From Sedimentisphaerales bacterium (GTDB lineage: Bacteria > Planctomycetota > Phycisphaerae > Sedimentisphaerales > UBA12454): 42,965 nucleotides of DNA. The translations under genes and the position numbers were made by a program. This document shows positions 1 through 42,965 of the stretch, piece by piece. How positions within the stretch are numbered: the stretch's first letter is position 1; every line of letters starts with the position of its first letter. A model generated the notes under the pieces. The model was given only the letters and a program-made list of their open reading frames with translations. It searched no databases and was not told where the DNA came from. The DNA is taken from contig JAFGGI010000031.1 in assembly GCA_016930635.1 (NCBI GenBank), positions 1 through 42,965 on the forward strand, in the 5' to 3' direction.

Positions 1-15
1 AGATAACCCACACGT

Positions 16-83
16 ACCTCCTCCTCTTTAGGAGGCGCACACGGCATGGCGGTTTCTCTCCTCGGCCGCCTGCCTTTTTTTTT
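16..83 (+). ncRNA. Candidate small RNA unit A: CCUCC-rich hairpin plus intrinsic terminator
   Basis: Seen: CCTCC (20-24) can pair with GGAGG (31-35) around a TCTTTA loop. It is followed by a GC-rich stem, 43-52 pairing with 66-74 with one bulged T, and then nine T residues (75-83). The loop of the second stem (53-65) contains CTCTCCTC. This is the form of a Rho-independent terminator read on the + strand, so it cannot terminate pheT, which comes in on the - strand. The anti-Shine-Dalgarno-like CCTCC motifs resemble known bacterial small RNAs that bind mRNA leaders, but no family was recognised. The promoter would lie at or beyond the left edge. Confidence 0.4.
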
Positions 84-140
84 GCGCATGGGCGGGTAAA
101 ACAAATTTGCAGGTCATTTCGTATATTATATAGGGGAATT

Positions 141-203
141 TATTTCCCTGACCTTTTGAGGCAGACGGCTGTTTCCTCCTACGTCGCTCTGCCTCACTTT
201 TTT
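141..203 (+). ncRNA. Candidate small RNA unit B: CCUCCU-loop hairpin with T-tract
   Basis: Seen: an 8-bp perfect stem, GAGGCAGA (158-165) with TCTGCCTC (188-195), whose loop contains CCTCCT, followed by AC and six T (198-203). TTTTTTGCGC follows the stem here as it does in unit A, so the two look like diverged tandem copies. A weak promoter, TTGCAG (107-112), 16 nt, TATAGG (129-134), could start transcription near 141 and give an RNA of about 60 nt. The promoter is uncertain. An alternative is that both hairpins are the tail of one longer + strand transcript. Confidence 0.38.
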
Positions 204-243
204 GCGCGCAGAATATCTGCCTGTCCGATAAAATAAGAATGCT

Positions 244-2253
244 TTAGACCTGCCTGATTTGGGCTTTAATCTTCGAGGTAAGTGCGCTGACAATTTTTTC
301 CTGCCAACCGTCAACAACCTCGTGCTGCAATGTGCCGTCCTCGTCCCTGAAACACATGGAAACCGTCACGCTCTTTTTGTTCGCAGCAATCGGCTTACCC
401 CGATATATCCCCTCGAACTTTATATTCTCAAGTTCTTTGGGAGCTTTTGAACGAACAACCTCTTCGAGCTGTGCCCAGGGTATCTGCTCATCTACGATAA
501 GCGATAAGTCCCGAACTATTGCGGGGAATTTCGGTATCGGCCTGGCTTTTATCTGGCCCGGTTCCAATTCCAAAAGTGCATCAAAATTCAAATCCCCACA
601 GCATATCTGGGCTGACTTTATATCAAATCCGCTGACGACTTCATCCTTTAATACGCCTGCAGAGCCGATCATTTTGCCGTCAACCAGAACGCCGGCCCCT
701 GCTTTTGCCCACTGAAGTTCGCAAGGTTTTAATACAACCTCTGCATTCGGACTTATTGTATTTATCACGCCGCAGAGGGCGCCTTTCAAGACCCTGAAAT
801 CACTGTCGCAAATTAGAGTCAAACTCGTATGTTCGTCACAACTGTTATCTTTTCCCTGCCTGAAAACACTTGCTATCTCATACAACCTTACGTTCTTGTT
901 TCCTGAATTATAATTATGCCTGACCACATTCAGCAATGAACCTGTCAAAGAATTGCGCAGTAGATTTTCACTCTTCCTGGTTTCATCCTGCACAGCAAGG
1001 CAATTTTGTGCATCTTTGCCTGATATAAGTTTTGCACTTTTAGCATCACAGAAGCTTGTCGTTATTGCTTCATAGAAACCGCAACTGTTAAGAAATCCGC
1101 CCGCAACACAGCTTATATGCTGTCTCCTGTCAACGCCTGCAACTTCAATGCTGATCCTTTCCTGCAGGCCGACCTTATCATAACCGTAAACCCTGGCAGC
1201 TTCTTCTATCAGGTCCGCTTCTCTGCTTATATCCGACCGCCAGGATGGTATTGTGCAGGTTACCTTATCGCCATCAGCCTGCGGTTCGAAACAGAGTCCC
1301 TTGAAAATTTCCATAACTCTATCAGCAGGCACTTCTATGCCGAGGAGCTTATTTAACCTGCTGAACCTCATTTCAACTGTCTTCTGCTGCCACCTGGCTG
1401 GATAAGCATCGACAAGACCTTCGACTACCTGGCCGCCTGCGACTTCTACTATAAGCTGTGCGGTTCTCTGTGATGCCCAGTCAACTTTTTCGATATCGAT
1501 AATCCTGCCGAAGCGGAATGACGATTCGCTGGGCAGGGAGAGTTTCCGTGATGTTGTCCTGACGCTTACAGGATCGAAGCTGGCATCTTCCAGCAGGATA
1601 GACCTGGTCGAATCGCTTACTTCCGTCTCAAGTCCGCCCATCACGCCGGCTATCGCCACCGGCCCTTTTGCATCTGCAATAATCAGCATATCCTCTTCGA
1701 GATTGCACTGGGTGCTGTCGATACTAACGAGCTTTTCACCTTTTTTCGCCTTGCGGACAATGATTTTTTTATCCTTTATCTTTTCATAATCAAAAGCGTG
1801 AGGCGGCTGGCCGGTTTCCATCATCGCATAATTAGTCGCATCGACAACGTTATTTACGCTGCGAAGTCCGACCGCTTCAAGCCTTTCGACCATCCATGCA
1901 GGAGACGGACCGACTTTGACCCCTTCGATTATCCTCGCAGTATATCTTCCGCAAAGTTCGGGCTCGGCTATTTCGACGCTGACCAGAGAGTTGATATCCT
2001 TTTTGGCAGGTTCGTATTTGATCTCAGGCAGTTTTAGCTGCCGGCCGGTTGCCGCTGCTATCTCGCGTGCTATGCCGATATGGCTCAGGCAATCGCCCCG
2101 GTTGCTGGTAACCTCGACATCGATAATCGTATCATCTCCAAAGGTTTCGATGCTTTCGGTAGGGAATCCCACATCGCTGAGCATCTGAGCCAGCGCCTCG
2201 GCCGGTTCGGCAATTTCAACGTAATCTTTGAGCCATTTAAGCGATATCTTCAT
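244..2253 (-). CDS. pheT: Phenylalanine--tRNA ligase beta subunit, short form
   Basis: Beta subunit of the alpha2-beta2 phenylalanyl-tRNA synthetase, which charges tRNA-Phe in the cytoplasm. At 669 residues it is about 120 shorter than typical bacterial PheT. The N-terminus runs directly from the first short segment into the SNRGDCL motif near residue 50, so the inserted OB-fold tRNA-binding (EMAP-like) domain is absent. Downstream the B3/B4 editing region, a B5 segment, the synthetase-like core and a C-terminal ferredoxin-fold anticodon-binding domain (last 95 or so residues, beginning FPAIVRDLSLIV) are present. The gene is not preceded by pheS, which must be elsewhere. A strong promoter lies just upstream. 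The identification is secure; the domain loss is read directly from the protein. Confidence 0.95.
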   Translation of the reverse strand: MKISLKWLKDYVEIAEPAEALAQMLSDVGFPTESIETFGDDTIIDVEVTSNRGDCLSHIGIAREIAAATGRQLKLPEIKYEPAKKDINSLVSVEIAEPELCGRYTARIIEGVKVGPSPAWMVERLEAVGLRSVNNVVDATNYAMMETGQPPHAFDYEKIKDKKIIVRKAKKGEKLVSIDSTQCNLEEDMLIIADAKGPVAIAGVMGGLETEVSDSTRSILLEDASFDPVSVRTTSRKLSLPSESSFRFGRIIDIEKVDWASQRTAQLIVEVAGGQVVEGLVDAYPARWQQKTVEMRFSRLNKLLGIEVPADRVMEIFKGLCFEPQADGDKVTCTIPSWRSDISREADLIEEAARVYGYDKVGLQERISIEVAGVDRRQHISCVAGGFLNSCGFYEAITTSFCDAKSAKLISGKDAQNCLAVQDETRKSENLLRNSLTGSLLNVVRHNYNSGNKNVRLYEIASVFRQGKDNSCDEHTSLTLICDSDFRVLKGALCGVINTISPNAEVVLKPCELQWAKAGAGVLVDGKMIGSAGVLKDEVVSGFDIKSAQICCGDLNFDALLELEPGQIKARPIPKFPAIVRDLSLIVDEQIPWAQLEEVVRSKAPKELENIKFEGIYRGKPIAANKKSVTVSMCFRDEDGTLQHEVVDGWQEKIVSALTSKIKAQIRQV

Positions 2254-2582
2254 TCTCTATATCCAAAAAAGAAGATATCACTTTACCCCGCAAACATCGA
2301 GATGTCAATGATTTATCCCGCACCAAATACCATATACTAAATACCAAATACTTCTATCTTTTTGCACTTACGTACTTATGACTTTTGCTCTTTTTTATTC
2401 CCTTTATCCCGCACCAATGTAATATTCAATTATTCCTATATCACCACGGTAAAATAAATTGTTGCGGCGGTCGTTTAGCCGTCGCCGAAACGGCGACGTT
2501 TGTCATTCCCGCGAAAACGGGAATCCATTCTACGTCATTGCGAGGCCAAAGGCCGCGGCAATCTCCGCCTGTCCCACACCAA
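2254..2582. repeat. Intergenic region with palindromic repeat cluster
   Basis: No gene is seen. Next to pheT there are two copies of CCCGCACCAA (2317-2326, 2408-2417). Nearer the giant gene is a run of palindromes. CGTCGCCG/CGGCGACG lies at 2480-2498. An element of the widespread form GTCATTCCCGCGAAA-CGGGAATCC lies at about 2502-2527. A GTCATTGCGAGG...GGCAATCTC element lies at about 2533-2563. Related elements occur at 7544-7670. They look like REP-type extragenic repeats. Confidence 0.6.
2280..2308 (-). promoter_or_regulatory. Promoter of pheT
   Basis: On the - strand, TTGACA (2303-2308), a 17-nt spacer and TAAAGT (2280-2285). The start of transcription would be about 20 nt before the pheT ATG at 2253. 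This is a perfect -35 with a fair -10. Confidence 0.65.
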
Positions 2583-5500
2583 TTAAGGATTCATCCCCTC
2601 ATTATAAAGCTGCCCAACTTCAGCCTCACTTAAAGCCCTGTCATAAACACGAACATCATCAAGATCTCCATTAAACCAATAGCCGCCATTCCTTGAACCT
2701 ATTCTTAAAGGTTCATCATTGGCAATGCCGAATACCGCCGTTTGCGGCAATGTCCCGGCCGGGGTTCCATTTATATAGAAATTGACACTATCGCCCTCTT
2801 CTAAAGTTATAGCAACATGCTGCCATGTTCCAGTCGCAAGCGAAGATGTTGAAGTATAAGTTGTAAACGTAGTTGCTCCTGTCTGGTGAATGAATTGTAA
2901 AAAACCCGAAGTCTGACTCAGCCTCAATTCGTAATTGCCCGGAACGGCAGACGTTCGCTTGACTAAGACATAATAATAACTGCCGAAATTATCCGGCCTT
3001 ATCCAGGCAGTGATAGTCATCTGATTATCCATATCAAGAGAGTCATCGTTATCAGGGATTATGATATCGTCATCGACACCGTCAAAATTCAATGCGCTGT
3101 TAATTTTACCTGCTATCCAGGTTGCTCCACCATTGATAGTTCCGTCATTGTCGCCCCCGGCCGAATCATTCGCTGTCGTCCCGCCGAATTCGTCAAACTT
3201 CCACCAGCCGACAAGATTAGGGTCTATTGGCTCCGACTCAGACCATGTCGTAAAACTCCATAACGTACCGCCAGTAGTACCACTTACATTTTTCTCATCT
3301 ATACGCCAGTAATACATCGTATTTACATCAAGATCGCCTGGCTCATAACTTGTTGCAGCCTGATTACCTATAAACGGCGGAGGATTTACTGTTCCAAAAT
3401 ATACATCGTGCGATGTGGCAGCGGCACCTGCTGTCCAGCTTAATACAACAGCATATGGATCAACATCATTGCTGCCGCTGGTCGGAAAAGGATTACTTGC
3501 TTTGAAATGATAATACGGATCCAGTTCAAATACACATGCTGAGCCGGAATCTGCTCCATTATCATCATCGCCATGAGCACCAACAACACAATAATCACTA
3601 CTTATACCTGCCGAACAGCCAAAATAATCGTAGCTGCCGCCGGGCAAAAACGCCAGTTTCGTCTGCGTCCACTCTGCACCGTTCCATTTAAATAGATATG
3701 CCGAGCCGCTGTCAGTTCCGTTATCATCATTGCCCATCGCTCCAACAATACACCTGTCGCCATTGATACCCACACAGCAGCCGAAGTAATCTTCACTGGC
3801 GCCTCCCAAAGCGGTCAGCTTAGCCTCTTGAATCCAGCTTGACCCGTTGAATTCGAATATATATGCAGACCCGCTCTGCGAACCATTATCATCATCATTC
3901 AGCGCCCCGATAATACAACGACCGCCATTAATACTTACTGATTTGCCAAAATAATCCAGGCTATCGCCATCCGAAGCAGCCAGCTTATACTGCTCAGTCC
4001 AGCTCGATCCGTTCCTTTCGAATATATATGCTGCACCGGTATTTGCCTTATTGCCGTCACCGCCTTTGGCCCCGATGATACAATTATCACCGTCGATACT
4101 TACACCGCATCCGAAGTAATCAAAAATCCCGCTATCCGAAGCCGTCAATTTAGCCTGCTGTGTCCAGCTTGTACCATTGAATTCGAATATATATACTGAG
4201 CCGCTGTTTAATCCGCTATCATCATCACAGTCAGCTCCGATTACACAATAATTGCCGCTGATGCTTACCGAACCACCAAAACCATCACCGCTGCTGCCGT
4301 CTGAAGCGGTAAGCTTAGCATCCTGTATCCAGCTTGTTCCGTTGAATTCAAATATATATGCCGCCCCGCTGTTGGCGCCGTTATCATCATCACCTTTAGC
4401 GCCGACAATACACCGGCTGCCTACGATACTTACCGAACAGCCGAACATATCTTCACTCGTCCCATCTAAAGCGATCAGCTTGGCTATTTCATCCCAGTCT
4501 GTTCCGTTTCGTTCGAATATATATGCTGCGCCGCTATTTGTGCCGTTGTCATCATCTTCAATGACTCCGACTATGCAGCTCTCACCGTCAATACTCGACG
4601 AATAGCCGAACCGATCTCCGCTATCACCATCTGAAGCTGCCAATGGAACATAGTAAGTTTCATCTTGTGTATCCAATTGAAATACATATGCTGAACCGCT
4701 ATGGAAACCATTATCACCATCACCGATAGCTCCAATAATACAATAATCACCGCCGATACTTACCGACCAGCCAAAGAAATCTCCGCTGGCACCGTCCGAA
4801 GCTGTAAACTTGGTCTCTTCCCAGCTTGCACCGTTGAATTCAAATATGTATGCCGAGCCGCTATATGATCCATTATCATCATCTCCTCTGGCTCCGATAA
4901 TACAGCGGTCGCCATCAATACTTACCGAACGGCCAAAGCTATCACCACTGGCACCATCCGAAGCTGTCAGCCTGGCCTGCTGTACCCAGCCTGTACCATT
5001 CCATTTGAATATATATGCTGAGCCGGTATTATCTCCATTATTATCACCATAGACCCCGACAATACATCGGTCGCCGTCAATGCTTACTGAATAGCCAAAA
5101 AAATTACCCTCGGTACCATCCGAAGCCATTAGTTTAGTTTGCTCGATCCAGCTTGTCCCATTCCATTCGAATATATATGCCGAGCCCCCAGGATTATCGT
5201 CACCACTGGCTCCAACAATACAGCGCCCGCCATCAATACTTACCGACTGACCGAACCAATCATAACTGGCACTATCCGAAGCAGTCAGTTTGGTCTGTTG
5301 AATCCAGTTTGATCCGTTCCATTCGAATATATATGCCGAGCCGCTATATGATCCATTATTATCATCTCCTTCGGCTCCGATAATACAGCGGTCGCCGTCA
5401 ATACTTACCGAAATGCCAAAGTAATCCCCGGCAGCACCATCCGAAGCTGTCAGCTTGGCCTGCTGGACCCAGTCTGTCCCGTTCCATTCGAATATGTATG

Positions 5501-7418
5501 CTGAACCGCTCCTGTATCCATTATCATCATCACGGTAGGCCCCGACAATACAGCGCCCGCCATCGATACTTACTGAACGGCCGAAATAATCTCCACTGGC
5601 ACCATCCAAAGTTGTCAGCTTGGTCTTTTCCCAGCTTGTTCCGTTCCATTCGAATATATATGCCGAACTGCTATACGCGTTTTCACGATAAGCTCCGACA
5701 ATACAGCGGTTGCCATCGATACCTACCGAATGACCAAATTCTTCACCAGAGACACCTGTTAGCTTAGGCATATTAGCTGTTTTAAAGTTCCAAATATTTC
5801 CTTTCGCTGTGCACGCAGGTCCTACTGCATCAACTCTCCAGTAATAAGATGTATAAAGGTCAAGACCGTATGTATTAAAGTTTGCATTCGTTACTGTACC
5901 CATAAATTCTTCAGAAAGACGGTCAGCATTGGCCACGGCATCGGCATCAGTGCCAAGATAAACATCATGCTCCAACGCTCCATAGTACGCGAGCCATTGA
6001 AGAGTTATATTTATGTCCACATTTAACGCGTTATTAACTGGTTTCAGATAACGTGCTCGTTCTACGAGACAATCAAGCCAGGCATCTGCCATTATCAAGA
6101 GGTCTTCAAAATCAACATACCAATCCCTTGTAAGGTCGCCGGCCAAATTAGGCTCGGCTTTGCGCCAATCATTAGCCAGGATAGAAAGATCGATATTATT
6201 AACAATGAGATCCCCATCAATATCAGGATTGTCTGATCCTAAACCTGGGTAGTGATAGCCCATATCCACAATTCCCCCATCATAGATCTCATCAGTTCGC
6301 GTGGTATATTTATCCATTCCTAAATTAGCTGCCATATCACTTCCGGCATCAACACACGGACTATTAAACTGTCCTGCTGCAGCCTGGCTTAAATAATAAT
6401 CTCCCAACGGCCCGGTTACAAAGCTTGGGTGAACATCTATATTTCCCGTCCCCGCATAGCCGTCTTCAATATCAGAATACGAAACACTCAAAACATCAGA
6501 CAACTGATTGCCTGATAAGTTACCCCATACTATACTGTTAATAACTGTTGCCGGCCCGTAAATCCCGCCGCCTCCTCCACTATAATCGCCGAGAGACGCA
6601 AAGGTATCATTACCAACAATAGTACAATTGCGAACAATAGTATTGCTTTTATAACAGGCAATACCACCGCCAACACTTGCCCCATATCCATAGTCGTCTC
6701 TTATGGGTACTGTTCGATTTTCAATGATTAAACAATTATCTATAACAGAACTACCACTTTCAATAGCGATCCCACCACCATAACTGCGACCGGCAGAAGG
6801 TGGTGGTGTATCCCCGTAACCTGTGTCCGATACTCCATAACCTCCTTTAGAAGTGTTGCCGGAGATTTTACAATTATAAACATATATACTGCTGGCATCA
6901 CAATAAATCCCGCCGCCATACGACCAACCTATTGACTCAAATATCGCTTCACCTAAGACAGAATTATTACTGATATCACAGTTTATAATTATTGAATCGC
7001 TTCCGGATACACAGGCTATTCCTCCGCCACAATTATTATAATCCCCATTAGTCGTATTATTTATAATTTGACAATTTGTAATTGTAGGCGAAGCGCCATC
7101 ACAAAGAATACCCCCTCCATAAGCACTATCATAATACGGATCAATCATACCGTTTGTTACAGTCAGACCTGAAAGAACGCTGTTTGAATCTTCGCCGTTT
7201 TGAAAAACAAATCCTCTGCCGTCCTGCTCACAATCTATAACCGTTGCCGCAACTATATTCGGATCTTGTGGGTCTGTACTTCGTACAGTAATTGCTCTGC
7301 CGACGAAATCCAGGTCCTTGTTGCCAATGCCGGTATAGGTCCCCGGCGAAATAATAACCATATCACCGTTGAAAGATGCATTTATCGCAGCCTGGATGGT
7401 CGTATACTGGCTCGGCAC
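2583..7418 (-). CDS. Giant secreted beta-helix / dockerin / FG-GAP propeller / LamG protein
   Basis: Probable extracellular or surface protein of at least 1611 residues; function unknown. Domains in order: right-handed beta-helix (about 1-390, starting with the TIQAAI pattern and GGGI repeats); dockerin-like pair of calcium repeats (about 397-450, DIDGDLIVNNIDLSILANDW and a second repeat); fibronectin-like segment (455-548); fourteen FG-GAP-like repeats of about 54 residues (561 to about 1310); second fibronectin-like segment; C-terminal LamG/concanavalin-like domain (about 1405-1611, starting LVGWWKFDEF). The first usable canonical codon is GTG at 7418. However, the frame stays open to 7517 and encodes a good signal peptide (RRRSQVISILAIVSLFSSF). 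The true start may therefore be ATT at 7497-7499, with AGAGG just upstream. Adhesion or polysaccharide binding is plausible; no catalytic motif was identified. Confidence 0.85.
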   Translation of the reverse strand: MPSQYTTIQAAINASFNGDMVIISPGTYTGIGNKDLDFVGRAITVRSTDPQDPNIVAATVIDCEQDGRGFVFQNGEDSNSVLSGLTVTNGMIDPYYDSAYGGGILCDGASPTITNCQIINNTTNGDYNNCGGGIACVSGSDSIIINCDISNNSVLGEAIFESIGWSYGGGIYCDASSIYVYNCKISGNTSKGGYGVSDTGYGDTPPPSAGRSYGGGIAIESGSSVIDNCLIIENRTVPIRDDYGYGASVGGGIACYKSNTIVRNCTIVGNDTFASLGDYSGGGGGIYGPATVINSIVWGNLSGNQLSDVLSVSYSDIEDGYAGTGNIDVHPSFVTGPLGDYYLSQAAAGQFNSPCVDAGSDMAANLGMDKYTTRTDEIYDGGIVDMGYHYPGLGSDNPDIDGDLIVNNIDLSILANDWRKAEPNLAGDLTRDWYVDFEDLLIMADAWLDCLVERARYLKPVNNALNVDINITLQWLAYYGALEHDVYLGTDADAVANADRLSEEFMGTVTNANFNTYGLDLYTSYYWRVDAVGPACTAKGNIWNFKTANMPKLTGVSGEEFGHSVGIDGNRCIVGAYRENAYSSSAYIFEWNGTSWEKTKLTTLDGASGDYFGRSVSIDGGRCIVGAYRDDDNGYRSGSAYIFEWNGTDWVQQAKLTASDGAAGDYFGISVSIDGDRCIIGAEGDDNNGSYSGSAYIFEWNGSNWIQQTKLTASDSASYDWFGQSVSIDGGRCIVGASGDDNPGGSAYIFEWNGTSWIEQTKLMASDGTEGNFFGYSVSIDGDRCIVGVYGDNNGDNTGSAYIFKWNGTGWVQQARLTASDGASGDSFGRSVSIDGDRCIIGARGDDDNGSYSGSAYIFEFNGASWEETKFTASDGASGDFFGWSVSIGGDYCIIGAIGDGDNGFHSGSAYVFQLDTQDETYYVPLAASDGDSGDRFGYSSSIDGESCIVGVIEDDDNGTNSGAAYIFERNGTDWDEIAKLIALDGTSEDMFGCSVSIVGSRCIVGAKGDDDNGANSGAAYIFEFNGTSWIQDAKLTASDGSSGDGFGGSVSISGNYCVIGADCDDDSGLNSGSVYIFEFNGTSWTQQAKLTASDSGIFDYFGCGVSIDGDNCIIGAKGGDGNKANTGAAYIFERNGSSWTEQYKLAASDGDSLDYFGKSVSINGGRCIIGALNDDDNGSQSGSAYIFEFNGSSWIQEAKLTALGGASEDYFGCCVGINGDRCIVGAMGNDDNGTDSGSAYLFKWNGAEWTQTKLAFLPGGSYDYFGCSAGISSDYCVVGAHGDDDNGADSGSACVFELDPYYHFKASNPFPTSGSNDVDPYAVVLSWTAGAAATSHDVYFGTVNPPPFIGNQAATSYEPGDLDVNTMYYWRIDEKNVSGTTGGTLWSFTTWSESEPIDPNLVGWWKFDEFGGTTANDSAGGDNDGTINGGATWIAGKINSALNFDGVDDDIIIPDNDDSLDMDNQMTITAWIRPDNFGSYYYVLVKRTSAVPGNYELRLSQTSGFLQFIHQTGATTFTTYTSTSSLATGTWQHVAITLEEGDSVNFYINGTPAGTLPQTAVFGIANDEPLRIGSRNGGYWFNGDLDDVRVYDRALSEAEVGQLYNEGMNP

Positions 7419-7499
7419 AAGCCTATCAACCGCCGGACAGAAAGAGCTAAAGAGTGAAACTATCGCTAAGATCGAAATGACCTGGCTTCTTCTTCTAAT

Positions 7500-7879
7500 A
7501 ACAGCCTCTAATCTAAGTTATCCCCTTTGCCCTATGTATTGTCATTCCCGCGAAAGCGGGAATCCAGGGGTTATTGAAAAACCTATAGATTGCTTCGTCG
7601 TTTCACTCCTCGCAATGACATAACGTGCGTTTTTGTGTCGTTGCGAGTCCCTTAGGGACGCGGCAATCTCAATCATCCGACTTTGACTTTTTCAACAGCC
7701 CTATCCATATCTATTATTTTTGGATACCCGTTTACACTGGGTATGACACATTAGGGATTATACCACAAAAAGAGCCAAAAAACCAGAAAATAAACCCATT
7801 TGCCGCATTTATCATCATTGACAAACCGGCATTTTTAGCTGATAATTGGCCTATTAGGGTCTATTACTTGGAGTTTATT
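7500..7879. repeat. Intergenic region with REP-like palindromes between divergent genes
   Basis: No gene is supported before the ATG at 7880. GTCATTCCCGCGAAAGCGGGAATCC lies at about 7544-7568. AGATTGC...GCAATGAC lies at about 7587-7620. GTCGTTGCGAG...GCGGCAATCTC lies at about 7638-7671. An imperfect GGATACCCG...GGGTATGACA palindrome lies near 7720-7750. These are related to the cluster at 2502-2563 and have the same orientation, so the giant gene is bracketed by the same repeat types. The right end holds the promoter of the lipoprotein gene. Confidence 0.6.
7818..7846 (+). promoter_or_regulatory. Promoter of the PEGA lipoprotein gene
   Basis: TTGACA (7818-7823), 17-nt spacer, GATAAT (7841-7846). 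Transcription would start near 7853, which excludes the longer upstream reading frame and supports the ATG at 7880. Confidence 0.7.
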
Positions 7880-8314
7880 ATGTCGGTACGGAAACTGTTC
7901 AATATCGGGTTAGTAATTCTTCTTTTATCATTTTGTTTTTGCACAGGCTGTGTCCAGCGTAAGCTTACCATTGTTACCGAACCAGCCGGGGCGCTTGTCA
8001 CGCTCAATGACGAAGAGATAGGCGAATCACCGGTGACGGTAGCTTTTGAATGGTATGGCGATTACGTTGTAAGGATCTCCAAGGAAGGCTATCAGACACT
8101 TAATACGCACAGGGACTTGAAAAGACCGCTGCATGATTATGTAGGCTTTGACCTATTCGCTGAAACTCAAACAAATATCGACGAATACACATGGGATTTT
8201 ACTTTGGAGCCTCTGAAGCCGATAGACAAGGGCGAGCTTGTTAAATCTGCTGTTGGTCTTAAGAAGCAGGCCTTTGCGGAGCTGCCCGCCGGCTATAGTA
8301 AAAAACAGAAGTAA
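7880..8314 (+). CDS. PEGA-domain lipoprotein
   Basis: Small secreted lipoprotein of 144 residues. The start at 7880 is chosen because TTGGAG sits 7 nt upstream and because a lipoprotein signal follows at once: basic MSVRK, a hydrophobic stretch, then the lipobox FCTGC with the acylated cysteine near residue 23. The mature part carries a PEGA domain (KLTIVTEPAGALVTLNDEEI, ending in EGYQTL), a surface-layer-like beta fold common in secreted proteins. A longer upstream extension of the frame lies before the promoter and is rejected. The exact role is unknown. The gene stands alone and converges on csrA, with a bidirectional terminator between. Confidence 0.8.
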   Translation: MSVRKLFNIGLVILLLSFCFCTGCVQRKLTIVTEPAGALVTLNDEEIGESPVTVAFEWYGDYVVRISKEGYQTLNTHRDLKRPLHDYVGFDLFAETQTNIDEYTWDFTLEPLKPIDKGELVKSAVGLKKQAFAELPAGYSKKQK

Positions 8315-8435
8315 GGAACCATCAGATAAATCTGGCAGCATTGCCGGATTCAGATTTTACCTGTCCGGTTTTATCGGTTATTTCCATCCACCATTTTTTC
8401 ACTGGTAGTATTGAAATCGGAAGAATAAAAGTAAC

Positions 8436-8464
8436 AAAAAAGGCCGCTTTTAAGCGGCCTTTTG
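8436..8464. terminator. Bidirectional intrinsic terminator
   Basis: AGGCCGCTT pairs perfectly with AAGCGGCCT across a TT centre (8441-8460), with A residues before and T residues after. It serves the lipoprotein gene on + and csrA on -. Confidence 0.85.
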
Positions 8465-8515
8465 TTATTTCCAGGAAATATCAGATGCGGGCTTTCCCAG
8501 CCCATCTTAAAGCTT

Positions 8516-8740
8516 TTACATTGCGCTCTTCGCCGGCGGCTTGGTTTCCTGCTTATCTTCCGACTTCTCCCCAGCCTTTTCGCGTTGGATCGCTTCATAG
8601 ACCTCCTTGCGGTGTACTGATATTGCTTTTGGTGCGGTGATGCCGAGGCGGACTTTGTCGCCCCTTACGTCAACAATGATAACTTCGACGTTGTCACCAA
8701 TCATAATCGATTCATTTTTTTGTCTGCTTAAAACCAACAT
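8516..8740 (-). CDS. csrA: Carbon storage regulator CsrA
   Basis: RNA-binding post-transcriptional regulator that acts as a dimer on GGA-containing hairpins in mRNA leaders. The 74-residue protein starts [16 protein letters not shown] and continues with the canonical [19 protein letters not shown] region, the standard CsrA fold. The start at 8740 is chosen over a 20-residue upstream extension because AGGAG (8750-8754) lies 9 nt upstream and the family begins exactly here. The C-terminal 20 residues are a charged, Lys/Glu-rich tail beyond the core. The leader contains a hairpin (AAACCGG/CCGGTTT, 8768-8807), and the ribosome binding site itself contains GGA, so autoregulation is possible but not shown. 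Confidence 0.95.
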
Positions 8741-9020
8741 TTTCCGGCACTCCTTTCCGCCGTTTAAAAACCGGTCCGTCTGGTATACTACGCAAATCAA
8801 CCGGTTTGTGTTTCCCGATACTTTCTATTCAATATTTCACAGACCAATATAACAGATGACGGCTGCCGCCATCCTCTGTATTTATTCGGCTAATAATGGG
8901 AGGTAAAATACTAAAATCTTGGCTTTTTTATAAGATTTTAGCACTTTGACGATGTGGTATAACTGCTTTTTTTAAATGAAGTTATGGGAAAAAGGCTAAT
9001 TTTTGGCTAAAAACAGGGTT

Positions 9021-9929
9021 TTATGCCTGATGCAGTCGCCAGATATTAAAGCTGACCGCCATCCAATAGCCCCATACAGCCCCTAAACAGCCGAATGCGA
9101 CCATTTGTACGGGTAAGACGGCCATTATGGGTCTGATAAAGAAAACCGCCGGCCAGGAAGCCGTTAAACGAGCGAGAGTGCTGTCTTTGGCGTAAGTGAT
9201 TATAGAATAAGAGATTACAACCACCGAAGCTATTGCAGGCCAATAAGCCCTTGAGTTCAAAACCGTCTTGGCTAAAAAGGCACTGGCCCCGAAAGCAATA
9301 AAAACACCAAACGCTATCTGGGCATTGGCAGGCTGAGCTGTAACTCGTCTGAAGCTTGGGTCCGAATAACTTACATCAGAGGCAAGAAGATTGATAAGAA
9401 AACTGGCTATAAATATTGTCCCGATAACTGCCACCACTGCTCGTGCAAAGTCGGGCAGCGGAACTATCGGCTTTACCTGCTCAGGCAGGTCGATTTGTTT
9501 TTTCCTGAAAACTCTGTCAGCTATTACGGCCCCTGCAAAACCACAGGCCACTATTACCAGCCAGATGAAACCTTCAAATCTCAATCTGCTGTAAACTCCC
9601 AGTCTATCGGAAACAGCGGGAGACATCTGGAATATTCTCGATAACGGTGAGCTTTTCAGGCCCCAGATGGCAAGGCCGGCCGGTGCGGCTATTATGCCGA
9701 TCTGTGCGCCGTAAGGGGTGCAAACCGCTGAAGCGATAAAGCCGGCGACAAACGCAAGAAAGGCACATATCCATAAATCAGTAACACCGATACCATCGGC
9801 AAATACGGCGAAAACCTCTCCGGCTTCGGCCGACGGGGCGACATACTGCCAGGGCAAAAAGCCTACCAACATTACACCTACTGCAAGTGCAGCGAATATT
9901 CTTAATCTTGTTATCCAGGAAATTTCCAT
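9021..9929 (-). CDS. Polytopic membrane protein of unknown function
   Basis: 302-residue integral membrane protein with roughly eight hydrophobic segments, beginning with MEISWITRLRIFAALAVGVM and ending near VQMVAFGCLGAVWGYWMAV. Loops are short and contain no recognised catalytic motif. I do not recognise a family. It is followed by csrA and preceded by the H-x-DG protein gene. Its upstream region carries palindromic GTTTAC half-sites overlapping a possible -10 (TAAACT) only 6 nt from the ATG, which suggests an independent, regulated and possibly leaderless transcript. Confidence 0.6.
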   Translation of the reverse strand: MEISWITRLRIFAALAVGVMLVGFLPWQYVAPSAEAGEVFAVFADGIGVTDLWICAFLAFVAGFIASAVCTPYGAQIGIIAAPAGLAIWGLKSSPLSRIFQMSPAVSDRLGVYSRLRFEGFIWLVIVACGFAGAVIADRVFRKKQIDLPEQVKPIVPLPDFARAVVAVIGTIFIASFLINLLASDVSYSDPSFRRVTAQPANAQIAFGVFIAFGASAFLAKTVLNSRAYWPAIASVVVISYSIITYAKDSTLARLTASWPAVFFIRPIMAVLPVQMVAFGCLGAVWGYWMAVSFNIWRLHQA

Positions 9930-9935
9930 GGGAAT

Positions 9936-9963
9936 AGTTTACAGTAAACGGTTCGGCGTTTAC
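9936..9963 (-). promoter_or_regulatory. Palindromic operator-like site over a possible promoter
   Basis: GTTTAC (9937-9942), GTAAAC (9944-9949) and GTTTAC (9958-9963) form two overlapping palindromes: GTTTAC-a-GTAAAC, and GTAAACG with a 6-nt centre and CGTTTAC. A - strand -10 candidate, TAAACT (9936-9941), lies inside. The -35 match is weak. Confidence 0.4.
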
Positions 9964-10006
9964 AGGGAAAAATTGGAGAGTATTTTAACCGTAAATCCGG
10001 CGGCGG

Positions 10007-10711
10007 TTACCATTTCAGAGCAGCGGCTTTTTCAGGGGTTATGAACTCTACCGTTCCGTCATTGAAGATAACGTGACAGCCATTGGGTTCGTGGTGGTCG
10101 AAGGCCATCAGCTCGGCGGTACCATACTTATTCCAGCCGGCGTCGGACTCGAACAGCAATACAGTATCACCAGACGATTGCGGCTGACAACCAGGATTCA
10201 TCGCATAGTGACAATCACCCCAGACTGCAGATGGGCAAATAAAATCCTTTGGAGTTATTACCGGGTCATCAGACCCTGCCAGCTCGACAGCCTCGGCGAT
10301 GAGCAGGTCACACCACCAGTTCGGATCCGGATATCTACCATTATGCAAGAGGGCATAACCATTCAGGCAATAACCAATCTGCAAAATATTGCGACTGCAT
10401 AAATCCAAATCCGATTCAACAACTGGTTCAATATTTTTACGGCTTATTATGCTGTCAGATAAATAATACGAGCTGAATGAATATATTCGCCACAGTAAAA
10501 TTGACGGAGGCAGAAATACTATGGCTCCAACAACGGCAATAAATATAAATTTACGTTTTTTTATAAGGTCGTTTATTTTTAATTTTCTTGTAAGGGATAA
10601 TACGAATACAGCCAACAGCAAAAAAGCAAGCCAGGCTATCAAGCCGGCAAAAATGCAAAACAAATATGATTCCCTGGCAAATTCGATCATGGTATTAAAG
10701 GTTAAATACAC
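10007..10711 (-). CDS. Membrane-anchored H-x-DG family protein
   Basis: 234 residues with two N-terminal membrane segments (about 14-40 and 55-77) and then a soluble domain. The C-terminal motif DHHEPNGCHVIFNDGTVEFI resembles the H-x9-DG signature at the end of planctomycete pseudopilin-like (DUF1559-type) proteins, but there is no prepilin cleavage site. Conserved-looking cysteines are in LDLCSRN, WWCDLL, FICPSA and DCHYAMNPGC. GTG at 10711 directly follows the prfB stop. An in-frame ATG at 10690 is possible, and neither start has a convincing ribosome binding site. It is probably translated with prfB. Function unknown. Confidence 0.6.
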   Translation of the reverse strand: MYLTFNTMIEFARESYLFCIFAGLIAWLAFLLLAVFVLSLTRKLKINDLIKKRKFIFIAVVGAIVFLPPSILLWRIYSFSSYYLSDSIISRKNIEPVVESDLDLCSRNILQIGYCLNGYALLHNGRYPDPNWWCDLLIAEAVELAGSDDPVITPKDFICPSAVWGDCHYAMNPGCQPQSSGDTVLLFESDAGWNKYGTAELMAFDHHEPNGCHVIFNDGTVEFITPEKAAALKW

Positions 10712-11830
10712 TTAACTCTTTTTATGTTTTTTTTCCGCACGATGGTGCAGGTAGCTTTCGATAAACTCCTCAATATCGCCATCGAGGACGGCATCGACGT
10801 TTCCGGTCTGGAAATCAGTACGGTGGTCCTTTACCATCTGGTAAGGCTGGAGGACATAGCTGCGGATCTGGCTGCCCCAGGCAATTTCGCCTTTTGCGCC
10901 GTAAAGTTTTGCAAGCTCAGAGTCGCGTTTCTGCTGTTCGAGCATATACAGTTTACTTTTTAACATCCTCATTGCCTCTGCTTTGTTGCGATGCTGGCTG
11001 CGATCGTTTTGGCACTGGACAACGACGCCGGTGGGGTTATGTGTAATTCTTACCGCTGAGCTTGTTTTGTTGACGTGCTGGCCGCCTGCGCCTCCTGCGC
11101 GATAGTAATCAATCCTGAGGTCTTCTTCATCTATCTCGATATTTATCGTATCATCGTATTCGGGCAGGCAGTCAACAGCAGCAAAGCTGGTATGACGTCT
11201 TTTGTTAGAATCGAACGGGCTTATCCGCACGAGTCTGTGCACACCCATTTCGCAGGAGAGTTTGCCGAAGGCAAACGGGCCGCTGACCTTTAACGTGACC
11301 GAGCGCAGGCCTGCCTCTTCGCCGGGAACCACATCCAGTTGTTCGTATTCAAATTTATTCTGCTGGAAGTAGCGAGTGTACATTCGCAGGAGCATATTGG
11401 TCCAGTCGCAGCTTTCGGTTCCGCCTGCACCGGCGTGGATACTGAAGAAACAGTTTTTCATATCGTCGGGGCCGCTGAGCGTGCTGGTGAGTTCTATCCG
11501 GTCGCATTTTTTCTCGAGAAAAAGCATATCCTTTTCGACATCTGAAAGGGCCTGTTCATCTTTTTCCGCTGCGGCGAGGTCAAGAAGGTCGGCAAGGTCT
11601 TTGGTCTCTGAATCGATTTGAATTACCGGCTCGATGACAGTTTTAATCGCACTTAGCTGTGAAACAACCGTTTTGGCGGTGTCCTGGTTGTCCCAGAAGC
11701 CGGCGCGGGTCATTTGCTTTTCGAGCTTTTGCCGATCGGCCTGTTTGGCAGAGACATCGAGACATTCCCATATCTTTGCTACCCGATTCCTCAAGTCATC
11801 AATTCGCTGTTTAAGTTCCGTTAATTCCAT
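10712..11830 (-). CDS. prfB: Peptide chain release factor 2
   Basis: Class I release factor recognising UGA and UAA and releasing the nascent chain at the ribosome. The 372 residues include the tripeptide anticodon SPF (204-206) and the catalytic GGQ (249-251) in GAGGQHVNKTSSAV. The frame is continuous from ATG. At codons 24-25, where many bacteria carry the CUU-UGA-C programmed +1 frameshift, this gene reads CTC GAT. The autoregulatory frameshift is therefore absent. AGGAT 6 nt upstream supports the ATG. It is transcribed from a strong promoter that abuts the promoter of the divergent reductase gene. Confidence 0.96.
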   Translation of the reverse strand: MELTELKQRIDDLRNRVAKIWECLDVSAKQADRQKLEKQMTRAGFWDNQDTAKTVVSQLSAIKTVIEPVIQIDSETKDLADLLDLAAAEKDEQALSDVEKDMLFLEKKCDRIELTSTLSGPDDMKNCFFSIHAGAGGTESCDWTNMLLRMYTRYFQQNKFEYEQLDVVPGEEAGLRSVTLKVSGPFAFGKLSCEMGVHRLVRISPFDSNKRRHTSFAAVDCLPEYDDTINIEIDEEDLRIDYYRAGGAGGQHVNKTSSAVRITHNPTGVVVQCQNDRSQHRNKAEAMRMLKSKLYMLEQQKRDSELAKLYGAKGEIAWGSQIRSYVLQPYQMVKDHRTDFQTGNVDAVLDGDIEEFIESYLHHRAEKKHKKS

Positions 11831-11856
11831 ATCTTATCCTGAATGTTCAAGGCCGT

Positions 11857-11885
11857 TTTATAACAAATTAACCGCTCATTTGCAA
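11857..11885 (-). promoter_or_regulatory. Promoter of prfB
   Basis: On the - strand, TTGCAA (11880-11885), 17-nt spacer, TATAAA (11857-11862), with an extended -10 TGT. Its -35 is immediately next to the -35 of the divergent promoter. Confidence 0.7.
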
Positions 11886-11914
11886 TTGCCAAAAAAACCC
11901 TGCTGTGATAAACT
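11886..11914 (+). promoter_or_regulatory. Promoter of the aldo/keto reductase gene
   Basis: TTGCCA (11886-11891), 17-nt spacer, TAAACT (11909-11914), with TG one base before the -10. It is back to back with the prfB promoter. Confidence 0.6.
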
Positions 11915-11940
11915 ATCTGCTGTTAATCAGGGATGTGAAA

Positions 11941-12885
11941 ATGAAAACTGCGAAACTCGGAAATTCAGAGCTCGAACTAACCAAGGTCGGATTGGGAACC
12001 TGGGCTATAGGCGGGCCATGGGAGTACGGCTGGGGACAGCAAAACGATGATGATTCGGCGGCAGCTATTTTAGAGGCAATGGACGTCGGGGTAAACTGGA
12101 TCGACACTGCAGCTGTTTACGGCTGCGGGCACAGCGAGGAAATTGTCGGCAAGACGCTCAAGCAAATCTCACAAAAACCCATCATCGCTACCAAGTGCAG
12201 CCTGGGCTGGAACGAAAGAAGAGAAAAGGTCAGTTGCCTAAAGGCTAAAAGTATTCTTGCCGAATGTGATGCATCATTGAAACGGCTCGGCGTAGATGTT
12301 ATTGATCTTTACCAAATGCACTGGCCTGAGCCCGAAGAAGATTTGGAAGAAGGTTATGAAGCGATGGCGAAATGTGTCAGGGCCGGCAAGGTTCGTTATC
12401 TCGGTGTTTCAAATTTTACCGTTGAGCAGATGAAACGCGTAATGGATATTCATCCTGTCACATCTCTTCAGCCGCCTTATAGTATGCTCAGACGAGATGT
12501 TGAAAAGGAGCTGCTCGGCTTTTGTGCGGAGAATAACATTGGTGTAATAGTTTACAGCCCGCTGCAAAAGGGATTGCTGACCGGCAAATTCACGCTCGAA
12601 AAAATCGCAAGCCTGCCCGTTGATGACGTTCGACACATGGATGCAAATTATAAGCCGCCTCTTGTCGAGAAGAATTTTAAAATTATCGAACAGTTAAAAT
12701 TAATCGCGAAACGAAACGGTATTACCGTTACTCAGCTTGCGATAAGCTGGACACTGAGAAGACCTGAAGTTACGGCGGCAATTGTCGGGGCCCGCAGAGC
12801 AGGACAAATTACTCAAACTGCCCCGGCAGGTGATGTTACTTTGTCAGATGACGACATAGCTGAAATAGAAAAGCTGCTGAAGTAA
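11941..12885 (+). CDS. Aldo/keto reductase
   Basis: NAD(P)H-dependent oxidoreductase of the aldo/keto reductase superfamily, 314 residues from ATG 11941. The start is chosen because the family N-terminus (KLGNSELELTKVGLGTWAIGG) begins here and because the upstream extension overlaps the promoter. The catalytic tetrad is visible as DTAAVYG (Asp and Tyr), the Lys of IIATKCSLGW and the His of LYQMHWPEP. The C-terminal cofactor-binding segment is AAIVGARRAGQI. The family acts on sugar or keto aldehydes; the substrate cannot be read from sequence. It is probably cytoplasmic. A four-helix-bundle gene and purB follow on the same strand. Confidence 0.9.
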   Translation: MKTAKLGNSELELTKVGLGTWAIGGPWEYGWGQQNDDDSAAAILEAMDVGVNWIDTAAVYGCGHSEEIVGKTLKQISQKPIIATKCSLGWNERREKVSCLKAKSILAECDASLKRLGVDVIDLYQMHWPEPEEDLEEGYEAMAKCVRAGKVRYLGVSNFTVEQMKRVMDIHPVTSLQPPYSMLRRDVEKELLGFCAENNIGVIVYSPLQKGLLTGKFTLEKIASLPVDDVRHMDANYKPPLVEKNFKIIEQLKLIAKRNGITVTQLAISWTLRRPEVTAAIVGARRAGQITQTAPAGDVTLSDDDIAEIEKLLK

Positions 12886-13327
12886 ATTTAAAACTAAAAA
12901 CCAAAAATGCAAAATCAAAACTCAAAAATTAAAACTGAACTTAAACACAGAACGTATAAATATTCGATTGAAATCATAAAATTCATCGATTCTTTACCTA
13001 AAGATTCTACTACGAGCGTTCTGTCGCAGCAACTTTTGAGATCTGCCACATCAGTCGGGGCAAATCTTGTAGAGGCCAAAGGTGCCAGCTCCAAAAGGGA
13101 TTTTATAAATTTCTTCAGCTATTCACTAAAATCAGCTAATGAAAGTTTATATTGGTTAGGATTACTTCGTGATGCCAAAGGATTAAATGGCGAAAAAACA
13201 AAGTATCTTTTAGATGAAACAAAAGAACTTGCTAATATCATCGGTTCAAGTATTCTAACAATGAAAGGTAAAAGATAAATTTTAAGTTTTTAATTTTGGT
13301 TTTGAGTTTTAATATTTAAATTTTAAC
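12884..13327. repeat. A/T-rich imperfect inverted repeats flanking the four-helix-bundle gene
   Basis: The segments 12884-12936 and 13276-13327 are made of A4-5/C/T words on one side and their complement on the other. They share the perfect core AAAACTCAAAA / TTTTGAGTTTT plus flanking similar words. The gene start codon lies inside the left arm. This pattern is absent from the neighbouring genes. Confidence 0.5.
12907..13278 (+). CDS. Four-helix-bundle protein (23S rRNA intervening-sequence protein family)
   Basis: 123-residue, largely helical protein with the family hallmarks: a YKYSIEIIKFIDSLP start, LLRSATSVGANLVEAKGASS, FINFFSYSLKSANESLYWL and a final LANIIGSSI helix. Members are known from insertions in 23S rRNA genes, as stand-alone genes, and as the related accessory protein of diversity-generating retroelements; here it stands alone. 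It is extremely A/T-rich compared with its neighbours. Both ends lie in A/T-rich sequence containing an 11-bp inverted repeat (AAAACTCAAAA, 12917-12927 and 13300-13310), so it looks like an inserted cassette. There is no clear Shine-Dalgarno sequence. Function unknown. Confidence 0.85.
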   Translation: MQNQNSKIKTELKHRTYKYSIEIIKFIDSLPKDSTTSVLSQQLLRSATSVGANLVEAKGASSKRDFINFFSYSLKSANESLYWLGLLRDAKGLNGEKTKYLLDETKELANIIGSSILTMKGKR

Positions 13328-13351
13328 TTTTTTTAGTACGAGGGTTAAAAG

Positions 13352-14785
13352 ATGGCTAAAAACAATGACGTTTATACTTCGCCTTTAGTTGAACGAAACG
13401 CTTCGAAACAAATGTCGGAACTTTTCGGCAGCCAGAGGAAATTTTCAACCTGGCGAAAACTATGGCTTGAACTTGCGAAGGCTCAAAAGAAACTCGGCCT
13501 GAAAATCAGTCAGGTCCAGATAAGTCAGATGGCCAAACATCTGAACGATATAGATTTTGAAAAGGCCGCAAAGTATGAGAAAAAATTTCGTCATGATGTA
13601 ATGGCTCATATTCACACCTTCGGTGAAGCTGCGCCGAAAGCCGCAGCGATAATTCACCTCGGCGCAACGAGCTGTTACGTAGGCGACAATGCGGATTTGA
13701 TAATTATGCGCGACGCGATGAAGATAATTGCGCACAAGCTGGCGATTCTAATTAACTCGCTTTCAAATTTTGCAAAAAAATATCGCGATCTTCCCACATT
13801 AGGTTTCACTCATTATCAGCCTGCACAGCTGACCACCGTCGGCAAACGTGCTGCTTTGTGGTGCAATGATTTCATTATCGACCTTGCCGACGTTGAATAC
13901 AGAATAAAGACTATACCTTTGCGGGGAGTAAAAGGTACGACCGGTACGCAGGCTTCGTTTGTTGAACTCTTCGGCGGTAAAAGCAGCAAGGTTAAACAGC
14001 TCGATAAATTAATTGCAAAGGCTTTCGGTTTTGAGAATATCTGTCCTGTCACCGGCCAAACCTATCAGCGCAAGATAGATTCGCTCATAATCAATACACT
14101 TGCGGGCATAGCACAATCGGCACACAAGCTCTGCAATGATATTCGTCTGCTGGCGAACCTGAAGGAAATCGAAGAACCTTTCGAAAAATCACAGGTAGGC
14201 TCAAGCGCAATGGCATATAAGAGAAATCCGATGCGGTGCGAACGCACTACAGGACTGGCGAGATTTTTGATCGGCCTTTCGAGTAATCCGCAAATGACCG
14301 CATCTGAGCAGTGGCTTGAAAGAACGCTGGACGACTCAGCCAATCGGCGGATAGTGATACCCGAGGCATTTCTCGCGGCCGACGGGATTCTTGAAATCCT
14401 GATAAATATATCCAGCGGACTTGTGGTTTATCCGAAAGTAATCGCGGCAAGGATAGATTCGGAACTGCCCTTTATGGCAACGGAAAATATTCTGATGGCC
14501 GCTGTCAAGGCGGGCGGAAACAGGCAAAAGCTGCACGAAAAAATCCGGGTGCACTCTCATGCCGCCGCCGAGCAGGTCAAAAAATTCGGCAAAGCTAATG
14601 ACCTGATAGAAAGACTTCAAAAAGATGAGGCTTTTGCAAAAGTAGATTTCAAAAAGGTTTTGAATCCGGCCGATTATATCGGCAGAGCGCCGCAGCAGGT
14701 CGATGAATTCATAAAATCAACGGTAAAATGCGCACTGAAAAAATATCGCGGAAAACTTCACAGGAAAGTAGAACTCAACGTTTAA
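13352..14785 (+). CDS. purB: Adenylosuccinate lyase
   Basis: Acts twice in purine synthesis: it cleaves SAICAR to AICAR and adenylosuccinate to AMP, releasing fumarate. The 477 residues contain the fumarase/aspartase superfamily signature as [10 protein letters not shown], the active-site region [10 protein letters not shown] near residue 80, [10 protein letters not shown], and the TH of [10 protein letters not shown]. Length and motifs resemble the longer eukaryote-like ADSL branch. GAGGG lies 9 nt before the ATG. purC, which makes its substrate, is at 40096 in the same window but not linked. pyrE follows 16 nt downstream, so the two nucleotide genes are probably co-transcribed. Confidence 0.95.
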
Positions 14786-14801
14786 AAAGGCAGTTATAAT
14801 T

Positions 14802-15326
14802 ATGGACAGACAGGAACTTATAAGCCGGGTCAAGGAAACAAGTTATCTCGAAGGGGATTTTACATTACGCAGCGGAAAAAAGAGCAAATACTACCTGGAT
14901 AAATATCTTTTCGAGACTCAGCCTGATATATTAGAGGCTCTGGGAGGCGAATTTGCAAAACACGCCGGTGATGATGTTGACGTAATTGCAGGCGCCGAAC
15001 TCGGCGGTGTCGCGCTTGCGGCAGCAGCGGCAATGCAAACGGGCAAAAGATGGATAATCATCCGCAACAGCAAAAAAGATTACGGCACAAGTAAAATGAT
15101 CGAAGGTGTGTTAAATAAAGGTGAAGTTGTACTGCTGGTCGAAGATATTGCAACCACCGGCGGACAGGTCCTGGAAGCTGCGAAAATTATCACCGAAGCA
15201 GGCGCTAAAGTCAAAAAGATCGTCTGTGTCATCGACCGCAGGCAAGGTGCAGGTGAAAACATAACCGGCGCAGGTTATAAGTTCGAAAGCATTCTGACAA
15301 AAGAGGATCTCGGTATAAAAGATTAA
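14802..15326 (+). CDS. pyrE: Orotate phosphoribosyltransferase
   Basis: Converts orotate and PRPP to OMP in pyrimidine synthesis. The 174 residues have the N-terminal FTLRSGKKSKYYLDKY segment, the AGAELGGVALAAA loop, the RNSKKDYGT flexible loop, and the PRPP-binding motif VVLLVEDIATTGGQ with its two acidic residues. It lies 16 nt after purB and 22 nt before a membrane protein gene, all on +. AAGG precedes the start at a fair distance. The identification is firm. Confidence 0.94.
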   Translation: MDRQELISRVKETSYLEGDFTLRSGKKSKYYLDKYLFETQPDILEALGGEFAKHAGDDVDVIAGAELGGVALAAAAAMQTGKRWIIIRNSKKDYGTSKMIEGVLNKGEVVLLVEDIATTGGQVLEAAKIITEAGAKVKKIVCVIDRRQGAGENITGAGYKFESILTKEDLGIKD

Positions 15327-15348
15327 CTCAGGCGGAGAATTTAAATTT

Positions 15349-15960
15349 ATGAAGCCCCGTAAAGGCCAGCTGCCGATTCTATTTTTTATTGTTTTATCTG
15401 TAATTGCCTTTGGCTTTCATTTCATCAGCAAAAAAGATTATGAATTTGTCATTTATGTCGGGGTTATAATTTTCTTTTCTTTTATTTTTATCATTTCCAA
15501 CGACAAAATTTATTATCCTAACGGTGTTCTCTGGGCCCTGGCTATATGGGCACTTAGCCATATGGCTGGCGGAGCTATATACTTAAGCGGGACACGTTTA
15601 TACGACCTCATCTTAATTCCAATCTCACAAAATTATCCTATACTGCGATATGACCAGGCTGTTCATATATTCGGATTCGGAGCAGCCACTGTTGCCGTTT
15701 TTTATTTATTAAAACCCATGCTCAAAAACTGCACTGAGCATCCGGCTGCTTTGGCGATCGTAATAATTTGCACCGGGCTGGGAATTGGAGCGCTTAATGA
15801 AATAGCCGAGGCTCTTGTCAGTACAATTGTACCGCGGTCCGGGGTGGGCGGTTATGTAAATACAAGTCTCGACCTGGTCGCTGATATCATCGGATCAATA
15901 CTGGCATATATAGTTATTCGTTTGACTGACAAGGATTTTAAAATCCAAAGCAGCGATTGA
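15349..15960 (+). CDS. YjdF/DUF2238-like membrane protein
   Basis: 203-residue protein with about six membrane segments. It carries the pattern I associate with the YjdF (DUF2238) family: HMAGGAIY, YDQAVHIFGFG, NEIAEALV and a final NTSLDLVADIIGS. The conserved His, Asp and Glu residues fall in or near the membrane, suggesting metal or proton chemistry, but the function of the family is not known to me. It is third in the purB-pyrE run. Its 3' end overlaps coaB on the other strand by 23 bp, and no terminator is seen between. Confidence 0.65.
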   Translation: MKPRKGQLPILFFIVLSVIAFGFHFISKKDYEFVIYVGVIIFFSFIFIISNDKIYYPNGVLWALAIWALSHMAGGAIYLSGTRLYDLILIPISQNYPILRYDQAVHIFGFGAATVAVFYLLKPMLKNCTEHPAALAIVIICTGLGIGALNEIAEALVSTIVPRSGVGGYVNTSLDLVADIIGSILAYIVIRLTDKDFKIQSSD

Positions 15961-16579
15961 TATGCTTTAGTATCTCCCGGGCAGATACGGATTTTTTTGC
16001 ATCAGTTAATTTTATCCACTTACCTTTAGCGGGTTTTATCTCGATCGCTGAACTTTCCGCTCCAATAGCCGATGGTCTGTTGGCAATTATCATATCGAGA
16101 TTTTTATCTTTCAGTTTTTTCTCAGCATTTTTTCGCAGGTTTTTATCTTCGAGCGCAAAACCGACGATAACATGGTCTTTCTTTTTATTTTTCCCTGCCC
16201 ATTTTAAAATATCAACAGTCGGTTTTAATTGAATAGTTAAATTCTTTGCGGTTTTTTTTATCTTTGTTTTCGATTTTTTTGCCGGCTTATAATCAGATAC
16301 AGCAGCAGCCATTATGAGGCAATCACATTTTTTGAAATTGTTTTTTACGGCTTTAAACATATCATCAGTACTGACTGTTTCTATAAGTTTTACCCCTTTG
16401 GGCGGCTCTAACGAAGCGGGCGCACTTATTAATGTTACCTTGTGTCCTGCTTTGAGGGCAGCGGCGGCCAGGGCATAACCCATTTCCCCGCTGCTTGCAT
16501 TGGAAATAAAACGGACAGGATCAATATATTCTCTTGTCCCGGCGGCTGTAATCAGGAAATGCTTCTTGTTCGACTTCAT
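15938..16579 (-). CDS. coaB: Phosphopantothenoylcysteine synthetase (separate CoaB)
   Basis: Couples 4'-phosphopantothenate to cysteine in coenzyme A synthesis, normally using CTP. The 213 residues match the C-terminal half of fused CoaBC. They have the ITAAGTREYIDPVRFISN nucleotide-binding start, IMAAAVSDYKPA, the conserved Lys in QLKPTVDIL, VGFALE and IIANRPSAIG. In most bacteria this domain is fused to CoaC. Here the two are separate genes overlapping by 4 bp (ATGA), which suggests translational coupling in place of fusion. It is the last gene of the pheA operon and converges on the YjdF-like gene. Confidence 0.92.
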   Translation of the reverse strand: MKSNKKHFLITAAGTREYIDPVRFISNASSGEMGYALAAAALKAGHKVTLISAPASLEPPKGVKLIETVSTDDMFKAVKNNFKKCDCLIMAAAVSDYKPAKKSKTKIKKTAKNLTIQLKPTVDILKWAGKNKKKDHVIVGFALEDKNLRKNAEKKLKDKNLDMIIANRPSAIGAESSAIEIKPAKGKWIKLTDAKKSVSAREILKHINRCFGF

Positions 16580-17145
16580 TTACTTTTTGTCATTTTTTCC
16601 AGCCGGCTTATGATATCGCCGACTTCTGCCATTCTGCCGATCCCTTCTGTTCCGCAGGCAAGACGTCCTTTTGCAGGCCCGATCATCTCAAACCCCATTT
16701 CGCCGAGCGTTTTAACGTTCCACTGAACGGCGGGATTAGTCCACATTTTTTCGTTCATTGCCGGGGCGAAAAGGATTTTTTTCTGCCAGCAGGCACATAA
16801 CATTGTACTAAGCAGATCATCGCATACGGCATTCGCAGCTTTGCCGATTATATTTGCCGTTGCAGGCGCGACAACAACAATGTCCGCACTGTCGGTCAGA
16901 TGAATATGTTCGATCCGGGTCCCGGAAGGGTTTTCCCACATACTGTTATAAACAGGTCTTTGTGTTACCGCCTCGAAGCTTTTCGGCAAAACAAATCTGC
17001 ATGCATTTTCAGTCATAACCGTATCCACACTCGCTCCGGCTGCGGTCAGTTTACTTGCGAGGTCCACTGCTTTATAAACAGCCACTCCTCCGCTTACACC
17101 AAGCAGCACGGTCAATCCTTTGAGTTGAGAGTTTTTTGGGGCCAT
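16576..17145 (-). CDS. coaC: Phosphopantothenoylcysteine decarboxylase (separate CoaC)
   Basis: FMN-dependent decarboxylation of phosphopantothenoylcysteine to 4'-phosphopantetheine. The 189 residues are a flavoprotein fold: VLLGVSGGVAVYKAVDL near the start, the catalytic His in IEHIHLTD, APATANIIGKAANAVCDDLL, the substrate-binding PAMNEKMW and the lid cysteine in GRLACG. It ends 4 bp into coaB and starts 11 nt after rpoZ. Together with coaB it replaces the usual fused CoaBC. Confidence 0.93.
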   Translation of the reverse strand: MAPKNSQLKGLTVLLGVSGGVAVYKAVDLASKLTAAGASVDTVMTENACRFVLPKSFEAVTQRPVYNSMWENPSGTRIEHIHLTDSADIVVVAPATANIIGKAANAVCDDLLSTMLCACWQKKILFAPAMNEKMWTNPAVQWNVKTLGEMGFEMIGPAKGRLACGTEGIGRMAEVGDIISRLEKMTKSK

Positions 17146-17156
17146 TGGTCAGCTGC

Positions 17157-17387
17157 CTATAGTTTAGGTATGTCAGGCTGCTGCGGCTCGGTATCATAGT
17201 TGGGAGCGATCTTGTCCTGCATAATCTCTTCGACAACGATTTCCATCATCGTTTTTCCTTCGGTATCCTCAATCAGGGGTCTTGACCCTTCCAGAAGCTC
17301 AGCCATTCGCTTCTGAATAAGCGCCGACAATTTGAAAGCTCCGCCGACTTTGTTAAAAATAGCTTTGTTCTTCAATTCTTCTATCAT
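17157..17387 (-). CDS. rpoZ: RNA polymerase omega subunit
   Basis: Small accessory subunit that helps assemble the beta' subunit of RNA polymerase. The 76 residues contain the omega core [19 protein letters not shown] followed by EGSRPLIE, and a C-terminal acidic and proline-rich tail. It lies 2 nt after gmk, the classic gmk-rpoZ pairing, which supports the assignment of both. A start near ATG 17387 fits the family. Confidence 0.9.
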
Positions 17388-17389
17388 AT

Positions 17390-17977
17390 TTATTCTCCGA
17401 CCGGTTTTGCGATAATATCTACAACTTCATTTACTGCCTGTTCAAGATCATCATTTATAACCATATATTTGTAATACTGCCAGGCAGCGGCGATTTCAAC
17501 GCCGGCCCCGGCCAGTCTTGTCTCAATGTCTTCTTTGGCATCTCTGCCTCTGTCGTTTATTCTTGCCTGAAGATCAGCTTGTTTCGGCGGCAGAATAAAA
17601 ATCAGCTTTGCTTCCGGACATAATTTTACAACCTGAAGTGCACCCTGGACATCAATTTCAAGAAGCACTATTCTGCCCTGCTCCAAAGCAGCGAGAACTT
17701 TGTCTTTTTCCGTGCCGTACATATGGCCGAAGACTTCGGCATATTCGAGAAAGCTGTCGGCTTTTAGACGTTTTCCAAATTCCTCCTTACTGACAAACCA
17801 GTAATCTACTCCATCCTGTTCGCCGGCTTTTTGCGGGCGCGTTGTAGTAGAGACACTCAAATAAGCATTACTGAGCCGTTCGACGAGCAGGTTGCATATC
17901 GTACTTTTACCGACACCGCTCGGTCCGCTTATAATCACTAATTGTCCCGGTATTTCCTGGGAAGAATTATTCGACAT
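17390..17977 (-). CDS. gmk: Guanylate kinase
   Basis: ATP-dependent phosphorylation of GMP to GDP. From ATG 17977 it has 195 residues: P-loop [10 protein letters not shown], the GMP-binding [33 protein letters not shown] and the LID region with [13 protein letters not shown] start at 18004 would add nine residues but lies inside yicC without a better ribosome site. ATG 17977 has CAGG upstream and overlaps the end of yicC by 11 bp, a coupling often seen in the yicC-gmk-rpoZ-coaBC order. Confidence 0.95.
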
Positions 17978-18854
17978 TTTGTACCTGTTCCTTGATTCTT
18001 TCAATGCAGGATTTTATCTGCACTACATCAAGACATATTTTTGCATCTGAAGCTTTACTTGCGATCGTATTTGCCTCACGGAGCATCTCCTGTGAAATAA
18101 AATCCAGCTTTCTGCCGGGACGTTCTTCTTTTTTGCAGCTTTCGGCAAACTGCTCAAGATGGGTACTCAACCTGATAATTTCTTCTCCTATATCGCTTCG
18201 GTCTGCAAAGAGTGCAACTTCTCTGGCGACAAGGTCGCTATCAAGTTCGATCCTGGCTGTGTCGAGCAGTTCCTTGACACGCGCGGTAAGCCTGTCTTTG
18301 TATTCGTTAACAACTATTTTTTTGCGAGGTTCAATACCGTCAAGCATGCTGCGTATTTGGGTACACTGCTGCTTAAGGTCTGTAAAAAGCGCTTCTCCTT
18401 CACGGCTCCGCATCTTTTTGAGTTGTTCTACGGCCTCTGATGTTACCTGAAAAACCGCTTTGCGCAACTGGTCGGCCTCTTCATCTTCAGGCTCTTTGGT
18501 TTTTATCACGCCGGGAAGCGAAAGCAGGCTGGTAAGGTCTATTCTTTGTTCTGCTTTGTCGCTCGGCTTATTTATACTGTTTAGTTTTTCCATATAACTT
18601 TCCATCGCAGCAACGTCTATCTCATACATAGGTTCTCCGCTGATATTTTTATAGCGAAGAAGATAACTGACTACACCACGATAGATATTTTCTCTGAGAA
18701 ATTTTTCAATATCATGATCAAGAAAAGCTGCAGGTTCGGGCAGTCTGATATTAGGTTTAAAATACCGATTGTTCACCGTCTTTATTTCAACGGCATAACT
18801 TACTCCGTCGATCTCTCGACAGATTCGTGCAAATCCTGTCATACTGTTCAACAT
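17967..18854 (-). CDS. yicC: YicC/YloC family endoribonuclease
   Basis: Member of a family shown in other bacteria to be an endoribonuclease. The 295 residues begin with the diagnostic MLNSMTGFARICREIDGVSYAVEIKTVNNRYF and end with the family C-terminus GRKLDFISQEMLREANTIASKASD and [18 protein letters not shown] lies 9 nt upstream of the ATG. It is positioned as usual directly before gmk and rpoZ, and 12 nt after secG. Confidence 0.93.
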   Translation of the reverse strand: MLNSMTGFARICREIDGVSYAVEIKTVNNRYFKPNIRLPEPAAFLDHDIEKFLRENIYRGVVSYLLRYKNISGEPMYEIDVAAMESYMEKLNSINKPSDKAEQRIDLTSLLSLPGVIKTKEPEDEEADQLRKAVFQVTSEAVEQLKKMRSREGEALFTDLKQQCTQIRSMLDGIEPRKKIVVNEYKDRLTARVKELLDTARIELDSDLVAREVALFADRSDIGEEIIRLSTHLEQFAESCKKEERPGRKLDFISQEMLREANTIASKASDAKICLDVVQIKSCIERIKEQVQNVE

Positions 18855-18866
18855 TTGTTACAACCC

Positions 18867-19292
18867 TTATTCTGTAATAGGTTCAGCAGGTACTTCCGCT
18901 TCCGGCATTTGGGGCTGCTGAGGAGTTTGAGGCAGCTGTGTTGCTTCATCCGGTATCTGCGGCTGCTGCGCAGGTCTTGAGGCAGGCATTTGCCTGACAG
19001 GCTGTGCCTGCTGCGTCTGAAGATATCCGCTTGCACTGGGCTTGAACCACTTTGCCGCAGCAACGCTTAAAAGCAGCCAGGCGGCAACAAAACATATTGT
19101 TATCCATGTAAGGACATCACCTGTTTTTGTACCAAGCAGCGAATTACCTACACCGCCGAAAGCTGCGCCGAGTCCGCCGCCCTTGTCTTTCTGTATCAGT
19201 ACAATAAAGATCAGGATTAATGCCGCAAATACCCAGATACCCATAACGATTTTCATAATACCCGGCACTGCTGCTAAAGCAAAATGTACCAT
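18867..19292 (-). CDS. secG: Preprotein translocase subunit SecG
   Basis: Inner-membrane subunit of the SecYEG channel. It has two membrane segments (about 14-35 and 61-80) around the typical cytoplasmic loop KDKGGGLGAAFGGVGNSLLG. At 141 residues it is longer than usual because of a Pro/Gln-rich C-terminal tail of about 55 residues, probably disordered. GAGG precedes the ATG. The tpiA-secG order is common in bacteria and supports the call. Confidence 0.92.
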   Translation of the reverse strand: MVHFALAAVPGIMKIVMGIWVFAALILIFIVLIQKDKGGGLGAAFGGVGNSLLGTKTGDVLTWITICFVAAWLLLSVAAAKWFKPSASGYLQTQQAQPVRQMPASRPAQQPQIPDEATQLPQTPQQPQMPEAEVPAEPITE

Positions 19293-19331
19293 TTTAATAC
19301 CTCTAAAAAATCAATTATTTTTTATATTTCT

Positions 19332-20108
19332 TTACACCTGACTTTTCGCCTTGGCCGCTGCTTCTACAATCACGGCAAAGTCGTTGACTTTCAAACTTGC
19401 TCCGCCGACTAAAAGCCCGTCCACATCTGCCTGGGCCATCAGTTCAGCCGCATTGGCCGCATTTGCCGAGCCGCCGTACTGTATCCTCAACTGCTCAGCA
19501 AAACTATCATTATACATACTTGCGAGAAGCTGTCGAATCATTAAATGGACCTCCTGGGCCTGGCCTGGGGTAGCATTTACGCCGGTGCCGATAGCCCAGA
19601 CAGGCTCATAAGCAATCGTAATTGTCTTTGCCTTTTCGACAGAGATACCTGCCATGCCTTTTTCTATCTGCTCTTTTACGACCTGGCCGGTTTTTTCAGC
19701 CTTTCGCTGTTCGAGGAGCTCACCGACGCAGAATATCGGCAAAAGGCCCGCATCTATCGCTGCGATAAGCTTTTTATTTAGCAGTTCATCGGTCTCACCA
19801 ATTACGTGCCTGCGTTCTGAATGGCCTATGATAACATAGCTGCATCCGACATCTTTAAGCATTTGACAGCTTATCTCGCCGGTAAACGCGCCTTTCGGTT
19901 CGAAGTACATATCCTGTGCACCGAGGCCGATAGCTGATGAGCCAAGTGCCTCCCTGACCGCTGCAAGATAAACGAACGGAGGGCAAACAGCTACATCAAC
20001 CCTGTCAAGCATGCTGTCGCATTTTTGCGTCAGGCCTTTGGCAAGGTCAACAGCGCCGGCGCTGTCTGTATTCATTTTCCAGTTTCCGCCGATGAATGGT
20101 TTTCGCAT
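19332..20108 (-). CDS. tpiA: Triosephosphate isomerase
   Basis: Interconverts dihydroxyacetone phosphate and glyceraldehyde 3-phosphate. The 258 residues form a full TIM barrel: GGNWKMN (active Asn and Lys), IIGHSERR (active His), AYEPVWAIGTG (active Glu), the phosphate-binding IQYGGSANAANA, and DGLLVGGASL at the end. AGGAG lies just upstream of the ATG. It is second in the operon after pheA and 39 nt before secG. Confidence 0.97.
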   Translation of the reverse strand: MRKPFIGGNWKMNTDSAGAVDLAKGLTQKCDSMLDRVDVAVCPPFVYLAAVREALGSSAIGLGAQDMYFEPKGAFTGEISCQMLKDVGCSYVIIGHSERRHVIGETDELLNKKLIAAIDAGLLPIFCVGELLEQRKAEKTGQVVKEQIEKGMAGISVEKAKTITIAYEPVWAIGTGVNATPGQAQEVHLMIRQLLASMYNDSFAEQLRIQYGGSANAANAAELMAQADVDGLLVGGASLKVNDFAVIVEAAAKAKSQV

Positions 20109-20124
20109 AATCTTCTCCTGAAAA

Positions 20125-21192
20125 CTACTCCAGCATTGTATCGCTTTTCGGATAGCTGCCGAGAATCGAAAGCTGCAGACAGTGCTGCTTTATTTCTTCG
20201 AAGCATTTGGTAAGTTTTTCATCTTTTCTATGACCCAGGCAATCGACAAAGAAGTAATATTCCCATTGTCTTTTTCTGCTCGGCCGGGACTCTATATTAG
20301 TAAGATTGACTTCACGTTTCTTTAGAACGTCCAGGACATCCGCTAAAGCCCCTGCTTTATGGGCAGTACTGAACAATATGGATGTTTTATCTTCTCCGGT
20401 CGGCCTGGCATCTTCTTTACTTATAACTAAAAACCGCGTTACGTTATTGGCAATATCTTCGATATTCTCGCAGATAACCCTCAGGCCGTACAATTCAGCG
20501 GCGATATCCGAACCGATAGCAGCGGCAAATTCTTCCTCCGCTGCCATTTGTGCCGCTTTGGCGGTCGAGGCAACAGCTATGGTATTTGCTTCCTTGAAAG
20601 TTGAGCTGAGCCACTGCCTGCACTGGGCAAAAACTTCGGGCTTGGAATAAACCTTTGCAACTTTTTCCAGCTCACAGTTAGCAAGCAGATTATGATGTAT
20701 CGGCATATAAACTTCGGCACAAATAAGCGCGCTGGTATCAGCGAAGGTGTCGAGTGTTTCGATAACGCCGCCGCCGGTCGAATTTTCCACCGGCACAACT
20801 CCCAGGTCACAATGTCCTTTGCTTACCTCGTCAAAGATGCCGCGTATATCGAGTATCGCTTCGTACTCAACGCTTTGTCCGAACTTTCTGATAGCAGCGG
20901 TATGAGTAAAGCTTCCCTTCGGTCCCAGATATCCTATCCTCAAAGGTCTTTCAAGGAAGAACGAGCCGCTCATCATCTCACGCCATATCGCATGAAGCGT
21001 TCTGTCCGGCAAAGGTCCCTTGTTCAACTCTCCCAGGCGATTGAGCACCTGCTTTTCACGGTCCGGAGCATAGATCGGTCCATCACCTTTGGCCTTGCCG
21101 ACTTCGATAACCACCTGCGCACGGGCATTGAGCAGCTCGACGAGCTGGGTGTCTATCTGGTCTATTTTTTTACGCAGGTCCTCAAGGTTCAT
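20125..21192 (-). CDS. pheA: Chorismate mutase / prephenate dehydratase (P-protein)
   Basis: Bifunctional enzyme from chorismate to phenylpyruvate in phenylalanine synthesis. The 355 residues consist of an N-terminal AroQ-type mutase helix bundle (about 1-85), a prephenate dehydratase domain starting RIGYLGPKGSFTHTAA and containing the catalytic NVTRFLVI, and a C-terminal ACT regulatory domain with LTNIESRPSR and YYFFVDCLGH. Feedback control by phenylalanine through the ACT domain is expected from the family. It is first in the operon, behind its own promoter, followed 16 nt later by tpiA. Confidence 0.96.
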   Translation of the reverse strand: MNLEDLRKKIDQIDTQLVELLNARAQVVIEVGKAKGDGPIYAPDREKQVLNRLGELNKGPLPDRTLHAIWREMMSGSFFLERPLRIGYLGPKGSFTHTAAIRKFGQSVEYEAILDIRGIFDEVSKGHCDLGVVPVENSTGGGVIETLDTFADTSALICAEVYMPIHHNLLANCELEKVAKVYSKPEVFAQCRQWLSSTFKEANTIAVASTAKAAQMAAEEEFAAAIGSDIAAELYGLRVICENIEDIANNVTRFLVISKEDARPTGEDKTSILFSTAHKAGALADVLDVLKKREVNLTNIESRPSRKRQWEYYFFVDCLGHRKDEKLTKCFEEIKQHCLQLSILGSYPKSDTMLE

Positions 21193-21253
21193 AAAAGCTT
21201 GTCCATTATGGCTTTGTAAAGGCCCATAAAATAAAATGCCCTAAAACCGGCTA

Positions 21254-21282
21254 TATTTACCACAATCCTCCAATTTAGTCAA
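21254..21282 (-). promoter_or_regulatory. Promoter of the pheA-coaB operon
   Basis: On the - strand, TTGACT (21277-21282), 17-nt spacer, TAAATA (21254-21259). The leader would be about 55 nt. It would drive eight genes down to 15938 unless internal promoters exist. Confidence 0.65.
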
Positions 21283-21328
21283 ATAAATTGCCTCCCGGAT
21301 GTAAGCCTTGTAAAAGAGGCGTTTTTGC

Positions 21329-21356
21329 TTGACAAATACGTAATTTGTGCTATAAT
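21329..21356 (+). promoter_or_regulatory. Strong extended -10 promoter of the HAF/PEP-CTERM leader
   Basis: TTGACA (21329-21334), 16-nt spacer ending AATTTGTGC, TATAAT (21351-21356). Both hexamers are perfect and there is an extended -10 TG. The same AATTTGTG word precedes the -10 of the second HAF gene. Confidence 0.85.
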
Positions 21357-21362
21357 GAGGGT

Positions 21363-21545
21363 ATAAATGGGAGAAATTGCAGAAATGCGGACCCGGCAGT
21401 GACGGGGCGCCGCAGCATTCCGCTTAAATGGAGAGAACACCGGAAAATTTTTTGCGTATCATTTTATACGCTTTTTGCGTTTTGCAGTGTTCGGCTAATT
21501 TAAGGCCTTAATTAAAAACCGTAGCTCACAGCAGGAGACAAAGCT
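21363..21545 (+). ncRNA. Structured leader or small RNA upstream of the HAF/PEP-CTERM gene
   Basis: About 180 nt lie between the promoter and the ATG at 21546. Seen: a GC-rich hairpin (TGCGG 21386-21390 with CCGCA 21410-21414; inner CCCG 21392-21395 with CGGG 21403-21406; AATGC and GCATT as an alternative outer stem). A short terminator-like hairpin follows at 21454-21476. This fits either a cis attenuator or riboswitch-like leader, or a separate small RNA of about 114 nt. No known riboswitch consensus was recognised. Confidence 0.45.
21454..21476 (+). terminator. Terminator-like hairpin inside the leader
   Basis: GCGTAT (21454-21459) pairs with ATACGC (21466-21471), followed by TTTTT (21472-21476). 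The stem is only 6 bp, so it is weak. It lies 70 nt before the ATG. Confidence 0.5.
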
Positions 21546-22730
21546 ATGAAAGTTTCGAAAACTATCTTCTTCGCCGTAATTATTGTTTCTACTCTCACCG
21601 CTTTCGGCAACGGATACTTGCCCGTTATCGATCTGGGTACGCTGGGCGGAGAATCCAGTTATGCTATTTCCATCAGCCATCTTGGGCGAATTGTCGGCGC
21701 TGCTGATAATAACTCCGGCAGCTTCAGCGCATGTGTCTATCAGCCGGGTGACGCCAGCCAAAACAGAGACCTCGGAACACTTGGCGGAGCTTACAGCGAA
21801 GCCTACAGCAGTAATAACGCAGGGCAGATAGTCGGTTATGCTATGAACAGCTTCGGCTACGAACGTGCCTGCCGATTCAATGCAACAGGCGGCGGAGCAA
21901 ATACAGATCTGGGCACACTCGGAGGAAACTGGAGCAGTGCCAGCTGCACTAATAATTACGGTCAAATCGTCGGCGTCGCAGATAATGGTACTTCCTATGG
22001 CAGAGCCTGTTCATTCGATCCGACAGGCGGCGGTGTTAATACAGACCTTGGCACGCTCGGCGGGGACTGGAGCAGTGCATATTCTATAAATAATGCCGGT
22101 CAGATAGTCGGCAAGGCGAATAATAGTACCAACAACAGACGTGCCTGTCTTTTTGATCCAACCGGCGGCGGAGCAAATATAGATCTCGGCGCTTTTGTTT
22201 CTGTTGATGAACAAATACCAAATGGAGACTGGAGCGTTGCCTATTCTATTAATAACGCCGGCCAGATAGTTGGAGAAGCCGACGGTACCTACGAGCATTC
22301 TTTTAGTTCACAGGCTTGTATTTTTGACCCGACAGGCGATGCCAATAACATTATTCGCCTTGGCGGACTGCACAGTGATAATCAATACCCTAACAGCGTG
22401 GCTCGATGCATCAACGATATCGGCCAGATCGTAGGGGCAGTCTATTCAGGTCTACAGTCGCGGGCTTGTCTTTTCGACCCGAACGGTGTCCTCTGGTCTT
22501 ATGAAACTTACAATGAAAATAATATAGACCTTAACACTTTGATAGATCCCAACTGCGGCTGGCTGCTGACAGATGCCTGGAGCATAAACAATAACGGCTG
22601 GATAGTCGGCCAGGGGGTAAATCCTGCCGGCGATGCACATGCGTTCCTGCTCGTGCCCGAACCTGCGACGATTTGCCTGTTGACCGTCGGCTGTGTTAGC
22701 CTTATTCGCAGAAAAAAGAAAAAGACCTGA
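21546..22730 (+). CDS. HAF-repeat surface protein with PEP-CTERM anchor
   Basis: 394-residue secreted protein. It begins with a signal peptide (MKVSKTIFFAVIIVSTLTAFG), then about seven HAF-type repeats of the form DLGTLGG ... A.SINNAGQIVG ... ACLFDPTG, each about 45 residues. It ends in a PEP-CTERM sorting signal: VPEPAT, a hydrophobic segment, then RRKKKK. By family knowledge the tail is cut by an exosortase in organisms that make exopolysaccharide, leaving the repeats outside the cell. AGGAG sits 8 nt before the ATG. It is a paralogue of the gene at 24397, which has a dockerin in place of the PEP-CTERM tail. Its function is unknown; a structural or binding role on the surface is inferred. 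Confidence 0.85.
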   Translation: MKVSKTIFFAVIIVSTLTAFGNGYLPVIDLGTLGGESSYAISISHLGRIVGAADNNSGSFSACVYQPGDASQNRDLGTLGGAYSEAYSSNNAGQIVGYAMNSFGYERACRFNATGGGANTDLGTLGGNWSSASCTNNYGQIVGVADNGTSYGRACSFDPTGGGVNTDLGTLGGDWSSAYSINNAGQIVGKANNSTNNRRACLFDPTGGGANIDLGAFVSVDEQIPNGDWSVAYSINNAGQIVGEADGTYEHSFSSQACIFDPTGDANNIIRLGGLHSDNQYPNSVARCINDIGQIVGAVYSGLQSRACLFDPNGVLWSYETYNENNIDLNTLIDPNCGWLLTDAWSINNNGWIVGQGVNPAGDAHAFLLVPEPATICLLTVGCVSLIRRKKKKT

Positions 22731-22945
22731 CCGTAAATTGAATTTTAAATAAATAATACTTTATAGAAAACGCTGTTTGTCATTCTGAGGCGAAACCGAA
22801 GAATCTCCTTTTTGGAGCAGAAAAGATTCTTCACTTTGCTTGCGCTCCGTTCAGAATGACATATTTATTGCCTTTTCTACTAAGCAAACAAAAAAGCTGA
22901 CATCTTATCAAGGTTGCCGGCTTTTTTTAAATCACTATGCTCCTG
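22731..22945. repeat. Palindromic repeat between convergent genes
   Basis: GTCATTCTGAGGCGAAACCG...CGTTCAGAATGACA (about 22777-22861) is a long imperfect palindrome with inner GAATCTC/AAGATTC arms, of a widespread extragenic repeat type. It is followed by AAAAAAGC...GGCTTTTTTT (about 22889-22928), a weak bidirectional terminator for the two converging genes. Confidence 0.6.
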
Positions 22946-23887
22946 TTATGGATACTCGGGTTCTTCGCCCCGTGAAAGGGACCCAATTATTTTATATGTC
23001 TTATAGAAAAATGTCTGGTAGGTTATCATTCCCATCTCAAAAGGTTCCCATTTGTCATGAGAAAAAGCTCGCTGGTCGTCGCAGAAAAATACATGCCCGT
23101 CCTTGAACAAAGTATTTGCCGCGTAAAGGCCATCTGCTGTTCGATGGGCAAACGGTTTCGGATACTTTCTTAATTCTTCTATGGGGGCACCGGCAGGCTC
23201 AGTCCTTTTCCAGATAAAGTCGGTCAGATACGGTAGTGCTGTATCAAGTTCGGCAAATCTGCGGGCAGTATAAGCAGGCGCCTGATACACCGGATGTATC
23301 AGTGTGCCCGGGCTTGTAGGATAATAAGTATAGCCTGTACGTACATACTGATTGCCATAATATCCCAGGTTATTGATTACCTGCGGCAGTGTACCCCATT
23401 CGGTGCTGGTATTCGGTAGTGCGGGGTTGGTATAAGAGTTGTATTGATAAAGTGGATTTGTCTCTGACGGGCAATAGAAGATTTTCGGATCACTTATAAT
23501 GCCGGCTTCATATAGACAGGCTAACCTGAACGGTCTGAGGCTCCCATCAGGGTTCACACCGGGATATGTATCACGGTATGCAAGAAACGGATGAATTTCT
23601 CCGTCGTAGGGACATTCCCAAATACCCACTCCCAAATCACAATTAAACGGAGGTTTATAAGCCGGGTCCTTTCCGCCGTACCAGGGCAGTAAACCATCAT
23701 TGCTTGCGGCGTACACAACAAAGGCCGTTCCCATTTGCCTGAGCTGATTGGCACATTGCGCCCGCCTGGCAGATTCTTCAGCTATGTCGAACGAAGGCAC
23801 AAGAGCTATACAGATAGTGAATGAAAAAACGATAACAAATATCACCGCTAACAGGTCGATCCGTGTAAAGCCTCTTCTATTCCTCAT
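22946..23887 (-). CDS. Large pseudopilin-like protein, copy 1
   Basis: 313-residue protein with a prepilin N-terminus: short basic leader MRNRRG, predicted cleavage before FTRIDLLAVIFVIVFSF, Asp instead of the usual Glu at position +5, then a large periplasmic or extracellular domain. The domain shares long blocks with three paralogues: QLRQMG near residue 45, SLRPFRLACLYEAGIISDP, IFYCPSE, EWGTLPQ, APAYTARR, LFKDGHVFFC and SRGEEP. The last blocks resemble the DG end motif of planctomycete pseudopilins. It should be processed by a prepilin peptidase and placed by a type II secretion or pilus machine encoded elsewhere. It is in inverted orientation to the very similar gene at 27822. Confidence 0.85.
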   Translation of the reverse strand: MRNRRGFTRIDLLAVIFVIVFSFTICIALVPSFDIAEESARRAQCANQLRQMGTAFVVYAASNDGLLPWYGGKDPAYKPPFNCDLGVGIWECPYDGEIHPFLAYRDTYPGVNPDGSLRPFRLACLYEAGIISDPKIFYCPSETNPLYQYNSYTNPALPNTSTEWGTLPQVINNLGYYGNQYVRTGYTYYPTSPGTLIHPVYQAPAYTARRFAELDTALPYLTDFIWKRTEPAGAPIEELRKYPKPFAHRTADGLYAANTLFKDGHVFFCDDQRAFSHDKWEPFEMGMITYQTFFYKTYKIIGSLSRGEEPEYP

Positions 23888-23940
23888 AATACTGCCTCTA
23901 TGCGTGAAAATAAAATTTTTATATCGCTTTTATTACGAAC

Positions 23941-23969
23941 ATTTTACACGAAATCAGGATATATATCAA
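23941..23969 (-). promoter_or_regulatory. Promoter of pseudopilin copy 1
   Basis: On the - strand, TTGATA (23964-23969), 17-nt spacer, TAAAAT (23941-23946), giving a leader of about 50 nt before the ATG at 23887. Confidence 0.65.
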
Positions 23970-24105
23970 TATAATTCGACCGCTTGCTTTAATAAACGAG
24001 GTAATATGCGATTTTTTCGGTAATTGTGCGATGAATGGAGAGTCAAATTTCGATAAAAACAGGATATTAGCCGTCATAAAAGTCGGCAGTTAATATATTT
24101 TTTCC

Positions 24106-24133
24106 TTGACATATCAGAAATTTGTGTTACCAT
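24106..24133 (+). promoter_or_regulatory. Extended -10 promoter of the HAF/dockerin operon
   Basis: TTGACA (24106-24111), 16-nt spacer ending AAATTTGTGT, TACCAT (24128-24133), with a TG one base before the -10. Its design matches the promoter at 21329 (same spacer length and same AATTTGTG word), although the leaders downstream differ. Confidence 0.65.
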
Positions 24134-24139
24134 ATAGGA

Positions 24140-24396
24140 GTAATGATGTGTTGACGTGGGCAAAAAATTATAACCCAAATTCAGTCATTATAATTTTGTT
24201 GTTTTTACATCATACCTTTTTAGCCCACCTCTTAGCACTGTTTTAAATCTTAACATCTCATTTCGATTGCAGCCCAGTCGGTGACAGTCCGTCTTGTGCG
24301 AAGGCTAATACCGGCGAAAAACAGTTCTGACGACCAATATGCGCTGGTAAATATGTATGCATGGTGAAAAGATGATTTAGATAAGGAGAAAAAACC
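24140..24396 (+). ncRNA. Long leader with a predicted pseudoknot
   Basis: About 257 nt precede the ATG at 24397 without a gene. Seen: TGATGT (24144-24149) pairs with ACATCA (24207-24212). GTGGGC (24156-24161) pairs with GCCCAC (24223-24228). ATTATAA (24167-24173) pairs with TTATAAT (24188-24194). The first two helices cross, which makes an H-type pseudoknot. Further down, AGCC...GGCT and ACCA...TGGT arms enclose a GGTGACAGTCCG segment. This could be a regulatory leader. No known riboswitch class was recognised and the fold was found by eye. 23888-24105 holds only the promoters. Confidence 0.4.
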
Positions 24397-25668
24397 ATGA
24401 GAATGTCAGGAATTATCGCGTGTGCTATATTTATAAATTTTACCCTCGGTGGTACAACCACTGTCTCCGCATATAATGAGATCATCGACCTGGGGGGCCT
24501 CGACGGTTATCCGGTCGGTTATGCCAGGTATATAAACGACTGGGGCAAAATAGTCGGATGGGTCGAAAGCAATGATGTTAATGATAGTAATACTATTGCC
24601 TGTCTATTTGATAACACAGGCGGCGGGGCAAATATAAACCTGGGCGGCGCAGGAAGTGCCGCCCTTTGTTGTCTGAGCAGAATAGTAGGTCAGAGCGCAT
24701 ATTATCACGTATATAATAACCCTCCGATCTACGATCCTAATTACAGCCGGGCCTGTGTCTTTGATATGGCCGGCGATGTCAATAATATTTTTGAACTCGG
24801 AGCGCTGGGTGAACCCTGGCCATATATTCCAGACAGTAGCAATGAGAGTGGAGCACAATCCATCAGTCACTACGGCCAGATAGTTGGATATGCTTACGAT
24901 GGCTCCGGAGATGAATATAATCCGGGACTTTATCTTGCCTGTCTTTTCGATGCGACAGGACAATATGAAAATAAAAGCCTTGGAACACTCGGCGGCTATG
25001 TAAGTGAAGCTTTAGGTAATAATGAGGCTTTAATAGTAGGTTATGCCGATAACGCTTTGAATTATGAGCGCGCCTGCATTTTTGATCCGACAGGCGATGC
25101 CAATAATAATATAGACCTCGGAACACTCGGCGGCGACTGCAGCGGAGCGTGGTCGATTAACGACAGCAATCAGATCGTCGGCTGGGCATTAGACAGTTCA
25201 GATAATTACCGTGCCTGTCTTTTCGATGCGACCGGTGATGCCAACAATAATATAGACCTCGGCACGCTCGGCGGCAATCACAGCGAAGCGTATTTTATCA
25301 ACGACCTCGGCCAGGCCGTAGGATATGCTTATGATATGTGGGGACAGAAACGTGCCTGCCTTTTCAACGGCGGCAACGAAAATATAGACCTTAACTCACT
25401 CGTAGATCCTAACAGCGGGTGGATATTACAATACGCCTTCGGTATTAACAATGACGGATGGATCGTAGGTTCCGGAACTCTGGGTGGGACGGAAAACTCA
25501 CCGGGACTTACACGCGCTTTCCTCCTAAAGCCGCCAATGCCTCCGACATGCATCGCCAAACCGATAGGCGACCTCAACGGCGATTGTATAGTTAATCTCG
25601 CCGACTTCGCACTAATAGCAAACAACTGGCTACAGTGTAATATCCACCCGTCAAGTGCCTGCTGGTAA
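24397..25668 (+). CDS. HAF-repeat secreted protein with C-terminal dockerin
   Basis: 423 residues. A signal peptide (about residues 1-27, ending TTVSA) is followed by about seven HAF-type repeats, for example IDLGTLGGNHSEAYFINDLG with ACLFDATGDANNN between them. A C-terminal dockerin-like calcium segment, GDLNGDCIVNLADFALIANN then W, ends at the stop. It is a paralogue of the gene at 21546 with a different attachment tail. A dockerin would bind a cohesin partner; none is encoded here. AAGGAG lies 10 nt upstream of the ATG. Three pseudopilin genes follow on the same strand with gaps of 35-49 nt, so co-transcription is likely. Confidence 0.85.
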   Translation: MRMSGIIACAIFINFTLGGTTTVSAYNEIIDLGGLDGYPVGYARYINDWGKIVGWVESNDVNDSNTIACLFDNTGGGANINLGGAGSAALCCLSRIVGQSAYYHVYNNPPIYDPNYSRACVFDMAGDVNNIFELGALGEPWPYIPDSSNESGAQSISHYGQIVGYAYDGSGDEYNPGLYLACLFDATGQYENKSLGTLGGYVSEALGNNEALIVGYADNALNYERACIFDPTGDANNNIDLGTLGGDCSGAWSINDSNQIVGWALDSSDNYRACLFDATGDANNNIDLGTLGGNHSEAYFINDLGQAVGYAYDMWGQKRACLFNGGNENIDLNSLVDPNSGWILQYAFGINNDGWIVGSGTLGGTENSPGLTRAFLLKPPMPPTCIAKPIGDLNGDCIVNLADFALIANNWLQCNIHPSSACW

Positions 25669-25717
25669 ACTGAGAATTTAACTGCGCCTTTAGGGTCTTG
25701 TGAAAAGGAGATATGAA

Positions 25718-26785
25718 ATGGAAAAGAACCGAGAAAAAGATTTAAGCCCGTTAAATGAAATAAAAAACCTGGGAACGGGGCATAAATCATTTGATGAAGA
25801 TGGCGGTCTTGTGCCGCCATCTTCACTCGTTAAGAAAAAATATTGTTCAACAGGCCTAACGTTGGTTGAATTACTTGTAGTGATCGTAATCATCACTTTT
25901 TCACTCTCACTTTGTGCTGCTCTTGGGCCCTCGTTAAACAGGGCCCAAGAGTCTGCCAACATCGCAAAATGTGCCTACCAGCTCAAACAGATGGGGCTGG
26001 CAATGGCTGTGTATGCCGACTGCTACGGCGGAGACTTGCCGTGGTCCGGCGGTTATGACCCGAATTTTAAGTCACCTTTTAATTGCCCGATGCAGTATCC
26101 TTATAACCCGCTAACTTCTAACTGCCCGGCAGATAGTGAGATACATCCGTGGCTTGTGTATCGTAATACATGGCCCGGCGTAAAGCCCGATGGGAGCCTA
26201 AGGCCGTTAAGGTTGGCCTGTCTATATGAGGCAGGCATTATAAGTGACCCGAAAATATTTTACTGTCCATCGGAGACGCATCCGCTATATCTTTATGAAA
26301 GCTATACTAACCCTATGCCGCCAAATGACAGTAATGAATGGGGTACACTGCCGCAGGAAATTAACGCTCAAGGCAATCAGTATGTACGTACAGGATATAC
26401 CTATTATCCTACAGACCCAACGATTCCGCTTAATTCGCTATGGCAGGCACCTGCTTATACCGCCAGGAAATACGGCAAAATGGATGATACTATACCGTAT
26501 CTGACAGACCGTATCTGGAAAAGAGACGAACCTGCCGGTGCTCCGTGGGAAGAATTAATAAAGTATCCCAAACCATTTTCTCATAGACTCGGAGGCCTCT
26601 ATTCAGTAAACGCCCTGTTCAAGGATGGTCATATATTTTACTGTAAAAATCAGGATGTCTTTGGTGACGACACCAATCCGGTTTGGCTGCAATTTGAATG
26701 TGGTTCTGCAGCCTACCAGACATTTTTCTATAAAACATATCAGGCGATTGGAAGATGCTCGAGGGGTGAGGATCCCTGGCCATAA
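25718..26785 (+). CDS. Large pseudopilin-like protein, copy 2, with long leader peptide
   Basis: 355 residues from ATG 25718, chosen over GTG 25700 because AAAGGAG lies 8 nt upstream of the ATG and overlaps the GTG reading. It has the prepilin motif STG before LTLVELLVVIVIIT with the canonical Glu at +5, and the same large domain as its paralogues (SLRPLRLACLYEAGIISDP, IFYCPSE, APAYTARK, LFKDGHIFYC). Unlike them, it has about 46 residues before the cleavage site. That leader contains a 12-bp perfect palindrome (25795-25806 with 25814-25825), which looks like an inserted element. It is second in the HAF/dockerin run. Confidence 0.85.
   Translation: MEKNREKDLSPLNEIKNLGTGHKSFDEDGGLVPPSSLVKKKYCSTGLTLVELLVVIVIITFSLSLCAALGPSLNRAQESANIAKCAYQLKQMGLAMAVYADCYGGDLPWSGGYDPNFKSPFNCPMQYPYNPLTSNCPADSEIHPWLVYRNTWPGVKPDGSLRPLRLACLYEAGIISDPKIFYCPSETHPLYLYESYTNPMPPNDSNEWGTLPQEINAQGNQYVRTGYTYYPTDPTIPLNSLWQAPAYTARKYGKMDDTIPYLTDRIWKRDEPAGAPWEELIKYPKPFSHRLGGLYSVNALFKDGHIFYCKNQDVFGDDTNPVWLQFECGSAAYQTFFYKTYQAIGRCSRGEDPWP
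25795..25825. repeat. 12-bp palindrome inside the pseudopilin leader coding region
   Basis: TGAAGATGGCGG and CCGCCATCTTCA are perfectly complementary across a 7-nt loop. It lies in frame within the unusual leader of the gene at 25718. Confidence 0.7.
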
Positions 26786-26832
26786 TAAATTTGACGAACT
26801 AAAATGCTTCATCTTTCATAGAGAGGTGATTT

Positions 26833-27786
26833 ATGAAGAATATGAAAAGAGGTTTCACGCGGGCTGAGCTGGCGGTAGTAATTTTCATTATCACTTTTTC
26901 ACTTTCTATATGTGCGGCTTTAGGGCCTTCAATGGATATGGCCCAAGAGTCTGCTAACCGGATAATATGCGCTGACAGGCTAAGGCAAATAGGTATGGCA
27001 ATGGCGGTATATGCCGCAAGCAATGATGACTTACTGCCATGGTACGGCGGCGTTGACCCGGATTTTAAACCTCCGTTTGACTGTGAGATGGAATATCCCT
27101 ATAATCCCCATGACGATTGTCCCCGCGATAATGAAATCCATCCATATGTTGCGTTTAGAGATGCACCTCAGACGTTTATAGACCCAAACGGCCATCTCAT
27201 TCCATTAAGATTGGGCTGTTTATACAAAGCCGGCGTCGTAAGTGACCCGAGAATATTCTACTGCCCGTCCGAGACAAGACCACTTTATCAATATGATTCT
27301 TATACCAGGCCTCTTATGCCGAATACCAGTTATGAATGGGGCACACTGCCACAGATGATAAATATATCTCAGCACTATTATGGTAATCAGTGGGTACGCA
27401 CAGGTTATTGTTATTATCCCACGAGCCCGAGTATTCCAATAGACTTATATTATCAGGCACCTGCCTACACTGCCCGCAGATACAGCGAACTTGATACGGC
27501 AATACCGTATTTGTCAGACTTTATCTGGAAAAGGGACCAGGTTGGGCTGCCGATAGAAGAATTGAGAAAATACCCGAAGCCGATAGCTCATCAAAGAGGC
27601 GGCATCTATGCAGTAAACGCCCTGTTTAAAGACGGCAGTGTATATTACTGTAAAGACCAGCGCGTTTTTAATGATAATCCGACCTGGGAACCTTTCGAGA
27701 TGGGCCAGATAACGTATAGCAGATTTTTCTATGAGACTTATAAGGCGATCGCGAGATGCTCGAGAGGCGAAGAGCCCTGGGACTAA
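26833..27786 (+). CDS. Large pseudopilin-like protein, copy 3
   Basis: 317 residues with leader MKNMKRG, cleavage before FTRAELAVVIFIITFSL (Glu at +5), and the shared domain: QMGMAM-like IGMAMAVYAASNDDLLPWYG, LGCLYKAGVVSDP, IFYCPSE, YEWGTLPQ, APAYTARRY, LFKDGSVYYC (Ser in place of His after DG) and SRGEEP. GAGAGGTG lies before the ATG. It is third in the run and more diverged from copies 1 and 4 than those are from each other. It is probably a minor pilin-like subunit or surface protein with a divergent binding face; this is inferred. Confidence 0.85.
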   Translation: MKNMKRGFTRAELAVVIFIITFSLSICAALGPSMDMAQESANRIICADRLRQIGMAMAVYAASNDDLLPWYGGVDPDFKPPFDCEMEYPYNPHDDCPRDNEIHPYVAFRDAPQTFIDPNGHLIPLRLGCLYKAGVVSDPRIFYCPSETRPLYQYDSYTRPLMPNTSYEWGTLPQMINISQHYYGNQWVRTGYCYYPTSPSIPIDLYYQAPAYTARRYSELDTAIPYLSDFIWKRDQVGLPIEELRKYPKPIAHQRGGIYAVNALFKDGSVYYCKDQRVFNDNPTWEPFEMGQITYSRFFYETYKAIARCSRGEEPWD

Positions 27787-27821
27787 TAATCTGAAAAATT
27801 ATCCGCTGAAACGGTGATATT

Positions 27822-28781
27822 ATGAAGAATAAATCAAAAGCCTTTACGCAGATCGATTTATTAGCGGTGATTTTTGTTATCGTTTTTTCATTCACTATCT
27901 GTATAGCTCTTGTGCCTTCGTTCGACAGGGCAGAAGAGGCCGCCAGGCGAGCTCAATGTGCCAACCAGCTCAGGCAGATGGGCACAGCCTTTGCCGTCTA
28001 TGCCGCAAGCAATGATGGTTTACTGCCGTGGTACGGCGGGATAGATCCAGCTTATAAAGGTGATTTTCAGTGTGAATTACATTATCCTTATTACCCAACA
28101 AATTCTGACTGTCCCGAGGACAGAGAAATTCATCCGTTTCTTGCATACCGTGATACGAGTCCCGGCCTGTGTCCTGATGGAAGTCTCAGGCCGTTCAGGT
28201 TGGCTTGTCTATATGAAGCAGGTATTATAAGTGATCCGAGAATATTTTACTGCCCATCGGAGACGCATCCGCAATATCTTTATGAGAGCTATACCGACCC
28301 ATTGCCGCCGAATACGAGTACCGAATGGGGTACACTTCCGCAGAAAATAAATTCCGTCACAGGTGCCTATGGTAATCAGTGGGTACGTGTAGGATATACT
28401 TATTATCCTATAAACCCGAGTACACCGATAAATTTGATATGGCAGGCACCTGCGTTTACCGCCCGCAGATACAGCGAACTTGACGCAGCAATACCTTATT
28501 TAACCGACCGTATCTGGAAAAGGGATGAGCCTCCCGGTGCCCCCATAGAAGTACTGCGTCACCGCCCAAAACCGTTTGCCCATCGAACAGCAGATGGTCT
28601 TTACGCGGTAAATGCCCTGTTTAAAGATGGCCATGTATTTTTCTGTGACGACCAGCGGCCTTTTACTCACAACAAATGGGAACCTTTTGAAATTGGTTAT
28701 TGTAGCTATCAAACGTTTTTCTATAAGACGTATAAAATAATTGGGTCTCTTTCAAGGGGCGAAGAACCGGATTATCCATAA
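27822..28781 (+). CDS. Large pseudopilin-like protein, copy 4
   Basis: 319 residues. Leader MKNKSKA ends in Ala, not Gly, before FTQIDLLAVIFVIVFSF, again with Asp at +5. The processing site is therefore doubly non-canonical. The shared domain is complete (LACLYEAGIISDP, IFYCPSE, EWGTLPQ, APAFTARRY, LFKDGHVFFC, SRGEEP). It is strikingly similar at DNA level to the inverted copy at 22946, including a run of about 55 identical bases in the region encoding the membrane helix. It is the last gene of the run; no strong terminator is seen before apbE, which converges. Confidence 0.85.
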   Translation: MKNKSKAFTQIDLLAVIFVIVFSFTICIALVPSFDRAEEAARRAQCANQLRQMGTAFAVYAASNDGLLPWYGGIDPAYKGDFQCELHYPYYPTNSDCPEDREIHPFLAYRDTSPGLCPDGSLRPFRLACLYEAGIISDPRIFYCPSETHPQYLYESYTDPLPPNTSTEWGTLPQKINSVTGAYGNQWVRVGYTYYPINPSTPINLIWQAPAFTARRYSELDAAIPYLTDRIWKRDEPPGAPIEVLRHRPKPFAHRTADGLYAVNALFKDGHVFFCDDQRPFTHNKWEPFEIGYCSYQTFFYKTYKIIGSLSRGEEPDYP

Positions 28782-28865
28782 TAACATCACTATTACTAAA
28801 CTGAATTTGACATAAGAGCAATAATTATGACCTGACAACTTTTTAATATAGACCTGACTCACGGA

Positions 28866-29891
28866 TTAATCTGAAATATATCCTTTTACGCCTCCGATTC
28901 GGATTAATTCCTTACTCTGGGCCTTGACGATTATAACCTCGGTATCGGGTACCTTCTTAATAATCTCAAGGCCCATTTTTTCTCCAAGCACACTCACAGC
29001 GGTAGCAAGCACATCGGCAGCAACCGCATTAGTGGAAATAACCGTAACACTCGACAGGCCCTCGACACTTTTTTCGGTTTTCGGATCGAAAATATGACTG
29101 AAATGCCTATCGCCTATCCTATAAAATCTTCGATAGTCTCCGCTGGTCGCAACAGCCCTGTCGGAAAGAGAAAGTTTTTCAATGGTTTTGTTTTCCTCTG
29201 AAGGGTCCTGAACACCGATGGCCCATTTGGTCTTTTTCTCTGTCAGGCCGAAACAGGCAATGTCGCCGCCAATATCCACAAGCCCGCCGATGGCACCGTT
29301 TTCTTTCATCTTTTTTACAGCAGCGTCTATCGCAAAGCCCTTGGCTATCGCTCCCAAATCCAGTTTCATTCCATCGACGGCAAAGAAAACCGAATAGCCC
29401 TCTGCATCAAGCAGTAATTTATTATAACCGATTGTCTTTTTTATCTGTTCGAGCTGTGCCTCGGTCGGCGGCTTATTCGCCTCGGCGCACTTTTTCCATA
29501 AATCGATCAGCGGCGCTACTGTAATATCAAACGCTCCATCGGTCTTTCTACTATACCTGACAGACTGCTGTAAAATATTAAATAAATCCTCGTCAACTTT
29601 TACAGGCTCCTCGGCAGCAAATTGATTGACCTTTGAGAGCTGTGAATTCGCATCGTAGCGATTCATCAATCCCTCAAGCCGATATATCGTCTCAAAGGCA
29701 GTATCAATCGATGCCTGTGCTGTCTTTCTATTGGGCGCAACTGCAATAATCCTTGCAACCGTATCCATCACAATTCGATTCGGGCTCTCTATACGGGCAG
29801 GTCTTCTGTTTTTAGCAGTGTGCAGCAGCAAATAAAAAACGAAAGCTGCCGTCAGGATGACTAAAATGAATTTTAAATTTTCACCCTTCAT
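28866..29891 (-). CDS. apbE: FAD:protein FMN transferase (ApbE family)
   Basis: Attaches FMN covalently to Thr/Ser of flavoproteins such as Rnf/Nqr subunits and other secreted redox proteins. From ATG 29891 it has 341 residues: an N-terminal membrane anchor (about 7-25), then IVMDTVARII, the RYDANSQLSKVN segment, LDLGAIAKGFAID, GGLVDIGGDIACFG and SVTVISTNAVAADVLATAV, the last including the metal-binding Asp. No lipobox is present, so it should be anchored by the helix and face the periplasm. The start is chosen because a predicted -10 ends 7 nt upstream, which would make the message leaderless; a TTG at 29906 lies over that -10. The target protein is not in this window. Confidence 0.9.
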   Translation of the reverse strand: MKGENLKFILVILTAAFVFYLLLHTAKNRRPARIESPNRIVMDTVARIIAVAPNRKTAQASIDTAFETIYRLEGLMNRYDANSQLSKVNQFAAEEPVKVDEDLFNILQQSVRYSRKTDGAFDITVAPLIDLWKKCAEANKPPTEAQLEQIKKTIGYNKLLLDAEGYSVFFAVDGMKLDLGAIAKGFAIDAAVKKMKENGAIGGLVDIGGDIACFGLTEKKTKWAIGVQDPSEENKTIEKLSLSDRAVATSGDYRRFYRIGDRHFSHIFDPKTEKSVEGLSSVTVISTNAVAADVLATAVSVLGEKMGLEIIKKVPDTEVIIVKAQSKELIRIGGVKGYISD

Positions 29892-29898
29892 TCCGGTT

Positions 29899-29927
29899 AT
29901 TATCAATTATCCTGCAGTAAATATCAA
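29899..29927 (-). promoter_or_regulatory. Promoter of apbE (predicted leaderless)
   Basis: On the - strand, TTGATA (29922-29927), 17-nt spacer, GATAAT (29899-29904). Only 7 nt separate the -10 from the ATG, so transcription should start at or next to the start codon. Confidence 0.65.
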
Positions 29928-29955
29928 TTACAATCATCAAAGCAAATGTTATAAT
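29927..29955 (+). promoter_or_regulatory. Promoter of the radical SAM gene (predicted leaderless)
   Basis: ATTACA (29927-29932), 17-nt spacer, TATAAT (29950-29955), with extended TG (29947-29948). Six nt separate the -10 from ATG 29962, and there is no Shine-Dalgarno sequence. Confidence 0.65.
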
Positions 29956-29961
29956 AACCGT

Positions 29962-31734
29962 ATGAAATCCGAAAAAGTGGAAATACTCAAAGATTCTGTT
30001 TCGTCCCGGTTTTTGCCCCGGGTCAGGACGCCTTCACGCTACATCGGCGGCGAGGTAAACCAGATAAAAAAAGACCTTGGCAAAATCGACCTGGCTATTG
30101 CACTGTGTTTTCCCGATGTTTACGAAATCGGCATCAGCCATACAGGTCTGGCAATTATCTATGAAGCATTAAACCGCCTGGAAAACGTTGCCGCTGAGAG
30201 GGTCTTTCTGCCCTGGCTCGATGCCCAGGAAATTATGAAAGCCGAGAACATCGGGCTCTACACCCTTGAGTCAAAAGCAAAAGTCGGAGATTTTGACTGC
30301 ATTGGTTTCAGCCTCACTAACGAGCTGTGTTACACCAGCGTTTTAAATATCCTGGATTTGGCCGGGATACCGCTGCGAAGCAAAGACCGCAGTGAAGATT
30401 ATCCATTGATCACAGGCGGAGCAGGTATGGCTAATTGCGCCGAGCCGATAGCGGAATTTTTTGATATGTTCCTGCTCGGCCAGGGAGAAGTTGCTGCGGT
30501 CGAACTTGCTCAATTTCTAATTGAACATAAAAAAGCAAAAACACCAAAAAGCAAAATCCTGATAGATGCAGCTGAAAAATTTCCGTATATTTATGTGCCG
30601 GCGCTTTATAAATTTGAATATGATGGTTTGAAAATCAAATCTGTTACACCCATTGACAAATCCCTGCCGACAAAAATTAGCGATGCTGTTATTGACGACC
30701 TCGACAAATCTGTTGTGCCTGAAAAACCGATAGTACCTTTCAAACAGGCTGTGCACGAAAGAATAAGTATCGAGGTTATGCGAGGCTGTCCTGGAAGATG
30801 TAATTTCTGCCAGGCAAGTTTTTGCCGGAGACCTGTCCGGTATCGCAGCCCGCAACGAATTCTTGAAATAGCCAAAAAGGCTTACGAAGCAACAGGTTTC
30901 GATACGGTTAGTCTTTTGAGCCTTTCAACGGCTGACTATCCATATCTGGAAGAAGCCGTAACATTACTTAATGACTACTTTCAATCCCGCAGGGTTGGAA
31001 TTTCTCTTCCGAGCCTGCGGGTAGATACACAATTAAAACTTCTGCCCAGGCTCGCATCTCAGGTACGGAAAAGCGGGCTGACCATTGCAGTCGAAGCCGC
31101 CAGTGAAAGACTCCGCAAAATTATCAACAAACCTATAACAGATGAAAATCTCTTTGCCGCCGTTGAGGAAGCTTACAGGGAGGGATTTGAAAGCGTAAAA
31201 CTATATTTTATGGCAGGCCTGCCGGGCGAAACAGAAGAAGATATAAAAAATATCGTAAAGCTCTGTTATGACCTTGCCGGACTGCGAAAAAAAGTCTGCA
31301 AAAAGTGCGCTAATATAAACGCCGCTGTAAGCTGGTTCGTACCAAAGGCTCACACTCCCTTCGGTTTCTACCCGCAGCAAAGCCTGGAGTATTTTGAAAA
31401 TACCCGCCGATTAATTCTCGATGAGAAAAAAAGACTGGGCGCACGATTTATAAATTTCAAGTTTCACAATATTCAAAGGAGTATTCTTGAATCTGCTATC
31501 GGCAGAGCTGACAGGAGAATGGCCAACTGTCTGGAATACGCATACAAAAGCGGTGCAAAATTCGATTTGTGGGATGAATGTTTCGATTTCGAGCTGTGGC
31601 AAAAGGCATTTAAAAAGTGCGGTCTCGATTTAGAGCAGCTGGCAGCAAGAAAATTTGATACTGATGAGATTTTACCCTGGCAGCATCTCGGCGGGCCTGA
31701 CAAAAAATCGCTGTTGAAATACCTCAAGGCCTAA
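29962..31734 (+). CDS. B12-binding-type radical SAM protein (TIGR03960-like)
   Basis: 590 residues from ATG 29962. A longer frame begins inside apbE and is rejected because the promoter lies between. The N-terminal region (DLAIALCFPDVYEIGISHTG) has the cobalamin-binding-like fold typical of this group, followed by the radical SAM core with the 4Fe-4S motif in MRGCPGRCNFCQASFCRRPV (CxxxCxxC), then VSLLSLSTADYPY and YFMAGLPGETEEDI. The TIGR03960 family is often paired with, or fused to, a DUF2344 partner; none is seen downstream here. The reaction is unknown. The gene appears to be monocistronic. Confidence 0.88.
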   Translation: MKSEKVEILKDSVSSRFLPRVRTPSRYIGGEVNQIKKDLGKIDLAIALCFPDVYEIGISHTGLAIIYEALNRLENVAAERVFLPWLDAQEIMKAENIGLYTLESKAKVGDFDCIGFSLTNELCYTSVLNILDLAGIPLRSKDRSEDYPLITGGAGMANCAEPIAEFFDMFLLGQGEVAAVELAQFLIEHKKAKTPKSKILIDAAEKFPYIYVPALYKFEYDGLKIKSVTPIDKSLPTKISDAVIDDLDKSVVPEKPIVPFKQAVHERISIEVMRGCPGRCNFCQASFCRRPVRYRSPQRILEIAKKAYEATGFDTVSLLSLSTADYPYLEEAVTLLNDYFQSRRVGISLPSLRVDTQLKLLPRLASQVRKSGLTIAVEAASERLRKIINKPITDENLFAAVEEAYREGFESVKLYFMAGLPGETEEDIKNIVKLCYDLAGLRKKVCKKCANINAAVSWFVPKAHTPFGFYPQQSLEYFENTRRLILDEKKRLGARFINFKFHNIQRSILESAIGRADRRMANCLEYAYKSGAKFDLWDECFDFELWQKAFKKCGLDLEQLAARKFDTDEILPWQHLGGPDKKSLLKYLKA

Positions 31735-31750
31735 CTATTTAATCTTCGCA

Positions 31751-32455
31751 CTATTTTTTTATCTTTTTAAGGCCGTTAGGTTCCTGCAGACCGCCCTTCT
31801 GGCCGGATTTATGGAAATCTATGATTATATCAGCAGCTTTTTGCGGATCATCACAAACGCAGAAAACATTCATATCTTCCTGGTCGATATACTGATGTTT
31901 GCCGAGCATATCCCTTTTGAACCAATCGACAAGGTCGGCCCAGTATTCGCTGCCCATAAGGATCACGGGGAAATGTGCCTGTTTGAAATTCTGTATCAGC
32001 ACAAGAGCTTCAGTAAACTCGTCCATCGTGCCGTACCCGCCCGGAAAAACGATAAAGCCGTGAGCGTATTTGAGGAACATAACTTTACGGCAGAAAAAGT
32101 ATCTGAACTGCAATGAGATATTTTGATATTCATTTGGCGCTTGTTCATGCGCCAACTCGATATTCAAGCCGATACTCTTGCCCCCTGCTTCGGCTGCACC
32201 TTTGTTTGCCGCCTCCATAATTCCGGCCCCGCCGCCGGTGATAACCGCAAAGTCTGCTTTCGCAACAATTGCTGCAGTTTTCTGCGCAAGTTTATAGTAC
32301 TTATCATCATGCTTTGTCCTTGCTGAGCCGAAGAACGAAACCGCCGGCCCGAGCGTTGCAAGCTCCTGAAAAGCTTCGACGAATTCTGCCATTATCCTGA
32401 ATACCCTCCAGGTTTCTTCCGCTTCAATACCAAACCTTGCTATTGTATTGCTCAT
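31751..32455 (-). CDS. LOG-family Rossmann-fold protein (TIGR00730)
   Basis: 234 residues from ATG 32455, chosen over GTG 32476 because AAAGG lies upstream. It has the family motifs AVITGGGAGIMEAANKGAAEAGG and PGGYGTMDEFTEAL. Related proteins are cytokinin-activating or nucleotide 5'-monophosphate phosphoribohydrolases, often mislabelled lysine decarboxylase. The activity here is likely hydrolysis of a nucleotide N-glycosidic bond. It is the last gene of the bamD-lptE-ftsH-dsbD-nth run and overlaps no gene after trimming. Cytoplasmic. Confidence 0.88.
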   Translation of the reverse strand: MSNTIARFGIEAEETWRVFRIMAEFVEAFQELATLGPAVSFFGSARTKHDDKYYKLAQKTAAIVAKADFAVITGGGAGIMEAANKGAAEAGGKSIGLNIELAHEQAPNEYQNISLQFRYFFCRKVMFLKYAHGFIVFPGGYGTMDEFTEALVLIQNFKQAHFPVILMGSEYWADLVDWFKRDMLGKHQYIDQEDMNVFCVCDDPQKAADIIIDFHKSGQKGGLQEPNGLKKIKK

Positions 32456-32469
32456 TAAGCTGCCTTTCT

Positions 32470-33147
32470 TTACCACCGTTTCGGATTATCCGCTGCCGGA
32501 CAGTGGTTTTTTATCGGACAATTCGCACAATCCGGCTTACGCGCCTTACATATATTTCGGCCATGGAACACTATTAGATGACTAAAAAGCGTCCAGTTTT
32601 TTTCAGGCACTATTTCCATAAGATCAAACTCGAGCTTTACCGCATCATGCGTATTGGCCGAAAGCGCAAGTCTCCTGGAAAGTCTCAACACGTGCGTATC
32701 ACATACAATACCCGGGGTATCGAACGCATTGCCCAAAAGCACGTTCGCGGTTTTTCGCCCGACACCGTTAAGCTCCAGCAACTGCTCCATATTATCAGGA
32801 ACTTTGCCGTTATGTTCATCAACTATTTTATTGCATGCACTTTTTATATTGAAAGCCTTGTTGCGATAAAAACCTGTGCTCTTTATGTCCTGCTCAATTT
32901 CCTCAAGCGGAGCCTTGGCCCAGTCAGCAGCAGTTTTATATTTCTTAAAAAGAGTTTTCGTAACAATATTTACTCTAACATCTGTGCACTGCGCCGAGAG
33001 AATTGTCGCGATAAGAAGCTGCAGCGGATTTTTATGGTCCAGCGCACATTTGGCATTCGGGTATGTCTTCTTCAATATCGGCCAAACGGCCTTGACGGTT
33101 TGTCCTGCCTTTTCTTTATCTATCTTAATGGCAGCTTTTTTTGCCAT
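32470..33147 (-). CDS. nth: Endonuclease III
   Basis: DNA glycosylase and AP lyase that removes oxidised pyrimidines in base excision repair. The 225 residues contain the helix-hairpin-helix with the catalytic Lys in LNGVGRKTANVLL, the catalytic Asp in IVCDTHVLRL, and the C-terminal 4Fe-4S ligands in CKARKPDCANCPIKNHC. A short Lys-rich N-terminal extension precedes the core. Its ATG overlaps the end of the dsbD-like gene by one base, showing tight operon packing. Confidence 0.95.
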   Translation of the reverse strand: MAKKAAIKIDKEKAGQTVKAVWPILKKTYPNAKCALDHKNPLQLLIATILSAQCTDVRVNIVTKTLFKKYKTAADWAKAPLEEIEQDIKSTGFYRNKAFNIKSACNKIVDEHNGKVPDNMEQLLELNGVGRKTANVLLGNAFDTPGIVCDTHVLRLSRRLALSANTHDAVKLEFDLMEIVPEKNWTLFSHLIVFHGRNICKARKPDCANCPIKNHCPAADNPKRW

Positions 33148-34922
33148 TATTCTTTCACATCCTGTAAACTCTGCAAATGTTCTATCAGTTTTGCTTTTAT
33201 CATATTGCCGCGAAGTTTGACCGGCTCACTTTCGCCGGGCAAAAGCAAAACTGTTACCGGTATGCTCGGTTCACCATAAATTTCTTTCAGCCCAATCGTT
33301 GCCGGCCAATCTAATTGCGTCGTATCAGCTTTTATTGCAATGACACCTTTATTTTTTATAAGTTCAGCAACTTCCTCTTTCGAATATACCGTCTTGTCCA
33401 GCACCTTACAGGAAAAACACCAGTCCGCCGTAAACTTAATAAGGACAGGCTTATTCATCTGCTTGGCAGATTCGATAACTCCTGTATCATATCCCTGCCA
33501 GTCGATAAGTTCTGTTTTCGGCCCGGCAAGCAGTACGAAACCAAAAACAACCGCTAACACAACTGCCGCCAATCTGACGGTTACTTTTTTTGCTTTAGGC
33601 GTACTGTATCCGACCCAGCCGCCCCACATCCATACACATACCGAAAGAACTACAGCATAATAAAGAACACTTATGATCCTCTCAGCCGGTGTAGCTTCGA
33701 GAAGTTTTATACCAATTCCAAGCAGGATAAACCCGGCAGCATATTTGAAATGTTCCATCCACTTACCGGGTTTCGGCATTTTTTCAAGTAAGCCCGGGAT
33801 TGAAGTCAGTACCACATAAGGCAAAGCCATACCAATACCGATAAGCAGTATCGTAACTGTCGCAATCACTATCGGCTGAGTCTGTGCCCAGATGAGTACG
33901 GAAGTAAGTAATGCAAAGCTGCAGGGCGTACTCAAAACCGCTGCCAAAAAACCCATGCTGACCGCACCGATTAAACCTGACTGCTGACCGCTTTGACTGC
34001 TGACTGATGAAGGCAGGCCAAAAGTAAACAACCCAAACATATATAATGCCAATACCACCATTAAAAGCGCCATGCCGGTAACAAATGCAGGATTTCTGAA
34101 CTGATCACCCCATTGAAAGATCATACCAAAGCCAAGTTTCAAGACTATACTGACTATAGCAAGGGCGACAAAGAAAAGTATAATTCCAACTGCAAAGGCA
34201 GTTCCAAAGGCAACGCTTTTTGCCCTGCTTTGCCCCGCCTGCTGAACAAGTCTGGTAACAATAATAGGTAGTATCGGCCAGACACAAGGCATAACATTGA
34301 GCAACAATCCCGCTAATACCGCCAATGGTAAAACAATATGTTTAGTTTGGTTAGCCCCCACCCCTGTGGTGGGGTTCTGGTTAGCCCCGCCAACACTTTG
34401 GCGGGGTTCTTTAAACACAGGCACATCCATCTTTGCCGCTTTTGATACTTCAATTTTTTTGCTCAGCTCATAATCGGCCTTGCTGCATAAATCCTTTGAG
34501 CAGGCAAGACCGCTTATAGCAACTTTAATTTCGCCGCTGCCGATTTCTGAACCAACAGTGAAAGGAATAAAAACACTGAAGTTTCCGCTGTAAACCCTAA
34601 CTTCTTTATTGGTAACTTTGTCAAAGTAAAGTGTCGGCTTCGGGAAAACCGGCTCGCCGAATGTCAACCCTGTCCCCGTCGGCCTTATCTTTAAGCTCAT
34701 ACCCTGCGGGGTTGTGTCTTTATCCGCATAGAAATGCCAGTCTTTTTCAAGGTCGAATTTTATCTGTACAGCACTGCTCGAACCAGGGGCAACCGGAGAG
34801 TGTTGAAAAAGAAGTTCTATTTCGGCAAAATCGCCTTTGATTTTCTCTGCTGCAAAAACAGATACACTAAACAGTCCTGCCGCTGCAGCAATAGCTAATA
34901 TTATCGAATACCTTCTTCGCAT
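33147..34922 (-). CDS. dsbD: DsbD-like thiol:disulfide interchange protein
   Basis: Carries reducing power across the inner membrane to periplasmic thiol enzymes. The 591 residues have a signal peptide (MRRRYSIILAIAAAAGLFSVSVFA), an N-terminal periplasmic domain with LACSKDLC, a linker, about eight membrane segments with redox cysteines in NVMPCVWPILP and STPCSFALL, and a C-terminal thioredoxin domain with WCFSC (cysteines near 502 and 505). The linker (EPRQSVGGANQ and NPTTGVGANQ) is encoded by two tandem palindromic units at 34349-34410. The gene follows ftsH by 23 nt and overlaps nth by one base. Confidence 0.92.
   Translation of the reverse strand: MRRRYSIILAIAAAAGLFSVSVFAAEKIKGDFAEIELLFQHSPVAPGSSSAVQIKFDLEKDWHFYADKDTTPQGMSLKIRPTGTGLTFGEPVFPKPTLYFDKVTNKEVRVYSGNFSVFIPFTVGSEIGSGEIKVAISGLACSKDLCSKADYELSKKIEVSKAAKMDVPVFKEPRQSVGGANQNPTTGVGANQTKHIVLPLAVLAGLLLNVMPCVWPILPIIVTRLVQQAGQSRAKSVAFGTAFAVGIILFFVALAIVSIVLKLGFGMIFQWGDQFRNPAFVTGMALLMVVLALYMFGLFTFGLPSSVSSQSGQQSGLIGAVSMGFLAAVLSTPCSFALLTSVLIWAQTQPIVIATVTILLIGIGMALPYVVLTSIPGLLEKMPKPGKWMEHFKYAAGFILLGIGIKLLEATPAERIISVLYYAVVLSVCVWMWGGWVGYSTPKAKKVTVRLAAVVLAVVFGFVLLAGPKTELIDWQGYDTGVIESAKQMNKPVLIKFTADWCFSCKVLDKTVYSKEEVAELIKNKGVIAIKADTTQLDWPATIGLKEIYGEPSIPVTVLLLPGESEPVKLRGNMIKAKLIEHLQSLQDVKE
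34349..34410. repeat. Two tandem palindromic units inside the dsbD linker
   Basis: Each unit has the form GGTTAGCCCC ... GGGGTTCT. Unit 1 (34349-34378) has a CCCCACC/GGTGGGG stem; unit 2 (34379-34410) has a CCCCGCCAA/TTGGCGGGG stem. They encode similar peptides between two folded domains. Confidence 0.75.
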
Positions 34923-34945
34923 TAGCCCCCTTTGAGAAAATTTAA

Positions 34946-36943
34946 TTAACTATTTTTGTTCTCTGAAGAATCCTCTACCTGCTGGGCAGGTTTTTCTTCA
35001 GTTTGCCGGTTCATCTTTTCCTGTTCAGCCCTGAGTAGATCGCCCACGGTCGGCTTATTTAATTCACCTCCATCGAGCAGTATTTTAACCTCAGAAGCAT
35101 CAAGCGTTTCATATTTCAACAGCGCCTGTGCGATAGCCTCAAGTTTATCACGATTATCTTCTATGACCTTTTTAGCAGAATTATAAGCCTCATCGATAAG
35201 TTTTTTAACTTCGATATCGATAACTTCTGCCGTTTTTTCGGAATAATCCTGTCCGCCTAATCCGAAATAATCCGGCTGCTGCGGGCTGTAATCTATCGGC
35301 CCCAACTCAGAGCTCATCCCCCACGTTTGAACCATTTCTCTCGCAAACGTAGTTGCCATTTTAATATCAGCCTGTGCTCCGCTTGATATATCATCACAGA
35401 AAAGCTCTTCAGCTATCCTGCCGCCGAAGCACACCTGCATTTCCGCCATACAATATTTTTTAGTATAAAAATTCCTGTCCTTCTCAGGCAGTGAAAAAGT
35501 CGCTCCGCCGTAAGGTCCTCTCGGAATAATACTGACCTTATGCAGCGGGTCGGCATCTTTAAGCAGCGACTGTACGAGAGTATGCCCCGCTTCATGATAA
35601 GCAGTATCCTTTCGTTCAGCCTCATCGACTTTTCTGCTGCGTTTCTTTCTGCCCCATCGAACCTTGTCTCTTGCCTCTTCGAGGTCCTCCATTTCGACAA
35701 AATCCTTGTTGCCCATTGTCGCAGCTATAGCAGCTTCATTTATTATCGCCTCAAGGTCTGCTCCACTGAACATCGGTGTTCCTCTTGCTAATCTTTCAAG
35801 ATTAACATCAGGTCCGGTCTTGACTTTCTTGGCGTGAATTTTGAGTATTTCTGTTCTGCCCTTGACATCCGGCAGAGGTATATACACCTGCCTGTCAAAT
35901 CTTCCGGGCCTGGTAAGTGCCTTATCAAGAATATCACCCCTGTTCGTAGCCGCCATCACAATGACCTGGTCATTCGTTTCAAAGCCGTCCATTTCAACAA
36001 GGATAGCATTTAAAGTCTGTTCTCTTTCATCATGTCCGCCGCTGACAAAACCGGGACCGCGCTTTTTGCCGATGGCATCAATTTCATCAAGGAAAATAAT
36101 GCATGGCGAATTTGCCTTGGCGTTTTTAAACAAATCCCGCACACGTGAAGCGCCGACACCGACGAACATCTCGACAAAATCACTGCCCGAAATACTGAAG
36201 AACGGCACATCAGCCTGACCTGCTATCGCTTTCGCCAGAAGAGTCTTGCCGCAGCCGGGCGGCCCGACAAGAAGTATTCCGCGAGGTATTCTGCCGCCGA
36301 TCTTCTGAAATTTTTTGGGGTGCTTTAAAAACTCGATAATTTCAGCTACTTCTTCTTTAGCTTCTTCAATACCTGCTACATCTGCGAAAGTTACCTTCTT
36401 ATGTCCCTTGTCCTGCATTTTGTGTTTGCTTTTGCCGAAACTCATCAGCATCCCGCCCGGACCGTTGCGGACGTTTCTGAAAAAGATAAAATAGAAAAAC
36501 GCAATCAACAGCAGCAACGGCAGCCAGCCTATAAGCAGTGTCCATATCTGGGGCTGAACAACTGTATATTTGATATTTGCCGCTTCAAGTTTCGCTGTTA
36601 TGTCCCGCATCATTTCCGGATGATAACCAACACTGAATGTCTTTAGAGTGCTTGGTGAACGCGACTCAAGACCGGCGGCATTAAACTTCCCGGTTATCTG
36701 CCGTTCTGAAATTTCAACACTTTCAATCTTTCCTTCGTCAATATATTTGTTGAACTCATCGTTGCTTATCTCATCCTGCTTCTGATATTTATCGAGAAAC
36801 ATTATAAGGACAAGACCGCCTATCAGTACAAGAAACCAGACAGGAATCCTTTTATTGCCTAAAGGCTGCTTGCCGCCTTTTGTCGGCTGTTTTTGTGTAT
36901 TTTTTTTGTTACCCTGGTCCATCCCGTTAGCCGTCCTTACCAT
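34946..36943 (-). CDS. ftsH: ATP-dependent zinc metalloprotease FtsH
   Basis: Membrane-anchored hexameric protease that degrades misfolded membrane and regulatory proteins. The 665 residues have a first membrane segment (about 33-50), a periplasmic domain, a second segment (about 134-155), the AAA module with Walker A GPPGCGKT (227-234), Walker B IIFLDEID and the arginine-finger region TRPGRFDR, then the zinc site HEAGH (450-454). The C-terminus ends in a polar Glu-rich tail. ATG 36943 overlaps the lptE stop. An internal ATG at 36922 with AGGA upstream is an alternative that removes seven residues. Confidence 0.96.
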
Positions 36944-37443
36944 CCCATTTGCATTTGTTCTACTATTCTCTCGGCGAGCTTATTAGCCGCAACTTTGGAA
37001 GCATAATCAAAGCTTTGTTCCTGAAACTCTGAATAACTCGCCGTCGCAGTAGCAGAAGAGTTCTCAAGCAAATATTCACCGGTATTAAGATTCTTCCAGC
37101 TAAATATCGCGGAAACCTCCGACTGGCTGGCCAGCGGCCTTGCTGTCTCTCGCTCAATCGTTAACGGCAAACCGCTTATAGCAGTTACCTTTCCGCTCAA
37201 TACCGTATCCGCCCTGCTCTTATCCGAAACTATTCTATATGGTGTATCCGTATCGATGCGTTTGGCGATCGCATCTGTCAGATCATACTCGATATCTCTG
37301 GTAAATGTTGCATTATCAAACATCTCGATGTAAATACTTTTTATATCCTGGGAATACAGAGATTCATCACTATAGCCTGCGCATCCTGCAAATGCCGTCA
37401 TCGCACAAACAGATATAAACAACACCGCTCTTTTTATTTCCAT
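36937..37443 (-). CDS. lptE: LptE-like lipopolysaccharide-assembly lipoprotein
   Basis: Outer-membrane lipoprotein that supports the LptD translocon in diderm bacteria. From ATG 37443 it has 168 residues: signal peptide, lipobox FAGC, then the typical small alpha/beta domain with SIYIEMFDNATFTRDIEYDLTDAIAKRI and later ATATASYSEF. A GTG nine bases upstream is possible; the ATG is favoured because GGGGTGG precedes it. Family sequence conservation is low, so the call rests on the lipobox, pattern and context. It overlaps the BamD-like gene (10 bp) and ftsH (7 bp). Confidence 0.75.
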   Translation of the reverse strand: MEIKRAVLFISVCAMTAFAGCAGYSDESLYSQDIKSIYIEMFDNATFTRDIEYDLTDAIAKRIDTDTPYRIVSDKSRADTVLSGKVTAISGLPLTIERETARPLASQSEVSAIFSWKNLNTGEYLLENSSATATASYSEFQEQSFDYASKVAANKLAERIVEQMQMGW

Positions 37444-38441
37444 AGCATCCACCCCTTAAGATCTAATTTTTTCTTCTCGGACGAATCCTGTTCTTTTATT
37501 TCCTGCTTTCCCTCAAGTTCATTCATCTTTTGTTCCGCCTGTCTGGCCGAAATACTGTCAGGCCAGGTCTTGATTACTTTTTCATAATACATCTTCGCAG
37601 CAGTATATTTACCCGTTTTAAAATAAAAGTTGCCGACAGTAAGGTCTTTTTCAGCCAGGTTTTCTTCTATATTATCCAGCGTTCGTGTAACGTCGAGCTC
37701 GTCAGCCACATCAGGATACCTTTTCTGATATTCACTGTAATAGCTCTTCGAGCTTTCCAGAACCTTCGAATCAAACTTTGGTCCATTATACGACTGCTCA
37801 AGAGTTCTCGCCATTCCAAACAGGGCTTCCTGCCCGGTTTGTCCTGTAGGCCATCTATTAGACACATCCGACCATGCTCGATAGGCTTCATAGTAATCGC
37901 CTCTTTTGGCCCTGCTGTTAGCAAGAGTCTTCAATGCACTCTTAGCCACCGGTGCATCGCCCGCCTTATCAGCAATTTTGTGCATTATAGTATCGCCTTC
38001 CTCATAAGCTCTGATCTTGATAACTTTCAGAGCCGTTATCTTCTGGCCGTACAGAAATGCCGTTGCGATCTGCTGCTGCCTTTCAAGTGCCGACTGATAA
38101 AACTTGCTCTGCGGAAATTTATCCGTGAATCTGTCATAAGCCTGTGCCGCCCTGACATAGTCCCGCTGTCCATAAAGCATTTCCGCTTTGACAAACGCGT
38201 CAAAATCATCACCCGCTATCTGAGGATAATCGGCCTGCAGTTCTTCATAAGCCTTTTTAGCCTTGGCTGTCTGGCCCGTTGAAATAAGTTGCTTTGCCTG
38301 GGCTACAGCCATCATAAAAGCAGACCCGCCTGCCTGGTCCACCTTTTGCCATTCTTCTCCGCCGGCCAGATGCCATGTTTCCGCCGATGCAATAACTGCC
38401 GACCATAAGACGATAACCAGAATAAATCCTTTTATTCGCAT
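37434..38441 (-). CDS. BamD-like tetratricopeptide protein without lipobox
   Basis: 335 residues from ATG 38441; GGGAG lies 9 nt upstream and the promoter lies before it. The signal peptide MRIKGFILVIVLWSAVIASA ends in an A-S-A cleavage site. No cysteine follows, so it is not a lipoprotein as BamD normally is. The rest is TPR-like helical hairpins (YEELQADYPQIAGDDF, AYDRFTDKFPQSKFYQSAL, YYSEYQKRYPDVADELD, YYEKVIKTWPDS), matching the outer-membrane assembly (BamD/YfiO) pattern. It ends in a charged tail. Its place directly before lptE supports an envelope-assembly role. Another periplasmic TPR scaffold is also possible. Confidence 0.75.
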   Translation of the reverse strand: MRIKGFILVIVLWSAVIASAETWHLAGGEEWQKVDQAGGSAFMMAVAQAKQLISTGQTAKAKKAYEELQADYPQIAGDDFDAFVKAEMLYGQRDYVRAAQAYDRFTDKFPQSKFYQSALERQQQIATAFLYGQKITALKVIKIRAYEEGDTIMHKIADKAGDAPVAKSALKTLANSRAKRGDYYEAYRAWSDVSNRWPTGQTGQEALFGMARTLEQSYNGPKFDSKVLESSKSYYSEYQKRYPDVADELDVTRTLDNIEENLAEKDLTVGNFYFKTGKYTAAKMYYEKVIKTWPDSISARQAEQKMNELEGKQEIKEQDSSEKKKLDLKGWMLWK

Positions 38442-38502
38442 AGACTTACACTCCCAATCTATACCCGATACCAAACTCTATGATATTTTCTGTCAGCTTG
38501 AC

Positions 38503-38531
38503 ATTATATACAAACAGGCCCCGGCTTGCAA
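38503..38531 (-). promoter_or_regulatory. Promoter of the bamD-like/lptE/ftsH operon
   Basis: On the - strand, TTGCAA (38526-38531), 17-nt spacer, TATAAT (38503-38508), with a perfect -10. It lies between the terminator of the foldase gene and the ATG at 38441. Confidence 0.75.
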
Positions 38532-38573
38532 AGGCCATTTAAGCGGGCAAAATAGCATTTTTTCAAAGCGCAC

Positions 38574-38609
38574 AAAAAAAGCCTCCGGAGCACAACTACT
38601 GCCGGAGGC
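38574..38609 (-). terminator. Intrinsic terminator of the foldase gene
   Basis: On the - strand, GCCTCCGG (38602-38609) pairs with CCGGAGGC (38581-38588) and is followed by seven T (A on +, 38574-38580). It ends transcription just after the gene at 38625. Confidence 0.85.
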
Positions 38610-38624
38610 ATAATTTGGGCAATA

Positions 38625-39758
38625 TTAATCCTTTTTTCGCTTTTTTCCCTCGGAATCTTTTTTCTTTTCATCTTTTGACGGATCCTGAGCTTCTTTGGGT
38701 AATGCTGCCGGCTTGACAGCAAGTCTGTCCGCCTCATCTGCATATTTAATATCAGCATCAGCTTTTATCTTATTGACATATTCCATAAAGAGCTCTTCTT
38801 TTTGCTTATTGGAAAGCATCTCCAGTATCTCGTCTTTAGCTTTATCGAAGCTCGTAGTCTCCGGTTTAACATGTTCGACAAGCTTTATAATATGGTATCC
38901 AAAATTGGTCTCAACAATATCACTAACCTGGCCGGGCTTAAGGGCGTAGGCTGCTTTTTCGAAAGGCGGCACAAAAGTTCCCTTTGGCTGCATTCCTAAA
39001 TCTCCGCCTTTTCTTCCGGAAGGACATTTGGAATACTGCTTTGCAAGTTCGTCAAAATCCTCTCCTTTTTTGATCCGGTCAAGCAGCTCCTGAATATAAT
39101 CTCTGGCCCTGGCTTTGGCCTGGTTGGGGTCGCCGGACTTGTCAGGCCTTATAAGAATATGTTTGGCATGGATCTTTTCAGGTGTGCGGAACTGCTCGAC
39201 ATTCTCATCATAATATGTCTTAGCCTGTTCGGCGGTAGGCTTTTGAGCATTTTTTGTTATTTCAATTTCGATAAGTTTATCGAACATAAGTTTCTGGCGC
39301 ATTTTCTCTTCATGCTCGCTGTAGCTGGTGCCATAGGCTTTCAAAAGCGCCTTGAATTCATCTACTGTCAGGTTCTGCTGAGCAACCTGTTTATTAATTT
39401 CCGCATCGATATCGGCCTGGTTTACATCCACGCCGCATTCCTTTTGCTTCTGCAATATAAGTTTTTCGACTATAAGCTGGTCGATAATATGTGTTCGCAT
39501 CTGATTGCGATACCTGTCTACCATACTCTCGGGGATTCTGCCGGCCATTTGCTTCATTTTAGCATCAACAACTGTATCTATATCTGATTCTTTAATTCCT
39601 TCGCCATTGACCGTTACCACGACAACGTCAGCTTTTGCGACTGAGTTCGCCTCGGCCGCGGTATTAGGCTCAGCAACAGGCAATTTAGACTCATCAGCAA
39701 ATGCTATAGCTGAGAACAAAATAATCAAAACCATCGGGATATTTATTATCCTCTTCAT
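38625..39758 (-). CDS. Parvulin-type peptidyl-prolyl isomerase (SurA/PrsA-like)
   Basis: Periplasmic foldase of 377 residues. A signal peptide (MKRIINIPMVLIILFSAIAFA) is followed by an N-terminal SurA-like helical chaperone region (VVVVTVNGEGIKESDID to about 190) and a parvulin domain with HAKHILIRP, GGDLGMQPKGTFVPPFEKAAY and FGYHIIKLVEHV. The C-terminus is a very basic Lys/Asp/Glu tail. ATG 39758 is chosen over TTG 39764; AAAGGG lies upstream. It is likely to escort outer-membrane proteins to the Bam machine, which fits the BamD-like gene downstream across a terminator. Confidence 0.88.
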   Translation of the reverse strand: MKRIINIPMVLIILFSAIAFADESKLPVAEPNTAAEANSVAKADVVVVTVNGEGIKESDIDTVVDAKMKQMAGRIPESMVDRYRNQMRTHIIDQLIVEKLILQKQKECGVDVNQADIDAEINKQVAQQNLTVDEFKALLKAYGTSYSEHEEKMRQKLMFDKLIEIEITKNAQKPTAEQAKTYYDENVEQFRTPEKIHAKHILIRPDKSGDPNQAKARARDYIQELLDRIKKGEDFDELAKQYSKCPSGRKGGDLGMQPKGTFVPPFEKAAYALKPGQVSDIVETNFGYHIIKLVEHVKPETTSFDKAKDEILEMLSNKQKEELFMEYVNKIKADADIKYADEADRLAVKPAALPKEAQDPSKDEKKKDSEGKKRKKD

Positions 39759-40095
39759 GACCAAAAACCCTTTCGATATAAGCCTTTATTTAAAGTTGTC
39801 CTGAACGGAACAGTATAATAACCCAACCGGCAAAATAAAAGGTAAATCCCGCACCTTTTTTTATTCTCTATTTTTCAAATATTCAGAAGGTGCGGGGTAA
39901 AAGCGGAATTAATTAAAGATAAATATCTCACCTTGACCCCGCACCTATTCACATTATTTAAAAAACAGAAAACTAATAGACAGGCTGGTTTACAGCCAAA
40001 AACCTGATTTAAAATAACACATTACAATAGGTGCGGCCTTGACAACACCATTTGGCTTGTTTAACATAAACGCTGAAAATTTGAAAGGAGGCAAA
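39759..40095. repeat. Intergenic region with alternating GGTGCGGG repeats
   Basis: No gene is seen between the divergent genes. CCCGCACCTT (39848-39857) and AAGGTGCGGG (39887-39896) form a 10-bp inverted repeat. CCGCACCTATT (39939-39949) and AATAGGTGCGG (40026-40036) form an 11-bp one. The same core appears twice near 2317-2417. The purC promoter begins directly after the last copy. Confidence 0.65.
40039..40067 (+). promoter_or_regulatory. Promoter of purC
   Basis: TTGACA (40039-40044), 17-nt spacer, TAACAT (40062-40067). A nearly identical -10 region recurs at 42855. Confidence 0.75.
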
Positions 40096-40995
40096 ATGGC
40101 GCATATTACATTACAAGCTCAAATCCCCGGAACCAACGCGAAACACGGCAAAGTTCGCGACATTTATGACCTGGATGATAAATTACTCATCGCCGCTTCT
40201 GACAGAATAAGTGCGTTTGATGTCATTATGGCCAGCGGGATTCCATATAAGGGTATTGTTCTTACGCAGATTTCAAAGTTCTGGTTCGACTTTTTTTCTG
40301 AGGATGTCGAAAGTCATCTTATAACTGATGATGTCAATAACTTTCCGAAACCTTTCTGTGACCATCCCGATCAACTGGCTGGCAGAGGTATGCTGGTGAA
40401 AAAAACAACGCCTTTGCCGGTCGAATGCGTCGTTCGCGGTTATCTTGCCGGCTCCGGATGGAAAGAATATAAACAGTCGCAGACTATCTGCGGGCACAAA
40501 CTTCCTGCCGGTCTCAAACAATGTGAAAAATTGAGCGAACCTATTTTCACACCTGCAACCAAGGAAGAACTCGGCGCACATGATGAAAATATCGACTTCG
40601 ACAGGTGCGTTGAGATTGTCGGCAAAGAAACATCAGAGTATATCCGTGACAAAAGCATAGAAATATTCAAAAAAGCCGGGGAATATGCCGTAACAAAAGG
40701 TATTATCCTGGCTGATACTAAATTCGAATGGGGTGTAGTCGATGATAAAATCATTTTAATCGATGAGGTGCTCACGCCGGATTCTTCCAGATTCTGGCCT
40801 GCGGATAAATACGCTCCTGGCAGAGACCAGGAAAGTTATGACAAGCAGTTTGTCAGGAATTATCTCGAGAGCATAAATTTTGATAAGTCCGGCGAAGGTA
40901 TAGTGCTTCCTGATGACATCACCCAGAAGACCAGTGAAAAATATATCGAGGCCTATGAACAGTTGACAGGCTGTAATTTCCCCTTTAGAGACTGA
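40096..40995 (+). CDS. purC: Phosphoribosylaminoimidazole-succinocarboxamide synthase
   Basis: ATP-dependent joining of CAIR with aspartate to give SAICAR in purine synthesis; purB at 13352 encodes the next step. From ATG 40096 it has 299 residues: HGKVRDIYDLDDKLLIAASD, SAFDVIMASGIPYKG, VECVVRGYLAGSGWKEY, FTPATKEELGAHDENI, LADTKFEWGV and DEVLTPDSSRFWP, the complete SAICAR synthetase signature set of the longer yeast-like branch. GAAAGGAGG lies 5 nt before the ATG. The upstream in-frame extension covers the promoter and is rejected. The membrane TPR gene starts 5 nt after the stop. Confidence 0.96.
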   Translation: MAHITLQAQIPGTNAKHGKVRDIYDLDDKLLIAASDRISAFDVIMASGIPYKGIVLTQISKFWFDFFSEDVESHLITDDVNNFPKPFCDHPDQLAGRGMLVKKTTPLPVECVVRGYLAGSGWKEYKQSQTICGHKLPAGLKQCEKLSEPIFTPATKEELGAHDENIDFDRCVEIVGKETSEYIRDKSIEIFKKAGEYAVTKGIILADTKFEWGVVDDKIILIDEVLTPDSSRFWPADKYAPGRDQESYDKQFVRNYLESINFDKSGEGIVLPDDITQKTSEKYIEAYEQLTGCNFPFRD

Positions 40996-41000
40996 AAAAA

Positions 41001-42782
41001 ATGGGTGAAAACTCTCACAGATACTACCCTTTAATAATCAGTATCTGTCTTATTATTGCAACGTTTGCGATATACTGGCCGGTTTACAGACATGATTTTG
41101 TCAGATATGACGACGGCACCTATGTAATCTACAATACAAATATACACTCAGGTCTGAATTTAAAAAGCATCCGCTGGGCATTTACCGCAGGATACGCAAG
41201 CAACTGGCACCCGCTGACATGGATATCACACACGGTCGATTACCAGCTCTTCAAAGACGCCCCCGGCGGACATCATATTGTAAACGTCTTATTCCATATC
41301 TTAAATACTATCCTGCTCTTTTATGTCCTTTGGAAAATGACCGATACAATATGGGCCAGCGCATTTGTCGCCGCTGCCTTTGCACTGCATCCGCTTCATG
41401 TCGAATCAGTCGCCTGGGTCGCTGAACGTAAAGACCTGCTTAGTACTTTCTTCTGGATACTGACAATGTGGGCGTACACCTGCTATGTCCGAAGTCTAAA
41501 ATTCAAATGGTATTTGCTGACGCTTCTGCTGTTCATACTGGGTCTTATGTCCAAGCCTATGCTTGTTACTGTTCCATTTGTTTTACTTCTGCTTGACTAC
41601 TGGCCTCTCGAACGGAAATTCTCTCAGCGGCTGCTGATCGAAAAGATTCCCTTACTTATCTGCTCGGCTGCTTCATGTGTGATAACTTTTATTTCCCAGC
41701 AGCGAGGCGGCGCAACAAGACTCATAGAATCTTTCAGCCTGACAACCAGAGTTGAAAACAGTATTGTATCTTACATAACTTATATTATGAAAATGTTCTG
41801 GCCGAGCCGATTGGCTGTTTTCTATCCGCATCCTGGCAATACTCTATCAACAATAAAGGTGGTTCTCTGTGCTTTATTACTCCTGCTGATCTCAATATAT
41901 TTTATTTATAAGATGCGAAGACACAGGTTTCTGGCAGTCGGCTGGCTGTGGTATCTCGGCACAATGGTACCTGTAATCGGCCTGGTCCAGGTCGGTGCAC
42001 AGGCTATGGCAGACAGATACACCTATATGACATTAACAGGTCTGTTTATTATCATTGCTTTCAGCGCAAAAGAATTTATTCCCAAATGGCGCAATAAAAA
42101 CATTGTCCTGGGCTCGCTGGCGGTCATAACGCTGACTGCTTCTACAGCAGCAGCAGCCCGGCAGGTCAGGCACTGGAAAAACGATTTGTCGCTATTCGGA
42201 CACGCAATACAGGTCACTGAAAATAATTATGTTATGATAGATAACTATGCAATCACTTTGATTACTCAAGGTCAATACGACCAGGCTGGGCGATACTTCA
42301 GCAAGTCGCTGTCAATCAAGCCGGATTCGCCCAATGTGCATAATAATCTCGGCAATCTCCTTATGAGGAACAATAGAATAAAAGAGGCAGAAGAACATTT
42401 CAGGCTGGCCATAAAATATAAACCGGATTTTAAAGAGGCATACTATAATTTATATACAGCATTGAGAGAACAGGGCCGATTTGAAGAAGCAGGCGGCTGC
42501 TGCGCACAGGCATTAAGCATCGATCCAAATTTTGTCAAAGCATACTTATGCCTTGCTATAATTTCCAATGACATGAAAAAATATGAACAAGCTATAGAAT
42601 ACAGCAATAAAGCTCTCGAAATCGAGCCGGCAAATATCTACGCTTACAACTGCCTCGGTATAGCGCTGGCCGGACTCGGAAGAACCGACGAAGCCATACA
42701 GGCATATCGTACAGCTTTACAAATTAACCCTGGCAATGCCGCCTCGAGCCGACTCCTCAAAAACGCTTTGGAAAATCGATAA
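41001..42782 (+). CDS. Membrane protein with glycosyltransferase-like (TMTC-type) domain and TPRs
   Basis: 593 residues. About ten membrane segments occupy residues 10-390, with the conserved first loop FVRYDDGTYV (Asp-Asp), NWHPLTWISH, HPLHVESVAWVAERKDLLS and LMSKPMLVTVPFVLLLLDYWPL. Five TPRs follow (about 405-590: YDQAGRYFSKSLSIKPDSP, NRIKEAEEHFRLAIKYKPDF and so on). This layout matches bacterial relatives of TMTC/PMT-like O-mannosyltransferases. Transfer of a lipid-linked sugar onto exported protein is a reasonable inference, but donor and acceptor are unknown. It is probably co-transcribed with purC. A second copy begins at 42906. Confidence 0.82.
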   Translation: MGENSHRYYPLIISICLIIATFAIYWPVYRHDFVRYDDGTYVIYNTNIHSGLNLKSIRWAFTAGYASNWHPLTWISHTVDYQLFKDAPGGHHIVNVLFHILNTILLFYVLWKMTDTIWASAFVAAAFALHPLHVESVAWVAERKDLLSTFFWILTMWAYTCYVRSLKFKWYLLTLLLFILGLMSKPMLVTVPFVLLLLDYWPLERKFSQRLLIEKIPLLICSAASCVITFISQQRGGATRLIESFSLTTRVENSIVSYITYIMKMFWPSRLAVFYPHPGNTLSTIKVVLCALLLLLISIYFIYKMRRHRFLAVGWLWYLGTMVPVIGLVQVGAQAMADRYTYMTLTGLFIIIAFSAKEFIPKWRNKNIVLGSLAVITLTASTAAAARQVRHWKNDLSLFGHAIQVTENNYVMIDNYAITLITQGQYDQAGRYFSKSLSIKPDSPNVHNNLGNLLMRNNRIKEAEEHFRLAIKYKPDFKEAYYNLYTALREQGRFEEAGGCCAQALSIDPNFVKAYLCLAIISNDMKKYEQAIEYSNKALEIEPANIYAYNCLGIALAGLGRTDEAIQAYRTALQINPGNAASSRLLKNALENR

Positions 42783-42831
42783 CAATCTTAGCGGAGCCAA
42801 AAAATTAGAATATAAACACCTTCACGTTACC

Positions 42832-42860
42832 TTGACAATATTATCCGCACGGTTTAACAT
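42832..42860 (+). promoter_or_regulatory. Promoter of the duplicated TMTC-like gene
   Basis: TTGACA (42832-42837), 17-nt spacer, TAACAT (42855-42860). The next bases (GTTTAACATAA-CGCTGAAA) match the purC promoter region in about 25 of 28 positions, so this is a copied promoter. Confidence 0.75.
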
Positions 42861-42905
42861 AATCGCTGAAAGTCTGAAAATATACTTTATTTAGGAGTCA
42901 AAAAA

Positions 42906-42965
42906 ATAGGGGAAAAATTTCACACACATACTCTTTTAATCAGTATCTGTCTTATTATTGCAACG
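42906..42965 (+). CDS. 5' end of a second TMTC-like gene, with ATA at the expected start
   Basis: The last 60 bases align with the start of the gene at 41001. The predicted residues IGEKFHTHTLLISICLIIAT match MGENSHRYYPLIISICLIIAT with one residue deleted, and the final 28 or so bases are identical. The expected ATG is ATA (42906-42908), preceded by TTAGGAG at a normal distance. No ATG, GTG or TTG is in frame back to the upstream TGA (42867-42869). It may be a rare AUA start, a later internal start, or an inactivated copy. The gene is cut by the window edge. Confidence 0.65.
   Translation, partial: MGEKFHTHTLLISICLIIAT

Follow-up and report, generated by a model that had tools for sequence, protein, structure and literature searches.

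Duplicated DUF1559-type pseudopilin genes downstream of a gene for a HAF-repeat protein with a dockerin-like tail in a Sedimentisphaerales bacterium

Gene layout of the HAF/pilin cluster

Two genes for secreted HAF-repeat proteins lie together with four genes for paralogous pseudopilins in a Sedimentisphaerales bacterium. Do these six genes encode one surface system, or do the pilins belong with some of their neighbours only? The window, i.e. the whole stretch of 42,965 nucleotides that was analysed, was one contig (C45) of a 2.45-Mb, 96%-complete genome in 64 contigs. Housekeeping genes were found on both sides of the cluster; pheT, purB-like, ftsH, dsbD and SAICAR synthetase genes were located elsewhere in the window, and a gene at 2583-7418 (minus strand) encoded a large repeat-type surface protein of 1611 aa in which 13 FG-GAP repeats were recognised together with a LamG domain and, internally, a dockerin-like stretch. 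All six open reading frames of the original prediction, two for HAF-repeat proteins and four for paralogous pseudopilins, were recovered, with the following features.

21329..21356 (+), HAF1 promoter, TTGACA-N16-TATAAT with TG before the -10 (12/12 hexamer matches)
21546..22730 (+), HAF1, secreted HAF-repeat protein of 394 aa with a PEP-CTERM tail (TIGR02913 E 8.5e-29; TIGR02595 above cut-off)
22946..23887 (-), P1, DUF1559-type pseudopilin of 313 aa, alone on the opposite strand (PF07596 E 7.8e-8; 79% identity to P4)
23969-23941 (-), promoter-like sequence of P1, TTGATA-N17-TAAAAT (sequence pattern)
24106..24133 (+), HAF2 promoter, TTGACA-N16-TACCAT, designed as that of HAF1 (pattern search)
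24397..25668 (+), HAF2, secreted HAF-repeat protein of 423 aa, predicted beta-propeller with a dockerin-like tail (TIGR02913 E 1.4e-18; model pLDDT 77.5; Foldseek beta-propeller matches)
25549..25665 (+), dockerin-like tail of HAF2 (..GDLNGDCIVNLADFALIANNWLQC..C), one calcium-loop unit (Dockerin_1 14.4 bits, under the 22.9 cut-off; tail profile 74.5 bits, from a profile built with the HAF2 sequence included)
25718..26785 (+), P2, pseudopilin of 355 aa, start uncertain, 49 nt 3' of HAF2 (PF07963 E 5.8e-4 and PF07596 E 1.9e-3, both sub-cut-off; family alignment)
26833..27786 (+), P3, pseudopilin of 317 aa (PF07596 E 4.4e-3, sub-cut-off; identity to paralogues and family alignment)
27822..28781 (+), P4, pseudopilin of 319 aa (PF07596 E 1.8e-6; AlphaFold pLDDT 87)

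HAF2, P2, P3 and P4 were on the same strand with intergenic gaps of 49, 47 and 35 nt, and going by this spacing they are likely to form a single operon. Co-transcription, predicted for the whole set, was thus possible for HAF2-P2-P3-P4 but restricted to them, because P1 is on the opposite strand and convergent with HAF1. A 12-nt perfect inverted repeat (TGAAGATGGCGG / CCGCCATCTTCA, window 25795-25825) was seen within the N-terminal leader of P2, which is unusually long.

Two HAF proteins with different tails

Both HAF proteins scored above the curated TIGR02913 cut-off of 22.65 bits (HAF1 99.2 and HAF2 66.6 bits) but differed in their tails. The predicted alternative tails were confirmed: HAF1 ended in a PEP-CTERM sequence (TIGR02595, 20.7 bits, cut-off 16, with the exosortase that accompanies it also present in the genome), and HAF2 in a dockerin-like sequence whose match was weak, sub-threshold and limited to one loop. 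The HAF2 model (pLDDT 77.5) contained repeated beta-strands, with the tail at low confidence, and its top Foldseek matches included beta-propellers, e.g. TolB and lectin propellers.

A search for partners of the two tails, as had been proposed, detected two exosortases, on contigs C2 and C40, but no cohesin: PF00963 had no match in the 96%-complete genome, although a diverged cohesin is possible. About 60 dockerin-tailed proteins were encoded there. The HAF1 tail and the two exosortase genes resembled PEP-CTERM/exosortase sorting (PMC1569441), with HAF2 and the pilins outside it. HAF2 resembled components of the cellulosome dockerin-cohesin system in having a dockerin-like calcium-loop tail on a secreted protein, such proteins being often carbohydrate-active, but differed in that its tail was a single loop under the Pfam cut-off (type I dockerins have paired repeats) and no cohesin was found in the genome.

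The promoter design common to both HAF genes was also confirmed, TTGACA-N5-GNAATTTGTGNTANNAT being present at 21329 and 24106. This pattern, which was derived from the two HAF sites themselves, had two zero-mismatch sites only in the 2.45-Mb genome, one site with 1 mismatch and nine with 3. The HAF1/HAF2 promoter belonged to a group: searching with its pattern led to four unlinked loci of the same genome, where a promoter of this type had a conserved GGAGAAAACGCG...CGCGTTTTT hairpin after it.

L063:1501-1612 (+), leader hairpin locus on contig C14
L069:1419-1528 (-), leader hairpin locus on contig C51
L070:1501-1601 (+), leader hairpin locus on contig C55
L072:1416-1528 (-), leader hairpin locus on contig C58

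Each of these leaders preceded a gene with a PEP-CTERM-like end; on C58 the first ORF had a variant end and the second a clear PEP-CTERM. The hairpin was terminator-like, with a lower stem AAAACGCG / CGCGTTTT and a variable upper stem, and fold z-scores of the four copies ranged from -3.2 to -5.1. A covariance model of the four leaders retrieved those four only from the genome, leaving HAF1 and HAF2 unmatched, and gave one fair match in a relative (G008, L154), upstream of a PEP-CTERM ORF. Rfam had no credible match for the HAF/pilin region or the leader loci. The leader hairpin is a candidate attenuator of a PEP-CTERM regulon. The HAF1 leader was considered as a hairpin of this kind and rejected: the chosen stretch had a z-score of -0.22, no better than shuffles, and the model (R1) did not match it.

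The pilins form a subfamily of PF07596

The four paralogues, predicted to be of 310-355 residues, measured 313-355 residues. They could be assigned to a family: all matched PF07596 (DUF1559/SBP_bac_10; E 7.8e-8 to 4.4e-3), P1 (33.1 bits) and P4 (28.7) above the cut-off of 23.3 and P2 (18.7) and P3 (17.5) below it. P2 and P3 were 64-66% identical to P1/P4. Judged by these sequence matches, the window pilins are prepilin-like DUF1559/SBP_bac_10 pseudopilins. The blocks CLYEAGIISDP, IFYCPSE and EWGTLPQ, described as not assignable to a known function, turned out to be the conserved core of a PF07596 subfamily, with diverged forms in relatives. TIGR04294 (H-X9-DG pilin-associated domain) gave no match up to E=1, despite a reminiscent H254..D269-G270.

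The prepilin cleavage/methylation motif scored 19.8 bits against PF07963 in P2 (cut-off 21.2); in P1 and P4, Asp replaced Glu at position +5. According to the family alignment the prepilin N-terminus was canonical in most members, and the paralogues on C9, C26 and C38 started with GFTLVELLVVI. In all four window pilins the N-terminal helix contained an insertion of three residues. The P4 AlphaFold model (pLDDT 87) consisted of a long N-terminal helix (residues 10-63) followed by a C-domain. The N-terminus of the pilin profile matched solved structures of the type IV pilins PilE1 and PilA and of GspG. Foldseek of the model against PDB and viral structures returned nothing at E<=0.001; since the C-domain had no PDB match, the fold gives no reading of function. 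The pilins are like T2SS pseudopilins (GspG/GspH) and type IV pilins in the predicted long N-terminal helix and, for most family members, in the cleavage/methylation motif, but unlike them in a C-domain of ~250 residues whose fold has no PDB match and in their place outside a machinery operon. T2SS/T4P ATPase genes occurred at many places in the genome, and contig C54 carried two PilB-like, one PilT-like and one PilC-like gene together with pseudopilins (named by sequence inspection).

Could these proteins be solute- or glycan-binding proteins retained in the envelope, neither filaments nor cargo handlers? PF07596 was labelled a solute-binding family in earlier work (PMC2754498; the older SBP_bac_10 name), and the Asp for Glu at +5 in P1 and P4 would fit such a role. 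The canonical prepilin N-terminus of most members, the profile matches to pilins and GspG, and the long pilin-like helix of the model argue against it, and we consider it quite unlikely.

Local amplification of the pilin genes

Eight close members of the subfamily were found in the genome, four in the window, two on C9 and one each on C26 and C38. The subfamily was present in 14/59 genomes (this one counted) and in 16/298 at class level, and relatives with it had one copy each at the thresholds used. An alignment of the pilins searched against GTDB r220 contigs gave a single weak match, in a Phycisphaerae MAG. In the tree, the eight copies formed one group (100/98), within which those of the window made up a single branch (98/93). 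The tree indicates that the four window pilins arose through local amplification of a subfamily that is single-copy in relatives. They were 63-79% identical in pairwise comparisons, and dN/dS values of 0.13-0.24 indicated purifying selection.

Expansion of PF07596 pilin-like proteins is known from Planctomycetes (PMC8567305, PMC2754498). The window pilins are like the Planctomycetes N_methyl + SBP_bac_10 proteins (PF07596; PMC8567305; PMC2754498) in Pfam family, prepilin-like N-terminus, paralogue expansion and signal-peptide neighbours. Compared with these proteins, distinctive features of the window subfamily are conserved blocks of its own and a tie to a dockerin-tailed gene upstream; among the relatives searched it mostly occurs once per genome, against eight copies in this genome.

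HAF genes and pilin genes are not generally linked

The co-occurrence expected of HAF and pilin genes was not found. HAF genes were present in 6/14 pilin-positive and 21/45 pilin-negative genomes (Fisher p=1), and none lay near the pilin in 17 orthologous pilin neighbourhoods. The HAF sample comprised 39 genes, 21 with PEP-CTERM tails, 13 with other ends and 5 with dockerin-like tails. A pilin gene was directly downstream of 0/21 and 0/13 in the first two classes, and of 2/5 in the third, namely in the window and in the relative genome G026 (Fisher p 0.013; 0.11 on leaving out the window, which was the source of the hypothesis). Thus a position beside a pilin operon, as that of HAF2, is rare among HAF genes (2/39 sampled).

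A joint surface assembly, in which HAF proteins with either tail act with the pilin family, would account for the co-location in the window, the promoter design common to HAF1 and HAF2, the place of HAF2 49 nt 5' of P2 and the order in G026, where a HAF-dockerin gene is followed by a prepilin gene; it is very unlikely in view of the absent phyletic link, the 17 orthologous pilins without HAF nearby, the 21 PEP-CTERM HAF genes without a pilin next to them, and the convergence of HAF1 and P1 on opposite strands. On this survey there is no general HAF-pilin system, and HAF1 is no part of one. What stood of the predicted joint role was HAF2, directly upstream of the likely pilin operon. Most likely HAF1 takes a separate PEP-CTERM/exosortase route and is a neighbour of the pilin set rather than part of it.

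A dockerin-tailed gene usually precedes the pilin gene in relatives

In 11/17 orthologous pilin loci (5/7 genera), cases that share ancestry and hence are non-independent, the gene product encoded directly upstream on the same strand, at a distance of 0-312 nt, was secreted and had a dockerin-like tail. The same order was seen in the window and on C9 of this genome. These upstream tails were weak, single-loop dockerin matches, mostly ending in a W-L-x-C..C pattern, and the L048 tail was identified from the pattern alone. The bodies of the tail proteins in the relatives' pairs were unrelated: LamG of ~1050 aa, CBM96/PKD of 455-471 aa, and LamG of 900 aa. Further bodies upstream of pilins were HAF (this genome and G026) and two others on C22 and C32 of this genome. 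Because the partner bodies are unrelated, it is the tail, not the body, that the pairs have in common. The gene orders suggest that the dockerin-like tail, not the HAF repeat, is likely to link the secreted protein to the pilin; HAF2 followed by P2 matches this conserved slot, and HAF1 does not.

The reverse direction was weak: 60/64 dockerin-like ORFs of the genome had no pilin directly downstream. Genera g15 and g22 kept the pilin without a dockerin-tailed neighbour, and the tail gene was not the immediate neighbour of P1 or of the C26 and C38 pilins. On C26 (L036, 3796-10930) the pilin paralogue was followed by a GLUG-motif protein and then by three dockerin-like-tailed proteins, the first with RCC1 (beta-propeller) repeats. 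Contig C8 (L167-L169) was dense in dockerin-like ORFs, with 13 across three 20-kb stretches.

The pilins of the subfamily were often at pectin or other carbohydrate loci: the pairs of g2, g32 and contig C9 were found with GH43, pectinesterase, pectate lyase or Gfo/Idh oxidoreductase genes, these calls resting on Pfam for C9 and partly for G045 and on gene order plus sequence likeness for the rest. Such a pectin-locus context raises a real, if somewhat doubtful, possibility of adjacency without function, whereby pseudopilins of carbohydrate loci were duplicated and landed by surface-protein genes, and their adjacency to dockerin-tailed genes reflects no more than the frequency of both kinds in carbohydrate loci and surface-protein loci. 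Dockerin-tailed genes are numerous in the genome and most have no pilin, and in T. immobilis the SBP_bac_10 pilin genes are scattered over the genome, often flanked by signal-peptide genes (PMC8567305). Against mere crowding, the tail gene was directly upstream and on the same strand in the cases found, and its product had three or more unrelated bodies among the relatives. With dockerin-tailed genes at a background of ~3%, it is very unlikely that chance would give six of eight genera, a figure that is overstated owing to the common ancestry of the loci.

Proposed role of the pilins

A joint role of the pilins with tail-bearing secreted proteins is plausible, and the pilins may present or export these proteins. 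Our preferred reading, held tentatively and somewhat short of probable, is that the pilins are a locally duplicated pseudopilin set devoted to secreted proteins that have a dockerin-like tail, and that HAF2 is its cargo in the window. The pilins would be processed by prepilin peptidase and then anchored or assembled via the type II secretion / type IV pilus machinery of the cell. As dedicated partners, they would bind the tail protein and export it or hold it at the surface. Their partner in the window would be HAF2, the predicted beta-propeller, and HAF1 would follow its separate PEP-CTERM/exosortase route. A more specific proposal, which we think unlikely, is that the subfamily C-domain serves as the receptor for dockerin-like tails, pseudopilins replacing cohesin in planctomycetes with dozens of dockerin-tailed proteins and cohesin undetected, and displaying or exporting the protein encoded directly upstream.

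No description of a tail-protein/pseudopilin pairing was found in the literature, as covered by open-licence papers. DUF1559 pilin-like proteins, whose role is unsettled, occur in large sets in Planctomycetes, and this genome encodes its many dockerin-tailed proteins with cohesin undetected. The order of a dockerin-tailed protein gene followed by a pseudopilin gene, seen with at least three unrelated bodies, offers a concrete, testable link between the role of DUF1559 pilins and dockerins without cohesin.
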